The position numbers and the translations under genes were made by a program. 64,000 nt of DNA from Bacteroidota bacterium (lineage in GTDB: Bacteria > Bacteroidota > Bacteroidia > Bacteroidales > Prolixibacteraceae): positions 1 to 64,000 of the forward strand of contig JAJRSD010000107.1 in NCBI GenBank assembly GCA_024278975.1. Reading direction: 5' to 3'. Positions 1-64,000 of the stretch are shown piece by piece. The notes beneath the pieces were generated by a model that was not told the origin of the DNA, searched no databases, and was given only the letters and a program-made list of their open reading frames with translations. Positions within the stretch are counted from its first letter, which is position 1. Each line of letters opens with the position of its first letter.

Positions 1-312
1 ATCAAAAAAGGAGCGAAAATGCAAACCAAAAATATTTGAGAATAACAACAGTCCAAAAAACTGTTGAATAGGGATAGACTGCAATAAAACTTACGCAGGT
101 TTATCTATTTCCTGAAAAATAATACTCGCCGAATTAATGTCTGTTATGCTTATTTTGTTTATCTTCGTGTTCATAAAAGAATGCCTTGTTCGCTTAATTA
201 GTGATCGTTTATATTTGTTTTATTACACCACTAATATACTCATTATTAACTGACTGAACGAGGTTTCTTTTAGCTATTATTGAAGGGTATCGCTCAATTT
301 ATCTGGTCTCAA
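1..312. other. Intergenic left edge, no confident gene
   Basis: No coding sequence can be supported here. A short open frame from base 1 ends at a TGA at 37-39 and could be the tail of a plus-strand gene outside the window. It is followed by a 7-bp hairpin (CAACAGT, 46-52, with ACTGTTG, 60-66). The rest is AT-rich sequence 3' of the nuclease gene. Confidence 0.4.
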
Positions 313-3177
313 TTAAAATCGTTGACAAATTTTATTATAAGCGCAGTATTTACATTTATCGGTATGTTCGGTTTGAGTAAATCTGTTTTCAGTTGAGTAA
401 ATTTCTTTAACTAACTCTTTAAGATATTTAACCAAATCATTTTCTAACTCCTGAAAAGAAAAATCATGCTTTTTCCACTCAATATTGGGCGAATAATTTT
501 TGTTGAATAATTTACGCAGACTATAAATTACAGGTTGTATTTCCAGGTTATCAGAATTCTCCGAAAGTGCCCATGAATAAATCATTGCTTGCAAAATTTC
601 CTTTTTAGGCTCTTTTATATCCCGTTCAAAAAGGTCTTCAATTTCTTTAAATTCGAGTGTTTTTACATCACCGGTTTTGTAATCTAAAACTCGTGTTATT
701 CCATTAACACGGTCAACCCGGTCTATTTTTCCACCTATATTAATTGTTGTTTGATTCCCGTTTAAATCTATATCGAAAGTGGTGTGATATTCATGTTCCA
801 AACTAACCATTGTAAATGGTGTAATATCTTTGTCTATTGTTAAAAGCTGATTCAGATAGGTCTTAATATTTTCATAAACCAGCAAAGTTTTACCTTCGAG
901 AATCACAGGTTTTCTACCACTTTTTTTCTCTTTAAAATAGTGGTGAGCAATTTGTTTGCGTATCTCATTTTCAATAAAAATACGGTTATCTTTTATTTTA
1001 TCAAGGTCAGACTCATTTAAAACCTTTCCCACAAACGGTTTGTAAATAGCTTCAATTGTATCATGAAAAATATTTCCGAAAACAATTGCGTCAATCTCCT
1101 CTTTCACTTCGTCGGGCTCGGGTAAACCAACTACATACCGGAAGTAGAAACGCAAACTGCACTGTAAATAAGTATTTATTGCACTTGGCGAAAGAGGATG
1201 TTCGTACGTATTTTTGTTTAATAATATATTCGAAATCTGCCGGGAACTCTCAATTTCAATGGGTTTATTCGGGTCGTTTGAAAACGAAAAATCGAGGTTT
1301 ACTAATTTTGGCTGGTGTGCCGAATCGTACTGAAGTTGATAACCGTACCGGCTTAATTCACCTGTGCTAATTCCTTCTTTTACAACGCTGTAAGTTGCTG
1401 TAACATTTTTAGCCCGCTGAATCAATCGGTAAAAATAGTACGAGTACATTGCATCTTGTTCGTCAATTCCGGGCAGTCCGAAACCTTTTCTGATGTTGAA
1501 AGGAATAAACGATGGGGCAGTATAAGTTCGTGGCCATTTGTTTTCGTTCAGCCCAAGTATAATAATGTTTTTAAAGTCGAGACAGCGGGTTTCCAAAATT
1601 CCCATTACTTGAATTCCGCTTAAAGGTTCTCCTTCGAATGCAACCGAAACTTTTCCCAGATATTGCGAAAAGAGCCTGAAATAAACAGCTTCGCTAATCT
1701 CCCTGTTTTGTTCGTTTGTAACATTTTTTATCACCGATTCCAATTTCTCGATTGCCTGATAAATTGAGTAGATAATTTCCAATAACATTTTATTATTAGT
1801 TTCAGTGCTGTTTAATTTATTATAAACTACGTCTAAAACTTCTAAAAAATATCGACTATAATTTTCCACATCGCCGGGCAGCGAAAACATGGTTTTATGA
1901 AATTGTGTGAAATTTATTTCATCTAATTCAATGGTTATTCTGTTTCGCAGTCGTACATCTTCAATAAATTCTTTTCCTTTTTCTGTTTCCCAGTTTCTTA
2001 AAAGTTGGTGGTTTAAAATATCGGTTACATAACGATGATACGCAATGATACCACGTTTTTTATCTGTCTTTTTATTTCTAAGCAAATTTACCAACAGCAT
2101 CAAAAAACCATAAATCATCGAGTTTTTTACGGGATATCCCATTGTAATATTTACAGTTCCGATGTCATCGGGAATTGCACCCAACGATGAAAATAGCAAC
2201 GATTCGTCGGCAAGAACGATTGCAGTATTATCAAATTGTTTTGAGAAATCGGATTTGGTCTCTAATAAAAATTTGGGAATTTGTTGCGACTGCCCATAAG
2301 TTGAGGAGACAGCAGCTATTTTAATATTTTTATTTCTGTCTAATATTTCCGAATCAAAAATAAAATCGAAGGGTGGTGGAAATCTCTTTAGATTTTCGCG
2401 CATAAAACGCCCGGCCTCATTTTTTTTATCGTGTAAATATGCTTTGTCGAAATCCCATAAAAACTCCGCTTTTTTCTGACGACTTAAATGTGTAAAAAAT
2501 TTCTGTTCGCAACTGTTTAACGCGTTTAGTCCAACGAAATAGTATTTATTAAAGTCGAAATTAAAATCTTTTTCTTTAAGGTTTTCAACTACTTTGCGGT
2601 CGATCATTCCACCAAAAGCAATATTTTTTTCTGTTAATATTTTTTTGAATTCAGAATAGATTGGATATAATTTTTTCCAGATTGCAAGATGTTTTTCCTG
2701 AAACTCTTTTCGGCCCGAAACAGCAACGCTTCCCCAAAAATGCTCCAACGCCTCTTTTTGCTCGTTGGTTAAATAATCAAAAATATATTCAATCTCTTTT
2801 ATATCCGAAATATTTGTGAAAATATCTTTTGCATTCACTAAATAACGGTCGATGTCGTTAAAATCTGCAAGCAGTATTTCTCCCCAGAAATAGAATTCAT
2901 CAAAAGTCTCAGTGGTTTGTGTGTGCTTTTTAAAAACTTCAAATAAAATAGAAATAAGCTGTAGCTTTTCGCCCTGAAACAAATTGGAATATCCTGAAAT
3001 TAGCTCGCTAATTGTTGTTGTTGCGGGAGCAAGAACAGATCCCGAAATTTCTTTTTGTAAGTATGAAGTGAAAAATACACCTGACCTGCGATTTGGAAAA
3101 ACCACACATATTTTATGTAGTTCGTTAGAATGTTTTTCGTAAATATATTTTGCTGCCTGTGATAAGAATCGTTCCAT
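313..3177 (-). CDS. AddB/RecB-like PD-(D/E)XK exonuclease family protein
   Basis: A 954-aa protein of the Bacteroidota AddB-like family, expected to act in double-strand break processing with an AddA-like helicase-nuclease that is not visible here. The N-terminal two thirds is a degenerate UvrD-like helicase fold, starting with a strand and 'PNRRSG' at about residue 27. The C-terminal nuclease domain (from about 660) carries 'GGKIDRVDR' and 'LDYKTGD', the PD-(D/E)XK metal-binding core. Cys673 and the terminal 'CKYCAYNKIC' (Cys942, 945, 951) fit the four-cysteine iron-sulfur staple of AddB nucleases. Seen: motifs and length. Inferred: partner and pathway. The start is supported by a -7 box about 70 bp upstream. 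Confidence 0.85.
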   Translation of the reverse strand: MERFLSQAAKYIYEKHSNELHKICVVFPNRRSGVFFTSYLQKEISGSVLAPATTTISELISGYSNLFQGEKLQLISILFEVFKKHTQTTETFDEFYFWGEILLADFNDIDRYLVNAKDIFTNISDIKEIEYIFDYLTNEQKEALEHFWGSVAVSGRKEFQEKHLAIWKKLYPIYSEFKKILTEKNIAFGGMIDRKVVENLKEKDFNFDFNKYYFVGLNALNSCEQKFFTHLSRQKKAEFLWDFDKAYLHDKKNEAGRFMRENLKRFPPPFDFIFDSEILDRNKNIKIAAVSSTYGQSQQIPKFLLETKSDFSKQFDNTAIVLADESLLFSSLGAIPDDIGTVNITMGYPVKNSMIYGFLMLLVNLLRNKKTDKKRGIIAYHRYVTDILNHQLLRNWETEKGKEFIEDVRLRNRITIELDEINFTQFHKTMFSLPGDVENYSRYFLEVLDVVYNKLNSTETNNKMLLEIIYSIYQAIEKLESVIKNVTNEQNREISEAVYFRLFSQYLGKVSVAFEGEPLSGIQVMGILETRCLDFKNIIILGLNENKWPRTYTAPSFIPFNIRKGFGLPGIDEQDAMYSYYFYRLIQRAKNVTATYSVVKEGISTGELSRYGYQLQYDSAHQPKLVNLDFSFSNDPNKPIEIESSRQISNILLNKNTYEHPLSPSAINTYLQCSLRFYFRYVVGLPEPDEVKEEIDAIVFGNIFHDTIEAIYKPFVGKVLNESDLDKIKDNRIFIENEIRKQIAHHYFKEKKSGRKPVILEGKTLLVYENIKTYLNQLLTIDKDITPFTMVSLEHEYHTTFDIDLNGNQTTINIGGKIDRVDRVNGITRVLDYKTGDVKTLEFKEIEDLFERDIKEPKKEILQAMIYSWALSENSDNLEIQPVIYSLRKLFNKNYSPNIEWKKHDFSFQELENDLVKYLKELVKEIYSTENRFTQTEHTDKCKYCAYNKICQRF

Positions 3178-3244
3178 TTATTTTGCTTAGTTTACTTTAT
3201 AATGCTCAATTACATTTTTGTGGTTGTTTTATAAATATTTACAA

Positions 3245-3252
3245 CAAAGTTA
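3245..3252 (-). promoter_or_regulatory. Candidate -7 box upstream of the AddB-like gene
   Basis: The minus strand reads TAACTTTG, matching the Bacteroidota -7 consensus TAnnTTTG, about 70 bp before the start. No clear -33 TTTG is seen at the expected spacing. Confidence 0.4.
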
Positions 3253-3345
3253 CCTAAAGATTAAATGAGTTTAGCTAACGTACAAGAAGAATTTTATTAT
3301 TTTTAAACTGCAAAAAGTTGAATAATTATGCAAATAATAGTAGAT

Positions 3346-5034
3346 ATGAAACGAATTATACTGATAATTTCTGTTGCATTTTTTTCTTTAAGTGTACATG
3401 CACAAGATCGTGTAACGGGGTTTAATTTTGCTACACGAAGCGAAATTATTGCACAAAATGGTATGGCGTGTACCAGCCAGCCACTTGCCACACAGGCAGC
3501 GTTAGACATTTTAAAACAGGGTGGAAATGCCATTGATGCAGCCATTGCTGCTAATGCTGTTTTAGGTTTGGTTGAGCCCACCGGCAATGGAATGGGTGGC
3601 GATTTATTTGCAATTGTGTGGGATGCTAAAACACAAAAACTTTATGGTTTGAATGCCAGTGGTCGTTCGCCATACGATTTAACGCTCGACTATTTTAAGG
3701 AGAATGAATTTAAGAAGATTCCGTCTTTGGGTCCACTTCCGGTTTCGGTGCCGGGTTGTGTTGATGGCTGGTTCGAACTACACGATAAGTTTGGGAAATT
3801 GCCAATGAGTGAAATTTTAACTCCGGCAATTAATTATGCAAACAATGGATTTCCGCTGACTGAATTAATTGCATATTACTGGGGTAGTAGTGCCAGAGTT
3901 TTAAAACGATTTCCAGGCTTCGGGGAGATTTTTATGCCTGGCGGGGAAGCACCTAAAAAGGGAGAAGTATTTAAAAATCCATATTTGGCTAATACACTTG
4001 AATTGATTGCAAAAGAAGGAAGAGATGTTTTTTATAAAGGAGAAATTGCTGAAAAAATTGTAAGCTACATAAAAGAGCAGGGTGGGTTTTTAAGTATGAA
4101 AGATTTTGAAGATCATAACTCGGAATGGGTGGAACCGATTTCGACAAACTACCGTGGTTATGATGTGTGGGAATTACCTCCAAACGGACAGGGAACGGCA
4201 GTTTTACAGATGCTGAATATTCTGGAAAACTATGATATTGCAAGCATGGGATTTGGGTCAGCAGAATATATGCATCTATTTATTGAGGCTAAAAAACTTG
4301 CGTTCGAAGATCGGGCAAAATACTACTCCGATATGGATTTTAATGATTTACCCATCGAAGAATTAATCTCTAAAGAGTATGGAAAACAGCGTGCGGAATT
4401 GATTAATATAAATCGTGCCGCTCGTTCATATCCTGCAGGAGAATTGGAGCAGGGCAACACTATTTACCTGACTACTGCTGATAAAGATGGGAATATGGTT
4501 TCCTTGATTCAAAGCAATTATCGTGGAATGGGGTCGGGAATGACACCCGGAAAACTGGGTTTTATTTTGCAGGATCGTGGTGAGCTTTTTGCGTTGGAAG
4601 AGGGACACATGAATGTTTACGAACCTCATAAAAGACCTTTTCATACTATTATTCCGGCATTTATTACAAAAGATGGCAAACCATTTATAAGTTTTGGTTT
4701 GATGGGGGGAGCTATGCAGCCGCAAGGTCATACGCAAATTGTTTGTAATATTATTGACTTTGGAATGAACTTGCAAGAGGCTGGCGATGCACCTCGAATT
4801 AGTCATTCCGGATCCAGTCAACCCACTGGCGAAAAAATGAAAGACGGTGGTAATGTCTCTTTGGAGAGTGGTTTTTCATATCAAACAATTAGGGAGTTAA
4901 TGAGCAAAGGTCATAAAATTGGCTATGCAAAAGGTATTTATGGAGGTTATCAGGCGATTCTTTGGGACGATGTAAATAAGGTGTATTATGGCGCTTCAGA
5001 ATCACGAAAAGACGGACAGGCGGCGGGATATTAA
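3346..5034 (+). CDS. ggt: Secreted gamma-glutamyltransferase
   Basis: Gamma-glutamyltranspeptidase, an autoprocessing Ntn-hydrolase that cleaves glutathione and other gamma-glutamyl amides in the periplasm or outside the cell. I use the second ATG (562 aa) because MKRIILIISVAFF...VHAQ is then a clean signal peptide; the ORF track starts six codons earlier. The large-subunit part contains 'GGNAIDAAIAANAVLG' and 'PTGNGMGGD', both typical. The nucleophile is the Thr in 'GNTIYLTTADKDGN' (residue 378 in ORF-track numbering), aligned by its distance to DKDGN with the processing Thr of known enzymes. Length is normal for the uncleaved precursor. It stands alone, convergent with the oxidoreductase operon across a shared terminator. 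Confidence 0.93.
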   Translation: MKRIILIISVAFFSLSVHAQDRVTGFNFATRSEIIAQNGMACTSQPLATQAALDILKQGGNAIDAAIAANAVLGLVEPTGNGMGGDLFAIVWDAKTQKLYGLNASGRSPYDLTLDYFKENEFKKIPSLGPLPVSVPGCVDGWFELHDKFGKLPMSEILTPAINYANNGFPLTELIAYYWGSSARVLKRFPGFGEIFMPGGEAPKKGEVFKNPYLANTLELIAKEGRDVFYKGEIAEKIVSYIKEQGGFLSMKDFEDHNSEWVEPISTNYRGYDVWELPPNGQGTAVLQMLNILENYDIASMGFGSAEYMHLFIEAKKLAFEDRAKYYSDMDFNDLPIEELISKEYGKQRAELININRAARSYPAGELEQGNTIYLTTADKDGNMVSLIQSNYRGMGSGMTPGKLGFILQDRGELFALEEGHMNVYEPHKRPFHTIIPAFITKDGKPFISFGLMGGAMQPQGHTQIVCNIIDFGMNLQEAGDAPRISHSGSSQPTGEKMKDGGNVSLESGFSYQTIRELMSKGHKIGYAKGIYGGYQAILWDDVNKVYYGASESRKDGQAAGY

Positions 5035-5077
5035 TATCGAACTAATAATTTCATACAACTCAATTTCGGCATTAAAA

Positions 5078-5105
5078 AAAGCTCCCTCAAAAAAGAGGAG
5101 GCTTT
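5078..5105. terminator. Bidirectional terminator between ggt and the oxidoreductase operon
   Basis: Arms AAAGCTCCCTC and GAGGAGGCTTT pair across an A6 loop, with one wobble and one mismatch. The hairpin lies between two convergent genes with T/A-rich flanks on both sides. Confidence 0.6.
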
Positions 5106-5131
5106 CAATATAATGTAATAGAATTAGTTTT

Positions 5132-5683
5132 TTAAACTTCTTGCACAGTTTCCACAATTGCCTGCCCTTTTTTAATTGCTTCTAAATTTAGCGGAATGAG
5201 TTTATGGTAACGTTCGGGTAGCGATTTCTCCAATCCTTTTTCAACATTATCCAGCGATAAAATTGGTCGCACCTTTAGGTAACTTCCAAAAACAATCATA
5301 TTAAACACTTTCGGATTTCCCATTTCGATAGCTGTTTTTGTACCTTCAACTTTATAGATATTTATGTCGTTGCGACTTGGAGGTGTTAGCACACCATTTG
5401 GATCGTATAAAAGTGTACCGCCCGGTTTTACCGACTTTTCAAACTTATCCATACTTTGTTGATTTAGTATAATAGCTGTGTCGAACTGCTGTAAAATTGG
5501 CGAACTAATTCGGGTATCGCTAATAATTACCGTAACGTTGGCTGTTCCACCGCGCATTTCTGGTCCGTACGATGGAAACCAGGTTACCTCTTTGTCTTCC
5601 ATAATTCCCGAGTAAGCCAGAATCTTTCCCATCGAAAGTACTCCCTGACCGCCAAAACCTGCAATTATCATCTCTTCAGTCAT
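5132..5683 (-). CDS. 2-oxoacid:ferredoxin oxidoreductase, gamma subunit
   Basis: Gamma (catalytic-interface) subunit of a CoA-dependent 2-oxoacid:ferredoxin oxidoreductase, 183 aa. The N-terminal 'IIAGFGGQGVLSMGK' and 'PEMRGGTANVTVIIS' are signatures of the KorC/VorC/PorC family. It is the last of four co-oriented genes (ferredoxin, alpha, beta, gamma), 12 bp after beta, so it belongs to one operon. Family members act on 2-oxoglutarate, branched-chain 2-oxoacids or arylpyruvates; the sequence alone does not decide the substrate. A shared terminator lies just downstream. Confidence 0.88.
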   Translation of the reverse strand: MTEEMIIAGFGGQGVLSMGKILAYSGIMEDKEVTWFPSYGPEMRGGTANVTVIISDTRISSPILQQFDTAIILNQQSMDKFEKSVKPGGTLLYDPNGVLTPPSRNDINIYKVEGTKTAIEMGNPKVFNMIVFGSYLKVRPILSLDNVEKGLEKSLPERYHKLIPLNLEAIKKGQAIVETVQEV

Positions 5684-5695
5684 AACTTGCGTAAT

Positions 5696-6484
5696 TTAAT
5701 TTTCCGAACTGTTTTCACCTTTTACACTATCTTTCAAATCGCCAAGAGGATAATATGGAATCATATTATCTTCCATCCATGTGTTTGCTCCCACCGGTGT
5801 CATTTTCCAGCCCGAGTTGCATGTAGAAACTACCTCAACAAACGAAGTTCCTTTTTTATCAAGTACATTTTCTATTGCTTTTTTTATTGAACGTTTGCAT
5901 TTGCGTGCTGCCGATGCTGTATGTACTGCCTGGCGCGTAACGTACGATGTTCCCGGTAACTGTGCAATCAGGTTTGTGATTTTCATCGGATACCCGTTTA
6001 AATCAACGTTTCTGCCACCAGGAGTTGTGGAGGTAACCATTCCTTCAATGGTTGTTGGTGCCATTTGTCCTCCGGTCATTCCGTAAATTCCATTGTTTAT
6101 AAATATTACCAGAATATTTTCACCGCGGTTACATGCATGCATAATTTCTGCTGCTCCGATTGAAGCTAAATCTCCATCGCCCTGATATGTAAACACGAAA
6201 TTATCGGGCTTTAGGCGAATTAGAGCAGTTGCAACAGCCGGTGCTCTTCCGTGGGCAGCTTCCTGCCAGTCGATATCGAGATATTTATATGCAAATACAG
6301 CACAACCAACTGGTGCTATTCCAATGGTTTTCTCCTGAAGTCCCATTTCGCCAATCAGTTCGGCTAATAATTTATGAACTACTCCGTGCGAACAGCCCGG
6401 ACAGTAGTGCATTGGTTCGTCCTCTAAAATTTTTGTTTTACCGTAAACAAGGTTTTCGGGTTTAATAAGATCTTTTAACTCCAT
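5696..6484 (-). CDS. 2-oxoacid:ferredoxin oxidoreductase, beta (TPP-binding) subunit
   Basis: Thiamine-diphosphate subunit of the oxidoreductase, 262 aa. 'MHYCPGCSHGVVHKLL' near the N terminus and 'GDGDLASIGAAEIMHA...NNGIYGMTGGQ' (about residues 101-140) form the TPP-Mg site of KorB/VorB-like proteins. It catalyses reversible oxidative decarboxylation of a 2-oxoacid to the acyl-CoA with reduced ferredoxin. The start overlaps the 3' end of the alpha gene by 23 bp, implying translational coupling. The few cysteines suggest that the electron path goes through the separate ferredoxin subunit of this operon. Confidence 0.9.
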   Translation of the reverse strand: MELKDLIKPENLVYGKTKILEDEPMHYCPGCSHGVVHKLLAELIGEMGLQEKTIGIAPVGCAVFAYKYLDIDWQEAAHGRAPAVATALIRLKPDNFVFTYQGDGDLASIGAAEIMHACNRGENILVIFINNGIYGMTGGQMAPTTIEGMVTSTTPGGRNVDLNGYPMKITNLIAQLPGTSYVTRQAVHTASAARKCKRSIKKAIENVLDKKGTSFVEVVSTCNSGWKMTPVGANTWMEDNMIPYYPLGDLKDSVKGENSSEN

Positions 6485-7583
6485 AATTTAATTCCCATGA
6501 AAATTTATCTTCTAAAGCTTCAACAACTTCTTCCGGGGTATGGATAATTCCACCTGTTCTCCCGAAATGATTCACTCTCGTATTTCTTCCTGCCTCGTAA
6601 ACAGCAAGTTTTATATCTTCTACCATTTGCCCTGAACTCATCTCCACCGACAAAAATCCTTTTGCCTTGCGAGCCAGTTCTGCAATAATTTTATTTGGAA
6701 AAGGGAAAAGTGTAATTGGTCTGAGTAGTCCAACTTTTAAACCTTTTGAACGGGCAATTTCTACCGATTTTTGGCAAATCCTCGAAGAACTTCCGTAAGC
6801 TACAATGATAAAGTCTGCATCGTCGCAATGAAATAATTCGTATCTCACTTCATCCTCTTCCATCTTTTTATATTTCTCCTGAAAGCGATGATTATTAGCT
6901 TCCATTATATTGGAATCCATTTCGAGTGAGGTTACAATATTCTTTTTCCGAGACGATGGTTTTCCTGTGGTTGCCCAGCTTCCCGATTTTTCCTCAATCT
7001 CTTCATCTGTCCAGCGAGGTTTGAAATCGGCAAGTTCAACTTTTTCCATCATTTGCCCCAAAGCACCGTCGGTTAAAATCATTGCGGGGTTTCGGTATTT
7101 AAAAGCCAGTTCGAAACTTAAATCAACAAAATCATTCATCTCCTGAACCGATGCCGGAGCTAAAACAATAAGTTTATAGTCGCCATGTCCTCCTCCTTTT
7201 ACAGCCTGAAAATAGTCGGCTTGTGATGGTTGAATAGTTCCCAGTCCCGGACCACCGCGCTGAACATTAACAATCAGACAAGGCAATTCTGAACCTGCGA
7301 TATAAGAAATTCCCTCGGCCATTAAACTGATTCCGGGGCTTGAAGATGATGTCATTACTTTTTTGCCTGCACCTGCACCTCCGTAAACCATATTAATAGA
7401 AGCTACTTCACTTTCGGCTTGCAGTACCACCATTCCGGTTTCGTTCCATGGCTGACGAGCCATTAACGTTTCCATTACCTCAGACTGAGGTGTGATGGGA
7501 TAGCCAAAATAGCCATCGCAGCCGCAGCGAATAGCCGCTTCTGCCAGCACCTCATTTCCCTTCATCAATTTTAATTCTCCCAT
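6462..7583 (-). CDS. 2-oxoacid:ferredoxin oxidoreductase, alpha subunit
   Basis: Alpha subunit (pyrimidine-binding and transketolase C-terminal domains), 373 aa. The ORF track extends to 7799, but the first 72 residues are low-quality, non-family sequence overlapping the ferredoxin gene. The family begins at 'MGELKLMKGNEVLAEAA', so I place the start at 7583. 'YFGYPITPQSEVME' and 'SSSPGISLMAEGI' are hallmarks of KorA/VorB-type subunits. The gene follows the ferredoxin after a 139-bp spacer and overlaps beta. Substrate assignment (2-oxoglutarate, branched-chain or aryl) is open; the neighbouring aromatic genes make an aryl substrate worth testing. Confidence 0.88.
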   Translation of the reverse strand: MGELKLMKGNEVLAEAAIRCGCDGYFGYPITPQSEVMETLMARQPWNETGMVVLQAESEVASINMVYGGAGAGKKVMTSSSSPGISLMAEGISYIAGSELPCLIVNVQRGGPGLGTIQPSQADYFQAVKGGGHGDYKLIVLAPASVQEMNDFVDLSFELAFKYRNPAMILTDGALGQMMEKVELADFKPRWTDEEIEEKSGSWATTGKPSSRKKNIVTSLEMDSNIMEANNHRFQEKYKKMEEDEVRYELFHCDDADFIIVAYGSSSRICQKSVEIARSKGLKVGLLRPITLFPFPNKIIAELARKAKGFLSVEMSSGQMVEDIKLAVYEAGRNTRVNHFGRTGGIIHTPEEVVEALEDKFSWELNYGVKRSY

Positions 7584-7722
7584 ATTGTTTAGTTCTAATA
7601 TTCTCCTTTTTAACCTAAAACATCCAATAAGAAATGATAAATGATAAAGTTTTTTGTCTCTTGTTGAGTTGATGTCTCTACTTTCACTTTTAGATTTCTT
7701 ATTCCTTATTTTTCTTTCAATT

Positions 7723-7947
7723 TTAAACCTTTGCTCTGTAAACTGTAATACAGGTATCCGGACAAACAACCCCGCAATGGGCACAGCCAACACACGCATT
7801 CGGATTTGCCATATACGAATAATGATATCCTTTGCTATTCACCTCTTTATTAAGTTGTAATACATCGTGCGGACAGGCTACAACACACAGTCCACACCCT
7901 TTGCACTCCTCTATATTTACTACAACTGCTCCTTGTACTTTTGCCAT
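7723..7947 (-). CDS. 2-oxoacid oxidoreductase delta subunit, 2x[4Fe-4S] ferredoxin
   Basis: A 74-aa dicluster ferredoxin that opens the four-gene oxidoreductase operon. It has two CxxCxxCxxxCP motifs, Cys15/18/21/25 and Cys52/55/58/62, each ligating one [4Fe-4S] cluster with one cysteine swapped between motifs as in clostridial-type ferredoxins. It shuttles electrons from the TPP subunit to soluble ferredoxin or flavodoxin; a flavodoxin gene lies 2.3 kb upstream in the same orientation. This gene order (ferredoxin, alpha, beta, gamma) is the VorDABC/KorDABC arrangement. Confidence 0.9.
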   Translation of the reverse strand: MAKVQGAVVVNIEECKGCGLCVVACPHDVLQLNKEVNSKGYHYSYMANPNACVGCAHCGVVCPDTCITVYRAKV

Positions 7948-8165
7948 TTTTGAGTAATTTTTTGCTAAATTTAAACCCTAATTTACAATAAAAACATCAT
8001 AAAAATCACGTTCTGAAATAATTTTTCATAACGCTTAAAATCTATAAAATAAACGGGTAATTTACTTTCAGATTCTAATTTTATCACATCAAAAAAATAG
8101 AGTTTGAACTCTGGTAACAAAACTATTTTTTACGTTATGAAATGTATGCAACTATTGTTGCGTTA
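7948..8165. other. Hairpin-rich spacer between the Crp/Fnr gene and the oxidoreductase operon
   Basis: This 218-bp spacer holds a perfect 10-bp inverted repeat with distant arms (TTTCATAACG at 8024-8033, CGTTATGAAA at 8133-8142). It also holds AGAGTTTGAACTCT (8099-8112) and GCAAC-TATT-GTTGC close to the regulator's stop. The last could terminate the upstream transcript, and the others could be regulator sites for the operon. Roles are inferred. Confidence 0.4.
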
Positions 8166-8732
8166 TCATAATTTATAAAGTATTCGCGTAAGTATATTTC
8201 GGTGGATACCAAGATAAGATGCAATGTGTTGTCGTTGAAGTTTTTGGGCAAGCTCGGGGTACTCTCGTAAGAACTTTCTGATTCGTTGTTCTGCATTTAA
8301 CGATTGAAAGGAGTGAATACGTTCCATTGCCTGAATATAACTCTCTTCGGCTAGTATTCGTACAGTTCTTTCAAATTTTGGATGGTTGTCTAATAAGGTT
8401 TTAAACTCATCTTTTTCGATATAGATGAGCTTTGAATCTTCGAAAGCACGGATAGATTCGGTTGAATTTTTACGACTATAAAAACCTTTATGGTTACTTA
8501 CAATAAAGTTGTTAGGCGGAAAAAAGAATCGCGATATCCATTCGGTACCACTATCAGAAAGATAAGTGGCGTATAAAAAGCCTTCAGTCAGGATTCCTAT
8601 TTTTTTTGCTTTTTCGCCATATTCAATAAAATAATCTCCCTTTTTTAATTCAACAGATTTATTTTTTAAATCGAGAGATTGTATTAAATCAAGAGTGAGT
8701 TGATATCGCGAGATTATTTTATTCCGATCCAT
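8166..8732 (-). CDS. Crp/Fnr-family transcriptional regulator
   Basis: A 188-aa Crp/Fnr-type regulator. The N-terminal cyclic-nucleotide-binding-like beta roll spans about residues 25-115 ('LKKGDYFIEYGEKAKKIGIL'). A dimerisation helix and a C-terminal helix-turn-helix follow ('RQHIASYLGIHRNILTRIL'). It has no N-terminal cysteine cluster, so it is not a classical oxygen-sensing FNR. It lies 8 bp behind the aminotransferase gene and just upstream of the oxidoreductase operon, so it probably belongs to the same transcript and may control it. A Crp/Fnr-like palindrome upstream of nrfH, 5.5 kb away, is another possible target (inference). The C terminus is short, ending soon after the recognition helix. 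Confidence 0.85.
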   Translation of the reverse strand: MDRNKIISRYQLTLDLIQSLDLKNKSVELKKGDYFIEYGEKAKKIGILTEGFLYATYLSDSGTEWISRFFFPPNNFIVSNHKGFYSRKNSTESIRAFEDSKLIYIEKDEFKTLLDNHPKFERTVRILAEESYIQAMERIHSFQSLNAEQRIRKFLREYPELAQKLQRQHIASYLGIHRNILTRILYKL

Positions 8733-8740
8733 TACTTTTA

Positions 8741-10054
8741 TTAGTTAGAAAAGTTTTCGTTGAACAATTTTAAACGCTCTTCAAGTTCTCCAAATTGTTG
8801 GCGCTTTACAAACGAAACACACGCTCTTATTCCCTCTTCGTAACTACCGGTATTATCTAATGCAATGGCACTTATTCCGTAATAGAGTAGGTTTTCTACT
8901 AATTGGTTTCCTGTCATTTTTGGATACGAAATAGTAAAGTAAAACCCATCGGCAATAGGTTTGTCCAAATCTTTCTTATAAACGATACTAAACCCGTTTT
9001 TCAGGAAAAGCTCTTTCATAATTTTTGCTTTTTCGCCATACTCTTTTACGCCTTCAACGAAATTAAATGTGCCCTCGTTGGCAGCTTTAAGCATTGCTGC
9101 AAGTGCCCACTGTGCCGAGTGGCTCGTGCCTGAAGAGATAGAATAAAGTAGCCGTAAAGTTATTGTCGCTCCAAATGTTGTCCCTTTAAACCGCTCTTGT
9201 AAATTAGGGTAATCTCGCTCGTATAACTTGTCTGAAATTGCCATTAAACCGCAACGCTGCCCTGCATACGAGAATATTTTTGAACTGGAGATAAACAGTA
9301 TATAATTATCGGTGTATTTTGCAACTGTTGGTTGAAACGGTGCCTCTCCCGGTTTCGATAAATCGTTTCTGAAATCCATGCCAAAATATGCCAAATCTTC
9401 CATTACAATTATATCGTATTTTGTTGCAAGTTCTCCTATAATTTTTAATTCTTCATCGCTAAAACATATCCACGCCGGGTTGTTTGGATTTGAATAAATT
9501 ATGGAATTTATATTTCCTTTCGAGAGAATCTGTTCCAGTTTTAATCGCAACTTTTCGCCTCTGAAATTAAAAACATCAAAGGTTGCATATTTCAATCCAA
9601 GCACCATCATTTGTTGCTTTTGAACCGGAAATCCGGGGTCGATAAAAAGTGTTGTGTCTTTTTTCTTATCAACATTTCCGGCAGCCATAAAAGCTGCATA
9701 AGTTCCTTGCATAGAGCCAACTGTGGCAATACATCCATTTGCTGACAAATCAATGTCAAGAAAATTTTTAATGAATTTTGAACCCTCTTCCTTGAGTGGT
9801 TTTATTCCATCAACCATTGGGTAGATTGCCGCAACTCCTTTTTTTAGAGCTTCAATTTCAGCATCGACACCAATTTGCGAAGGAGGCAGCCCGGGAATTC
9901 CCATCTCCATTCGAATATATTTCATTCCTGTCTCTTCCTCAACAAGATTAACCAATGCAACTATTTCGCGAATAGATGCTTTGCCAATATCAGGAATTCT
10001 AAGATGTGCAATTTTTGAATCGACAACAGTTTTATCAAAGGGTGAGTTGTTCAT
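8741..10054 (-). CDS. PLP-dependent class I/II aminotransferase, probably aromatic
   Basis: Fold-type I aminotransferase, 437 aa. 'YSNPNNPAW' is the Asn/Pro motif of the class, 'VMEDLAYFGMD' gives the PLP-binding Asp/Tyr, and 'SSSKIFSYAGQRCG' contains the Schiff-base lysine. The variant resembles the aminotransferase found next to prephenate dehydratase in Bacteroidota, where it is thought to transaminate phenylpyruvate or hydroxyphenylpyruvate. Here pheA is one gene away, separated by a flavodoxin. It is followed after 8 bp by the Crp/Fnr gene. Substrate is inferred from context, not from residues. Confidence 0.83.
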   Translation of the reverse strand: MNNSPFDKTVVDSKIAHLRIPDIGKASIREIVALVNLVEEETGMKYIRMEMGIPGLPPSQIGVDAEIEALKKGVAAIYPMVDGIKPLKEEGSKFIKNFLDIDLSANGCIATVGSMQGTYAAFMAAGNVDKKKDTTLFIDPGFPVQKQQMMVLGLKYATFDVFNFRGEKLRLKLEQILSKGNINSIIYSNPNNPAWICFSDEELKIIGELATKYDIIVMEDLAYFGMDFRNDLSKPGEAPFQPTVAKYTDNYILFISSSKIFSYAGQRCGLMAISDKLYERDYPNLQERFKGTTFGATITLRLLYSISSGTSHSAQWALAAMLKAANEGTFNFVEGVKEYGEKAKIMKELFLKNGFSIVYKKDLDKPIADGFYFTISYPKMTGNQLVENLLYYGISAIALDNTGSYEEGIRACVSFVKRQQFGELEERLKLFNENFSN

Positions 10055-10147
10055 TTATGTTCGTTCAAAGTTTCAAGTTTAAAGTGCTTCGTTCAAAGTT
10101 TCTAATTTCGAATACAAGGATTTTGAATAAATACTTAACATTTGAGA

Positions 10148-10225
10148 ACGTCATTCCGTTCGTCAATTGCACAATTCGGAATCTATTTAGATTTACAAGA
10201 TGCTGAAATAAATTCAGCATGACGT
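10148..10225. repeat. Dispersed palindromic intergenic repeat, copy 1
   Basis: A 78-bp element with inverted ends ACGTCAT and ATGACGT and an inner hairpin (ATGCTGAA-taa-ATTCAGCAT). It lies between the flavodoxin and aminotransferase genes. Related copies occur at 31876-31952 and, degraded, at 51831-51874. Confidence 0.65.
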
Positions 10226-10251
10226 ACTATTGTTTTATTTTGCCTGATCTA

Positions 10252-10776
10252 TTAAAATCCGAAATCAGGTTTTAGTATTTCCATCCAGCCGGCTACTCTT
10301 TCGTCGGTTAATTCGGGTTCGAAATCTTCGTCTATTGGCAAGCCGATAAACATTCCATCAATAACAGCTTCCGATTCGTCGAATTCGTAGCCATCAGTAC
10401 TTACCGGTCCTATTAATACTGCTCCGTTTGCCATCAGCTTTTTCCCAACTAAACCAATGTGGTCAACAAAACCATGCGAATATGTAACATGGTCGCCCAA
10501 ACCAAAAATAGCTACTTTTTTTGCAGCAAAATCTGTTTTTTCGATTTCGGGTAAAAACTTAGCCCAGTCGTTATTGGAAAATTCTGAATCCCAGGTATCA
10601 TTCCCAACGGTTGAAGCGCCAAAAATTATTTTATCAAATTTCTCTAAATCTGTAACTGTGGCATCTTTAACAGCTACCATTTCTACTTTATCATCGCCAA
10701 TAATATCTTTGATTTTATCAGCTACGCGGTTTACCGCACCACCAAGCGGGCCATAAAAAATTGCTATTTTACTCAT
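10252..10776 (-). CDS. fldA: Flavodoxin
   Basis: A 174-aa long-chain flavodoxin. It starts with the FMN phosphate loop 'IAIFYGPLGGAVNRVADKI', has the 50s loop 'GASTVGNDTW' and the 90s loop 'GLGDHVTYSHGF'. The phosphate loop lacks the usual T/S-x-T pattern (G-P-L-G-G-A here), a small deviation. It carries single electrons in place of ferredoxin and could accept electrons from the 2-oxoacid oxidoreductase encoded downstream. It starts 15 bp after pheA, so it is probably co-transcribed. Confidence 0.9.
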   Translation of the reverse strand: MSKIAIFYGPLGGAVNRVADKIKDIIGDDKVEMVAVKDATVTDLEKFDKIIFGASTVGNDTWDSEFSNNDWAKFLPEIEKTDFAAKKVAIFGLGDHVTYSHGFVDHIGLVGKKLMANGAVLIGPVSTDGYEFDESEAVIDGMFIGLPIDEDFEPELTDERVAGWMEILKPDFGF

Positions 10777-10791
10777 ATTATATATATTTTG

Positions 10792-11628
10792 TTATTGATT
10801 ATGAATTCCTATTTCGCCACGCGTGTATTCTCCTAATATAGAAAGACTTGACGCGCTCTTTAAAACCTGATGAATTGCATTGTCGTAATTTTCAGATTTA
10901 TCCCACTCAATATCTACATGGAATGTATATTCGTTGGGTTTCCCAATTTTAGGAACCGACTGTATTTTTGTGAGGTTGATTTTATTCTCTGCGAATGTAT
11001 TAAGCACTTTTGCCAGCGCTCCATGAAAATGACCTACCTCGAAACATACCGACGCTTTGTTAGTTCCTTTCGTGGGATTTCCGTGTTTAGATAGAATTAG
11101 AAACCGTGTGTAATTCTTTTTGTTAGTTTCAATTCCGGTTTCCAAAATATTGAGCCCATATAATTCTGCTGACCGTAAATTACCGATTGCGGCTGCATCA
11201 TTCATTTTTTCGTCAGTAATATATTTCGAAGAAGCGGCTGTGTCCATAGATTCGTGCAGTTTGGCATTTGGAAAATATTTCTCAATATATTCCATACTCT
11301 GCTGAAGAGCAATTGGATGCGAATAAATATCGACAATATCTTTCGGTTTAACACCCGGTACTACCAATAAATTCATTTGAATATGTAGATAAATTTCTCC
11401 AATAATTCGTAAATGATAATCACGGATAAGTTGATAGTTTTTTAATAAACTTCCTGCAATTGAATTTTCTATGGCCATCACTGCAATGTCAACATCATCG
11501 TTGTCGATAAGTTCGCAAACTGTTGTAAAGGTTTTACATTCAACAATTTCTATCTCTTCTTTAAAATAATTATGTGCCGCATCTTCATGAAAAGAGCCGG
11601 CTATTCCTTGTATTGCAATACGCTTCAT
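10792..11628 (-). CDS. pheA: Prephenate dehydratase
   Basis: Monofunctional prephenate dehydratase, 278 aa, converting prephenate to phenylpyruvate in phenylalanine synthesis. The catalytic half (about 1-185) shows 'IQGIAGSFHEDAA', 'AIENSIAGSLLKNY' and the catalytic Thr in 'NYTRFLIL'. A C-terminal ACT domain (about 195-270) has 'GALAKVLNTF', used for phenylalanine feedback. The usual 'ESRP' motif of that domain reads 'QSVP' here, so feedback sensitivity may differ. There is no chorismate mutase domain. The gene is transcribed with flavodoxin and lies 83 bp behind the ACT protein. Confidence 0.92.
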   Translation of the reverse strand: MKRIAIQGIAGSFHEDAAHNYFKEEIEIVECKTFTTVCELIDNDDVDIAVMAIENSIAGSLLKNYQLIRDYHLRIIGEIYLHIQMNLLVVPGVKPKDIVDIYSHPIALQQSMEYIEKYFPNAKLHESMDTAASSKYITDEKMNDAAAIGNLRSAELYGLNILETGIETNKKNYTRFLILSKHGNPTKGTNKASVCFEVGHFHGALAKVLNTFAENKINLTKIQSVPKIGKPNEYTFHVDIEWDKSENYDNAIHQVLKSASSLSILGEYTRGEIGIHNQ

Positions 11629-11711
11629 TCAATTTTTTTTTTGAGAATCCAAAGATATAAATTCTATGGTTCTTAAATATGGAAACTGTTGGTTTTCCTG
11701 AAATTTATTAC

Positions 11712-12131
11712 TTAAAGTTCATTAGTCAACTTTAAACTGTTTTCATGATTTTGTAGAATATCCATGCATTTAACAATGTCAACCGGACGGATTACAGTAA
11801 CTGCCTCATTTTTGTTCATGCTAAATGCATACATATATTCTATGAAAATTCCTTCAGAATTTAGGAGTCCGATTAAATTAACCAATGCGCCGGGTTCATT
11901 TGCTGTTTTCACTAAAACCACATCGGTAGTTTGTGCCGAAAACTGATTTTGTTTAAGTATGTCGATGGTTTTTTCGGGGTTAGAAACAATCAGCCTTAAA
12001 ATTCCGAAATCGGAAGTGTCGGCGATTGTAAATGCCGAGATATTTATTTTAGCTTCTCCAAGAATATTTATCACTTCGTTTAGTCGTCCCGATTTGTTTT
12101 CCAGAAAAATAGAAACTTGTTTTGTTATCAT
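11712..12131 (-). CDS. Tandem ACT-domain protein
   Basis: A 139-aa protein made of two ACT domains (about 1-68 and 70-135): 'VSIFLENKSGRLNEVINIL' and 'TANEPGALVNLIGLLNSEG'. ACT pairs bind amino acids and regulate enzymes. This type commonly sits directly behind phenylacetate-CoA ligase in anaerobes and is often mislabelled as an acetolactate synthase regulatory subunit. Here the gap to the ligase is 5 bp. Sensing of an aromatic amino acid is an inference from the neighbours. Confidence 0.85.
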   Translation of the reverse strand: MITKQVSIFLENKSGRLNEVINILGEAKINISAFTIADTSDFGILRLIVSNPEKTIDILKQNQFSAQTTDVVLVKTANEPGALVNLIGLLNSEGIFIEYMYAFSMNKNEAVTVIRPVDIVKCMDILQNHENSLKLTNEL

Positions 12132-12136
12132 TTTTT

Positions 12137-13435
12137 TTAGATTTTACGATTATCAATTACTCTTTTAGATTTGCCGGCAGTGCGCTCAATTGTCTTAGGT
12201 TCAACAAGTTTAACGTTTACCGAAATGCCAAGTGTATTCTGGATATTTTGCGTTATCTTCTTTTTAAGAGCTTCCAGTACGCGAATTTCGTCGGAAAAGA
12301 ATTGTTCCTGAACTTCGACCATAACTTCTAAAATATCGAGTGTTCCTTCGCGCTCAACAATTAACAGATAGTGTGGTTCTGTTTCGCTCATTTCGAGCAA
12401 TACACTTTCTATTTGCGATGGGAAAACATTTACTCCTCTTATAATAAGCATATCATCACTGCGTCCCATACATTTTTCCATGCGTACCAATGTTCTGCCA
12501 CAGGTGCATTTGTCGTAAATCAGGCGGGTTAAATCGCGTGTACGATATCTGATTATTGGAATTCCCTCTTTTGTAACTGTTGTAAAAACTAACTCTCCAA
12601 TTTCTCCGTGTGGTACAGGCTCCAGAGTTTCGGGGTGAATAATTTCGGGAATAAAGTGGTCTTCGTTTATGTGCATTCCCGCTTGTTCTTCACATTCGCA
12701 AGATACTCCCGGACCAACAATTTCGCTTAACCCGTAAATATCAATCGCTTTAATTTTTAGTTTCGATTCAATCTCTTTGCGCATATTTTCGCTCCATGGT
12801 TCGGCTCCAAATATTCCAACTTTTAAATTTAACGATTCCGGATCGATACCTTTTTCTTTCATCACTTCGGCCAAAAATAGTGCATACGAAGGAGTGCAGG
12901 CAATTACTGTTGTCCCAAAATCCTGCATCAGTTGTAACTGTTTCTGAGTATTTCCTCCTGAAATTGGAATTACCGTTGCGCCGAGGTTTTCTGTTCCGTA
13001 GTGCATTCCCAAACCTCCGGTAAACAGCCCGTAACCGTACGCAACCTGTACAATATCGTTTTGATGAACACCTGCCATGCAAAGTGTGCGGGTTACAACT
13101 TCTGCCCACATATTCAAGTCGTTGCGGGTGTAGCCAACAACCGTTGGTTTGCCGGTTGTTCCCGAACTTGCATGAACTCTGACAATTTCGCTCATCGGAA
13201 CGGTAAACATTCCAAACGGGTAGTTGTCGCGCAAATCGCTTTTTTCGGTAAAGGGCAATTTCGAAATGTCATCAATACTTTTTATATCGGCCGGAACCAG
13301 CCCTTTCTCCTGCATTTTTGCTCGGTAACTTGGTATGTTATGATATACTCTTTCTACCGTTTTTGCTAATCTTTCTGATTGAATTGTTGACATATCCTCG
13401 CGCGAGGCACACTCAATCACTTTATTCCAAATCAT
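12137..13435 (-). CDS. paaK: Phenylacetate-CoA ligase
   Basis: AMP-forming aryl-acid CoA ligase, 432 aa. '[19 protein letters not shown]' is the phosphate-binding loop of the PaaK family, '[12 protein letters not shown]' the adenylation motif, and '[16 protein letters not shown]' the hinge before the C-terminal domain with its catalytic lysine. It makes arylacetyl-CoA from phenylacetate or indoleacetate. No aerobic paa ring-hydroxylation genes are present, so the CoA thioester more likely feeds an oxidoreductase, either for anaerobic degradation or for reductive carboxylation back to the aromatic amino acid. It is flanked on both sides by ACT proteins. Confidence 0.93.
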
Positions 13436-13509
13436 TTAAATAATTTTATGTAAAACTTAGGATTACTATTCTATTTATATTAACACTTGCTCTGGCAAAG
13501 AAATAATTT

Positions 13510-13941
13510 TTACCTGCCGTAAACAACTTTATCATCCAGAACTTTTACTCCACTAACTTCAAGTCTTCTTGTTGCTTCTAAAACATCTGGTACTTCTAAA
13601 ATTAAAATTGCCATTTTAGTTTCCGAAATAAGGCGACTGTATGCACTTTCAATATGAATTCCGGCACGGGCAATTTCAATAAGTAACTCATCCAATCCCC
13701 CGGATTCATCTTTCATTTCAAGTGCAATTACTTCGCGTAACGAAACAGAATTTTCTTGGTCGGAAAGTATCTTGTATGCTTTTTCCGGTTGATCGACCAA
13801 AAGTTTAACTACACCCCAGCCCTGATAAATATTCATAAGTGTCATCGACCGAATATTAATTTTCTCATCCTTCAAAACATTTGTAATAACTTCGAAATGA
13901 GTTATTTTATTTTTCAGGAAAACAGATATTTCAAATGCCAT
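13510..13941 (-). CDS. Tandem ACT-domain protein, paralogue
   Basis: A 143-aa double ACT protein: first domain 'EISVFLKNKITHFEVITNVL', second 'DESGGLDELLIEIARAGIHI'. It is a diverged paralogue of the ACT protein on the other side of phenylacetate-CoA ligase and is the first gene of the co-oriented minus-strand block. The first domain lacks the glycine usual at the ligand turn (N-K-I-T in place of K-P-G-x), so the two domains may have different ligand affinity. Ligand and partner are unknown. Confidence 0.8.
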   Translation of the reverse strand: MAFEISVFLKNKITHFEVITNVLKDEKINIRSMTLMNIYQGWGVVKLLVDQPEKAYKILSDQENSVSLREVIALEMKDESGGLDELLIEIARAGIHIESAYSRLISETKMAILILEVPDVLEATRRLEVSGVKVLDDKVVYGR

Positions 13942-14086
13942 GTTTTTTTTTTTATGAAAAGAGTTCAGATAAATTAAATAGTCTTATTCGTAAAAATAGT
14001 AGTTATTTTTAAATTGTAGATATATCGAAACCAAATTTCCCAATTAAATTAATTATTCTTTTAAATGAATATCTGCGAACCTACCA

Positions 14087-14108
14087 TGAAAAGTCATCAG
14101 ATGACTAA
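14087..14108. repeat. Palindromic intergenic repeat AGTCATC-A-GATGACT, copy 1
   Basis: TGAAAAGTCATCAGATGACT contains a perfect 7-1-7 palindrome. An 18-bp identical match occurs at 30897-30914 in another intergenic region. Confidence 0.55.
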
Positions 14109-14257
14109 GTTTCTGTTTTTTTACTTTTCGGAGATGACTCAAAAATAGTATTGTGTAGTTATAACTTCATTATTTATTTTCTTTCAAGAAGCATTTTTTA
14201 CATTATTATTTATTTTCAATATAAATAGATGATTCACAAAAATCATTCTACTTGTAT

Positions 14258-14273
14258 TGTAACATCTGTTACA
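14258..14273. promoter_or_regulatory. Crp/Fnr-type operator candidate upstream of nrfHA
   Basis: TGTAACA-TC-TGTTACA is a perfect 7-bp inverted repeat with a 2-bp centre, 56 bp before the nrfH start. Size and symmetry fit a Crp/Fnr-family (nitrosative or anaerobic stress) binding site. Which regulator binds is unknown. Confidence 0.6.
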
Positions 14274-14329
14274 TTTTTATGGTATAAATAACTCAATATT
14301 TATTGTGTAATTAAAACCGATTTCAAACT

Positions 14330-14905
14330 ATGTTACGAAAACTACTTCCTCCTGCGAAATGGAGACTTCCCGTAATGGTAATTTCAAGTATATTTTTGGG
14401 TGTTGTATTGTTTCTTCTATACGTTTCAAAAGCATATTCTTATCTTTCCGATAATCCTAAAACATGTATGAATTGTCATATTATGGCTCCTCAATTTGCA
14501 ACGTGGAATCATAGTTCTCATCGCGAAGCGGCAAATTGTAACGACTGTCATGTTCCTCATAATAATGTGTTTAACAAATATTATTTTAAGGCAAAGGATG
14601 GAATGAGGCATGCAACAATTTTTACACTTAGAAAAGAGCCTCAGGTAATTTTTATTCGTAAAGAAGGTTCCGAAGTGGTTCATAATAATTGTATTCGCTG
14701 TCATTCTAAACTACTTACCAACCCGCAACTTTTGTCGAATGTTGAGGCTCACCAGGCACACCGCGAAGATAGGAAATGCTGGGAGTGTCATCGTGAAGTT
14801 CCGCATGGCCGGGTTAATAGTTTATCGAGTGTTCCCAATGCGCGGGTTCCGCTTCCCGAAAGTCCTGTTCCGTTGTGGATAAAGAAATATATTAATAACA
14901 AATAA
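14330..14905 (+). CDS. nrfH: Cytochrome c nitrite reductase small subunit (tetraheme quinol dehydrogenase)
   Basis: NapC/NirT-family membrane-anchored tetraheme cytochrome, 191 aa. One N-terminal membrane helix (about 14-34) is followed by four CXXCH heme sites: CMNCH (46-50), CNDCH (70-74), CIRCH (121-125) and CWECH (150-154). It oxidises menaquinol and passes electrons to NrfA in the periplasm. It starts the operon, with nrfA 12 bp downstream. The count and spacing of hemes match NrfH rather than pentaheme NapC-like proteins. Expression is probably under the Crp/Fnr-like palindrome at 14258. Confidence 0.95.
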   Translation: MLRKLLPPAKWRLPVMVISSIFLGVVLFLLYVSKAYSYLSDNPKTCMNCHIMAPQFATWNHSSHREAANCNDCHVPHNNVFNKYYFKAKDGMRHATIFTLRKEPQVIFIRKEGSEVVHNNCIRCHSKLLTNPQLLSNVEAHQAHREDRKCWECHREVPHGRVNSLSSVPNARVPLPESPVPLWIKKYINNK

Positions 14906-14917
14906 TACTACTTACAA

Positions 14918-16435
14918 ATGAGTTCAAATTTAAAAATTACCGAAAAACGTCCATGGTTAGCATGGATTCTATTTTTAGCAACTGTGGTTGTTGTGTTCAT
15001 TCTTGGTATTCTCGCCTCATCGATTGTGGAGCGACGTGCAGAAGCTGCATATGTTAATGTTCCGAAAAATAAAATTGGTGCTTTCGAGCCAAGAAATGAA
15101 GTGTGGGGAGAGAATTATCCCCGCGAGTTTCAGTCGTATTACGGAACTGCCGATACATCTTTTAAAAGCAAGTATAACGGAAATGCGATGATTGACATGT
15201 TAGAAGTTGACCCGCGACTTGTTGTGCTATGGGCAGGATACGGTTTTGCAAAAGATTATAATCAGGGGCGGGGGCATTATTATGCAATAAGCGATGTTCA
15301 GAAAACTTTGAGAACCGGTAGTCCAAAATCAAAAACTGATGGTCCGATGCCGGCAACATGTATGACATGTAAAAGTCCGGATGTTCCGCGTTTGATGAAC
15401 GAAAAAGGGGTTGCTCAATTTTATACCGGAAAGTGGGCAGGCTTAGTATCCGAAGTTGTAAACCCAATTGGTTGCGGCGATTGTCACGACCCTGAAACAA
15501 TGAACCTTACAATAACGCGCCCCGCCTTGGTGGAAGCATTCGAAAGAAATGGTAAAGACATAACAAAAGCCAGTCATCAGGAGATGCGTAGTTTGGTTTG
15601 CGCACAATGCCATGTTGAATATTATTTTGATAAAACCGTTGCAGAAGGTGCTAATTATTTAACCTTTCCGTGGGATAACGGACTTACAGTTGAGGGAATG
15701 GAAGAGTATTACGATGAGATAGAATTTAAAGACTGGACTCACTCTGTTAGTAAAGCCCCGATGTTAAAAACACAGCATCCCGGTTACGAAATGTATCTAA
15801 CAGGAATTCATGCACAGCGCGGAGTTTCGTGTGCCGACTGCCACATGCCATATAAAAGTGAGGGGGGACAAAAATTTACAGACCATAAAATGCAGTCGCC
15901 TTTAAACAATATTGCTAACTCTTGCCAGGTTTGCCACCGCGAAGAGAGTAAAACGCTGATGGAAAATGTTTATGAACGGCAGGATAAAATACTTGAAAAC
16001 CGCGATCAATTGGAGATTTTGATAGTTCGTGCGCATGTTGAAGCAAAAAAAGCATGGGAACTTGGAGCTACGGAAACACAAATGAAAGATATTTTGATGG
16101 GAATACGACATTCGCAGTGGCGTTGGGATTATGTTGCAGCAAGTCATGGAGGTTCGTTTCACTCGCCCATTGAATCTGGCAGGATTCTTTCTTCGGGAAT
16201 TACAATTGTACAGGAAACAAGGTTGAAGCTGGCTCGTTTGTTTGCCGAATTAGGTTTTAACGAAGAGGTGCCTTATCCTGATATTTCAACAAAAGCAAAA
16301 GCCCAAAAATTTATTGGGTTAGATATGGATAAGTTAAACTCAGATAAAAAAGATTTCCTGAAAGATGTATTGCCCGGGTGGATGAAAGAGGCAGAAGAAA
16401 GAGAAAAAACTTATGATGTTACTGTTGAAAAATAA
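14918..16435 (+). CDS. nrfA: Ammonia-forming cytochrome c nitrite reductase
   Basis: Pentaheme nitrite reductase, 505 aa, reducing nitrite to ammonium with six electrons in the periplasm. It carries the diagnostic active-site heme motif CMTCK (148-152) with lysine in place of histidine, plus CXXCH sites at 186, 228, 305 and 336. 'CHVEYYF' and 'TQHPGYEMY' supply the conserved Tyr and His around the active heme. An N-terminal hydrophobic segment (about 13-34) acts as signal anchor or signal peptide. It pairs with nrfH directly upstream. No dedicated heme lyase gene lies in this window. Confidence 0.96.
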   Translation: MSSNLKITEKRPWLAWILFLATVVVVFILGILASSIVERRAEAAYVNVPKNKIGAFEPRNEVWGENYPREFQSYYGTADTSFKSKYNGNAMIDMLEVDPRLVVLWAGYGFAKDYNQGRGHYYAISDVQKTLRTGSPKSKTDGPMPATCMTCKSPDVPRLMNEKGVAQFYTGKWAGLVSEVVNPIGCGDCHDPETMNLTITRPALVEAFERNGKDITKASHQEMRSLVCAQCHVEYYFDKTVAEGANYLTFPWDNGLTVEGMEEYYDEIEFKDWTHSVSKAPMLKTQHPGYEMYLTGIHAQRGVSCADCHMPYKSEGGQKFTDHKMQSPLNNIANSCQVCHREESKTLMENVYERQDKILENRDQLEILIVRAHVEAKKAWELGATETQMKDILMGIRHSQWRWDYVAASHGGSFHSPIESGRILSSGITIVQETRLKLARLFAELGFNEEVPYPDISTKAKAQKFIGLDMDKLNSDKKDFLKDVLPGWMKEAEEREKTYDVTVEK

Positions 16436-16445
16436 AAATACAAAA

Positions 16446-17666
16446 ATGAAAAATTTATTAACGATAAGTTTATTGGTAGTCGGAATGTTTACCTCTGAAT
16501 TTGTAATAGCACAGTTCTCGTTAACAGGAGAGTTCAGGCCGCGTACCGAAATAAACAGAGGATATAAGACTTTGGCAAGTGAAAACCAGAATGCAGCAAC
16601 AATTACAACACAGCGTTCGCGTTTAAACTTTATTTTTAATACCGAAAGCATAAAAACAAAGTTGGTTTTACAAGATGTTCGCCGCTGGGGAAACCAAAAG
16701 CAGTTGGTTGGTAACGAAGATTTTGCAACATCGATTCACGAGGCGTGGGCTGAAGTTTTTTTTACAACCGATTTTTCGCTAAAAGCCGGACGGCAGGAAT
16801 TGGTTTACGACGACCACCGGATTTTTGGTAATGTTGGCTGGGCACAACAAGCTCGTTCGCACGATTTGGCATTATTGAAATACGAAAAAGATGTGAAGAT
16901 ACATTTGGGTATTGCTCATCACGAAAACGGAAATATTACAGACAATATTTATGATGGCCCGGATGCGTATAAAGACATGCAATATATTTGGTTTAACAAT
17001 AAATGGGAAAATAGCTCTTTAAGTTTATTGGTGTTAAATAACGGAGTTCCGGTTATGGAAGACAACGAGCAGGTTAATAAATACAGCCAAACAATGGGAG
17101 GACATTTTACAATTGCTCTAAAACCCGTAAAGTTGGCTTCTAATTTTTACTACCAAACGGGAACTCACTCGTCGGGTAAAGATATTAGTGCCATTAATTT
17201 TTTAGTTGAAGCATCTATAATAGCAGGTTTTACACTAGGTTTCGAACACCTTTCGGGTACTGCTTACAACGAGACAGAAAAGCTAAAATCATTCACTCCT
17301 TTCTATGGTACAAATCATAAATTCAATGGTTTTATGGACTATTTTTATGTGGGTAATCACATCGGATCGGTTGGGTTGCACGATGTTTATCTTAAATATA
17401 AATACGTCAAAAACAAAATAGGTTTGAACGCCCATATTCATTATTTTGGTGCAGCCGCCGAAATTGCCGATGGTGCTGATAGTTATCTCGGAACAGAGTT
17501 AGATTTGTCTGCTTCGTGGGCAGTAAAACCCATGGCTAAAATTATTGTAGGTTATTCAACATTGTTTGCCTCCGAATCAATGGAGATATTAAAAGGCGGC
17601 GATAGTTCTGTTGGGCAACATTGGGCTTATGTTATGCTTTCGGTTACTCCGGCATTTATAAAATAG
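16446..17666 (+). CDS. Outer-membrane barrel, alginate-export/porin family
   Basis: A 406-aa outer-membrane beta-barrel protein. The start at 16446 gives a clean signal peptide (MKNLLTISLLVVGMF...FVIAQ); the track start at 16413 lies inside nrfA. The mature N terminus 'FSLTGEFRPRTEINRGY' and later 'LKAGRQELVYDDHRIFGN' match the alginate-export/porin-like family common in Bacteroidota. It follows nrfA by 10 bp and so is in the nrf operon, which suggests uptake of nitrite or release of product rather than alginate export. That role is inference. Alternating hydrophobic strands run to the C terminus. Confidence 0.8.
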   Translation: MKNLLTISLLVVGMFTSEFVIAQFSLTGEFRPRTEINRGYKTLASENQNAATITTQRSRLNFIFNTESIKTKLVLQDVRRWGNQKQLVGNEDFATSIHEAWAEVFFTTDFSLKAGRQELVYDDHRIFGNVGWAQQARSHDLALLKYEKDVKIHLGIAHHENGNITDNIYDGPDAYKDMQYIWFNNKWENSSLSLLVLNNGVPVMEDNEQVNKYSQTMGGHFTIALKPVKLASNFYYQTGTHSSGKDISAINFLVEASIIAGFTLGFEHLSGTAYNETEKLKSFTPFYGTNHKFNGFMDYFYVGNHIGSVGLHDVYLKYKYVKNKIGLNAHIHYFGAAAEIADGADSYLGTELDLSASWAVKPMAKIIVGYSTLFASESMEILKGGDSSVGQHWAYVMLSVTPAFIK

Positions 17667-17698
17667 AAAATAGTATATTTGAACCCATTTAAAATTGA

Positions 17699-17738
17699 TG
17701 AGGTTGTTTAAAAGTTATTTTTGTACAACCTCATTTTA
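17699..17738 (+). terminator. Hairpin after the nrf operon
   Basis: A 9-bp perfect stem TGAGGTTGT/ACAACCTCA (17699-17707, 17725-17733) with a 17-nt loop, followed by a T-rich stretch. It overlaps the ORF-track start of the next gene, supporting the later start at 17748. Confidence 0.55.
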
Positions 17739-17747
17739 TTGTTTGTA

Positions 17748-19277
17748 ATGAGCAGAACCAGAGTGATTAAGATATTTAAAAAACTTCATAAATGGCCGGC
17801 AATTGTAATTGCACTATTTGCCATTTTATTTGCCGTTTCAGGAATTGTACTTAACCATCGCCAGTTTTTTTCTCCTGTCGATGTTTCGCTAAAATTATTA
17901 CCATCAAATTATACTTATAATAATTGGAACCGTGCAGCAGTTCGTGGTTCGGTTGATATTGACGATGATTCAAAATTAATTTACGGAAATATTGGTATTT
18001 GGGAAACCAATGATAATCTAAAAAGTTTTACTGATTTTAACGAAGGGTTTCCAACTGGAATTGATAACCGAAAGATTTATTCGATTATAAAATTTGGTGA
18101 TACACTGTTTGCCGGCACACAGTTAGGATTGTACAAACGACCTGCAAAAATAGGGGAGTGGCAAAAAGTAAACCTGCCTGTTAAAAAAGATAGAATTGCA
18201 GACCTTGGAATTAAAGGTGATGAGTTGCTGGTTTTAACTCGTAACTATTTGTTGACAAGTTTAGATGGTAATAATTTCACGGAAATTAAACTGCCTGAAC
18301 CTGTTGGTTATGTTCGTGAAACAGGTGTGTTTAATACTTTGTGGGAGCTGCACAGTGGCGAGTTGTTTGGAATGCCGGGAAAACTGCTGGATGATTTATT
18401 AGGATTTGTAACCATCTTTCTATCGGTCTCCGGATTAATTCATTTTTTATTTCCTAAACTAATCAGACGTAGAAAAAAGAGAAAAAAGAAAGTTACTTCG
18501 GCAGTTGGATTTAAAAAGAAAAACCTTCGCTGGCACAATGTTGTAGGTTATATTTTTGTTCTGTTTTTGATAATAAACACCACCGCCGGAATATTTTTGC
18601 GACCGCCACTTTTAATTCCTATCGCAGATAAAAAAGTGGGTATCATTCCATTTACTCATCTCGACAGCCCAAATCCGTGGTTCGATAAGTTACGCCGGGT
18701 TGACTGGAACGAGAGTTCAAACCGATATATTTTCTCGACGTCGGAAGGAATGTTTTTTGCCGATGAAGCTTTAACAGAAAAGTTAATTCCTGCTCCTTCG
18801 CAACCACCTGTTAGTATTATGGGTTGCAATGTTTTAAAACCTTTGGGCGAACAGAATTATTTGGTTGGCTCGTTTAGTGGAATGTTTTTATGGAACGCAA
18901 ATACGGGTGACGTTTATGACTTTTTTACACGGCAACCGCCAACTAGCCTGGCAGGATTGGCACGACCAATTTCAGCAAATATGGTTGCAGGTTTGGTTAG
19001 TGGAAAAGAGTCTGCTTTTTGGTTCGATTTTAACAGTGGCGCAAAAAGGATAGCATCCCTTGAAGGGATGCCATCCTTTCCAAAAATGTCAGATGAAATT
19101 AGTTCCAAATCTCCCATGTCGTTATGGAATGTGGCTTTGGAAATACACACTGGACGAATATTTGAAAATCTCGTCGGACCATTTTATATTTTGTTTGTTC
19201 CGCTTGCAGGAATCTGTGTTTTGTTAGTATTGATTAGCGGTTTTTTTGTTTGGTGGATGGTTTATCGAAAGAAATAA
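17748..19277 (+). CDS. PepSY-associated TM-helix protein
   Basis: A 509-aa inner-membrane protein of the PepSY-TM type. Hydrophobic helices occur near residues 18-38 ('WPAIVIALFAILFAVSGIVL'), about 210-228, about 270-290 ('VVGYIFVLFLIINTTAGIFL') and at the C terminus ('FVPLAGICVLLVLISGFFVW'). Between them are large periplasmic beta-rich segments with a two-component-propeller-like appearance ('DTLFAGTQLGLYKR'). Family members are linked to iron reduction, siderophore use and respiratory electron transfer. It lies behind nrfHA and the porin but is separated by a hairpin. Function here is not established. Confidence 0.7.
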   Translation: MSRTRVIKIFKKLHKWPAIVIALFAILFAVSGIVLNHRQFFSPVDVSLKLLPSNYTYNNWNRAAVRGSVDIDDDSKLIYGNIGIWETNDNLKSFTDFNEGFPTGIDNRKIYSIIKFGDTLFAGTQLGLYKRPAKIGEWQKVNLPVKKDRIADLGIKGDELLVLTRNYLLTSLDGNNFTEIKLPEPVGYVRETGVFNTLWELHSGELFGMPGKLLDDLLGFVTIFLSVSGLIHFLFPKLIRRRKKRKKKVTSAVGFKKKNLRWHNVVGYIFVLFLIINTTAGIFLRPPLLIPIADKKVGIIPFTHLDSPNPWFDKLRRVDWNESSNRYIFSTSEGMFFADEALTEKLIPAPSQPPVSIMGCNVLKPLGEQNYLVGSFSGMFLWNANTGDVYDFFTRQPPTSLAGLARPISANMVAGLVSGKESAFWFDFNSGAKRIASLEGMPSFPKMSDEISSKSPMSLWNVALEIHTGRIFENLVGPFYILFVPLAGICVLLVLISGFFVWWMVYRKK

Positions 19278-19395
19278 TCTTCTAATACAAAATATTCCGG
19301 TGCAAAATAGGTTGAACAATAATCAAGGTAAAACACATTAGTAACCAGTGGTTTATATTTTAGTTGCGCTGCTGAGTAGTAATGGTTAATTACAA

Positions 19396-21156
19396 TTAAT
19401 CTACTTTTTCCAGTTCAACCCAAAACGGGAAAATATTTTTACCTTTTGTTGAATAGAACGGAATTAAATCGCATTCCATTTTTGTGAGCCGGATATTTTT
19501 CATCTCAATAATATCAACACCAATATTCTCATTTTTTATCTGATTGATAATTGCACCGGTTTCCAGATACATTCTCCCTTTTGTTTCGATTGGTTTAATA
19601 AATTTAAACTTTACATTGTATCTTCCCTCGGTAATTTTAACGTGCCACTTGCCATAAACCTCCTCCTGCGCCCATATTCCACGTTCGCCGCCAGCATCGT
19701 TTCTGTTAAGTATTATTGGGTTTTCGTGTTTGCTGCCCACAATTACAGGTTGCGGATTTATCAGATTTTCTGAGTTGATCAGTTCGTTGTAATATCTGTC
19801 GAGATCAGATTTTAATTCGTTGGCAATACTTATGTTTTCCAGTACAATATTGTTTTGTTCGTATGGGTCGTTATTAATGTTGAACAATTCAAAATTTTCG
19901 ATTGCTGCGTTGTAATCAGCATGTCCAACAAGTTTGAATTCGCCTTTTTGCAAAGCAATATTATTGTACAATTCAGGATAACGGCGTGTCCAGTAGAAAA
20001 AAAGCGATCTGTCTGCCCAATCAGTCGTCTCATTTTTAATTAGTGGCAAAAGGCTTTCACCATCAATTATCCGGTTGTGTGGCAAATCTACATTACAAAT
20101 TTCTGCAATGGTTGGTAAAATATCGATGTGTGCAGCGGTGGTTTCAATCTCTTTTGCTCCTCTAAAAAGCGATGGCAGCCTCATAAAAAACGGAATCCGG
20201 ACACCACCTCTGAAAACACTGCCTTTTTTCTCCCGCATTCCGGCAACGTACCGGTATTGTTGCGGACCATTGTCGGTCATATAAATTACCAACGTATTTT
20301 CGGTAAGTTTCAAATCATCTAATTTCTGAAGGAGTTTCCCCACATTATCATCAATATTAGTAACCATTGCATACACTCGTCTTGCCGACTCCTTATCTTT
20401 TTCTGTCATTTCAGGAAACGGGCGGTCGTCGTTTTCGAACCCCGAAGCCGGATCGATATCTTTATACATTTGGTAATACTCGTCAGGCACTTGCAACGGA
20501 GTGTGTGGTGCATTAAAAGCGAGGTAGCAGAAAAAAGGTTTTTGCTGATTACTTTCGATAAACCGGATTGCTTGCTCCGTAAAAATATCGGTACAGTATC
20601 CTTTGTACAACTTGGTATTACCGTTGTGCCAAAGTATCGGATCGAAATAACTTGTGTCTCTTTTGTAATAAGTTGTTATGTCGCCAACTTGTCCCATTCC
20701 GCCCGAAAGATGAATAACCGATTCGTCGAAACCCTGATCATTTGGTCGCGATGGATAGTTGTCGCCGAGGTGCCATTTCCCGAAAATGCCCGATTTGTAA
20801 CCCGCCTGTTTTAGCATTTCGGCAATGGTAATTTCGGTAGTTGCCATTGTTGCCCCGCCGTTGTACGTATCTCTTATTCCTGTTCGTAACGAAAAACGTC
20901 CTGTCATTAAACTGGAGCGGGTAGGGGCGCAAACCGGCGAAACATAAAAGTTATTAAACCTGATGTTTTCGCTGGCGAATTTATCGATTACCGGAGTTTT
21001 TACGTGCGGATTTCCGGTTATGCCCAAATCGCCGTATCCCTGATCGTCGGCCATTATAAGAATTACATTCGGATGAGTTTGATGCTGTGCAAATGTTAAA
21101 TTTGTTATTGCCAGCATAATCGCGGCAAATAGTGTTAATCTGTTTTTTTGTTTCAT
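19396..21156 (-). CDS. Secreted sulfatase (arylsulfatase family S1)
   Basis: A 586-aa formylglycine sulfatase with signal peptide (cleavage near 'LTFAQ'). 'NVILIMADDQGYGD' supplies the metal Asp pair and 'CAPTRSSLMTG' (Cys76 to Arg80) is the CxPxR site converted to formylglycine. 'GKWHLGD' and 'YMTDNGPQ' complete the active-site set. It removes sulfate esters from glycans or aryl substrates in the periplasm. No formylglycine-generating enzyme is present in the window, so maturation must come from elsewhere. It starts 12 bp after the HipT stop, which may place it downstream in the toxin-antitoxin transcript. No SusC/SusD genes adjoin it. Confidence 0.92.
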   Translation of the reverse strand: MKQKNRLTLFAAIMLAITNLTFAQHQTHPNVILIMADDQGYGDLGITGNPHVKTPVIDKFASENIRFNNFYVSPVCAPTRSSLMTGRFSLRTGIRDTYNGGATMATTEITIAEMLKQAGYKSGIFGKWHLGDNYPSRPNDQGFDESVIHLSGGMGQVGDITTYYKRDTSYFDPILWHNGNTKLYKGYCTDIFTEQAIRFIESNQQKPFFCYLAFNAPHTPLQVPDEYYQMYKDIDPASGFENDDRPFPEMTEKDKESARRVYAMVTNIDDNVGKLLQKLDDLKLTENTLVIYMTDNGPQQYRYVAGMREKKGSVFRGGVRIPFFMRLPSLFRGAKEIETTAAHIDILPTIAEICNVDLPHNRIIDGESLLPLIKNETTDWADRSLFFYWTRRYPELYNNIALQKGEFKLVGHADYNAAIENFELFNINNDPYEQNNIVLENISIANELKSDLDRYYNELINSENLINPQPVIVGSKHENPIILNRNDAGGERGIWAQEEVYGKWHVKITEGRYNVKFKFIKPIETKGRMYLETGAIINQIKNENIGVDIIEMKNIRLTKMECDLIPFYSTKGKNIFPFWVELEKVD

Positions 21157-21168
21157 ATCGATGAAAAT

Positions 21169-22176
21169 TTACTGCTTTCTTAAATTATTTCTTCTTGTTT
21201 GGAAATGTAACAGATACGCCCTTTTTGTTTGATTATCGAGAAAAGAGTTATGAATTAGTTTTTCAACTATGGGTTGTTTTATCAAAAAGGGTGCGAGTAA
21301 TTTGTCTCTTCTTTTTTTCGTTATTCCCAGCCTTCTGGCAAATTCATAAAAATCTGCCAAACTTATCATACCTCTGTTTTTCATTTGTTCCGATTCAAAA
21401 TCATCTTTAAAAAGTCCTTTGTCCAATGCAAAATCGGTATCACGAACATGAATGCGGGTATTTATTAAATCGTATGCCGGACTCAATCTGTAATCCCCAT
21501 TTATCGTTTCCATTATCGAGAAATTTTTTAAATGTGCATCTCCGTTTAAAAACAGGAAATTAAATACAATAAGCGAAAAAAACCTTTCCAGCTCAATAAT
21601 GTATGTTGGTACAAATTTCCTTATCAATTCAGATAACTCTTCGTAACTGGAATTATACTTAAAATCGTATCCGGCATTTTCAACTGTAGCGCCTGCGAGA
21701 GAAGCAAAATCTTCAACTCCCCATTTCGAACCGTCCTCTTTTATATCAAATCTTTTTGTAATATAAGCCGGCTCACCATTTTTAAAAAAAATTAAAGCAT
21801 TTTGGGCAGTTTGTATCCCATAAACCTGACTGGCAATCTGCATGGTTAAATGTTCATTTGCCGGAACCTGATTGACTTTTGTAAGGTCTCTTGGAATTGG
21901 TTTTAATATATAATTACCTTGTTCTCCCTCTTTGGTCAGGCGTAATTTGTTCTTGTCAAGAATTAACGACAACTTCTCCTGAACACCGGAAACAGAAATC
22001 CGTTTACGGTTTTCTATAAACTTAGCATCGTCGTCGTCATTCGAATGCGGCGGGTAGTAATTAAGGAAATGACTAACTTTTTTGCCAAAGAATACTTTGT
22101 TCAGGCAGGTCGTACTGTACGTATCAAAGCCTTTTGAAAGTGTCCCTGGACAATTGTATATTTTTGGTAATTCCAT
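21169..22176 (-). CDS. hipT: HipT-like Ser/Thr kinase toxin (split HipA)
   Basis: A 335-aa HipA-family kinase lacking the usual N-subdomain 1, which is encoded separately upstream as in HipBST systems. The Gly-rich loop reads 'ISVSGVQEKLSL' with Ser61 and Ser63 as autophosphorylation candidates. Lys92 ('YILKPIP') fits ATP binding. The catalytic loop 'NGDAHLKN' gives Asp213, and 'SPAYDL' gives the metal Asp236. Known HipA and HipT kinases phosphorylate aminoacyl-tRNA synthetases (GltX, TrpS). The start overlaps the hipS stop as TAATG. The target here is unknown. Confidence 0.85.
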   Translation of the reverse strand: MELPKIYNCPGTLSKGFDTYSTTCLNKVFFGKKVSHFLNYYPPHSNDDDDAKFIENRKRISVSGVQEKLSLILDKNKLRLTKEGEQGNYILKPIPRDLTKVNQVPANEHLTMQIASQVYGIQTAQNALIFFKNGEPAYITKRFDIKEDGSKWGVEDFASLAGATVENAGYDFKYNSSYEELSELIRKFVPTYIIELERFFSLIVFNFLFLNGDAHLKNFSIMETINGDYRLSPAYDLINTRIHVRDTDFALDKGLFKDDFESEQMKNRGMISLADFYEFARRLGITKKRRDKLLAPFLIKQPIVEKLIHNSFLDNQTKRAYLLHFQTRRNNLRKQ

Positions 22177-22508
22177 TATTTAACGGTTTCAATGGGTGAT
22201 ATTGTAATTGCACCAATCGTATCTTTCGACGCAGTGGCTAATAATAATCCAAAATAATCTTCTTCATCTATTTTTAACTGGCGGCATTGCAACTCCTTGT
22301 TTACACCTTCTGAAAGCAAATTGAAAAAAAACGGAAATAAATGATTGGATTGAAATGCTTTCTGAGATTTTGGCAAAGTGAGACTGATTGCAGGTAATTT
22401 GTCATTTGAAAACCAAACATCATCATAAATAAATTCATAATTCCCGGGACTGTTCTGAATAAGAGTCCCTGCAATTTTACCGTTTCGAAATACAAGAGCC
22501 TTGCGCAT
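22176..22508 (-). CDS. hipS: HipS-like HipA N-terminal domain protein
   Basis: A 110-aa protein equal to the HipA N-subdomain 1 alone: 'KALVFRNGKIAGTLIQNSPGNYEFIYD' followed by 'PAISLTLPKSQKAF' and 'FFFNLLSEG'. In characterised HipBST the corresponding small protein HipS is the antitoxin that blocks the kinase, whereas HipB mainly represses and augments. It sits between hipB (6 bp away) and hipT (1-bp overlap), giving a tight three-gene operon. The order B-S-T matches the described systems. Antitoxin activity is inferred. Confidence 0.83.
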   Translation of the reverse strand: MRKALVFRNGKIAGTLIQNSPGNYEFIYDDVWFSNDKLPAISLTLPKSQKAFQSNHLFPFFFNLLSEGVNKELQCRQLKIDEEDYFGLLLATASKDTIGAITISPIETVK

Positions 22509-22514
22509 ATTTTA

Positions 22515-22724
22515 TTATTTTGGTTGTTTTACTTTCAAATCAAGCTCCATTCCCAACACTTCTGCAAGTTTTAACAAAGTACTTAAAGTTGGGTTTCCTT
22601 TTCCTGTCTCAATTAAATTAAGTGTACGCTTCCCAATACCTGCCAATTCAGAAAGATGTTCTTGTGTAATTCCTAAAATTTCACGCCGCTGCTTTAGCTT
22701 TTCAATTATTTTATCGTAGTGCAT
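22515..22724 (-). CDS. hipB: HipB-like Xre-family DNA-binding protein
   Basis: A 69-aa helix-turn-helix protein ('LGITQEHLSELAGIGKRTLNLIETGKGNPTLSTLLKLAEVLG') of the HipB/Xre type, first gene of the hip operon. The ORF track begins at a TTG at 22754, but a -7 box (TATATTTG, minus, 22751-22744) covers that position. I therefore take the ATG of 'MHYDKIIEKL' at 22724; an ATG at 22742 is also close to the box. It probably represses its own promoter through the inverted repeat at 22774-22801. The C terminus is short, without the long tail seen in some HipB proteins. Confidence 0.82.
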   Translation of the reverse strand: MHYDKIIEKLKQRREILGITQEHLSELAGIGKRTLNLIETGKGNPTLSTLLKLAEVLGMELDLKVKQPK

Positions 22725-22743
22725 TATATTGCTCTTTTTCATA

Positions 22744-22801
22744 CAAATATACAACTAATAAATAGAAGTGTACACAAAAGCGTATTAAATTGCGTTTTTG
22801 T
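22744..22801 (-). promoter_or_regulatory. hipBST promoter and operator candidate
   Basis: The minus strand has a -7 box TATATTTG at 22751-22744. Upstream lie the palindrome GTGTACAC (22768-22775) and an inverted repeat with 9-bp arms, ACAAAAGCG and CGTTTTTGT (22774-22782, 22793-22801), one mismatch and a 10-bp centre. The overlap with the promoter fits autorepression by HipB. Confidence 0.5.
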
Positions 22802-22861
22802 AAATATTAAATTAGATGAACTTGTATTGAAAAAATTCCGGGAAGTACTTTTCGTCAACGT

Positions 22862-24096
22862 TTATCTTAAGTATAAATTACTATCGCCATAGCTTAAAAA
22901 CCTGAAGTTATTAGCAAGTGCAAAATCGTAAACTTTTCGCCAGTTATCGCCCAGAAATGCGCTAATTAAAAGCAGCAGTGTGCTTTGCGGTTGATGAAAA
23001 TTAGTAAACATTCCGCCAATAATTTGAAAAATGTAACCCGGTAAAATTATAATTTGAGTTGAAAATTGAATAGCAGTTTGGTTTGATTGATTCAGGTAAT
23101 CAACAATATTCTTAAGCGATTTTTTTGTACTGATTTCAGCTCTGTTTTCGTAAGGTTCCCATTGCAATACTTCAGGTTTGTTTGGGTTGAATGAGTTATT
23201 TTCGAGTTGCAAACCTAACCAGTATAAACTTTCCAACGAGCGTACCGAAGTTGTTCCAACTGCAATAATACTATCCGGATTTTCAATAAAACCTTCAATA
23301 ATACTTTTAGTAATAATTACCGTTTCGTGATGCATCGAATGTCCCGAAATAGTTTCCGATTTTACAGGTTGGAAAGTGCCTGCTCCAACATGAAGTGTAA
23401 TCTCTTTAGAGGAAATATTTTTGTGTGAAAGTTGATTAAAAACTTCATCGGTAAAATGTAGCCCGGCAGTTGGTGCAGCCACCGACCCGTCGATTTTTGC
23501 ATAAACAGTTTGGTAGGTCTCCTCGTCGGCTTCCTCTGTTGCGCGGTTTAAATAGGGCGGAATTGGCAATGTTCCGGTGTGTTCAATAATTTCGGCAAAC
23601 GAGATTTTTTTATTCCAGGTAAATTCTATTAAAAATGTATTTTCAACCTGCTCTTTTTTTTCAGCTTGAATTACAATTTTTTTCCATTAATTTCAACCTC
23701 TCGTTTTAAAATTCCCGCTTTCCATTTTTTCGAATTGCCCACCATGCACTTCCAAACCACGTGCTCCTTCTCCTGAAAAGCAATTTCATAATCGGCAGGT
23801 TCAACAGGCTCCAAACAAAATATTTCGATTTTTGCACCAGTCTCCTTTCTGAAAAACAGGCGTGCATGAATTACGCGCGTATTATTAAAAATTAGCTGAG
23901 CATTTTTAGGAATATATTCAACACAATTATTAAAATTATCTTGCTTAATAGTATCATTTTTCCAAACCAGTAATTTCGACTTGTCGCGCTCTGCAAGCGG
24001 ATATTTTGCAATTCTCGACTCAGGTAAATCGTAGGTAAAATCAGCTATTTTAATGTCCTTATATAAGTTCAAATTTGAAGTCTTTAATTTTTGCAA
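22862..24096 (-). pseudogene. queA: tRNA ribosyltransferase-isomerase (queuosine synthesis), frameshifted
   Basis: QueA transfers and isomerises ribose from AdoMet onto preQ1-tRNA to give epoxyqueuosine. The two ORF-track pieces (23671-24096 and 22862-23569) join into one about 400-aa QueA if one base is gained at a run of seven A's (minus strand GGAAAAAAATTG, plus 23677-23683). Then 'GKKIVIQAEKKEQVEN...TLPIPPYLNRATEE' reads through. N-terminal 'DFTYDLPESRIAKYPLAERDKSKLLV' and C-terminal 'MFTNFHQPQSTLLLLISA...FLSYGD' are intact. There is also no ATG: the family start position ('IKIADFTY') is ATT, and the TTG at 24096 lies within a likely -7 box. Causes could be decay, a sequencing indel or frameshifting on the A AAA AAA heptamer. 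Confidence 0.82.
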
Positions 24097-24117
24097 AAAT
24101 AGTTTAAAATATTTTTA

Positions 24118-24379
24118 GGGGACTTCTAATAATTCCTTTCTTTCAAGAAGCAAGTATAATGAATAATATGCAAGCCACAAATATTTATGAATAGCCGTAG
24201 CTATTTAAAAATATTTTGGCGAAGTCAGATTGTTTATTATACTTGTTCCCGTAGGGTTGTCATAGTTTTCCATATACTGCTTTAAATTTTATTACATTAT
24301 CCCGATAGTGTTTCAAAAATTTAAATTGTCTCTGAAAAACTATGACAATCTTGATGCGAAGGAATTAATAGAAGTCCCC
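24118..24379. mobile_element. MITE-like element: 21-bp terminal inverted repeats enclosing two nested hairpins
   Basis: The ends GGGGACTTCTAATAATTCC.. (24118-24138) and ..GGAATTAATAGAAGTCCCC (24359-24379) pair over 20 of 21 bases. Inside, arm one spans 24151-24245: CAAGTATAAT/ATTATACTTG, an inner GCC..AAATATTT pairing, and the tip AATAGC-CGTA-GCTATT. Arm two spans 24257-24348: a perfect 13-bp TTGTCATAGTTTT/AAAACTATGACAA stem, then TTTAAATTTT/AAAATTTAAA, then ACATTATC-CC-GATAGTGT. Nearly all of its bases are in stems and there is no ORF. It lies between the divergent queA and Smr genes. I see no clear target-site duplication. It could be a non-autonomous transposon or a large structured RNA/cruciform locus. 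Confidence 0.7.
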
Positions 24380-24457
24380 TTTAATCTCTTGTAAATTTTA
24401 AGTAATAAGTTTTGCCACAAAGTTGCACGAAGTTTCCCGAAGCCAAAAGTAAAATTG

Positions 24458-24465
24458 TACTTTTG
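24458..24465 (+). promoter_or_regulatory. -7 box for the Smr-domain gene
   Basis: TACTTTTG matches TAnnTTTG and lies 15 bp before the ATG at 24481. This supports that ATG over the ORF-track start at 24412. Confidence 0.45.
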
Positions 24466-24480
24466 CAGAAAATAGAAAGC

Positions 24481-25524
24481 ATGATAAAAGTAGGCGATAA
24501 AGTAAAGTTTTTAAATGATGTTGGCGGTGGTGTTGTAGTCAGTTTTATAAGCAAAAATATGGTTAATGTGGAGAACGAAGATGGTTTCGAAATTCCGTAT
24601 CCCACTGTACAACTGTTAAATGTAAGTGCCCCCGAATTAAATGCAGGTTTTGTTCCTGAAGAAAATACAGAAGTGCAGAACGAAGTTGTAAACGCTCCGG
24701 TTTTTGAAACAGTTGCAGGAGAAATAATCAACGGGAAGAACTCACCCGATTTCTATTTCTGTTTTGTTCCATCCGTACAGAATAATCCATCAATCGGAGA
24801 AATGGAATTGTATCTGATAAATGATAGCAATTACACCGTAATGTATCACTATTTTCATCTAAAAAGTGATGGAGTTAAAACAGCCAGGTTTGGAAATGTA
24901 CAGCCAAATTCAAAGATTTCGCTGGAAAGTCTGGCTAAAAACGATTTAATCGAACTGCCTGAATATGGATTTCAACTGCTATACTTTAAGGATAAAGATA
25001 TAGAATATAATGAGCCGATTACAAAAGTGTTCAGGATAAATCCTGTGAAATTCCATAAAGAGTCGAGTTTCCAAAGCAATAAGTTTTTCAGAAAAAATGC
25101 GTGGATTTTACAAATCACAAAAGATATTCTTACAACAGAATTGGATAAACTTACACAAGACGATTTTAAAAAGGTAATTCGCGAAAAAGAGGCGAAACCA
25201 AAAATTAAAAAAATACCCCGAAAAAGAACTCCTGAAATTATTGAAGTTGACGTACATATAAACGAGTTACTTGACAAAACTGACGGATTGAGTAACCGGG
25301 AAATTCTTGGTGTTCAAATGGATAAAGTAGAGTCTGAAATGCGGGCAGCAATTCAAGCTGGTGTTAAACGGATAGTTTTTATCCATGGTGTTGGGCAAGG
25401 TATTTTAAAGCAGGAGATTGCCAATTTGCTAAAATCTAAATTTAAAAAATATGAATTTAAGGACGCATCTTTTAAAGAGTACGGTTACGGTGCTACTTTG
25501 GTGAATTTAAGAAGGGGGAAGTAA
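24481..25524 (+). CDS. DUF2027/Smr-domain protein
   Basis: A 347-aa protein with an N-terminal small beta domain ('MIKVGDKVKFLNDVGGGVVV'), a central DUF2027-type region (about 80-230), a basic linker ('KPKIKKIPRKRTPE') and a C-terminal Smr domain. The Smr part has the D-x-H entry 'VDVHINELL', 'RIVFIHGVGQGILKQEI' and 'EYGYGATLVNL'. Smr domains are nicking or RNA endonucleases, as in MutS2 and ribosome-rescue proteins. Family members of this architecture are common in Bacteroidota but their biological role is not settled. The start at 24481 follows a -7 box; the track's extra 23 residues lie upstream of the promoter. Confidence 0.8.
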   Translation: MIKVGDKVKFLNDVGGGVVVSFISKNMVNVENEDGFEIPYPTVQLLNVSAPELNAGFVPEENTEVQNEVVNAPVFETVAGEIINGKNSPDFYFCFVPSVQNNPSIGEMELYLINDSNYTVMYHYFHLKSDGVKTARFGNVQPNSKISLESLAKNDLIELPEYGFQLLYFKDKDIEYNEPITKVFRINPVKFHKESSFQSNKFFRKNAWILQITKDILTTELDKLTQDDFKKVIREKEAKPKIKKIPRKRTPEIIEVDVHINELLDKTDGLSNREILGVQMDKVESEMRAAIQAGVKRIVFIHGVGQGILKQEIANLLKSKFKKYEFKDASFKEYGYGATLVNLRRGK

Positions 25525-25553
25525 TTTTTTGTTCAATCTTTTTTAGAGTGGAT

Positions 25554-26894
25554 TCAAATCTCTATTTCCATTTCACCTTTTTTTAAATCGAAACAAAGAA
25601 TAGTTTCTGTTTTGTTGGTGTAAAAAGTGTTAGGTTTTAAATCAGTTTTCTTTTGAACTTCATTAAAAGGAATTCCATTTTTTATTCCCGGGTTTTTTGT
25701 TTTTGCATCAACTTTTATTGTGAAATCAGGAGAAGCAAATGGAGCTTTTAAATGAATACTGTTTTTACTTACATTGATAACAGTCAGCTCTTTAGCAGCC
25801 CAGTATCTCGAAATATCAGATAACTTCATCCAAATAAGGTGGTCGTATTTCTGATTTAGCCGATTTACGACTTCCTTAAAAATATTAAAACCTACTTTTT
25901 CGCCATTGTAATAAATCCCCGGCCAGTGACAAACCATAATTGCGGGTTCTTTGCTTTCAATAACATCAACCATTCGTCCGGTTTGTAAATCAGAGGTGAT
26001 AAATTTATTTGCATCGCCCCGGTTAAGTCCGTCCCACCCACCAAACCAGTCGCCGGTACATCCGTTTATGGAAACTACACATTTGGGATTAGGACCATCG
26101 AGACCAGATGCGTGAAGCACTTCGGGAGCAACACTCTTCCCTTTTTCAGTATAAAGATTACGGAAGTAGTGTGGTATTTCTGCACCAAAAACATCTCGCA
26201 CCGATTCCAGCGTTGCAAGTGCTAAATTATCCTGATTTTGCCCTGCGTAGCCACCCGGAGTTGTAATTCCCTCGCACGGCAGTCCGGCATCTTTTAAAAT
26301 ATTTAATGCGTAAGATTGGTATGCAGCCAGCTCATCGGCACTCTTATTCTGACTCCATTCCCAGTTCTCCATAAAATCAGGAGTGGCCTGTTCAAACGGT
26401 CTTCCGGTTTTAATATCAATTACGCGCGTGTGGCTTATCATTTCGGGATGAATATCCCAGTTTGGCATTATCATTTCGCGAACAAGGTTCAGGCTCTCTT
26501 TAAGTTCCCGCTCTGTCCAGCCCGGAATAAACCTGTTTACCCAGCCCGTGCAAGCCGGGTACGGAACAATACTGTATTTTCCTTTTATCCCATTATCTTC
26601 GCTCCATTCAGCAAATTCGCGTACAAAACTATCGGGTATTTCGCGTGGTAATTTGCGCCAGTCTTGTTTGTAGTTATCCGGAAAAACCTCAGCAAACTGA
26701 GGAATTCCAAAATGTGCCAGATTCACCAAAGTTGTGGAATCGTCGATTATTAAACTAACAGGAGCACGGTTGCGTGGGTTTAATACTTTTACAGAAGGCG
26801 ATTTTGCGGCAGAAAATCCAAGTTGGGGAGAGAGAACAACAGCAGCACTTCCGGTGGCAGTTGTTTTTATAAAAGTCCGTCGATTGTAATTCAT
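25554..26894 (-). CDS. Tat-exported polysaccharide-deacetylase-like protein
   Basis: A 446-aa protein with a twin-arginine signal ('NRRTFIKTTATGSAAVVL') and a mature domain that begins 'APVSLIIDDSTTLVNLAHFG', reminiscent of the first strand and Asp of the glycoside hydrolase/deacetylase barrel. Further possible metal or substrate residues are in 'WDIHPEMISHTRV' and 'IMVCHWPGIYYNG'. The C terminus (about 375-446) looks like a small beta-sandwich. It probably acts on a carbohydrate in the periplasm. I do not recognise a precise family, and substrate is unknown. It is a single gene between the Smr gene (convergent) and a divergent promoter region. Confidence 0.6.
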   Translation of the reverse strand: MNYNRRTFIKTTATGSAAVVLSPQLGFSAAKSPSVKVLNPRNRAPVSLIIDDSTTLVNLAHFGIPQFAEVFPDNYKQDWRKLPREIPDSFVREFAEWSEDNGIKGKYSIVPYPACTGWVNRFIPGWTERELKESLNLVREMIMPNWDIHPEMISHTRVIDIKTGRPFEQATPDFMENWEWSQNKSADELAAYQSYALNILKDAGLPCEGITTPGGYAGQNQDNLALATLESVRDVFGAEIPHYFRNLYTEKGKSVAPEVLHASGLDGPNPKCVVSINGCTGDWFGGWDGLNRGDANKFITSDLQTGRMVDVIESKEPAIMVCHWPGIYYNGEKVGFNIFKEVVNRLNQKYDHLIWMKLSDISRYWAAKELTVINVSKNSIHLKAPFASPDFTIKVDAKTKNPGIKNGIPFNEVQKKTDLKPNTFYTNKTETILCFDLKKGEMEIEI

Positions 26895-27080
26895 AATAAA
26901 TCAGGTTTAATTATTACGAGTAAAGATAGCTATTTTAGTTGATATAATTTGTTGCACATAAAGTTGCAAAATATTTATAAATAACTTGCTTTCTTTGTCT
27001 TTTAAATAAATGTTCTGACGTTTTAATAAAAAACAATTATGTTATTTTTTTGCTGCATGACCAAATTATTTTTTGCGGCC

Positions 27081-27110
27081 TTTGTTATAAGTAGATAAAA
27101 TTTAACTTTG
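27081..27110 (+). promoter_or_regulatory. Bacteroidota promoter for the 584-aa protein
   Basis: TTTG (27081-27084), an 18-bp spacer, then TAACTTTG (27103-27110), 26 bp before the ATG. Both elements match the Bacteroidota housekeeping consensus. Confidence 0.65.
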
Positions 27111-27136
27111 CTCGCATTAATAAAAACAATTAATAG

Positions 27137-28891
27137 ATGAAATTATTTGAAGGACACTCTTTTCATATCCCGGTAATGGGATTAGGATATTCAATAGACA
27201 CACCAATTAATGTTGCACCGTACGGAATATCTTCTGTTATTTCGTTGGTTGATGATACGTTAATTGAAAAAATGCGCGAATTTTATTGTAATAAATTCGA
27301 CATTCCGTTTAAAACAATATCGAAAAAAGTTGATGATTTTAGGGCAAAGCGAATTGCTGAGTACCTGAATCTTGTGGATAAAATTGTGAAACATAAAGTT
27401 GAGGAGCTAAAAAGTACAGCCTTAAATGCCGGTAGCGAAATGGAGAAATATATTAGCATGCTCCCGGATTCCTCCACTATAAAATCGAAATTTAATTTGG
27501 CTGCCGACGATCTGTCGAAATGGGTTAACGAAAAACTTCATGTTGGTTCTATTGATGTAAATATAATGACCAAACTGGATCAGGCACATTATAAAAACGG
27601 TGAAGAGCTGCCCATTGAACATAACGATGCACACGCTGCATTGCGTGGTTTTGCTAATAGTAACTTAGATTCGGCATTGGTGCTTTCGGCAGGAATGAGT
27701 CCCAGATTATACAGCTACATAGAAAATTTTAAAGATTTTTTTCCTGATAATATTGGTAATATTAAAAAGAAAATCATACTGAAAGTTAGTGATTTTCGTT
27801 CGGCATTTATTCAGGGTAAAATGTTGGCTGCAAAAGGTTTGTGGGTTTCGGAGTACCGTATTGAATCGGGTGTGAATTGTGGTGGTCACTGTTTTCCAAC
27901 TGTTGGAGTTTTATTTGGTCCTATTCTCGAAGAGTTCAAAAATAACAAAGACAGGTTATTTGACACTTGCATTGATATTTATAAATCGGCTTTAGAAAAG
28001 AAAGAGCACGTTCAGCCCACCGAAACACCGAAGATTAAAATTACCGCACAAGGTGGTGTGGGAACAAGCGAAGAACATGACTTTTTGATAGATTACTACG
28101 ATATGGACAGTGTTGGCTGGGCATCGCCATTTATGCTGGTACCCGAAGTAGTTAGTATTGATACCGATACTATGAACTTGCTTGCCGATGGAAAAGAGAA
28201 AGACTACTATTACAGTGGTTTATCTCCTCTTGGAGTTCCGTTTAACAGTATTTATGGTGCTTCTATGAGTGTGCAACGTTTGGAGTTGGCAAAAAACGGA
28301 ACTGAAGGTACTCCGTGTTCTAAAGGATATTTAAGATATAATACTGAATATACTAAAAAACCGATTTGTACTTCTTCTCGCCAGTATCAAACTCTGAAAC
28401 TTAAAGACCTTGCTGCTTTAAACCTACCAAAAGATGAATATCAAAAGGCTTACGATAAAATTATTGAACCGGAATGTTTATGCGTAGGTTTGGGGGTTTC
28501 AACTATTTTATCGAAAGATATTGAGGTTAAACCAACAGATAAAGTTACAGTTTGCCCCGGGCCAAATCTTGCTTACTTTTCTAAAATATCAACTTTAAAA
28601 GAGATGGTTGACCATATTTACGGACGTATTAATTTATTGGATAATAGTCCGCGTCCTCACATGTTTTTAAAGGAGTTAAACATGTATCTCGATATTTTCA
28701 AGAAAAGAATTGATGCTTTTTTGAAAGACATAGATAACACAAAAGAGAAAAAGCAACTGATTAAATTTCAGAAAAATATTTTTGATGGTGTAAATTATTA
28801 TAAAGAGCTTTTTGCTGAAAAGAAAAAAGAAGTTGTGGTTGAGATGGATAAATTGCTTGGTAGATATCCGTCGATTAATACGGAATTGTAA
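27137..28891 (+). CDS. Conserved protein of unknown function, possibly FMN/TIM-barrel
   Basis: A 584-aa soluble protein without signal peptide that I cannot assign. 'ITAQGGVGTSEEHDFLIDYYDMDSVGWASPFMLVPEV' (about 303-340) recalls the phosphate-binding G-G-x-G-T turn of FMN-dependent TIM barrels such as glutamate synthase or nitronate monooxygenase. Cysteines cluster in 'GVNCGGHCFP' (about 250), 'GTPCSKGYL', 'PICTSSRQ' and 'EPECLCVGLG', which could bind metal or a cluster. The C-terminal 90 residues are charged and helical. It is monocistronic, with a textbook promoter and a strong terminator, which suggests solid independent expression. The family appears restricted to few groups (inference). 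Confidence 0.5.
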   Translation: MKLFEGHSFHIPVMGLGYSIDTPINVAPYGISSVISLVDDTLIEKMREFYCNKFDIPFKTISKKVDDFRAKRIAEYLNLVDKIVKHKVEELKSTALNAGSEMEKYISMLPDSSTIKSKFNLAADDLSKWVNEKLHVGSIDVNIMTKLDQAHYKNGEELPIEHNDAHAALRGFANSNLDSALVLSAGMSPRLYSYIENFKDFFPDNIGNIKKKIILKVSDFRSAFIQGKMLAAKGLWVSEYRIESGVNCGGHCFPTVGVLFGPILEEFKNNKDRLFDTCIDIYKSALEKKEHVQPTETPKIKITAQGGVGTSEEHDFLIDYYDMDSVGWASPFMLVPEVVSIDTDTMNLLADGKEKDYYYSGLSPLGVPFNSIYGASMSVQRLELAKNGTEGTPCSKGYLRYNTEYTKKPICTSSRQYQTLKLKDLAALNLPKDEYQKAYDKIIEPECLCVGLGVSTILSKDIEVKPTDKVTVCPGPNLAYFSKISTLKEMVDHIYGRINLLDNSPRPHMFLKELNMYLDIFKKRIDAFLKDIDNTKEKKQLIKFQKNIFDGVNYYKELFAEKKKEVVVEMDKLLGRYPSINTEL

Positions 28892-28909
28892 TTTGTTTTA
28901 CAACTTATT

Positions 28910-28947
28910 AAAGCGGGGGTTTTGTCTATGCAAAACCCCCGCTTTTT
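28910..28947 (+). terminator. Strong intrinsic terminator
   Basis: A 15-bp perfect stem (AAAGCGGGGGTTTTG with CAAAACCCCCGCTTT), a 6-nt loop and a T-tail, 18 bp after the 584-aa gene. Confidence 0.9.
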
Positions 28948-29368
28948 TATTGAACTCAGTCTGATATATAATTAATTTTATTTTGTTATTCTTTTTAATA
29001 TTCCCCAAAATAAACAGTTTTTCAATTTGTTTATTAATTATTTGTAAAACCTGTGAAAAATATTTTTCAGAAGAATAATTGTAATTAAAAATCAAAATAA
29101 AACAATTGAACCAGAACAAAAAAGCCTTGTGTGACTTGTGTTACATACTGGTATCCTTATAATTATAAGAGCTACGTAATAAATTTAGTTTGAATGGGTA
29201 AAAAGGTATTGTAACCATATGTTTATATGGCAGTTGCATATTTAGAAACAAACTAACTACCAACTTTATTATGTAGTAATATATATTTAGCTAATTAAAA
29301 TAACTGGTTATATTTGATGCAATCAATGTAACAACTGAATTATTTATTTATAACAATTAACCAAATTT
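28948..29368. other. Long AT-rich leader region upstream of the FadL-like gene
   Basis: About 420 bp with no supported gene; the 73-aa minus ORF here reads through the terminator and is composition noise. It must contain the promoter of the downstream barrel protein, but no TAnnTTTG box with good spacing stands out. Confidence 0.5.
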
Positions 29369-30673
29369 ATGATGAAAAAGAAATTATTATCTTTTGTGGT
29401 ACTGGTACTGTCCAGTTATTTTGTGTTTGCCCAAACGGGTCATCTTATGCAAGGAGTTGGCGCATTTAATATGTCAATGGGAGGGGCTTCAACAGGTCAG
29501 CCTCTCGATATTAACGGTGCATTACAATGGAATCCGGCAGCAATCTCAGTGTTTAACAAAAAAATCTTATCTGTTGATGTGGGTTTACTTTCTGCGTCGC
29601 CAACAGTTTATTCAACTGTCCCAACTCCCGATGGTAATATGATGAGTGGTTCAACCGAAGATACAAAGGGAGTTTCTCCTTTGCCTTCTATTGCAATGGT
29701 TTGGGGAAGCGAAGAGAGTAAAAATACCTTTGGCGTATCAGTTTTTGGAGTTAGTGGTTTTGGAATCGATTTTCCAGAAAGCACCGATAACCCGATAACC
29801 CTTCCGCAAAACATGGGTGGTTTTGGGCATTTAGAGTCAAATTACATGTTGCTACAAGTTGGTTTAACTTATGCATATCAGATTTCAGAAAAATTCTCGG
29901 TTGGTATTGAACCAACTTTTAACTACTCTTCCCTAATGGTAAAACCCAATCCTTTGGCTTCTCCCAGCCAAACAAAAGGTTATCCAAATTCTGAAACGGC
30001 ATCGGCAATTGGATTTGGCGGACAGGTTGGTGTCTTTTACGACTCAGGAAAAGGCTTCAAATTGGGAGTATCATATAAAACACAACAATTTTTAGGCGAT
30101 TTAGAATTTGAAAATAGATACTTAGATGGAAGTTCGGCACCAACTAATAATTTTAAAATGAACTTCCCTGCAATATTATCTGTGGGAGCTGGCTACTCTG
30201 CCGAAAAATTTGATTTTGCTATTGATTACCGTAGAGTCTTTTATGAAAGCACCGACGGTTTTACTGAAAAAGGATGGTCGCAAACCGGTTCGGTATTAGG
30301 ATTTGGATGGACGGATATGAATATTGTTTCAGCAGGATTGCAACTAAAACTTATTAACAAATTACCGCTGCGTTTGGGATATACATATAGTAGCAATCCA
30401 ATTGTAAGTGAGCTGGCAATGTATTCGGTTGAAGCTCCCGCCGTAATTGAAAATGCTTTTCAGTTTGGAGTTGGTTTCGAAATAAATGATAAACTTACTT
30501 TAAACGGGACATACCATTATGGCAGCAGCAATGGCAAAACTTCAGGTGCATTATTAAATCCGATGATGGCATCTCCATCAAATCCGTATGGAGCAATTCC
30601 TTCGAGTAAGGCTGAATTTGATATGGCAACTAATATGATTATGTTTGGTTTAAATTATACATTTTCTAAATAA
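29369..30673 (+). CDS. OmpP1/FadL-family outer-membrane transporter
   Basis: A 434-aa outer-membrane barrel of the FadL/TodX/OmpP1 family, which carries long-chain fatty acids and other hydrophobic compounds. The signal peptide ends near 'YFVFAQ'. The mature N terminus 'GHLMQGVGAFNMSMGGASTG...NGALQWNPAAIS' is the FadL plug and hatch signature (N-P-A). The C-terminal strands end 'MIMFGLNYTFSK', close to the aromatic end of outer-membrane barrels. Two adjacent ATG codons open the frame. It is monocistronic with its own terminator. Confidence 0.9.
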   Translation: MMKKKLLSFVVLVLSSYFVFAQTGHLMQGVGAFNMSMGGASTGQPLDINGALQWNPAAISVFNKKILSVDVGLLSASPTVYSTVPTPDGNMMSGSTEDTKGVSPLPSIAMVWGSEESKNTFGVSVFGVSGFGIDFPESTDNPITLPQNMGGFGHLESNYMLLQVGLTYAYQISEKFSVGIEPTFNYSSLMVKPNPLASPSQTKGYPNSETASAIGFGGQVGVFYDSGKGFKLGVSYKTQQFLGDLEFENRYLDGSSAPTNNFKMNFPAILSVGAGYSAEKFDFAIDYRRVFYESTDGFTEKGWSQTGSVLGFGWTDMNIVSAGLQLKLINKLPLRLGYTYSSNPIVSELAMYSVEAPAVIENAFQFGVGFEINDKLTLNGTYHYGSSNGKTSGALLNPMMASPSNPYGAIPSSKAEFDMATNMIMFGLNYTFSK

Positions 30674-30690
30674 ATCAACATTATTTAAAT

Positions 30691-30732
30691 ATAAATGCCA
30701 GACTTAGTTTTTGTCTGGCATTTATATTTTTT
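30691..30732 (+). terminator. Intrinsic terminator after the FadL-like gene
   Basis: A 13-bp perfect stem ATAAATGCCAGAC/GTCTGGCATTTAT followed by a T-rich tail, 17 bp after the stop codon. Confidence 0.9.
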
Positions 30733-30896
30733 GGATTTCTGATTAAAGCCTGTTTTTTTTAACACTTCCAATCATCTTTATTGAACTCAGATTATTTTCA
30801 GTGAAAATAACACCTTACCCTATGATTAATACAGAGTTGTAGAGTGGGGAAGAGGTAGTTCTTTCGGGTTTCGGGTTTTATCAAATGAGTCCACTC

Positions 30897-30914
30897 TGAA
30901 AAGTCATCAGATGA
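30897..30914. repeat. Palindromic intergenic repeat, copy 2
   Basis: TGAAAAGTCATCAGATGA is identical over 18 bp to the copy at 14087; the outer CT of the palindrome is lost here. Confidence 0.5.
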
Positions 30915-30978
30915 ATCATTTAGAAGAAAGCACAGGAAATTCAAATCTGGCAAGCACTCATCAAATAAAATAATTAAT

Positions 30979-31009
30979 ACCTTCAGGGAATAACTCTGGA
31001 GGTTTTTTT
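30979..31009 (+). terminator. Orphan intrinsic terminator
   Basis: ACCTTCAG pairs with CTGGAGGT (one wobble) and is followed by seven T's. It lies 240 bp past the terminator of the FadL gene with no ORF between, so it may end a small RNA. Confidence 0.5.
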
Positions 31010-31140
31010 CTGCCTATTTTTGAACTGGGGAATTGTTGAAGAAGTTGTCAGATTCGGTTTATTGCCTTCATTCTTTGCTGCAACTTCGACTTCTTAATTC
31101 TTTATTACCTGCGACTACAATTGTGACTTTCCGATTTATT

Positions 31141-31210
31141 AACTGCAAACTGCAAACTGAGACAGAGACTGTAAACTGCAACTGAGACTGAGACTGAGAC
31201 TGCAACTTTC
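31141..31210. repeat. Simple-sequence tract (ACTGCAA/GAGACT units)
   Basis: The tract is built of repeated AACTGCAA units and three tandem GAGACT units, ending 15 bp from the stop of the next minus-strand gene. It is a likely site of slippage. Confidence 0.6.
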
Positions 31211-31224
31211 TTCTTACTACAATC

Positions 31225-31794
31225 TCACTTCCCCTTCCTCCAAATAGTTTTGCCAGGGAAAATCCCTTTATTTACAGACTTAACATCTTCGACAGAATAA
31301 AATGCTTTTGGATTTGTTGTCATTACAATCTCTTCTACATTATGTATCTCCTTTCTATTGATAATACTATAAATTATACTAACCTCCTCGGAGCTGCCCT
31401 GTGCCGGATGATGAGTGATCCCGTAACCTGCATCGATAAGGTTTTTTATAAGTTTATTTGCCTTCTTACGAGTTATAATCTGAATTTTTACAATACCCAC
31501 TGCAAGTCTCTCTTCTAATAGTAAACCTATATAATTTCCGGTGGCAAAACCGGCTGCGTAAGTAACGTAACAGACCCAGTTGTCGAGGTTTTGGAATATT
31601 TTTGAAATTGCTATTAACCAGATTAAAACTTCGAAAAAGCCTAATATTGGAGCCCAGTATTTTTGTCCCTTCGAAACCATTACAATTCGCACAGTGCCAA
31701 TTGTAACATCAATAATTCTGGAAAGAAATATTAATGCAGGGAGAATAAAATATGTGAACAGATAACCGTCGTAAAATGTATCGAGTAAAATCAT
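31225..31794 (-). CDS. UPF0316/DUF2179-type membrane protein
   Basis: A 189-aa protein with about three N-terminal membrane helices ('FTYFILPALIFLSRIIDVTIGTVRIVMVSKG', 'WAPILGFFEVLIWLIAISKIF' and 'YVTYAAGFATGNYIGLLLEE') and a cytoplasmic C-terminal DUF2179-like domain (about 100-180, 'IQIITRKKANKLIKNLIDAGYG'). The order and the conserved D-V-x-x-G-T-x-R motif fit the UPF0316 family (YebE-like). The function of the family is not known. It is a single gene, flanked by repeats on both sides. Confidence 0.8.
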   Translation of the reverse strand: MILLDTFYDGYLFTYFILPALIFLSRIIDVTIGTVRIVMVSKGQKYWAPILGFFEVLIWLIAISKIFQNLDNWVCYVTYAAGFATGNYIGLLLEERLAVGIVKIQIITRKKANKLIKNLIDAGYGITHHPAQGSSEEVSIIYSIINRKEIHNVEEIVMTTNPKAFYSVEDVKSVNKGIFPGKTIWRKGK

Positions 31795-32100
31795 TTGGTT
31801 TTTGTTACGAAAATATGAAAAAAAGATTTAGAATGGATACTGGATGCTGTTGATTTGGATCTTTATTTTTCGGGTACGTCATTCATAATTCATAATTTAT
31901 TTCTGAATCTATTTAATCACAGAGAGATGCTGAAATGAATTCAGCATGACGCGCTGATGTTTTATCCTTTACTTAACACAATATTCTCGTGGTTTAGTCA
32001 TGCTATCACTTTTTGATGATAGTAGTATGACTATGTGATTTAAATCAAAACCACAATATTAAGGTGCAACATTTGTTTTACAAATACTAAATACTTCCTT
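31795..32100. other. Intergenic region with repeat copy 2 and an imperfect hairpin
   Basis: This region carries the dispersed repeat (31876-31952) and, 3' of prfC, an imperfect hairpin (31997-32031; GTCAT..CTATCA / TGATAG..ATGAC) without a T-tail. No ORF is supported. Confidence 0.5.
31876..31952. repeat. Dispersed palindromic intergenic repeat, copy 2
   Basis: Begins ACGTCATTC and ends with the hairpin GATGCTGAA-atg-AATTCAGCATGACG. It shares the 'GAATCTATTTA' core and the hairpin with copy 1 at 10148. Confidence 0.65.
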
Positions 32101-33675
32101 CTAAAATTCTGAAGTAAAATGAAACTTAATATCCTTAAATTCATCCTGAGCCATTTGTAAAATAAACTTCGAGTCCGCCATAAAAACATCGCGACCAAGT
32201 TTATCTTTTGCCATTTTTTGGTGTTTACGTTTTTTAAATTCAGTAAGAATATCTTCATCGTCGGTTTCAATCCAGCAAGCTTTATGCATCGAAATTGGCT
32301 CGAACCTACACTTTGCGTTATACTCATGTTCGAGCCGGTATTGAATTACTTCGAACTGAAGCTGACCAACGGTTCCAATAATCTGACGACCGTTAAACTG
32401 GCTGGTAAAGAGCTGTGCCACACCTTCGTCCATTAACTGGTCAACTCCTTTTCTTAACTGTTTCGATTTCATTGGGTCGGCATTTTCTATATAGCGGAAC
32501 ATCTCGGGCGAGAAACTTGGTAACCCTTTAAAATGAATCACTTCGCCGTCGGTAAGTGTGTCGCCAATAATGAAGTTTCCGGTATCTGGGACACCAACAA
32601 TATCTCCCGGGTAAGCAAACTCAACTATCTCTTTTTGCGATGCCATAAAAGCAGTTGGACTCGAAATACGAAAAGATTTTCCCAGTCTGATGTTTTTATA
32701 CATTTTATTTCGTTCGAACTCTCCCGAACAAATCTTTACAAAAGCTATGCGACTTCGGTGGTTAGGGTCGATATTGGCATGAATTTTAAAAACAAAACCT
32801 GTAAACCCATTTTCTTCCGGATTAATTTCACGCTCTTCGGTAAAACTTGGTCTTGGACTTGGAGCAATTTCAACAAAAGCATCTAAAAGTTCCTGAACTC
32901 CAAAATTATAGAGCGCACTGCCAAAAAATACCGGAGCCAAATCACCCGCGAGATAAGGAGCGTTGTCGTATTCAGGATAAACACCTTCAACTAATTCCAG
33001 CTCTTCGCGTAATATTTCGGCATCGTCGCCAATGTAATTTTCCAGCTCAGGATTCGAAATGTCTTCAAACTTTATGCGCTCTTCAATTCCCTGAATATCG
33101 GGCTTAAACAGTTTTAAACTTTTGTTGAAGATGTTATAAACTCCTTTAAAGTCGGGACCATTATTTATTGGCCAACTCAACGGACGAACCTTTATTTTTA
33201 GCTGCTCTTCAATTTCGTCCATCAAAGTAAAAGGATCTTGTGCCGGGCGGTCCATTTTGTTTACAAAAACAATAACCGGAGTTTTTCGCATACGGCAGAC
33301 ATTCATCAGTTTTTCGGTTTGCGGTTCAACACCTTTTGCTGCATCGATAACAATAATAACACTATCAACTGCAGTCAGGGTACGGAATGTATCTTCCTGG
33401 AAATCCTGATGGCCTGGAGTGTCGAGAATATTTATTTTGTAACTATTGTACTCAAACCCCATCACCGAAGTTGCCACCGAAATACCACGTTGACGCTCGA
33501 TTTCCATAAAATCGGAAGTGGCACCCTTTTTAATTTTATTGCTTTTTACTGCACCGGCAACGCGAATTGCACCGCCAAAAAGCAGTAACTTTTCGGTTAA
33601 TGTTGTTTTTCCAGCATCCGGATGACTTACAATTCCAAATGTTCGCCTACGTTTTATCTCTTCCTGAAATGTCAT
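32101..33675 (-). CDS. prfC: Peptide chain release factor 3
   Basis: Translational GTPase RF3, 524 aa, which recycles RF1/RF2 from the ribosome. Motifs in order: G1 '[13 protein letters not shown]', switch '[12 protein letters not shown]', G3 'DTPGHQDF', G4 'NKMDRP'. Domain 2 and the RF3-type C-terminal domain follow ('[23 protein letters not shown]', '[20 protein letters not shown]'). I start at 33675 because a -7 box sits at 33707-33700, over the ORF-track start at 33702. It is monocistronic. Confidence 0.95.
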
Positions 33676-33699
33676 TCTATATTGATTTTTAAGAAGTCG

Positions 33700-33707
33700 C
33701 AAAAGTA
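33700..33707 (-). promoter_or_regulatory. -7 box for prfC
   Basis: The minus strand reads TACTTTTG (TAnnTTTG) about 25 bp before the ATG at 33675. It overlaps the longer ORF-track start, excluding it. Confidence 0.5.
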
Positions 33708-33830
33708 AGGAAAGTAGTTTGAAGTTTATGGTTTATTGTTTAAAGTTTAGAGCTAATCGTAAAATAATTAACCACACCTTTTGAAGTTGTTCAGACCGGT
33801 GATACAAGTAAACGGTTGAAAGTACAATCA

Positions 33831-34865
33831 TTAATCTAAAACAAATTTATAGGTGATTGTACCTTGTTGAAATGCGGGAGCATTCTGACTAACATTGAAT
33901 TTGGCTTTAAGAGCAGCTTTTTTTGCTTCGTTTAAAAATTGTGGATTTGATATTGTAGTTACTCGTACGCCGGGTACGGCATTAGTTACTTTCCCGTTTT
34001 TATCAACTGTAATTCTCACAGTTACTTTTCCAGAATCATTTCCAGGGTATTTTGGTTTTGGCAGCGAACCTACTACCGACCGCCCGTCAAGACTGAACGA
34101 AACTCCTGATCCCTTATTTCCTGATCCACTACCACCTTGACCATAATTTTCTGCATTTGAGTCGCCAGATGGATCTCCCTGATTTCCGCTGGGAAAGGTT
34201 GCTCCCTGCCTTTTACCATCGCTGTTTCGTTTTCCATCACTGCCAGAGCCGCTGTTTGCAAAAGCTCCTTCAGTACGCGAATTTATTTCGTTGATTTTAC
34301 GCTGCTCCTCTTCTCGCTTTTTCTGCTCTGCCAACTCGCGTGCTTTACGTTCTGCTTCTTGTTTACGTTTTTTTTCTATTGCCAGTTGTTCTTTCCGCAC
34401 ACGTTCTTCTTCAACTTTCCTGATTCTTTCGTCCTCAACTTGTTTTGCACGACGCTCTTTTTCTACTTGCACCTGTTGCTTTTTTTTCTCTTCGCGCCTC
34501 TTTTTTTCGGCAGCGTCAATAGCAGCCGTTTTCTCGTAATCTTGTGTCATTGCAACCTCTTTTGCCGGTTGAGGTTTTGGAGTAGCAGCAGGAGGTGGAG
34601 TAGCAGCTTGTGGAATTGCCTCTTCTTGTTTCGGTTTTGGTTTTTCCTTTTGAACTGTTTTTACGGGTATTGGTTTTTTACGTGCCGTACTTGGTTCACG
34701 GTCACCAAAACCGTTTTTGCTGTTTCCGAAGTTTACTAAAATTCCCTCTTCACCCGGCAGTGGGAGCGGAGTAAAAAATCCAATAAGCAGAAGCAGCAGC
34801 AAAACGGTTACATGAAATATAACCGTTCCGATAATACCTTTTATATGTTCCTTAAAATACTCCAT
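33831..34865 (-). CDS. tonB: TonB/TolA-like energy transducer
   Basis: A 344-aa TonB-family protein: a short cytoplasmic N terminus, one membrane helix (about 11-30, 'GTVIFHVTVLLLLLLIGFF'), a Pro/Lys-rich segment, then a long charged coiled coil rich in Arg, Lys and Glu (about 120-205), a Gly/Ser/Asn-rich linker and a C-terminal beta domain ('KVTVRITVDKNGKVTNAVPG'). The long helical stalk is more TolA-like than typical TonB. It couples the proton motive force captured by ExbB/ExbD to outer-membrane receptors or envelope constriction. It is the third gene of the operon, 6 bp after exbD. Confidence 0.85.
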   Translation of the reverse strand: MEYFKEHIKGIIGTVIFHVTVLLLLLLIGFFTPLPLPGEEGILVNFGNSKNGFGDREPSTARKKPIPVKTVQKEKPKPKQEEAIPQAATPPPAATPKPQPAKEVAMTQDYEKTAAIDAAEKKRREEKKKQQVQVEKERRAKQVEDERIRKVEEERVRKEQLAIEKKRKQEAERKARELAEQKKREEEQRKINEINSRTEGAFANSGSGSDGKRNSDGKRQGATFPSGNQGDPSGDSNAENYGQGGSGSGNKGSGVSFSLDGRSVVGSLPKPKYPGNDSGKVTVRITVDKNGKVTNAVPGVRVTTISNPQFLNEAKKAALKAKFNVSQNAPAFQQGTITYKFVLD

Positions 34866-34871
34866 TTTTTT

Positions 34872-35279
34872 TTACTCCGGCGAGGTTGCAGCAATCATCT
34901 TATATTTATTTCTGCGCGCAATATTCATTATTTTCACCACCTCCTCCCACGGAACTTTTTTATCTGCGTGTAACGATATATAAATATCATCGTTTCCCAC
35001 TCCATATTTATTTTGCAGGAAAGGTTCAATTTCGGCAAATGCCACTCGTTTTAAATCTCCATCGTCGTTAATATAATATTTTAAGTTGCCTGTTATCGAT
35101 ATGGTTGTAATTGCTTTTGCTGTAGTTTGATTGTTACTTTGAGGTAACAACAATTTCAGAGCATTTGGCGCAATCAGTGTCGAAGTAACCATAAAAAATA
35201 TAAGCAACAGAAATACAATGTCGGTCATCGACGACATGCTAAATGATGGATTTACTTTATTTCTGCGTTTTAGTGCCAT
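34872..35279 (-). CDS. exbD: Biopolymer transport protein ExbD/TolR
   Basis: A 135-aa ExbD/TolR protein with one N-terminal membrane helix (about 15-35). The conserved 'SMSSMTDIVFLLLIFFMVTS' holds the essential membrane Asp that carries protons. The periplasmic domain follows ('DDIYISLHADKKVPWEEVVKIM'). It lies 9 bp after exbB and 6 bp before the TonB-like gene, forming a complete motor operon. Confidence 0.92.
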   Translation of the reverse strand: MALKRRNKVNPSFSMSSMTDIVFLLLIFFMVTSTLIAPNALKLLLPQSNNQTTAKAITTISITGNLKYYINDDGDLKRVAFAEIEPFLQNKYGVGNDDIYISLHADKKVPWEEVVKIMNIARRNKYKMIAATSPE

Positions 35280-35288
35280 GTTAATTAA

Positions 35289-35981
35289 TTAAGCGGGTTC
35301 GTTCAGCAAATCCATAAATTCGGAGGTGGCTGCTTCCATTTTAAAAACCACTTTTTCAACATTTGCCACTAAAATATTGTAGGCAAAATAGGCGATAATA
35401 CCAACAATCAGTCCGGCAACAGTTGTAACCATTGCCTGATAAATACCTGTTGATAGTAGCGTTACATCGATATTGTTTCCGGCAGCCGACATATCATAAA
35501 AAGCCTGAATCATTCCCATTACTGTTCCAAGAAATCCAATCATTGGAGCACCTCCGGCTACCGATGCTAAAGTTGGCAGCCCTTTTTCGAGCTTCGAGAT
35601 TTCAAGGTTTCCAACGTTTTCAATGGCTGCACTTACATCATTTAATGGTCGGCCAATTCTTCTGATTCCTTTTTCTATCATTCGCGATGCAGGATTTGGA
35701 TTACTCTGACAGAGAGCAATTGCTGCATCAATTTTTCCGGTGGTAATATAGGCTTTTACTTTTTCTAGTAATCCAGAGTCAAATTTCCCGGCTTTCTTAA
35801 TTGCAAAAAATCGCTCGAAAAAAATATAGACTGCAATAATAGAAAGAGCAATAATTGGAATCATAATCCATCCACCTTTTAAGGCAAGGTCGAAAAATTT
35901 GGTGGAAATTCCCTCCGGTTCTGTGGCAAGAGTATCTAAAGCTGTAGGCAAATCTGCCTGAATCATTAATAATTTCAACAT
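35289..35981 (-). CDS. exbB: MotA/TolQ/ExbB proton channel protein
   Basis: A 230-aa ExbB/TolQ-type channel subunit. The first membrane helix is 'WIMIPIIALSIIAVYIFFERFFAI'. The paired helices after the cytoplasmic loop contain 'LASVAGGAPMIGFLGTVMGMIQAF' and 'IYQAMVTTVAGLIVGIIAYFAYN', the T-rich pore lining. It forms the pentameric stator around ExbD. It is the first gene of the exbB-exbD-tonB operon. An internal ATG five codons in is an alternative start. Confidence 0.92.
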   Translation of the reverse strand: MLKLLMIQADLPTALDTLATEPEGISTKFFDLALKGGWIMIPIIALSIIAVYIFFERFFAIKKAGKFDSGLLEKVKAYITTGKIDAAIALCQSNPNPASRMIEKGIRRIGRPLNDVSAAIENVGNLEISKLEKGLPTLASVAGGAPMIGFLGTVMGMIQAFYDMSAAGNNIDVTLLSTGIYQAMVTTVAGLIVGIIAYFAYNILVANVEKVVFKMEAATSEFMDLLNEPA

Positions 35982-36022
35982 AGATATTTATAGTTTATTT
36001 TTTATAATGAATAAAATAAAAA

Positions 36023-36051
36023 CGAGGTATAACAGTAAATATTATACCCCG
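36023..36051 (-). terminator. Intrinsic terminator of nhaD
   Basis: On the minus strand CGGGGTATAA pairs with TTATACCTCG (one mismatch) across a 9-nt loop and is followed by TTTTTATTTTA. Confidence 0.85.
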
Positions 36052-36118
36052 CTAAAATAAGTAATATTTTAAAATGCTATTTGTTCAATTTATTTAGTTA
36101 TGAACAAACATCGTTTAA

Positions 36119-37498
36119 TTACATCCCGAACATCAGATAGTAAACGGCAGCTCCTGCCAGATAACCTGCAATTGCTAACCACGATATTTTTTTCATATAC
36201 CAGATGAAATCTATTTTTTCAAGTCCCATTGCAGCTACTCCGGCTGCCGAACCAATAATTAAAATACTACCACCCGTACCGGCGGTGTACGCTAGAAACT
36301 CCCAGAACAATCCATCCTGAACAAAGAATACATCGTAACCGGTTGCTCCAACTTCAGTAATTGGGTACATTCCCATAGCTCCTGCAACAAGAGGTACGTT
36401 ATCAACAATAGAAGAAAGAACACCAATTGCCAAATCAATTAAATAAATATTGCCAAGTTTCTCGTCGAGATATTGCGACATAATACTCAGGTGACCTGCG
36501 GATTGTAATGCGGCAACTGCGGATAAAATTCCCAGAAAAAACAGAACGGTAGGAACATCAACTTTACGCAGAATTGCTACAACTTTTAGTTTTTCTTTAA
36601 TTTCATAAGGTTTGTCTTTATGAACAATTTCGCCTACTACCCAAATTACCCCAAGCGAAAATAACATTCCCATATATGGAGGCAGGTGGAATACTGTTTT
36701 AAAAACCGGTACAAATAGTAGTCCGCCTACACCAATAATAAGAAATAATATACGCTCTTTTTGTGTGGTATATTCAATCTCGTTTTTTTCTATTTTAGGT
36801 CGCTGAACATTCCCTTTCATTGTAAATGTGAGAATAACCAAAGGGACAATAATTGCCGCTAGAGAAGGTACGATAACTCCTTCTATAATTCGTAACGCAG
36901 TAACCTGACCGCCAATCCAAAGCATAATAGTTGTTACGTCGCCAATTGGCGACCATGCTCCACCAGCGTTTGCCGCAATAACCACAATGCTGGCAAAAAA
37001 CCACCGCGTTTCTTTATCATCAATTAGTTTACGGATAAGTGCGACCATCACAATTGTTGTAGTTAAATTATCTAATAGTGCCGACATAAAAAATGTCAGG
37101 ATACTTAAAATCCACAGCAGTTTAACTTTTTTAGTAGTTTTAATCTTATCAGTAATTATTTTGAATCCGTCGTGTTGGTCAACAACTTCAACAATAGTCA
37201 TTGCCCCAAGAAGAAAAAATAGTATTTCACTAATTTCACCCAAATGATGGATAATCTCTTGTTCGACTATAAACTCATGAATTGCGTGTAATCCGTGTGA
37301 ATCGGGATGACTCAAAAGAAATGCTTCCCACGATGGACTATATCCAAGGTGCAAAATGCCTTCGGCACCTAACATGTAAACAACCCAGACTAAAGTTCCG
37401 AGAATTAAAGCCGAAGCCGTTTTGTCAATTTTCAGTGGATGTTCTAGAGCAATTGCAGCATAACCAAGAACAAAAATAACAACCATTAATATAAACAT
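36119..37498 (-). CDS. nhaD: NhaD-type Na+/H+ antiporter
   Basis: A 459-aa membrane protein of the NhaD ion-transporter family with about 12 helices. 'SALLDNLTTTIVMVALIRKL', 'NAGGAWSPIGDVTTIMLWIGG' and 'SSIVDNVPLVAGAMGMYP' are the two inverted-repeat signature motifs, with Asp and Asn thought to bind Na+ and protons. It exports sodium at alkaline pH or high salt, in line with a marine or saline lifestyle (inference). It is monocistronic, with its own -7 box and terminator. Confidence 0.92.
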   Translation of the reverse strand: MFILMVVIFVLGYAAIALEHPLKIDKTASALILGTLVWVVYMLGAEGILHLGYSPSWEAFLLSHPDSHGLHAIHEFIVEQEIIHHLGEISEILFFLLGAMTIVEVVDQHDGFKIITDKIKTTKKVKLLWILSILTFFMSALLDNLTTTIVMVALIRKLIDDKETRWFFASIVVIAANAGGAWSPIGDVTTIMLWIGGQVTALRIIEGVIVPSLAAIIVPLVILTFTMKGNVQRPKIEKNEIEYTTQKERILFLIIGVGGLLFVPVFKTVFHLPPYMGMLFSLGVIWVVGEIVHKDKPYEIKEKLKVVAILRKVDVPTVLFFLGILSAVAALQSAGHLSIMSQYLDEKLGNIYLIDLAIGVLSSIVDNVPLVAGAMGMYPITEVGATGYDVFFVQDGLFWEFLAYTAGTGGSILIIGSAAGVAAMGLEKIDFIWYMKKISWLAIAGYLAGAAVYYLMFGM

Positions 37499-37538
37499 AG
37501 TATAAAATTTATGAGTTTAAATAATTTAAATCGAATGG

Positions 37539-37546
37539 CAAAAGTA
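37539..37546 (-). promoter_or_regulatory. -7 box for nhaD
   Basis: The minus strand reads TACTTTTG, 40 bp before the nhaD ATG. No -33 TTTG is seen at 18-19 bp. Confidence 0.4.
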
Positions 37547-37622
37547 AATTTTACCTTCAATAATAAAAAGTATTGTGTTGGTTTTTTATGTTATAAATAG
37601 AAGGAAGTATTCGAATTAATGA

Positions 37623-37652
37623 TTTGTAAACATATTGTATTTATTAACTTTG
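37623..37652 (+). promoter_or_regulatory. Bacteroidota promoter for the sugar oxidoreductase cluster
   Basis: TTTG (37623-37626), an 18-bp spacer and TAACTTTG (37645-37652) match the consensus and have the same spacing as the promoter at 27081. The leader to the ATG is about 90 nt. Confidence 0.6.
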
Positions 37653-37747
37653 TAGAACAAGATAAATTACCGGTCGATAGTATTTTTTCGATGAAGTGTA
37701 AAAAACTTAAATTAAACTGTGATATTCAACTTAAACTAAACTAAATT

Positions 37748-39148
37748 ATGGAACGTAGAAAATTCATTAAAACCAGTGCAGTAGGAGCAGCAGCAATCAG
37801 TGTCCCTTTAATTCTTAATGCAAATATAAAAGGAGCCAACGACCGTATTCGGGTTGGCGTAATCGGGATTCACGGAATGGGGCAAAATCACATTAAAGAG
37901 TACTCTGCATTAAATAATGTTGAGGTTGCTGCCATTTGCGATGTTGACGAAAATCTCTTCCCGGGAGTTGTAAAAAAGCATTTTACCGATAAAGGTTTAT
38001 CAAAACCCAAAATATACACAGACATGCGCGATTTGTTTGAAAACAAAGATATCGACGCTGTTTCGGTGGTAACCCCTAATCATTGGCATGCGCTTGCAGC
38101 AGTTTGGGCAATGCAGGCAGGTAAGCATGTTTCGGTTGAAAAACCATGCAGTTACAATATTTACGAAGGTCAGAAATTATTGGAGGCATCGAAAAAATAC
38201 GATGTAATTGTTCAGGATGGTGCTGAGCAAAGGAATAATCCTTCCGCAATTTCGGCAGCAGAATATTTACACTCCGGTCAGATGGGAGAAGTTTATCTTG
38301 CAAAAGGAATTTGTTATAAGTGGCGCGATACAATCGGGCGATACCCCGACGGACCAATTCCCGATGGCACAACACATCTAAAAGGTGCATTCACAAAGGA
38401 ATATCTATCGAAAGTTAATTACAATCTTTGGCAGGGACCGGCTCCAAAACGACCGTTCAATCCAAATCGGTTTCATTACAACTGGCATTGGAATTACGAT
38501 TATGGAAATGGCGATATGGGAAATCAGGGTATTCACGAGCTGGATGTTGCGCGTTGGGGACTTGGCGTGAAGCTGCCAACAAGAATTACTGCAATGGGCG
38601 GGCATTTTATGTTCGATGATGCGCAGAATACTCCTAATACTTTAATGGCAATGTTCGAATTTCCGAACGAGAATGGTGCGGGCGATAAGAAAAAGATTTT
38701 GCAGTTTGAAGTGCGTCACTGGATTAGTAATCGCGAAGTTTGGCTGGGAGGTGAAAACTCAGACACTTCGGGGTATATGAAAAGTGCTGCAAATACTATC
38801 GGCAACCTGTTTTACGGATCGAAGGGTTATATGGCAAAGAATGTTGACAAATGGCAAACATACATGGGTAAAGAGCGTGAGCTGGGAGTGTCGGGAAGCG
38901 GATTAGCAAATAACTATAAAAATTTTATCGACACAATAAGAGCCAACGATCCTTCGATGTTAAAAGCAAAAATAGAGGAGGGCGTTTATTCAACAGCAGT
39001 TATGCACTTGGGTAATATTGCATTTCAGTTGGGTCGTTCGTTGGATTTCGATCCGGAGACTATGAAATTTAAAAATGATGACGAAGCAAATGCATTCATT
39101 TCGCGGCCTGAGTATCGCCATCCTTTTGTTTTTCCTGAAAAAGTATAA
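37748..39148 (+). CDS. Tat-exported Gfo/Idh/MocA-family oxidoreductase
   Basis: A 466-aa NAD(P)-dependent sugar oxidoreductase with a twin-arginine signal ('MERRKFIKTSAVGAAAISVP'), so it is folded with cofactor before export. The Rossmann motif 'VGVIGIHGMGQNH', 'TPNHWHA' and 'VEKPCSYNIYEGQKL' (E-K-P) are family signatures. The C-terminal sheet domain includes 'YDYGNGDMGNQGIHELDVARWGLG'. Exported members act on glycosides, typically making or reducing 3-keto sugars with bound cofactor. It is first of a co-oriented cluster with a DUF6807 lipoprotein, a second family member and a TIM-barrel epimerase. Confidence 0.9.
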   Translation: MERRKFIKTSAVGAAAISVPLILNANIKGANDRIRVGVIGIHGMGQNHIKEYSALNNVEVAAICDVDENLFPGVVKKHFTDKGLSKPKIYTDMRDLFENKDIDAVSVVTPNHWHALAAVWAMQAGKHVSVEKPCSYNIYEGQKLLEASKKYDVIVQDGAEQRNNPSAISAAEYLHSGQMGEVYLAKGICYKWRDTIGRYPDGPIPDGTTHLKGAFTKEYLSKVNYNLWQGPAPKRPFNPNRFHYNWHWNYDYGNGDMGNQGIHELDVARWGLGVKLPTRITAMGGHFMFDDAQNTPNTLMAMFEFPNENGAGDKKKILQFEVRHWISNREVWLGGENSDTSGYMKSAANTIGNLFYGSKGYMAKNVDKWQTYMGKERELGVSGSGLANNYKNFIDTIRANDPSMLKAKIEEGVYSTAVMHLGNIAFQLGRSLDFDPETMKFKNDDEANAFISRPEYRHPFVFPEKV

Positions 39149-39165
39149 ACTTAAATATTATAAAA

Positions 39166-40245
39166 ATGAAACTTAAAATTCTTTTATTCAGTCAGATTTT
39201 TTTGATTATGTTTATTACATCTTGCACAGGTAAAAAGGGTAATAACAGTTCTAAAGTTAAATCAGAAAAAGTATCGGAAACTATTGTGCGGGTCGAAAAT
39301 AACGAACTCAACAAAAGTGTGGATATCTATTTTGGAGACGATCTTTTTACTTCATATATCTATCCCGATAATATTATGAAGCCATGTTTATGGCCCGTTG
39401 TTACGTCGAGTGGTATTGAAGTTACCCGAAAATTTCCAATGAAAAAAGCTCCGGGAGAACGATGTGATCATCCGCACCATGTTGGAATGTGGTTGAATTA
39501 TGGCGATGTTAACGGAATTGATTATTGGGGACATTCTGAAGCTACCCCGCCCGAGCGTAAAGCTTTTAGCGGAGTTATTCGTCATCAGCAAGTGGTTGCC
39601 ACAAAATCGGCAAAAGGAGAAGGTGTACTCACTGTTAAAACAAATTGGGATGGTGGAGGTAAAACTCAAATTAAAGAGGAGATCTCTTTTTATTTTATTG
39701 AAAGGGGAAATATCAGGATTATTGACTGGATTAGTACTTTGACTGCAGCGGAAGATATTGTTTTTAACGATACAAAAGAGGGGATGTTTGCAATTAGAGT
39801 GAGTCGCGAATTGGAATTGCCGTCGAAGGGAACAGTTACATTAACCGATGCATTCGGGAATCCTACGGAAATTAAAGCTGTTAATAACGATTTAGTTTCA
39901 GGCGATTATCTGAGCAGCGAAGGCAAAACAGGACTTGAAGTTTGGGGAACACGTGCAAAATGGATGAAACTTTATGGCAATTATAAAGATGAGAAAGTTG
40001 CCGTAATTATTATCGACAATAAGAAAAATACGGGTTATCCTACATATTGGCATGCAAGAGGTTATGGCCTTTTTGCTGCAAATCCTTTGGGGCAGAATGT
40101 TTTTTCGAAAGGAAAAGAGAAGATGAATTTAAGTTTGAAAAAAGGAGAGTCAGTCAGGTTTGCCTATCGTACGGTTATTTGCTCGGGCGAAATTTCGGAT
40201 GCTGAGATAAACAAGTTGGCTGATGAATTTTCGAATAAATATTAG
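39166..40245 (+). CDS. DUF6807 (PmoA-like) lipoprotein
   Basis: A 359-aa lipoprotein (lipobox 'LIMFITSC') of the family named PmoA-like or DUF6807 in Bacteroidota and Planctomycetes. Conserved parts are 'GERCDHPHHVGMWLNYGDVNGIDYWG', rich in His, and 'YPTYWHARGYGLFAANPLG'. The His cluster could bind metal. These proteins recur next to Gfo/Idh/MocA oxidoreductases, as here, but no activity is established. It starts 17 bp after the first oxidoreductase. Confidence 0.8.
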   Translation: MKLKILLFSQIFLIMFITSCTGKKGNNSSKVKSEKVSETIVRVENNELNKSVDIYFGDDLFTSYIYPDNIMKPCLWPVVTSSGIEVTRKFPMKKAPGERCDHPHHVGMWLNYGDVNGIDYWGHSEATPPERKAFSGVIRHQQVVATKSAKGEGVLTVKTNWDGGGKTQIKEEISFYFIERGNIRIIDWISTLTAAEDIVFNDTKEGMFAIRVSRELELPSKGTVTLTDAFGNPTEIKAVNNDLVSGDYLSSEGKTGLEVWGTRAKWMKLYGNYKDEKVAVIIIDNKKNTGYPTYWHARGYGLFAANPLGQNVFSKGKEKMNLSLKKGESVRFAYRTVICSGEISDAEINKLADEFSNKY

Positions 40246-40280
40246 AGTGTTCAATACTAATTTTAGAAGATATCTTTATT

Positions 40281-41644
40281 ATGAAACGTAGAAATTTTAT
40301 ACACAATTCTTCATTGCTTGCAACTGGAGCAGTAGTTATGCCAACTTTGATACCATCCACTGTTTTGGAAAAACAGCACCCAGTAATCAAATTAATATTG
40401 GAATGGTTGGTACAGGGAGACAAGCAGTTAATGCAAATCTGAAAAATGGTTTTTTAAAACTAGATAATTGTAGGGTAATTGCGGTAAACGATGTTGATTC
40501 ATGGAGAATGTCGAATGCCGAGAAAATTATTAATAGCGCATATTCAACCAGTAGTAAAAAATATAAGGGAGTTAAGCAATACGACGATTACCGAGATTTA
40601 ATTGCCAATAAAGATGTTGATGCTGTAATGATTTCCACCGTTGACCATTGGCATGCGCCAGCAACAATTGATGCAGCACTTGCAGGCAAACATGTGTCGA
40701 TGGAAAAAGCTTTTACTGTTGCTCCCTCATGGGGGAAAGCTGTGGTTGAAGCCGTTAAAAAAACTGGTGTTGCTAACCGATTAGATAGCGAGTTTCGCTC
40801 ATTACGCAAGTTTAACAGGGCGGTTGAGTTGGTGCATAACAAAGTTATTGGCGACCTTGTTTCTGTTGAAGTTGGTGTGCCCGGCGAGCTTAATGGAAGT
40901 GCGCTTGGATCACAAGAAACTATGCCTGTACCAAAAGAGTTGAATTATGATATGTGGCTTGGTCCGGCATTTCCTGCTCCTTATACTTTGCATCGCGTTC
41001 ACGATCCGGGCACTATCAACTCTCGCCCGGGTTGGTTGCGTATTTCGGATTATTGTAACGGAATGATTACCAACTGGGGTGCACACCTCAATGACATTGC
41101 ACTGTGGGGAATGAAAAAGGAGTATGAAAACCCTGTAACTGTTGAGGGAACCGGAACTTTTGATAAGGGAATCTGGAATACAATCAGTTCATTTGATTTG
41201 GATTATACATTTGCCGACGGAATGAAACTGAAATATATGATAGATGTTCCGTTTGTAAAATTTATTGGAAATGATGGCTGGGTAAGAATTGAATATCCCA
41301 ATAAATTGACAGCAAGTAGCAATTCAATTTTAAATTATGCAACTGATAAAAACGAGATCTCCCTTGAAAACACGTTAACCGATAAAGCTGATTTTTTACA
41401 ATCAATAGAAACTGGAAAACCAACTATGGAACCACTCGAAGTTGGTTACAATGTTTATCTCTTAACTATGATGGGACTTATATCCATTACGTTGGGGACG
41501 AAGCTTACATGGAATCAGAAAGCTGGTCAGTTTGTTGGCGACAACGCTGCAAATGCGATGTTGACAAGGTCGTTCAGAGAAAAATGGCTCAATAAAAATG
41601 TAATCGATTGGATGAATAAATTTCAGCAATACAGTTTAAAATAG
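40281..41644 (+). pseudogene. Second Tat-exported Gfo/Idh/MocA oxidoreductase, frameshifted at the signal junction
   Basis: The ORF track starts at 40403 inside the nucleotide-binding fold ('MVGTGRQAVNANLKNG'). An ATG at 40281 opens 'MKRRNFIHNSSLLATGAVVMP', a clear Tat signal, but in another frame that stops at 40442. Adding one base near GTTTTGGAAAAAC (about 40363-40376) joins them as '...STVLEKTAPSNQINIGMVGTGRQ', the standard signal-to-domain join. Downstream the family features are intact: 'DHWHAPATIDAALAGKHVSMEKAF', 'NWGAHLNDIALWGM'. As read, no exported full-length enzyme can be made. The cause may be a sequencing indel in a short A/G run, true inactivation, or slippage. Confidence 0.8.
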
Positions 41645-41650
41645 ATAGAA

Positions 41651-42529
41651 ATGAAAAAAGTATATTTTATTATACTAATAACTTTAATAGTTGCTTGCAC
41701 CGGACAAAAAGAGAAAAAACTTGATAATATTTTTTACTGTTTTAATAATGGTGTCCGCACATTGCCAAATGCACCTGTTGGTTTCTTTGCACAGTCAGAA
41801 TTGATAAAGCGTTTGGGTTTCGATGGTTTGGCAGGTCACACAGAAGATAACTACTACGAGTTGCGTGCAGCAATGGATAAGGCAGGTTTGGAAATGCCCG
41901 AAATGTATATTGCGATGAATATTGTGGATGGAAAAATATCATATCACAAAGAATTAAAAAATATTATGATTAATTCTAAAGATCGCAATTTGCTTATTAC
42001 GCTACATCTTCATGCTCCCGATTTTATTGATAACAGAACGGAAGGGGACAGACTATTTGTGGAAGGTATTCGTGAGCTGGCAGACTTTGCCGCTCCGTTA
42101 AATATAAAAATAGCAATTTACCCGCATGTGAATTTTTATTGCGAGAAGTTAGAATTTGCTGTGAATATTGCCAAAAGTATTGCTCGTAAAAATGTAGGTG
42201 TTGTTTATAATTTGTGTCATCTGCTAAAAGTTGAGGGAGAAGATGGCTGGGAAGAGAAAGCAACTGCAGCATTGCCATATTTGTTTATGGTTTCAATAAA
42301 TGGTGCCGATTCGGGCGATACTAAAAACATGGGATGGGATCAACTTATCCAACCTCTTGGCGAAGGAACTTTTGATACATATAAATTGGTGAAATTTTTT
42401 AAAGACAAAGGTTATCAAGGTAAGTTTGGTCTGCAATGTTACAATATTAAAAAAGATTGCGAAGTTGCACTTACCCAGTCGATGAAAACCTGGGGGGAAT
42501 ATCAGAGAAGGTATGCTTTGGAGAAATAA
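41651..42529 (+). CDS. Sugar phosphate isomerase/epimerase-like TIM-barrel lipoprotein
   Basis: A 292-aa lipoprotein (lipobox 'LIVAC') with an AP-endonuclease-2-type TIM barrel: 'SELIKRLGFDGLAGH', 'IAIYPHVNFYCEKLE', 'VGVVYNLCHLLKVEGEDGW', 'FGLQCYNIKKDCE'. His and Glu residues in these turns are the usual metal ligands. Exported relatives in Bacteroides act on 3-keto-glycosides by elimination or epimerisation. It is 6 bp behind the second Gfo/Idh/MocA gene, which strengthens that reading. Substrate is unknown. Confidence 0.8.
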   Translation: MKKVYFIILITLIVACTGQKEKKLDNIFYCFNNGVRTLPNAPVGFFAQSELIKRLGFDGLAGHTEDNYYELRAAMDKAGLEMPEMYIAMNIVDGKISYHKELKNIMINSKDRNLLITLHLHAPDFIDNRTEGDRLFVEGIRELADFAAPLNIKIAIYPHVNFYCEKLEFAVNIAKSIARKNVGVVYNLCHLLKVEGEDGWEEKATAALPYLFMVSINGADSGDTKNMGWDQLIQPLGEGTFDTYKLVKFFKDKGYQGKFGLQCYNIKKDCEVALTQSMKTWGEYQRRYALEK

Positions 42530-42667
42530 AGGTAAAACGCCTTCATTTAGAGTGTTTTTAATGTTTTGAATATTGGTAGCAGACAAATGATTTTTCAAAG
42601 TGGGCTCATGTTTATTGTTTTTACTAACTCCAATTTATTCTCAAATTCAAATAAATAATCAATCAAA

Positions 42668-44146
42668 ATGAAACTCTTACTAACTATTATTTTAATCTCA
42701 TCTCTTTTCTACTCTTGCAGTAATTTAAAGGAACAAACTCAGCAAAAACCCAATATCCTTTTTATTGCTGTCGACGATTTACGATCAGAATTAAATTGTT
42801 ATGGAAATAGCCATATTAAATCGCCAAATCTGGATAAGCTGGCAAGCGAGGGGTTTTTGTTTACCAACCACTATGTAAATATTCCAACCTGTGGTGCATC
42901 GCGACAGTGTTTGCTCACCGGGCAACTGCCGGTTTCTAAAGCATACTTGGGCAATGGAATTACTGCAAATACTTTATCAGTTCAACCCGAAAAAGAGATT
43001 CCCGAAACTTTTATCCATCAACTAAAAAGAAATGGATATTATACTGTGGGAATTGGAAAAATATCACACCACCCCGACGGTTATGTTTATGGTTATCTCG
43101 AACCTAAAAGTGACAAATTAGAGCTGCCTTATAGTTGGGACGAGATGCTGCTCGACGATAAAAAGTGGGGGAGTGGTCATAACGCATTTTTTGGTTATGC
43201 CGATGGAACCAATCGTAATACACTGAAAAAAATGGTAAAACCCTACGAGTGTGCCGATGTTGACGATACTGCGTATGTTGACGGTTTAACTGCAAATCTG
43301 GCAATTAAAAAGTTAGGTGAATTAAAAGAGAAAGGAGAACCATTTTTTCTCGGTGTTGGATTTTTTAAGCCGCACTTGCCATTCACCGCTCCTAAAAAAT
43401 ATTGGGATTTGTATAACGAAGATGAAATTCCGATTGCACCTTTTGCCGCTATTCCCGAAAATTCGAGTAAAGCAAGTTTACACGGTAGTGGCGAATTCAA
43501 TCAATATAAACTTGGCGAAGAGAAGGCCTCGTTAAATGCAACTGTTTCAGATGAATATGCACGAAAAGTGCGGCACGCATATTTTGCATGTGTAAGTTTT
43601 GTTGATGCCCAGATTGGGAAAGTTTTGGCTGAACTGGAAAAGCAAGGTTTAGCTGAAAATACAATCGTTGTAGTTTGGGGCGACCACGGCTGGCATTTAG
43701 GCGACCAGATGGTTTGGGGAACACATACCATTTTCGAAAGGGCTTTAAAAAGTGCATTTATTATGAGAGTTCCGGGAATAAAAAATGGGAAAACAATCAA
43801 TAAAATTGTTAGTACAACCGATATTTATCCAACTTTAATGGAGTTGTGCGAAACACCAGTAAATCATTCTTTAGACGGAGAGAGTTTAACAGTATTAATG
43901 AAAAATCAGGATGATAAAACGTGGCGAAATACAGCTTATAGTTATTACCGCAACGGGATTTCGGTGCGCACTGAAGATTATCGGATGATGAAATATTTCA
44001 AGAAACAAGAGCCTGAAATTGAGCTGTACAACCACAATACCGACCCCAACGAAACAAAAAATATTGCAGCGGAAAATCCTGAGGTCGTTAATAAACTGCT
44101 ACCTGTTTTGGAGTTGGGAAATACCGGATTATATGAAAAAAAATAG
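42668..44146 (+). CDS. Lipoprotein sulfatase with CxAxR active site (iduronate-sulfatase-like)
   Basis: A 492-aa S1-type sulfatase exported as a lipoprotein ('LFYSC'). 'NILFIAVDDLRSELNCYG' gives the metal Asp pair and resembles iduronate-2-sulfatases. The catalytic motif is 'CGASRQCLLTG' (Cys75 to Arg79), with Ala where Pro is usual (CxAxR, not CxPxR). 'WGDHGWHLGDQMVWGTHTIFE' supplies the second metal ligands. It acts on sulfated glycans after conversion of Cys75 to formylglycine. Its stop codon directly abuts the stop of the convergent E1 gene. Confidence 0.9.
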   Translation: MKLLLTIILISSLFYSCSNLKEQTQQKPNILFIAVDDLRSELNCYGNSHIKSPNLDKLASEGFLFTNHYVNIPTCGASRQCLLTGQLPVSKAYLGNGITANTLSVQPEKEIPETFIHQLKRNGYYTVGIGKISHHPDGYVYGYLEPKSDKLELPYSWDEMLLDDKKWGSGHNAFFGYADGTNRNTLKKMVKPYECADVDDTAYVDGLTANLAIKKLGELKEKGEPFFLGVGFFKPHLPFTAPKKYWDLYNEDEIPIAPFAAIPENSSKASLHGSGEFNQYKLGEEKASLNATVSDEYARKVRHAYFACVSFVDAQIGKVLAELEKQGLAENTIVVVWGDHGWHLGDQMVWGTHTIFERALKSAFIMRVPGIKNGKTINKIVSTTDIYPTLMELCETPVNHSLDGESLTVLMKNQDDKTWRNTAYSYYRNGISVRTEDYRMMKYFKKQEPEIELYNHNTDPNETKNIAAENPEVVNKLLPVLELGNTGLYEKK

Positions 44147-46558
44147 TTAAAGTTGAGGGAATCTCGTCTCATCAACTTCGCGCATCATCTCATAAACATT
44201 TCTGAAAAGACGTTCAACGTTTGGTTTCGAGAAATATTCACCATCGATTCCATAAGCGGGTCGGTGTTCCATTGCCGAAAGTGTACGTGGTGCAGTATCT
44301 AAATAATTAAAGACTTTTTGCTCTTCCATAACTTTTTGCATCATATACGCGGTTGCTCCACCCGGAACATCTTCGTCAACAAAAATTACTTTATTGGTTT
44401 TTTTAACCGACTGCAAAATTACATGGTTAACATCAAACGGCATTAAAGTTTGCACGTCGATAACTTCTGCCGAAATATCTTTAAACTCATAAAGCAATTT
44501 CGCTGCTTTCAGTGCGTGATGTACATTCCACGCGTAGGTAACAATTGTAATATCTGTTCCTTCTCTCATTATTTCAGGAATGCCAAGCGGAACTTTATAT
44601 TCTCCCGGATTTGCCGGAAGTTTCTCTTTTAGATTGTATCCTTTTAAAGGTTCGATTACCAGAGCGGGGTCGTTTGCTTCTAAAAGTGTGTTGTAAAAAC
44701 CTGCCGCCTGTGTCATATTTCGCGGCACACACAAATACATTCCACGTAACGAACCCAGCAACATTTGCATTGGCGAACCGGCATGCCAGATACCTTGCAA
44801 CTGATGCCCTCGCGTGCGCACAATAAGCGGAGCAGCCTGTTTGCCTTTTGTACGATATTGCATTGTTGCCAAATCATCACTCAATTGCGACTGTGCATAA
44901 ATAACATAATCGAGATACTGAATTTCAGCAATCGGTCGGAAGCCGCGCAACGCAAGTCCAATTCCTTGTCCAATAATTGTCGCCTCGCGAATTCCTGTGT
45001 CCGAAACCCGTTCAACTCCATATTTGGCTTGCATCCCTTTCATTCCCTGATTTACCCCGCCAAGCTTTCCTGTATCTTCACCAAAAGTTACAAGGTTTGG
45101 GTATTTTTCGAATAGAATATCAAAGTTTTTATTGATTATTTCTGAGCCATTTACTTCAATCGAATTATTGTCGTAAACCGGTTTCGTCTCTTTAACATTC
45201 AATGCCGAATCGGCACCGGTTCTATATAATTTGCCATTATAAAATTCTGCGGTACGCTCTTCGTATCGTTTTATCCAATCTTTCAATTCGATTCGCTCTT
45301 GCTGGACTTCTTTATTCAGATGAATTTCCAGATTTAAACGTTTGGCAAAACTTAAATGAGAACGTCGGGTTGGAAATGTTTTTTTTGTTACCCTTTCAAA
45401 TCTACGATTACTTTGCAGGCTGGTTTTTTTGTCTAATTTTCCAAGAATCTCTTTTAGTTCTGTACGCTCTTTTAAGTACCCCTCCGAGTAATTGTTCCAG
45501 GCTTTTTTCCGTGCAACTTTTGCTCGTTTTTTAGCCTTGTTTTCAATTTCTGTTAATGTATCTAAATCGGCTGTCCCACTATCAATCAGCCACTTTCTCA
45601 TTTGGTTTACACTGTCGTATTCATTTTCCCAGACAAGACGTTCTTTTGTTTTATACCGCTCGTGCGAGCCCGATGTTGAATGCCCCTGCGGTTGTGTAAC
45701 TTCGTAAATATGAAACAGTGCAGGAGTGTGCGTTTTGCGACAGTTTGCAATTCCTTTTGCAAATGTTTTTACGAGTTCCTGATAGTCCCATCCTTTACAT
45801 TTGTAAATCGAAATTCCGTTTGTATTTTTTTCTTTCTGAAATCCTTTTAACGCTTCCGAAATACTCGATTTTGTAGTTTGCAATTCAATTGGTACGCTAA
45901 TTCCAAAACCATCGTCGTACACTGCAACTGCCAACGGAACCTGCATTACACCGGCTGCGTTTATCGTCTCAAAAAATATTCCTTCCGTTGTGCTTGCATC
46001 GCCGATACTCCCGAATGCCACTTCGTTTCCGGTAATATTATTTTTTAGCTCTTTTTTTAATGAAGGTTTTTGTCTCACAATTTTCGATGCCTGTGCCAAA
46101 CCCAGCAAACGTGGCATTTGTCCGGCTGTTGGAGAAATATCGGAAGCAGAATTATAATGATTTAATAAATCTTTTATTTCGCCATTATCATTTATATTTT
46201 GGGTGCTAAAATGGTTGTTGAAATTTCGTCCTGCTGTCGATGGATTTATACTTTCATTTGTATCACCATAAATCATCGAAAAAAATTCCTCGGGTTGAAG
46301 TAGCCCGAGTGCAAGCATAAAAGTCTGATCGCGGTAGTATCCCGAGCGCCAGTCACCTTTCCTGAAAGCTTTAGCATAAGCAATTTGAGCCACCTCTTTT
46401 CCATCGCCAAAAATTCCGAAATGTGCACGACCGTTGTGAACTTCGCGTCTGCCCAAAATACTTAACTGCCTGCTTAATAAGGCAATGTAATAATCTTCGA
46501 GTGCTTCTTTTTGTTTTATTTTATTTATAGTGGTCAAGTCTATTTCTTCTTTGTACAT
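44147..46558 (-). CDS. Fused alpha/beta E1 component of 2-oxoacid dehydrogenase
   Basis: An 803-aa single-chain E1, with an alpha-type half (about 1-370) and a beta-type half (about 470-803), a fusion common in Bacteroidota. The TPP motif 'GSIGDASTTEGIFFETINAA...YDDGFGIS' lies near residue 180. The beta half has 'VTFGEDTGKLGGVNQG', 'LDYVIYAQSQLSDDLATMQYR' and the C-terminal transketolase region. It probably decarboxylates branched-chain 2-oxoacids (or pyruvate) and passes acyl groups to an E2 not present here. It is monocistronic, its 3' end touching the convergent sulfatase. Substrate is inferred. Confidence 0.88.
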   Translation of the reverse strand: MYKEEIDLTTINKIKQKEALEDYYIALLSRQLSILGRREVHNGRAHFGIFGDGKEVAQIAYAKAFRKGDWRSGYYRDQTFMLALGLLQPEEFFSMIYGDTNESINPSTAGRNFNNHFSTQNINDNGEIKDLLNHYNSASDISPTAGQMPRLLGLAQASKIVRQKPSLKKELKNNITGNEVAFGSIGDASTTEGIFFETINAAGVMQVPLAVAVYDDGFGISVPIELQTTKSSISEALKGFQKEKNTNGISIYKCKGWDYQELVKTFAKGIANCRKTHTPALFHIYEVTQPQGHSTSGSHERYKTKERLVWENEYDSVNQMRKWLIDSGTADLDTLTEIENKAKKRAKVARKKAWNNYSEGYLKERTELKEILGKLDKKTSLQSNRRFERVTKKTFPTRRSHLSFAKRLNLEIHLNKEVQQERIELKDWIKRYEERTAEFYNGKLYRTGADSALNVKETKPVYDNNSIEVNGSEIINKNFDILFEKYPNLVTFGEDTGKLGGVNQGMKGMQAKYGVERVSDTGIREATIIGQGIGLALRGFRPIAEIQYLDYVIYAQSQLSDDLATMQYRTKGKQAAPLIVRTRGHQLQGIWHAGSPMQMLLGSLRGMYLCVPRNMTQAAGFYNTLLEANDPALVIEPLKGYNLKEKLPANPGEYKVPLGIPEIMREGTDITIVTYAWNVHHALKAAKLLYEFKDISAEVIDVQTLMPFDVNHVILQSVKKTNKVIFVDEDVPGGATAYMMQKVMEEQKVFNYLDTAPRTLSAMEHRPAYGIDGEYFSKPNVERLFRNVYEMMREVDETRFPQL

Positions 46559-46831
46559 CGCTTAAAATACCTTTTCGTCTTATATTCGAATTAATAACAT
46601 TTGAGATTTGGAATTGTTTACTCAAATAATTTCGCAGGCTTTGTCCATCCTAAGTAGTCAGACGGTTGTTATTTTTCTTTTATCCATTAACCCCTGCAGT
46701 TGCGGAGGCAAAGAATATTCATGTTTTACAAACTCTATAAAAACAACGGCAAAATATACACCTTTCAATAAATTTGAAATCCAATTATTAATGGTATTTT
46801 TAGGAATTAAATCAACTTAAAACTTCATCAA

Positions 46832-48670
46832 ATGAAAACTTCTTCTTTATTAAAAAATATTCGCAATATTTTTATTTTTAGTTTAATAGCTTTCTCATCT
46901 TTTGCCACAGAATTTTATGTGTCTCCAAACGGTAGCGACGATAATTCAGGAACAAAAAACAGACCTTTTGCAACTTTAGAGAGGGCAAAAATTGCTGTTC
47001 AGAATTCTATTCAGAATAAAAATAATATTGATTTTACCATTTGGATTGCTGATGGTATTTATGAAATTGAAAGTCCTTTGATTTTTAACCCGGAGTTTTT
47101 TGGTGATAAAATTAATGTTCGTATAAAAGCGATAAAAAAAGCCAATCCTGTTATTTCTGGTGGAAAAGTTTTAACCGGCTGGACAAAAAATGAAAATGGA
47201 TTTTGGGTTGCTGAATTACCGGAAAAAGGAGATTGGAATCCGCGGGAGCTATTTATTAACAACAAACGAGCAATGCGAGCTCGGCATCCAAACAGCGGCT
47301 ATTTAGAGGTTAAAAAGGTGGGCGACGATCGTCGTACAAATTTTCAATTTAGCGAAGGAGATTTTCCAATCCCCAAAAATGTAAAAGGAGTGGAGTTGAT
47401 TTTACTTCACGATTGGTCGATTTCGCGAATTGGAGTTAAGAGTATTGACTCACGAAATAATAGATTGACGGCAGTTGATTCCATCGGGGCAAAAAGTCCA
47501 GCATTTTTTAATCTTGATAACTGGGATAAAAATCCCCGCTATTTTCTCGAAAATACAATTGAATTTTTAGATGCTGATTTCGAATGGTTTTTAGACTCTG
47601 AAACAAGGAAAATATATTTAAAACTACCTGAATTACAAAGTCCTGAATCACTGCAAATTATAGTGCCTTTTGCTTCCGGTCTAATTCAAATTAAAGGAGA
47701 GGAGAACTCTCCGGTAAAAAATATTCATTTTGAAGGTATTACATTTAAACATAGTAACTGGGAGATTCCTGTTAAAGGATATTGTGGAGTGCAGGCCTGT
47801 TTTTATGATTCCCGTCTTTCTAAGCCAGAAAAAGGTTGGTCGGCAGTGCCGGCTGCAGTAAAAGTTAAATTTGCTGAAAACTGTTCTTTTAGTAATTGTA
47901 GTTTTGAAAATCTTGGTGGTTCAGGATTATGGTTGTCAACCGGTTGTAATTCGTGTTCGGTTATTAACTCCGTTTTTTATGATATTTCGGGAAATGGAAT
48001 TATGATTGGCGAGGGACACGACCGTTTTATTGATGGAGAAGTGTGGTGGAAAAAAGTACCTGAGCAAACTGCAACAGGAAATATGGTTGATAATTGCAGG
48101 GTTGAAAACTGTGGAGTTCAGTTTTTTGGGGCAATCGGTATTTGGTGCGGAATTACCGCCGAAACAACTATTGAGAATAGCGAGATTATGAGTTTACCAT
48201 ATTCAGGGATATCAATCGGGTGGGAGTGGAGTCCGGCAAAAACTCCCTGTAGGAATAATGTAATCGATGGAAATCACATTCATCATATAATGCAAAAGTT
48301 AAGCGATGGCGGAGGAATTTACATGCTTGGTTTGCAACCGGATAGCAAATTAATAAATAATCAAATTCACGATGTTAAAATAAATGCCGGGCGTGCAGAG
48401 AGTAACGGAATGTTTCTCGACGAAGGAACAACCGACGTTGTTGTTGCGAACAACCTGATTTATAATATTGCAAAATCGCCGCTTCGGTTTCATCGGGCAA
48501 CCACAAATTTGGTAAAGGAGAATTATCTGTTTTGTACCGGTGACAATCCTCCAATTCGTTATAACAGAACTAACGAGGATGATATTAAAAAGGTTGATAA
48601 CAGAGTGTTTTCGGAGAGTGATGAGGATTATTTAAAGGAGCTGAAAAAGGCAATTAAAAAGTGGAAATAA
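46832..48670 (+). CDS. Secreted right-handed parallel beta-helix protein
   Basis: A 612-aa exported protein (signal to about residue 24, 'SSFATE'). It begins 'FYVSPNGSDDNSGTKNRPFATLERAKIAV', the usual opening of pectate-lyase-fold glycan-active enzymes. Parallel beta-helix coils run from about 290 to 580, for example 'NCSFSNCSFENLGGSGLWLS' and 'NNQIHDVKINAGRAESNGMFLDEG'. The architecture resembles glycoside hydrolase family GH141 and related helices, but I cannot fix the family. It is likely to cut a polysaccharide. It lies near two sulfatases and the keto-sugar genes but has no SusCD partner. Confidence 0.78.
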   Translation: MKTSSLLKNIRNIFIFSLIAFSSFATEFYVSPNGSDDNSGTKNRPFATLERAKIAVQNSIQNKNNIDFTIWIADGIYEIESPLIFNPEFFGDKINVRIKAIKKANPVISGGKVLTGWTKNENGFWVAELPEKGDWNPRELFINNKRAMRARHPNSGYLEVKKVGDDRRTNFQFSEGDFPIPKNVKGVELILLHDWSISRIGVKSIDSRNNRLTAVDSIGAKSPAFFNLDNWDKNPRYFLENTIEFLDADFEWFLDSETRKIYLKLPELQSPESLQIIVPFASGLIQIKGEENSPVKNIHFEGITFKHSNWEIPVKGYCGVQACFYDSRLSKPEKGWSAVPAAVKVKFAENCSFSNCSFENLGGSGLWLSTGCNSCSVINSVFYDISGNGIMIGEGHDRFIDGEVWWKKVPEQTATGNMVDNCRVENCGVQFFGAIGIWCGITAETTIENSEIMSLPYSGISIGWEWSPAKTPCRNNVIDGNHIHHIMQKLSDGGGIYMLGLQPDSKLINNQIHDVKINAGRAESNGMFLDEGTTDVVVANNLIYNIAKSPLRFHRATTNLVKENYLFCTGDNPPIRYNRTNEDDIKKVDNRVFSESDEDYLKELKKAIKKWK

Positions 48671-48702
48671 GAATTTTAGTTTATAAGTAAAAAAAATAAA
48701 AT

Positions 48703-49395
48703 ATGATATTTCCGGAAAAACTAATACACGGCACTCTAATAAAACGCTACAAACGATTTTTGGCAGATGTTAGATTAGACGATGGAACAGAGGTTGTTGC
48801 ACATTGCACAAACTCAGGCTCGATGAAAAGTTGCCTGGAAAATGGTGCTGAGGTTTATTTAACATTTGTAAACGACCCAAGACGTAAAACAAAATTCACC
48901 TGGGAAATGATTAAAATAAATGGCGACTGGGTTGGAATAAATACCGGTAATCCAAATAAACTTGCTTTCGAAGCAATTTCTGCCGGAACTATTCCTGAAT
49001 TAGCAGGTTACACAAATGTAAAAAGAGAGGTAACATTTGGCGATTCGCGTTTCGATGTATTTGCCGAAAACGAAAATGAGCAATGTTTTGTGGAGGTTAA
49101 AAATGTTTCGTTGAAAGAGGGGAAATATGCGTTGTTTCCTGATTCTGTTACAACCCGTGGACAAAAGCATTTACGAACTTTAATGGAGGTGAAATCAAAA
49201 GGTATTCGTGCGGTAATGTTGTACATTATTCAACGCAGCGATGTGGAAATTTTTGCAACCGCCTCTGAAATTGACCCAAAGTACGCCGATTTATTAAAAA
49301 AAGCAGTTAATGCAGGAGTTGAAGTTATTCCAATGCAGGCAAAAGTAACTCCTGTAAAAATTGAACTTTTAAAAAAGTTGCCTTTTGAAATATAG
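48703..49395 (+). CDS. sfsA: SfsA family DNA/RNA nuclease
   Basis: A 230-aa SfsA. N-terminal OB-like part 'LIHGTLIKRYKRFLADVRLDDG' with 'VVAHCTNSGSM', then the nuclease-like domain 'DSRFDVFAENENEQCFVEVKNVSL' (E-x-K) and 'FPDSVTTRGQKHLRTL'. SfsA was named for sugar fermentation stimulation and binds or cleaves DNA. It starts 32 bp after the beta-helix gene. A weak hairpin (ATGGAG/CTCCAT, 49400-49418) follows. Confidence 0.92.
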   Translation: MIFPEKLIHGTLIKRYKRFLADVRLDDGTEVVAHCTNSGSMKSCLENGAEVYLTFVNDPRRKTKFTWEMIKINGDWVGINTGNPNKLAFEAISAGTIPELAGYTNVKREVTFGDSRFDVFAENENEQCFVEVKNVSLKEGKYALFPDSVTTRGQKHLRTLMEVKSKGIRAVMLYIIQRSDVEIFATASEIDPKYADLLKKAVNAGVEVIPMQAKVTPVKIELLKKLPFEI

Positions 49396-49447
49396 GGAGA
49401 TGGAGTTTCCAGCTCCATACACTTTCTTTTAACAGGTCAGGTAAATA

Positions 49448-49963
49448 TTATTCTTTCTTCTCAATATCAATAATATCACCGTAATACGACATTGTGCTTC
49501 GGTTTGTACTATTTACGCTTAATGAAGTAGAGCCCGTTTCTGCAATCTGAAAAAAGAAAACCAGTCTGTCGGTTTTGTTGCTTACTTCAAATTTAATCTC
49601 GTAGCCTTTTTTTGTATTCTTAAACTCGTAATTCTCAATGGGTTGGGTAAAATCCATTGGCGATCGATTGCTCCCATACTCTGCTGAGTGAGAGCGTCCG
49701 AAGAAAGGTAAATAGCAAAAAATTGTATCATTCTCAATTCGGGCATCATAACTCGATGTTAATGTTTTACTCCTCATTCCCGTTGGAAGTGCCTGTGTAG
49801 CCGAAAAAACATAAGCTTTATTTTCCAGAACTGTTTTTGTCGTTTCAATCTTTAACGCTTCTCTCGCAGCTTTTTTCTCTTTTCTCGATAGCTTCTTTGT
49901 TTCCTGCGCATTGGCAGTTGTAAAAGCTAAAATCAGTATTCCAATAATTATAAAATTTTTCAT
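49448..49963 (-). CDS. DUF4251 secreted protein
   Basis: A 171-aa periplasmic protein of the Bacteroidota DUF4251 family. The start at 49963 gives a clean signal peptide (MKNFIIIGILILAF..NAQ); the ORF-track start adds 22 unlikely residues. A basic stretch ('SRKEKKAAREAL') is followed by an Ig-like beta domain with 'FCYLPFFGRSHSAEYG' and 'YEIKFEVSNKTDRLVFFFQI'. Function is unknown. It is a single gene. Confidence 0.8.
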   Translation of the reverse strand: MKNFIIIGILILAFTTANAQETKKLSRKEKKAAREALKIETTKTVLENKAYVFSATQALPTGMRSKTLTSSYDARIENDTIFCYLPFFGRSHSAEYGSNRSPMDFTQPIENYEFKNTKKGYEIKFEVSNKTDRLVFFFQIAETGSTSLSVNSTNRSTMSYYGDIIDIEKKE

Positions 49964-50086
49964 CACATAATTAATTTTAATATTAACTCTAATAACCACA
50001 AACTTATTGATTTTGTTTAAATTCATCAAAATCTTAACAATTCTTCACTAATAAATCTTATTTTCGGAGTGTAAAATCTAAAGAGT

Positions 50087-50929
50087 ATGAAATACATAGG
50101 AGCACATGTTAGCGCGGCAGGTGGAGTTGAAAATGCACCCGATAATGCACATAAATTAGGAGCAACTGCATTTGCAGTATTCACTAAAAACCAGCGACAG
50201 TGGACAGCAAAACCGCTGACAGATGAAAGTATTGCAGCTTTTAAAGCTAATTGCAAAAAGTATAATTATCAGCCAAATCAAATATTACCGCACGACAGTT
50301 ACCTTATTAATTTGGGGCATCCCGAAAAAGAGCCGCTACAAAAATCGCGAAATGCATTTCTCGATGAATTACAACGATGCGATCAACTTGGATTAGACCG
50401 CTTGAACTTTCATCCCGGAAGTCATCTGAAAAAAACCACCGAAGAGAAGTGTCTTGCAACCATTGCAGAATCGATTAACTGGGCACTCGATAAATCTAAA
50501 GGTGTAATTGCAGTAATCGAAAATACTGCAGGGCAGGGTACAAATTTGGGATTCTCTTTTTATCACCTGAAAAGTATTATCGATAAGGTTAAAGATAAAA
50601 GCAGGGTAGGAGTTTGTATTGATACTTGCCACGCTTTTTCTGCCGGTTACGACTTTAAAACAAAAGCCGGTTTCGAGAAAGTTTTTAAGGAGTTTGATGA
50701 TGTGGTTGGTTTTGAATACTTGAAAGGAATGCATTTGAATGATTCGAAAAAAGCATTGGGTTCGAGGGTTGACAGACATGAAAGTCTGGGAGCTGGAACA
50801 ATTGGATTGGAGCTTTTTGAATGTATAATGAACGACAGCAGGTTTGATGAAATCCCCATGGTTTTAGAAACACCAAACAGTGATATTTGGGCAGAAGAAA
50901 TTCAATTACTCAAAAATATGCAGAGATGA
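50087..50929 (+). CDS. nfo: Endonuclease IV
   Basis: AP endonuclease IV, 280 aa, a tri-zinc TIM barrel that nicks DNA 5' of abasic sites in base-excision repair. Metal ligands are visible in 'LNFHPGSH', 'VIENTAGQG', '[14 protein letters not shown]', 'GMHLNDSK', 'DRHESLGAG' and 'VLETPNS'. Full family length. Its stop overlaps the next start as ATGA. Confidence 0.95.
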
Positions 50930-51768
50930 ATGAGAGAGTTTATTTGAATGGAGAGTTTATTGCGAAAGAGGAAGCAAAAATATCGCCCAACGACCGCGGG
51001 TTTATATTTGCCGACGGGGTTTATGAAGTGGTAAAATATTATAACGGAAATCCTTTTAGGTACGATGACCACATTGAAAGACTGAAAAGAAGCATTGCGG
51101 CATTGAGTATTGATTTTAACGAAACAGAAAAATTGCACAAGATATTTTATGAGCTACTTTCCGTAAATAATCTTCTAAACATCCATGCTGGAGTTTATTT
51201 GCAAATTACACGTGGAGAGCATAAACGCATTCACAGTTTTCCGGGCGAAATAAAATCAACAATTTATGCTTTTGCATTTGAGTTGCCTTCGAATAACGAC
51301 CATTTAAAAAATGGTATAAAAGTTATTACAAGCGAAGATATTCGCTGGCAGCGTTGCGATATTAAGTCGGTTTCGTTGTTGCCAAACACAATGTTGTTTA
51401 ATAAAGCCACCGAAGCCGGCGCGGGTGAGTGTGTTTTAGTTCGCGACGGTTTTATTACCGAAGCAACACATTCGAGCGTGCTTGGTGTTAAAAATGGCGT
51501 AGTAATTACACGTCCGCTTTCAAATTTAATTTTATCAGGAATTACCCGAAAAGTGATTTTGGAAATTTGTGCAGATATAAATATTCCGGTCGAAGAGAGG
51601 TTGTTATCTGAAAAGGAGCTGTATAAAATGGATGAGGTTATTATTGCCGGAACAGGGAGTGAAATTACACCTGTCGTACAAATTAATGATAAATTAGTTG
51701 GCGATGGAAATCCCGGGGAGATTACAAAACTCATTCAGCAAAAGTTTTTCGAATTGGTAAAAAGATGA
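50926..51768 (+). CDS. Class IV aminotransferase (D-amino-acid aminotransferase-like)
   Basis: A 280-aa fold-type IV PLP enzyme. The ORF-track start lies inside nfo; the ATG at 50926 overlaps the nfo stop. '[37 protein letters not shown]' is the class opening, the catalytic lysine is in '[12 protein letters not shown]', and '[13 protein letters not shown]' and '[12 protein letters not shown]' bind PLP phosphate. It is closest in style to D-alanine aminotransferase, making D-amino acids for peptidoglycan; a branched-chain role is less likely. Confidence 0.87.
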
Positions 51769-51830
51769 AATTGTTTGCAAGTCAATTGGCAGGTTTCGAG
51801 TGTGTTATCCGGTTTGCCGATTGACTGATT

Positions 51831-51874
51831 CGGGATCTGTATTTAATTAATGATGCTGAAATAAAGTATGACGT
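51831..51874. repeat. Dispersed intergenic repeat, degraded copy 3
   Basis: CGGGATCTG..GATGCTGAAATAAAGTATGACGT matches the right half of copies 1 and 2 but has lost the TTCAGC arm. A separate hairpin (GTCAATTGGC 51781-51790 with GCCGATTGAC 51816-51825) lies just left of it, between the convergent aminotransferase and recG. Confidence 0.5.
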
Positions 51875-51901
51875 TCAGGTACAGAATTATTATCCTTGAT
51901 G

Positions 51902-54004
51902 CTAACTAATCGAACTCCAGCTAAATTGAGTCTCTTTCGAGGTCATTAAATATTTAAGTAAAAGTTTATTTTCCTCTTTTTGTAAGAACGGGTCGTCGTC
52001 TAAAATATCGGTTGCAACATTTCTTGCCAGTTGTAAAATCTCTCCATCTTTTCCGAGGTTTGCAATTTTCAAATCGAACCCAATGCCACTTTGTTGTGTT
52101 CCTTCTATCTCGCCCGGGCCACGAATTTTCATGTCAACCTCAGCAATTTCGAAACCATCGTTTGTACGAACCATTGTTTCTAATCGCTTTTTACTTTCGG
52201 CGCTAATTTTATACGAAGACATTAAAATACAGTACGACTGACTTGCTCCTCGCCCAACTCTGCCGCGCAGTTGGTGAAGTTGCGAGAGCCCAAAACGTTC
52301 GGCACTTTCGATAACCATAATTGTTGCATTTGGTACGTCAACGCCAACTTCGATAACAGTTGTTGCAACCAAAATTTGAGTGTCGCCTTTTTTGAAAGTT
52401 TGCATGGCACTCTCTTTAATTGCCGGTTTCATTTTGCCGTGTACCATTCCAATTTTTGTGTCAGGAAATGCTTCGGTAATATGTCGGTAACCCTCCTCCA
52501 AATTTTTTAGGTCTATTTTTTCCGATTCAGAAATAAGAGGATAGACGATATAAATTTGTGCTCCTTTTGCTAACTGCTGTTGTAAAAAGTTATTGAGTTG
52601 ATTTCGTCTGTTCTCGAAAAAGTGCATTGTTTCAATTGGCTTTCTGCCGGGCGGAAGCTCGTCAATTACCGACACATCCAAATCGCCATAAACTGTCATT
52701 GCCAGAGTTCGTGGAATTGGCGTGGCTGTCATAACCAGAACATGCGGAGGAATAAGGTCGTTTTTTTTCCATAGTTTGGCGCGTTGGGCAACTCCAAAAC
52801 GGTGCTGCTCGTCGATAACAACCAATCCCAGATTTTTGAATTTTACTGTATCTTCTATTAAAGCGTGAGTTCCAATTAAAATTTGAATTTCGCCCGATTG
52901 CAATGCTTCGTGCAATACTTTTCGCTCTTTTGCTTTTGTTGAGCCGGTTAGCAGTGCAACGCGGATATTCATTCCCTCCAAAAATTTAGAAATAGATTGA
53001 AAATGTTGCTGGGCAAGAATTTCGGTTGGTGCCATTAAACAGCTCTGAAAACCGTTGTCCATTGCCAGAAACATAATCATCAGTGCCACCAGAGTTTTTC
53101 CGCTCCCCACGTCGCCCTGTAAAAGGCGATTCATTTGCGAATTACGATTTACGTCGCGCCGAATTTCCTTTATAACTTTTTTTTGTGCATTTGTAAGTTC
53201 GAAAGGTAAAAAGTGGTTGTAAAATTTATTAAAATTATATCCTACTTTTTCAAAATTAAAACCCTTGAATTTTTTTTCGCGTTTATGTTTTAAACCAAGT
53301 ATTTTTAGTTGAATAAAAAACAGTTCTTCAAATTTCAATCGAAAAGTTGCATTTTTTAAATCAACCGTATTTTCAGGTTTATGAATAGTGATTAACGATT
53401 TTTCTAGTGATGTAAGTTTTAATGATGTTATAAGTTTTTTTGGAAGAGTCTCCTTTATTTTGCCAACAGCAAGCTGCATTAAAGTTAGTTGTAATTTGTT
53501 AATTACCTTTGAGTTAACGAAATTCTTTTTCATGTTTTCGGAGGTGTGATAATACCCCTGAAAAAGTCCCGATGGTTTTAATTGTGTTTCCTCTTCAGTT
53601 TCCATGTCGGGGTGAACAACATTTAATTTGCCTCCAAATTGTGTTGGTTTCCCAAAAACTATATAAGTTTTATTTAGTTTGAGATTCTCTTTTTGCCACT
53701 TCACCGCCCTAAACCAAATTAGTTCAATACTTCCCGTTCCATCGTAAAACTGCACAGTTAATCTCTCTTTTCTTCCGCTGCCAACAGTAGTCATCGAACG
53801 GATTTTTCCTTTAACCTGGATGAATGGCATTTGAGTGTGAATTTCGGAAATGGAGTAGAATTTTGTGCGATCGATATATTTATAGGGGAAGTAATAAATT
53901 AAATCGCGGTACGACTTAAGTTTTAGCTCTTTATATAAAAGTTCGGCCCGGCGTGGACCAACTCCCGGTAAATATTTTAACTCCTGTTCTAGAAATTCTG
54001 CCAT
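51902..54004 (-). CDS. recG: ATP-dependent DNA helicase RecG
   Basis: Replication-fork-regression helicase, 700 aa. An N-terminal helix-hairpin-helix-like start ('LKYLPGVGPRRAELL') is followed by the wedge OB domain (about 50-140). The helicase core has 'LLQGDVGSGKTLVALMIM' (Walker A), 'VVIDEQHRFGVAQR' (DEQH), 'MTATPIPRTLAMT' and motif VI 'QLRGRVGRG'. Full length. A -7 box ends 4 bp before the ATG, so the message may be leaderless. Confidence 0.95.
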   Translation of the reverse strand: MAEFLEQELKYLPGVGPRRAELLYKELKLKSYRDLIYYFPYKYIDRTKFYSISEIHTQMPFIQVKGKIRSMTTVGSGRKERLTVQFYDGTGSIELIWFRAVKWQKENLKLNKTYIVFGKPTQFGGKLNVVHPDMETEEETQLKPSGLFQGYYHTSENMKKNFVNSKVINKLQLTLMQLAVGKIKETLPKKLITSLKLTSLEKSLITIHKPENTVDLKNATFRLKFEELFFIQLKILGLKHKREKKFKGFNFEKVGYNFNKFYNHFLPFELTNAQKKVIKEIRRDVNRNSQMNRLLQGDVGSGKTLVALMIMFLAMDNGFQSCLMAPTEILAQQHFQSISKFLEGMNIRVALLTGSTKAKERKVLHEALQSGEIQILIGTHALIEDTVKFKNLGLVVIDEQHRFGVAQRAKLWKKNDLIPPHVLVMTATPIPRTLAMTVYGDLDVSVIDELPPGRKPIETMHFFENRRNQLNNFLQQQLAKGAQIYIVYPLISESEKIDLKNLEEGYRHITEAFPDTKIGMVHGKMKPAIKESAMQTFKKGDTQILVATTVIEVGVDVPNATIMVIESAERFGLSQLHQLRGRVGRGASQSYCILMSSYKISAESKKRLETMVRTNDGFEIAEVDMKIRGPGEIEGTQQSGIGFDLKIANLGKDGEILQLARNVATDILDDDPFLQKEENKLLLKYLMTSKETQFSWSSIS

Positions 54005-54008
54005 AAAA

Positions 54009-54016
54009 CAAATATA
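54009..54016 (-). promoter_or_regulatory. -7 box immediately before recG
   Basis: The minus strand reads TATATTTG then TTTT then the ATG. If used, transcription would begin at or next to the start codon. Confidence 0.35.
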
Positions 54017-54435
54017 GTTATGATAATTTAATAACCCATATTTTGTGGTTGTAGTTCATGGATTTATTTTGGGTTACATTTTTGCCAAGCGAGGGTTTTG
54101 CTTCGAGCGAAACCCTCGCTAAAAAAAGTAAAACGCAATTTAATGAAGGATACCGTAATTTATCAAAATTCAGGGCTGGAAACCCTTCTGTGTATCATGC
54201 CTTCTCAACCGTTATATAAATCCAACGGTAAAGAATAGTAGCAAGAGTATTATTATGGGAAGAAATATCTTTTGCCCCCGTAATGGTGTGGCAGGCTGTC
54301 CCTTGCAAGGGACGGATTTAAAGAGATGCCAAACAAGCGGCTATTGTTCTTTTAAATTGAAGTTCAGCAAAAAAAGCCCGGCAAAATGCCGGACTTTTCA
54401 ACCTAATTAAACTAAATCAAACTTACAAAACCTAA
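54017..54435. other. Hairpin-rich intergenic region between recG and hsp20
   Basis: About 420 bp with no ORF of note but several strong inverted repeats. An 11-bp perfect stem AGCGAGGGTTT/AAACCCTCGCT spans 54088-54120. AGGG/CCCT lies near 54172-54187 and ACCGTT/AACGGT at 54208-54229. A perfect 16-bp palindrome GTCCCTTGCAAGGGAC lies at 54298-54313. The hsp20 terminator follows. It could hold a structured RNA; I do not recognise a known class. Confidence 0.45.
54369..54398 (-). terminator. Intrinsic terminator of hsp20
   Basis: On the minus strand AAGTCCGGCA pairs with TGCCGGGCTT (one wobble) across a 3-nt loop and is followed by a run of T's. Confidence 0.85.
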
Positions 54436-54885
54436 TTATGATATCTTAATTTCTTTTGGAGCTTTTTCCAAAGTTTCCTCTTTTTTTGGAAGAGTAATAT
54501 TTAAAACTCCATTTTCGAATTTTGCATCTATTTTTTCATCATTAACCGTTTTTGGAATATGGAATTGTTTTTCGAAGTTAAATGCTCCAAACTCGCGATG
54601 AGCATATTTGTACTCTTCCTGATTTTCATCGTTCGCTTCGTTTTCAACTTTAATAGTCAACAGATTTTTTTCGTATTTTAACTCTACATCTTTCTTTTTA
54701 AAACCGGGAAGTAAAACCTCAATTTTAAATTCTGTTTCAGTTTCAAATACATTGGTTGCAGGTTGTTTGCTACTGTTGTTTTCGTAATTTTCGTGATAAT
54801 CATTCCTGAAAAAATTGTTGAATAACTCATCAACTAATACTCTGTTTGTGTTGTAACGTGCGTTGTTAAATCTTACTAAACTCAT
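54436..54885 (-). CDS. hsp20: Small heat-shock protein, Hsp20/alpha-crystallin family
   Basis: A 149-aa ATP-independent chaperone. The alpha-crystallin domain spans about 45-140: 'PATNVFETETEFKIEVLLPGFKKKDVELKYEKNLLTIKVE' and the C-terminal 'FENGVLNITLPKKEE', with the A/G-x-L-like 'GVLNITLP' strand. Its RBS is unusual for this genome: AAGGAG (minus, 54899-54894) lies 8 bp before the ATG, a strong Shine-Dalgarno. That fits a gene needing high stress-induced translation. It has its own terminator. Confidence 0.93.
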   Translation of the reverse strand: MSLVRFNNARYNTNRVLVDELFNNFFRNDYHENYENNSSKQPATNVFETETEFKIEVLLPGFKKKDVELKYEKNLLTIKVENEANDENQEEYKYAHREFGAFNFEKQFHIPKTVNDEKIDAKFENGVLNITLPKKEETLEKAPKEIKIS

Positions 54886-55094
54886 AATGTTTTCTCCTTA
54901 TTTTAATTGTTTGTAATATAATTCTTAAATCTGCTCTCGTTTAGTCAAATCCTATTCCCAAATGTAATACCTGATAAATATCACTATTGCAAATGTCAAA
55001 ATGACTTGCGAACCGATAAAAAGATGAATAAATGACAGAGTATATAGAAAAATAGATATGTTTTTTGTCTGATTCTTCTTTCACCATTAAAAGT

Positions 55095-55102
55095 TATCTT
55101 TG
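55095..55102 (+). promoter_or_regulatory. -7 box for trmD
   Basis: TATCTTTG (TAnnTTTG), 15 bp before the ATG at 55118. It overlaps the ORF-track TTG start at 55100, which is thereby unlikely. Confidence 0.45.
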
Positions 55103-55117
55103 CAAAAAATAATAAAA

Positions 55118-55807
55118 ATGAGGATTGATATTATCACAGTTTTACCCGAAATTTTAGAAAGTCCGTTTAATCACTCCATAATAAAACGAGCAAAAGAGAA
55201 AGGACTTGCTGAAATTATTATTCATAATCTTCGGGATTACTCGGAAGATAAACACCGAAAAGTTGATGACTATTCATTTGGAAAAGGAGCGGGGATGGTA
55301 ATGGCAATTCAGCCAATTGAAAAGGCAATTGAAACTCTAAAGAGCGAGCGCGAATATGACGAGATTATTTTTACGACTCCCGACGGTAATCTTTTCAACC
55401 AAAAAGTGGCAAATTCACTTTCGTTAAAGAAGAATATTATTATACTTTGCGGACATTATAAAGGTATCGACCAGCGTATCCGCGACCATTATATTACAAT
55501 GGAAATTTCGGTGGGTGATTACGTTTTAACCGGCGGCGAATTGGCAGCGGCAATAATCACCGATAGTGTGGTTCGCCTTTTACCGGGCGTGCTTTCCGAC
55601 GAAACTTCGGCACTTACTGATTCGTTTCAGGATAATTTATTAAGCCCGCCTGTTTATACCCGGCCGGCAGAATATAAAGGTATGAAAGTACCGGATGTTT
55701 TATTGAGTGGAAATGATAAATTGGTTGACGACTGGAAACACGATCAGGCTATTGAACGCACAAAAAAGTTACGTCCCGATCTGTATCGAAAGTTTTCGGG
55801 AAGCTGA
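55118..55807 (+). CDS. trmD: tRNA (guanine-N1)-methyltransferase
   Basis: TrmD, 229 aa, makes m1G37 in tRNA and prevents +1 frameshifting. It begins '[25 protein letters not shown]' (family start), which fixes the start at 55118. The trefoil-knot AdoMet site is '[16 protein letters not shown]', '[16 protein letters not shown]' and '[16 protein letters not shown]'. In many bacteria trmD is in an rpsP-rimM-rplS operon; here it stands alone, as usual in Bacteroidota. Confidence 0.95.
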
Positions 55808-55824
55808 CTTTATGAGGCAGCATT

Positions 55825-56313
55825 TTATTTAAAAAAATCATCAGGATTAAACGGAATATCATCGTCGGGATCTTTATCAAACGGACCAACTCCGGGAGGA
55901 TTAAAAAGTCCCCAACGGTCGATTATGTAATTCCATTCATCGAAACCTGCTACCCAGTCGATAAATAGCAAGCGGTACTCTTCAAGTAAATCGCGCACTA
56001 TATCAAAATACTCCACCTCCTCGAAACCAAACATTTCGAGAGAGTGGTTGGTAACCATTAGATCGCGTGCTGCTTTGCGAATTATGGCAGCACACTCCAT
56101 TCTCAAATCATATAAATCTCCACCCTCGGCTCCTGCAATTTTAATGGTTAACTGAGCAGCATCACTAAACATTTGTCCCTTTATAAATTGCAGATGTTCA
56201 TCATCTTCGGGAATTAAATCACCAATCTCTCTTACAACATCTAATATCTCTTTTCCCTTTTTATAAATGGGCAGGCTTTCTGTTTTGTCTATTTCGTTTT
56301 CTTCGTTCATCAT
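55825..56313 (-). CDS. Conserved hypothetical protein downstream of mnmE
   Basis: A 162-aa acidic, mostly helical protein with no signal peptide or membrane helix. It ends in an Asp/Pro-rich tail ('DKDPDDDIPFNPDDFFK'). The start is one of two ATG codons (56313 or 56310) overlapping the mnmE stop, so it is translationally coupled to mnmE. I do not recognise a functional domain. It looks like a conserved Bacteroidota hypothetical. A role tied to tRNA modification is only suggested by position. Confidence 0.65.
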   Translation of the reverse strand: MMNEENEIDKTESLPIYKKGKEILDVVREIGDLIPEDDEHLQFIKGQMFSDAAQLTIKIAGAEGGDLYDLRMECAAIIRKAARDLMVTNHSLEMFGFEEVEYFDIVRDLLEEYRLLFIDWVAGFDEWNYIIDRWGLFNPPGVGPFDKDPDDDIPFNPDDFFK

Positions 56314-57707
56314 TTTCCAATACAAAAGCTTTTAAAAATGTGTCCCAGAACTTCGTCGGATGATATTTCCCCTGTAATCTCACCCAGATAATGTAAACAT
56401 TCGCGAATATCCTGTGCCAGAAAATCACCGGTAATTCCAGAATCGAGACCGTTTAGTACGCGCAGGATTGCTTCGTGCGCATTCTTCAATATTTCGAAGT
56501 GGCGGGCATTTGTAACAATTACATCTTGTTGGTTTGCCAAATCGAAATTAATTGCAGCGGTCATAAAATCTATTAACTCTTCAAGATTTTGCTTTTGTTT
56601 AGCAGCAATAAAAACCACTTTTTCGTTATCTGTTAAATCCAGAACTTCCAACTGCTGAATAGTTTCGTTTAATCCGGAATCTATTTTATTGGCGACAATT
56701 ATCAGTGTTTGGTCTTGTACAATCCGCTCTCTTATTTTATCAATTCTGCCTTTAATAATCGGGTAGGGGTTTTCGGTGTCAACCACCAGCAAAACAACGG
56801 TTGCCTGCTCCAGTTTACTGTAACTGCGCTCAATTCCAAGGTTTTCAATGTAGTCTTCGGTATCGCGAATTCCGGCAGTATCGAAAAACCGAAAAGCATT
56901 TCCTTTAATATTTATAACGTCTTCAATAACATCGCGTGTTGTTCCATGAATCTCGGAAACTATCGCTTTATCTTCGTTTAGCAAAGCATTTAACAGTGTT
57001 GATTTTCCAACATTTGTTTCGCCAATAATTGCCACCGGAATACCATTTTTTATAGCATTCCCCAGTTGAAATGAATCTTTAAGATTACGTAATAAAATTT
57101 CAATTTTTTCGGTGAGATTTCGTAAAGCAGTGCGGTCGGCAAATTCAACTTCCTCTTCGGCAAAATCGAGTTCCAGCTCAACCATTGCCGTAAAGTGGAG
57201 TAGTTGTTTACGCAGGTCGTTTATCTCTTTGGAAAAGCCACCACGCATCTGATTAATTGCAAGTTTATGGGCTGCAGCATTCGACGACGCAATAACATCG
57301 GCAACTGCTTCGGCCTGCGATAAATCCATTTTACCATTTAAAAATGCACGTTGTGTAAACTCGCCGGGTAGTGCAAGCCGTGCGCCACTTTCAACTAAAA
57401 TCTCCAGTATTTTTTGCTGAATAAAAACTGAACCGTGACAAGCAATTTCCACACTGTTTTCGCCGGTAAACGAATGCGGCACTTTAAAAATTGTAACAAT
57501 TACCTCGTCAATTATCTCCTCATTAAAAATAATATGTCCGAAGTGGACTGTGTTTGCCGGTTGTTCAACAAGAACTTTCCCTCCTTTTGGGCTCTTGAAT
57601 ATTTTGTCGGCAATACGGATTGCATTTTCACCCGAAAGACGGATAATTGCAATTGCCCCAACACCTGGCGAAGTTGAAATTGCTGCTATTGTTGATTGGT
57701 CAACCAT
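56310..57707 (-). CDS. mnmE: tRNA uridine-5-carboxymethylaminomethyl modification GTPase
   Basis: MnmE (TrmE), 465 aa, acts with MnmG to modify wobble U34. The N-terminal folate domain has 'AIAIIRLSGENA' and 'PGEFTQRAFLNGKMDLSQAEAV'. The G domain is inserted at about 220-380: 'GETNVGKSTLLNALL', 'GTTRDVIED', 'DTAGIRDTED' and 'ANKID'. The C terminus is the invariant 'FCIGK' with the catalytic cysteine. It overlaps the DUF4422 gene by 8 bp. Confidence 0.96.
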   Translation of the reverse strand: MVDQSTIAAISTSPGVGAIAIIRLSGENAIRIADKIFKSPKGGKVLVEQPANTVHFGHIIFNEEIIDEVIVTIFKVPHSFTGENSVEIACHGSVFIQQKILEILVESGARLALPGEFTQRAFLNGKMDLSQAEAVADVIASSNAAAHKLAINQMRGGFSKEINDLRKQLLHFTAMVELELDFAEEEVEFADRTALRNLTEKIEILLRNLKDSFQLGNAIKNGIPVAIIGETNVGKSTLLNALLNEDKAIVSEIHGTTRDVIEDVINIKGNAFRFFDTAGIRDTEDYIENLGIERSYSKLEQATVVLLVVDTENPYPIIKGRIDKIRERIVQDQTLIIVANKIDSGLNETIQQLEVLDLTDNEKVVFIAAKQKQNLEELIDFMTAAINFDLANQQDVIVTNARHFEILKNAHEAILRVLNGLDSGITGDFLAQDIRECLHYLGEITGEISSDEVLGHIFKSFCIGK

Positions 57708-58521
57708 TTAATTGCGACTTTAATTTTTTAAAATATATTAACGGTAACTCTTTGTAGTTAATGTTATTATGTACTATCCAAACTGTAATCAACCGTTCCG
57801 ACAGGAATCCTAAAATACGCTCCTGATAATCTTTGTAGTCTTTTAATTCTACCTTCTCTTCAAACTTAAATAAAATCGAAAATAACCATTCCATAAGTTC
57901 ATCAAGCATATTCCATTTTAATATAAACATATTATTTGCAAACATTGTATTGCCTGTCATTACCTCTTTATACGACTTAGCATAATCAGAGAAATCTTCT
58001 TTTATAATAGTTCCCAGTAAAATTAAATCGTTAATATTATGATATCGTCGGTAGTGATCTTCAACACTATATTTAAATTTTTTTCGAACTGGTAAAATAG
58101 CATCATATTTATCCAAAATTCCAACAACCTCTTTCTCTGAAATAATTTTTGACTGCCAATATTTAAGGTTAAATGTATAAATCAAACCACGCCTTTTTCT
58201 TAAAAGTCCGGCAGTATAATAGAGCAACTGTTTCAATTTATACGATAATGGAAATTTTGAAGTTGTGAAATACCTGCGATAATGACAACTCCCGACAATA
58301 TCGGATTTTGCATTTTTCCAAACCCAGTATAAACCAGTTAATTCACTGTAATATCTGTTTTTGTTCGAAATATTATCACCGGTGTCGTCGCCAATAAAAC
58401 CTTCGCATTTTTCAGCTCCGTTTTTACCCGCCCATATATGAACATACTCGGAACCGGAAGCAATAATGCGGCCTGGTTTATAATGAAATATAGATATTTT
58501 TAAAATTTTATTTTTATTCAT
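57700..58521 (-). CDS. DUF4422 glycosyltransferase-like protein
   Basis: A 273-aa protein of the DUF4422 family, often in capsular or exopolysaccharide loci. Signatures: 'KISIFHYKPGRI' at the start, 'RYYSELTGLYWVWKN', 'VGSCHYRRYF', 'HYRRYHNINDLILLG' and 'MFANNMFILKWNMLDEL'. These are consistent with a GT-A-like glycosyltransferase using a nucleotide sugar. It is transcribed just ahead of mnmE with an 8-bp overlap, an unusual partner for a housekeeping gene, and the region is more AT-rich than its neighbours. Confidence 0.8.
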   Translation of the reverse strand: MNKNKILKISIFHYKPGRIIASGSEYVHIWAGKNGAEKCEGFIGDDTGDNISNKNRYYSELTGLYWVWKNAKSDIVGSCHYRRYFTTSKFPLSYKLKQLLYYTAGLLRKRRGLIYTFNLKYWQSKIISEKEVVGILDKYDAILPVRKKFKYSVEDHYRRYHNINDLILLGTIIKEDFSDYAKSYKEVMTGNTMFANNMFILKWNMLDELMEWLFSILFKFEEKVELKDYKDYQERILGFLSERLITVWIVHNNINYKELPLIYFKKLKSQLNG

Positions 58522-58641
58522 AAATAAATTTATTGGTATTAAAACGAATATTAAAATTATAAAAATATAATGTTTAAATGATATTATTTGTAAATGTTTG
58601 AATTTCTTTGTTTTGATAATGGAAATATTGGATACTATCGA

Positions 58642-59397
58642 ATGAAAAATATTGATTTTATTTTTAAAAAGACACTCATAAAAATATGTGCAAAACGAAA
58701 AATTGGGTTCGAATTATTTGAACTTCTATTCGCGGGTAAAAATGGTTTAGAAGTTGGCGGACCAAGTAAAATATTTAACAACAATGGCTATCTGCCTTTA
58801 TATAAAATAGTTAACTCACTAAGTGGTTGTAATTTTTCGAGCAATACAATTTGGAAGGGAAATATAAATAGCAATGAAAATTATAATTACTATAAGAATA
58901 AAAATTGGATTCAATACATTTCTGAAGCGACAGATTTAAGCCCGTTATCTGATTCTAAGTATGATTTTGTAGTATCGTCGAACTGTTTAGAACATATTTC
59001 AAATCCTCTAAAAGCAGTTAAAGAGTGGGTTCGGGTTATAAAGAAAAATGGAATCGTTTTGTTAGTACTTCCTAATAAAGAATTTTGCTTTGACCACAAT
59101 CGGCCAACAACGGAATTTTCTCATTTAATGGAAGATTTTAAATCGGATATTAATGAAGACGATTTAACACATTTAGGTGAAATTTTAGAGCTGCATGATT
59201 TAAAAATGGACAAACGGGCGGGAAGTTTTGAACAATTTAAAAAGAGATCGTTGAAGAATATTGAGAACAGGGCGTTACACCATCATATTTTTAGTATTGA
59301 TGTTTTAAAAGAGATATTTACTTTTTTTAAATTAGAAGTATTGTTCTCCTATGAAGGCACAGATTTTATTATTATTGGAAAGAAAAAAACGGATTGA
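58642..59397 (+). CDS. Class I SAM-dependent methyltransferase
   Basis: A 251-aa methyltransferase: 'NGLEVGGPSKIF' (motif I, AdoMet), then 'YDFVVSSNCLEHISNPLKAVKEWVRVIKKNGIVLLVLP' (motifs II-III). A His-rich middle 'CFDHNRPTTEFSHLMEDF' and 'DLTHLGEILELHD' follow, typical of methyltransferases acting on polysaccharides or lipids in glycan clusters. I start at MKNIDF (58642); the track's ATG at 58594 adds 16 poorly conserved residues. It is divergent from DUF4422, with very AT-rich sequence between. Confidence 0.8.
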   Translation: MKNIDFIFKKTLIKICAKRKIGFELFELLFAGKNGLEVGGPSKIFNNNGYLPLYKIVNSLSGCNFSSNTIWKGNINSNENYNYYKNKNWIQYISEATDLSPLSDSKYDFVVSSNCLEHISNPLKAVKEWVRVIKKNGIVLLVLPNKEFCFDHNRPTTEFSHLMEDFKSDINEDDLTHLGEILELHDLKMDKRAGSFEQFKKRSLKNIENRALHHHIFSIDVLKEIFTFFKLEVLFSYEGTDFIIIGKKKTD

Positions 59398-59455
59398 TTT
59401 ATTTTGCCTTGGGAGCGATTAACAATTAAACAGACCTAATTATTTTTATAAAGTT

Positions 59456-60268
59456 CTATTCAAATATTTTATTAATGTTCCACTCCTGATTAATGAATTC
59501 CAATATCTCAACTTCTACTGAAGTACTCTTTCTGAAAAGTCGTTTTTTCTTAGTTTTCGAAACTACTTTTCTTTTTAACAGAGGATATCCTTTAATAGCA
59601 AGTTCGAAATAATGAGAGAATAGTAAATTATGTTTTTTAGTTTTAAGTTGTAGTTTTAAATTCTCGCTTTGAACAAATGAAAACGACTTCAGTCCATGTT
59701 TCAGAAGATATTGAGAGAAACCTATTTCCCATTGGTCAATTACTAATCGTCGTAATAATTTAGGCTCCGTCTCAGTCATTATCTTATTAATATTCATGCT
59801 CTTATAAAAAGGCATGAGTAATTGAATTGCCTCCCTATTTAATACTAAAAAATGGCTTTGAATGTGGTAATTTTCTTCGTGAGTAGAAAACCATGGTTTT
59901 TCGTTAGAGTCTATTATTCCCCAAAAATCGGAGTTGGAAGTCCGCCCTGCCGAAAATACTTTGTCGAGCTTATTTAGCAAAATATTACTATCGTTAACAA
60001 TCGCCAATTCAGAATAATTATTGATATTTTGTTTTGAGATGTGACGATAAATCATCCCAAAGTCGTAGCCCCGGTTTTCGAAATATTCAAAATATAGATT
60101 TGAATTTGCCGAATAATTATTACCGATTATTTTCGAATTATTGGTAAGAATTATAACTTTATCGAAATATGGCAAAAGTTCGCCAATAAAAATTTGCACA
60201 TAGTATGGCAGTGTTTCGGAAACACTATAATGAACAAATAGGCAAACTCTTATTCTTTTATTATCCAT
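59456..60268 (-). CDS. RgpF-type rhamnan-synthesis glycosyltransferase-like protein
   Basis: A 270-aa protein related to rhamnan synthesis F (RgpF) proteins. 'RVCLFVHYSVSETLPYYVQIFIGELLPYFDKVIILTN' opens the fold and 'FENRGYDFGMIYRHI' is the family hallmark. 'ELAIVNDSNIL' (D-x-N/D-like metal site) and 'DFWGIIDSNEK...HIQSHFLVLNREAI' follow. It probably adds rhamnose or a related sugar to a surface polysaccharide. With the methyltransferase and DUF4422 it forms a small decoration cluster. Confidence 0.78.
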   Translation of the reverse strand: MDNKRIRVCLFVHYSVSETLPYYVQIFIGELLPYFDKVIILTNNSKIIGNNYSANSNLYFEYFENRGYDFGMIYRHISKQNINNYSELAIVNDSNILLNKLDKVFSAGRTSNSDFWGIIDSNEKPWFSTHEENYHIQSHFLVLNREAIQLLMPFYKSMNINKIMTETEPKLLRRLVIDQWEIGFSQYLLKHGLKSFSFVQSENLKLQLKTKKHNLLFSHYFELAIKGYPLLKRKVVSKTKKKRLFRKSTSVEVEILEFINQEWNINKIFE

Positions 60269-60280
60269 TTATTTTAAATT

Positions 60281-61021
60281 ATGGAAAAACAGATTATTGA
60301 AACAGCAAAACTAATAAAAAAATCAAGCTTCACTATTGCTTTTACCGGAGCAGGAATTTCGGTAGAAAGTGGTATTCCGCCTTTTAGGGGCGAACATGGA
60401 TTATGGAATAAATATAATCCTGAAGTGTTGGATATGAACTATTTTCTCGAAAATCCTGAAAAGTCGTGGCAGTTTATTCGCGAGATTTTTTATGATTTTT
60501 TTGTTGATACAAAACCAAATCCAGCACATTTTGTTTTAGCTGAAATGGAGGCAACCGGACTTCTAAAATCAATAATTACTCAAAATATCGACAATCTTCA
60601 TCAGGAAGCAGGAAGTAAAACTGTACACGAATTTCATGGAAACTCGAAAACATTAATTTGTTTAAAATGTGGTAAACAGTACAGCGCCAGCAAATTTGAT
60701 TTAAAAAATATTCCGCCCCGCTGCCCCGATGATGGAGAACCACTAAAACCAGATTTTATATTTTTTGGAGAAGGCATTCCTGAAGATGCTTATAAAAATT
60801 CGTTTGCTGAAGCAGAAAAAGCAGATGTTTGTATAATAATCGGTTCAACCGGCGAAATTATGCCGGCATCGTATGTTCCGCAAACTGCCAAACAAACCGG
60901 TTCCGTAATTATCGAAATTAATCCGGAAGAAACAAATTATACCCGACAAATAACCGATATTCACTTAAAGGGAAAAGCAGGCGAGATACTCGTTGAATTA
61001 GGAAAATATTTATTCGAATAA
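60281..61021 (+). CDS. cobB: Sir2-family NAD-dependent protein deacylase
   Basis: A sirtuin of 246 aa. 'AFTGAGISVESGIPPFRG' (NAD), 'TQNIDNLHQEAGS' and the catalytic His119 ('EFHGN') are all present. The zinc site is atypical: Cys127 and Cys130 ('CLKC') and Cys148 are there, but the fourth position is Asp151 ('RCPDDGEP' in place of CPxCG). The enzyme removes acyl groups from lysines using NAD. It lies 12 bp from the divergent RgpF-like gene, so the promoters must overlap genes. Confidence 0.92.
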   Translation: MEKQIIETAKLIKKSSFTIAFTGAGISVESGIPPFRGEHGLWNKYNPEVLDMNYFLENPEKSWQFIREIFYDFFVDTKPNPAHFVLAEMEATGLLKSIITQNIDNLHQEAGSKTVHEFHGNSKTLICLKCGKQYSASKFDLKNIPPRCPDDGEPLKPDFIFFGEGIPEDAYKNSFAEAEKADVCIIIGSTGEIMPASYVPQTAKQTGSVIIEINPEETNYTRQITDIHLKGKAGEILVELGKYLFE

Positions 61022-61120
61022 TCCAAGTATATGGTTGAACTTTAGATGTCAATTGTATAAATAATCATAAAAATTCATTCTTTTTCTAAAAACTATTTTT
61101 AATTAAATCGTCAGAAAAAG

Positions 61121-61128
61121 TATATTTG
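61121..61128 (+). promoter_or_regulatory. -7 box candidate upstream of fabG
   Basis: TATATTTG (TAnnTTTG), 108 bp before the fabG ATG, leaving a leader of about 100 nt that contains a (GACTTCC)-like tract. Confidence 0.35.
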
Positions 61129-61193
61129 CGCAACAAAATTAAGAACAGTAAAACCAATTCGTCAAAAAATCAGACATTTGGAAGAATTGTTAA

Positions 61194-61223
61194 ACTTCGG
61201 TCTTCGGACTTCCGACTTCCGAC
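61194..61223. repeat. Short CTTCGG/CTTCCGA repeat tract
   Basis: Tandem, partly inverted units ACTTCGGTCTTCGGACTTCC.. lie in the fabG leader, 14 bp before the ATG. Confidence 0.45.
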
Positions 61224-61236
61224 AAAATTTTAAATT

Positions 61237-61983
61237 ATGAAACTATTAGAGGGAAAAACTGCAATTATTACCGGAGCATCGCGTGGTATTGGAAAAGCAA
61301 TTGCAATAAAATTTGCACAAGAAGGTTGTGATATCGCGTTTACCGACCTTTTTGAAGATGAGAATATGAAAGCAACTGAAGCTGAACTATCAGCACTCGG
61401 TGTAAAAGCCAAAGGTTACGCATCAGACGCAAGTAACTTTGCAGATACCGATAGGGTAGTGGGCGAAATTGTAAAAGAATTTGGCAGAATTGATGCATTG
61501 GTAAATAACGCAGGAATTACAAAAGATACTCTGTTAATGCGAATGAGTGAAGAGCAGTGGGACGCAGTAATTAATGTAAATCTGAAATCGGTTTTCAACT
61601 TTACAAAAGCTGCACAACGAACTATGTTAAAACAACGCTCGGGTTCTATTATTAATATGAGTTCGGTTGTTGGTGTTAGCGGAAATGCGGGTCAGGCAAA
61701 CTACTCGGCATCGAAAGCCGGAATTATTGGTTTTACCAAATCCATTGCACGCGAACTGGGTGCTCGCAATATTCGTTCTAACGCAATCGCACCCGGTTTT
61801 ATTATAACCGAAATGACAGCAAAAATACCCGAAGATGCGCGTAAAACGTGGGAAGCAGCAATTCCGCTAAAACGTGGTGGTACGCCTGAAGAGGTTGCCG
61901 GTGTTGCAACATTTCTTGCTTCCGATTTATCGACTTATGTTAGCGGACAGGTAATTACTGTTTGCGGTGCAATGAATACTTAG
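61237..61983 (+). CDS. fabG: 3-oxoacyl-ACP reductase
   Basis: A short-chain dehydrogenase, 248 aa, reducing 3-oxoacyl-ACP with NADPH in fatty-acid synthesis. 'TGASRGIGKAIA' (cofactor), 'NNAGITKDTLLMRM' (FabG-specific), catalytic Ser in 'NMSSVVG' and 'YSASKAGIIGFTK' (Y-x-x-x-K). The C terminus 'YVSGQVITVCGAM' is standard. It is monocistronic with a terminator downstream. Confidence 0.95.
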   Translation: MKLLEGKTAIITGASRGIGKAIAIKFAQEGCDIAFTDLFEDENMKATEAELSALGVKAKGYASDASNFADTDRVVGEIVKEFGRIDALVNNAGITKDTLLMRMSEEQWDAVINVNLKSVFNFTKAAQRTMLKQRSGSIINMSSVVGVSGNAGQANYSASKAGIIGFTKSIARELGARNIRSNAIAPGFIITEMTAKIPEDARKTWEAAIPLKRGGTPEEVAGVATFLASDLSTYVSGQVITVCGAMNT

Positions 61984-62032
61984 AATTTATTATTGATTAA
62001 TTATTATTAATTAATCGACTGAAGATAATTTG

Positions 62033-62063
62033 GCTGTCTATTAATTTTAGGCAGCTTTTTTTT
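62033..62063 (+). terminator. Intrinsic terminator of fabG
   Basis: GCTGTCT pairs with AGGCAGC (one wobble), followed by a run of T's. Confidence 0.75.
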
Positions 62064-62178
62064 ATATGTGTTTATGTAAAGCAAAGAGTGCCATATTTCT
62101 AAATTATTCATGTAATTTGAGTTGTATTCCAAAATTATTCCTTAAATTGTATTTCATCGAGGAGGAAATCTATTTAAA

Positions 62179-64000
62179 ATGTTCAATAAATCTATTGCTT
62201 ACCGATTAAGCATTTTTATTTCTGTAGCTGTTATAAGTGTGTTTATAGCAATAATAATAATTTCGTACTTATTCAATAGTGAAAATCTTAAAGAAAACAT
62301 TGAGAACAAAGCTATTGGATTGAGTTCGCAAGTTATTATGAAAGTGGATAAACAGCTTGTTTCTTCACGCGAAATTGCTTCAAATATTTCGGAGCAAATT
62401 TTATTTTTCGAGCAACACAGTAGTCCCGATAAACTTATTGTTAGTTTAATGAATAAGTATCCGTTTGTAGATGGAATTCATATTAATATCGATTCGGGTG
62501 TCTCCTCAGAATTTGGTCACAATTATTGTAGTTATAGAAAAAATGATTCAATTATTTTTGAAAATCATAGCGAAAAATTTTATCACTGTTTAACTGAAAA
62601 AAAGATTATTGAAAAGGTTGCATTGAGTAAAAAACCGGTATGGACTGACGTTTTTTATTGTTCGAGAAACCATAATATGATTGTTTCAGCGTACTCGCCG
62701 ATAATACTGAAAAATGAGAATAACAGAAAGATAGGTTATGTAATATGTGAAGTCTCGATAGATAATTTAAATGATATTTTAAATAATTTTAATATTGGTA
62801 AAAATAGCTTTGCCTTTCTTTTGGCAAAAGATGGTCGGTTTTTGACTCATCCTATTAAAGAGTATGTACTTAACAAAAATTTCTTTTCAGTTCCGGACAA
62901 TGCTTACGACAAGAAAAGAACTAATATCAAAGAGATTTTAGACAAAGGCTTATCGGGTTCGTTTATTGCTTATCCCGAGTTTTTAGATAATAAAAAACAT
63001 TGGGTTCATTATACGCGGTTAAAAGATATTGACTGGACAGTTATTTTTGCAATGCCCTACAATGAGTTATTCGAACCGCTTTATATTTCGATACTAAAAA
63101 TGTTGCTTATTTCGGTAATTGGAATTATTCTTATTTTCTTTATTGTAAAATATATCACTAACCGCCTGGTTGAACCACTTAGCGAAGTAACTGCAGAGTT
63201 AAAAGAGTTTAGTAGTTTTAACGGAGGAAACAAGGTTAACTCTTTAGATGAAATTAAACTTGTATCGGAAAGTTTAAATTTTATCAAATTATGGTACAAG
63301 AAACATCAGGTTCGTGAATTACGTGAAGAGAGGAGGAGTAATTTGCACAAGCAAGATTTGTTGCAAGCATCCGAGATTCAGCAAAGTTTGATTAATACCA
63401 ATTTTTTAGCATTTTCAGAATTAAATGAGATTGATTTGTTTGCAATTTACAAACCTGCCCGGGTTGTGAGTGGCGACCTGTTCGATTACTTTTTTGTTGA
63501 CAACGAGCATTTGGTTTTTACTATTGGCGATGTTTCGGGGAAAGGTGTTCCGGCAGCTTTTTTTATGATAGTGGCTCAAACAATAATAAAAAATTGTGAT
63601 TCATTTAAAAATGCAAAAACAGTTGTACAAATAGTAAACAATAAATTGCATACAACAAATCAGCATCAGTTTTTTCTAACTCTGTTTTTAGGAATCTTAA
63701 ATATTAAAACAGGAAATTTAAACTTTTGTAATGCGGCGCATACTCCAACCTATATTAAAAAATTAAATGGTGAAATTATCGAATTAGCTCAATCTCACGG
63801 GTTGCCACTGGGATTGTATCCGAATAAAGATTATTCTGATTCTAACATAAAATTGGATAAAGGCGATTCAATTGTACTTTACACCGATGGTGTTACTGAA
63901 CTACAGGATGAAAATAATAAACATTTTGGAAATGAAAGATTTGTTGAAAATTTGCAACATCTAATTGATTCAGAACCTGAGAATTTGGTTAAACGTATTG
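62179..64000 (+). CDS. Cache-domain sensor with SpoIIE (PP2C) phosphatase, partial
   Basis: The frame is open from the ATG at 62179 to the window edge (607 codons, no stop), so the ORF track omits it. A first membrane helix (about residues 10-33) is followed by an extracytoplasmic Cache-like sensor ('AFLLAKDGRFLTHP', 'KDIDWTVIFAMPYNELF'). A second helix ('LLISVIGIILIFFIVKYI', about 307-324) follows, then a HAMP-like linker with coiled coil. The SpoIIE/RsbU-type phosphatase starts about 417 ('YKPARVVSGDLFDYF', 'FTIGDVSGKGVPAAFFM', 'LYTDGVTELQD'). Such proteins control anti-anti-sigma partner switches. An AGGAGG site lies 13 bp before the start, strong for this genome. Confidence 0.88.
   Translation, partial: MFNKSIAYRLSIFISVAVISVFIAIIIISYLFNSENLKENIENKAIGLSSQVIMKVDKQLVSSREIASNISEQILFFEQHSSPDKLIVSLMNKYPFVDGIHINIDSGVSSEFGHNYCSYRKNDSIIFENHSEKFYHCLTEKKIIEKVALSKKPVWTDVFYCSRNHNMIVSAYSPIILKNENNRKIGYVICEVSIDNLNDILNNFNIGKNSFAFLLAKDGRFLTHPIKEYVLNKNFFSVPDNAYDKKRTNIKEILDKGLSGSFIAYPEFLDNKKHWVHYTRLKDIDWTVIFAMPYNELFEPLYISILKMLLISVIGIILIFFIVKYITNRLVEPLSEVTAELKEFSSFNGGNKVNSLDEIKLVSESLNFIKLWYKKHQVRELREERRSNLHKQDLLQASEIQQSLINTNFLAFSELNEIDLFAIYKPARVVSGDLFDYFFVDNEHLVFTIGDVSGKGVPAAFFMIVAQTIIKNCDSFKNAKTVVQIVNNKLHTTNQHQFFLTLFLGILNIKTGNLNFCNAAHTPTYIKKLNGEIIELAQSHGLPLGLYPNKDYSDSNIKLDKGDSIVLYTDGVTELQDENNKHFGNERFVENLQHLIDSEPENLVKRI

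Follow-up and report, generated by a model that had tools for sequence, protein, structure and literature searches.

A very probable MITE with IS5-family ends and a two-hairpin palindromic core between queA and a divergent smr gene of a Bacteroidota bacterium

In the gap between queA and a divergent gene of the DUF2027/Smr type lies a short element that is made almost entirely of nested stems (Table 1). It raises the question whether it is a transposon derivative mobilised from elsewhere, or a structured RNA or cruciform that controls both neighbours, and why its stems should be so regular. Coordinates refer to the window, that is, the whole stretch of 64,000 nucleotides that was analysed. The best explanation is very probably that of a non-autonomous MITE with IS5-family ends, whose mobilisation would occur in trans and whose nested stems would be tied to its propagating lineage.

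Limits, fold and neighbourhood of the element

The original prediction, of a 262-bp nest of stems closed by 21-bp terminal inverted repeats, proved exact in its coordinates; the repeats are complementary at 20 of 21 positions, and both long hairpins are present in the computed fold with the tips expected for them. The minimum free energy of positions 24118-24379 as RNA is -103.4 kcal/mol, against a mean of -44.0 for shuffled sequences (z = -13.4), and none of 200 shuffles folded as well. The layout is that of a terminal stem, hairpin A, a mini-hairpin and hairpin B. The junction that had been proposed as three-way is, once the mini-hairpin is counted, strictly a four-way one. An assembly palindrome, which had been considered as an artefact, can be dismissed because the structure recurs with its own target duplications in many independent genomes.

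Table 1. Features of the element and its surroundings in the window
Feature	Position	Strand	Basis
Whole MITE, 262 bp, hairpin A first	24118..24379	+	98% copy and genus relatives
Left terminal inverted repeat, IS5-family type GGNNNN(C/T)TCTAATAATTC	24118..24138	+	end consensus, ~50 copies
Right terminal inverted repeat	24359..24379	-	complementarity to left end
Target duplication TTTA, left copy	24114..24117	.	flank comparison
Target duplication TTTA, right copy	24380..24383	.	flank comparison
Hairpin A	~24151..24247	+	fold; self-complementary blastn match in 98% copy; covariation
Hairpin A tip AATAGCCGTAGCTATT	24190-24205	+	fold
Mini-hairpin CCCGTAGGG between the two arms	24248..24256	+	fold
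Hairpin B	~24257..24348	+	fold; self-complementary blastn match; covariation
Hairpin B tip ACATTATCCCGATAGTGT	24294-24311	+	fold
queA, in two ORFs owing to a frameshift	22862..24096	-	Pfam PF02547 in both halves; alignment to relatives
Putative -7 box TACTTTTG of the DUF2027/Smr gene	24458..24465	+	read from sequence

As had been noted, the element has no ORF; none is needed to explain it, and the adjoining ORFs are queA and the smr gene. Peptide-like frames on its minus strand (MHYRDN..., NNLTSPKYF...), which looked coding by eye, are broken by one-base length differences between lineages, and a coding role was therefore set aside. The position between two divergent genes and the broken state of queA were likewise confirmed, PF02547 being matched on two frames. 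Comparison with three relatives places a net one-base loss near 23679-23683, in an A/T-rich run; either queA is truly a pseudogene here, or the assembly could be in error at this point. On the other side, the motif that we take to be a -7 box of the smr gene stands undisturbed, 78 bp past the element, and several element-free relatives show a similar stretch, TTGTACTTTTGC. Beside queA, translations read by eye show HipA-like ORFs and, after them, a small ORF of the helix-turn-helix type (21169-22754, minus strand), an arrangement resembling a HipAB-type toxin-antitoxin pair.

Copies, ends and target duplications

The proposal that the element might be a MITE was upheld by its dispersed copies, its IS5-type ends, its fixed 4-bp duplication and an element-free orthologous site, together with its small size and the absence of a transposase gene. 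In its own genome (G000, 4.65 Mb), blastn found two longer copies, one full and 98% identical, in opposite orientation (G000:C51:5939-6200), the other at 75%; the two ends alone make up at least four derivatives of 43-54 bp. Relatives within the genus were detected by blastn in 19 of 37 genomes, including that of the window (18 others), and in 21 (20 others) with a covariance model built on the core; one of these genomes, G020, holds dozens of element ends. A pattern scan for the two hairpin tips at fixed spacing, run on a collection with one genome per species, returned 68 stretches in Bacteroidales, Flavobacteriales, Cyclobacteriaceae and a few MAGs labelled Chlorobiota and Delongbacteria, with taxa being MAG labels and bins as given. 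A phylum-wide survey under strict prefilters gave a match in one of 395 other genomes, which is evidence of patchiness only. Plasmid and phage collections gave no match to the element, and the single pattern match on a viral contig (L275) was unsupported by the covariance model.

The copies occupy many unrelated sites, intergenic for 35 of the 36 copies that have two flanking ORFs. Clean empty sites, which the original prediction had named as support for a MITE, were found in part: in 15 relatives the divergent queA/smr gap is free of the element, but divergence of the flanks prevents the junction from being fixed to the base.

All full copies bear the ends given in Table 1; the bases after GG vary between lineages and usually remain complementary between both ends of one copy. 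Among 60 flank pairs of IS5-type copies, 37 are identical at exactly 4 bp, against 16.7 in shuffled pairs, and other duplication lengths showed no excess over shuffles. When only non-palindromic pairs are counted, the figures are 12 of 34 against 5.1, equalled in 8 of 5000 shuffles; these duplications include TTTA (window), GTAA, CTAA, ATAA, TACA, TAAA and TATG. About 40% of the flank pairs are imperfect duplications.

A candidate parent comes from NORP27, a genome with many copies, which holds a 1243-bp IS5-family element that is bounded by ends of this type and by the duplication TTAA, with a transposase matched by NCBIfam NF033581 at 196 bits (cut-off 140). Its right end, TTATTAGAGGTTCCC, is identical over 15 bp to the right end of the NORP27 MITEs. 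The MITE resembles IS5-family elements of this kind (NF033581, transpos_IS5_4) in its ends, its 4-bp duplication and the NORP27 right end, and differs from them in lacking a transposase gene and in an interior that is unmatched in the parent candidates. The transposase gene of the NORP27 element, the best parent candidate, is frameshifted, and the search yielded no intact IS5-family transposase with these ends; in G020 and in the genome of the window itself (G000:C36), remnants of this transposase type adjoin ends of a similar kind. We infer that an IS5-family transposase acting in trans would recognise the ends and insert the element at NTWA-like sites, mostly TTAA, with a 4-bp duplication, and that the window copy would have landed in this manner between queA and the smr gene.

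A two-hairpin core in a second chassis

In further genomes of the genus, weak blastn matches led to elements that share this layout and have a length of about 264 bp. Fourteen of these sisters were tested with a profile of the IS5-type core, and every one was recovered, with E values from 2e-7 to 3e-13, whereas the best of 700 shuffled sequences reached 0.13. The sisters bear the ends ACCTGAGTTCGA or ACGTGAATTCGGG and have longer target duplications, of 5 bp (22 of 48, against 7.1 shuffled). Such ends match those of an IS982-family transposon in G008 (NF033520, 259 bits, cut-off 130), which ends in ACGTGAGTTCGA...TCGAACTGACGT and has the duplication TAAAATA, and the sisters are IS982-type MITEs by ends and duplication. 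Both chassis occur together in several genomes, e.g., G020 and G028. Over the two of them, 93.3% of the cells of the core pair, against 81.6% in shuffled alignments and less than 50% with partners slid. On these comparisons, one non-coding cassette with two hairpins is present in two unrelated transposon chassis.

Model searches found no trace of the core sequence in the IS5 and IS982 parent candidates, and its origin by internal deletion of a parent IS was rejected on this ground. The core would be an older non-coding cassette. A broader reading, that it is an independent selfish or functional non-coding cassette, which spreads by DNA folding, uses several unrelated transposases and has switched one or more times between ends of the IS5 and of the IS982 family, is tentative and somewhat unlikely; it might extend to a third type in G022. 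In that genome, two elements (L024 and L036, around 1430-1640) have hairpin A without hairpin B, and their ends (TTTAACCTTGTATTGCC) are of quite another type; they match the model at an E of about 1e-5 and are possibly a third chassis.

Correia, ERIC and Nezha elements are, like the window element, short, non-coding, palindromic, dispersed MITE-like repeats, and are set apart from it, by description, in size, ends and hosts. No description of the present family was found in the openly licensed full-text literature, and an earlier one elsewhere is possible; the family thus appears to be undescribed, with an unusual conserved palindromic core that it has in common with IS982-type MITEs. The closest likeness to the sisters, drawn from its description, is MITECca01 of the Cardinium endosymbiont cOegib, an IS982-derived element of about 240 bp in many, mostly intergenic copies, which is of similar size and kind and also belongs to Bacteroidota (PMC9769881). 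It was reported to be lineage-specific and to have a short stretch in common with its parent IS; the parts of that report used here mention neither a conserved two-hairpin core nor a second chassis (PMC9769881).

Palindrome as DNA, decay in place and rival readings

Pairing was analysed in 26 non-redundant elements of 65-95% identity, in which about 95% of the paired cells are Watson-Crick and 40-44 pairs occur with two or more Watson-Crick types. A fold that worked as RNA should accept G-U more readily than A-C on its own strand. In the IS5-type elements, departures from pairing comprise 24 G-T and 23 A-C (73 pairs, defined with G-U excluded), which points to a constraint on the palindrome as DNA; this equality is probably a signature of DNA and not of RNA. 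For the IS982-type sisters, the G-T to A-C ratio is 44:27 in a wider pair set and 20:23 in a stricter one, and in each chassis the given (A-first) strand has a slight folding advantage. RNA may have a minor role in the sister chassis.

The fate of resident copies was followed at one locus, in the sister chassis, where about 14 paired sites vary among four orthologous IS982-type copies, each from a different species, and none of the changes is compensated. Similarly, copies within single genomes show 35 one-sided against 5 compensated changes. These uncompensated changes indicate that the palindrome decays at resident sites and is renewed in moving lineages, and it would thus be a property of the moving lineage, not of the locus. 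On this pattern, a role of the stems at queA is disfavoured and a tie to propagation favoured; the tie would be either an advantage in transposition or template switching during replication.

The hairpins can also be lost, as derivatives of 162 bp without hairpin B occur at at least five loci in G020, and others of about 50 bp lack both hairpins. Since the breakpoints of the 162-bp forms coincide and lie at short direct repeats, these forms may have moved in their shortened state or have arisen repeatedly in place. The remark that stems this regular exceed the needs of an ordinary MITE is fair as regards a core conserved across two unrelated chassis, yet hairpin-less derivatives exist. In one copy (L047, G020:C21:9661-9907), hairpin B is inverted within its own stem relative to sibling copies, and five others (L186, L189, L223, L235 and L242) carry extra palindromes, e.g., TGCCTGCCTTGCCGGTCAGGCAGGC, at nearly one place in hairpin A. 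The hairpin B tip seemed invariant, a feature partly imposed by the search pattern; it varies among 33 model-found sister copies.

Against this background, it is very improbable that the element is a structured non-coding RNA or that it acts as a riboregulator of queA, smr or both. This reading would account for the great stability of the fold, the strong covariation, the place between divergent genes and the slightly better folding of the A-first strand in both chassis. The numerous unrelated insertion sites, the element-free queA/smr gap of the relatives, the equal G-T and A-C departures in the window's chassis and the uncompensated pair losses of orthologous sister copies all argue against it, and Rfam returned only chance matches, none near any gathering score. 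Control of both neighbours by an RNA or cruciform, which the original prediction had entertained, is not supported, nor is the locus conserved. No more probable is a REP/BIME-like palindrome pair moved by a hairpin-recognising RAYT or IS200-type single-strand (HUH) transposase. HUH transposition leaves no target duplication, and the 4-bp duplications and long terminal inverted repeats of the window's family are those of IS5-family DDE elements; the sister chassis with IS982 ends and 5-bp duplications also speaks against this rival. Its appeal lies in the two long hairpins with comparatively conserved tips, the mostly intergenic copies and the loss or inversion of a hairpin in some of them. In the accounts used here, REP/BIME with RAYT are similarly hairpins in intergenic repeats, from which the window element differs by its long terminal repeats and target duplications (PMC3733652, PMC6006769).

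A further rival concerns the mechanism of the stems only and leaves the MITE identity untouched. It holds that the palindrome is kept solely by replication template switching (quasipalindrome correction), without advantage to the element, which is possible though rather doubtful. Strand-symmetric covariation, the inverted hairpin B of L047 and deletions between short direct repeats fit this idea; the mostly uncompensated changes, in orthologous copies and within genomes, imply that correction is not fast at resident sites and would act mainly in the transposing lineage. As for the preferred reading, a MITE whose stems are tied to propagation, its lineages would keep both arms palindromic while landed copies decay. 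The palindrome may fold as DNA, as a hairpin or as a cruciform during replication, and such folding, with template switching from arm to arm, might keep the arms matched and also yield the inverted and hairpin-less derivatives.

It is usual to view the inside of a MITE as filler, the remainder of a parent transposon after deletion. In the present case, sequence and fold of the interior are kept while the ends differ (IS5-type and IS982-type, in many Bacteroidota lineages), which offers a natural experiment to ask whether transposon movement is aided by a DNA palindrome and how MITEs switch transposase partners. In addition, RNA and DNA palindromes are separable in alignments by the balance of G-T and A-C and by the in-situ decay of orthologous copies.

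Two further elements lie in genomes other than that of the window. One (L160:1-4088, G024:C64) belongs to another palindromic family of about 120 bp, GC-richer, with the ends GGGAACCTCTAAAAACTC, a different interior and at least three copies. The other (L246:2838-2957, G072), of 120 bp, has the ends GGGTGGTTCTAAAAA...TTTTTAGAACCATCC and a TTTA duplication, and adjoins a DDE transposase gene.
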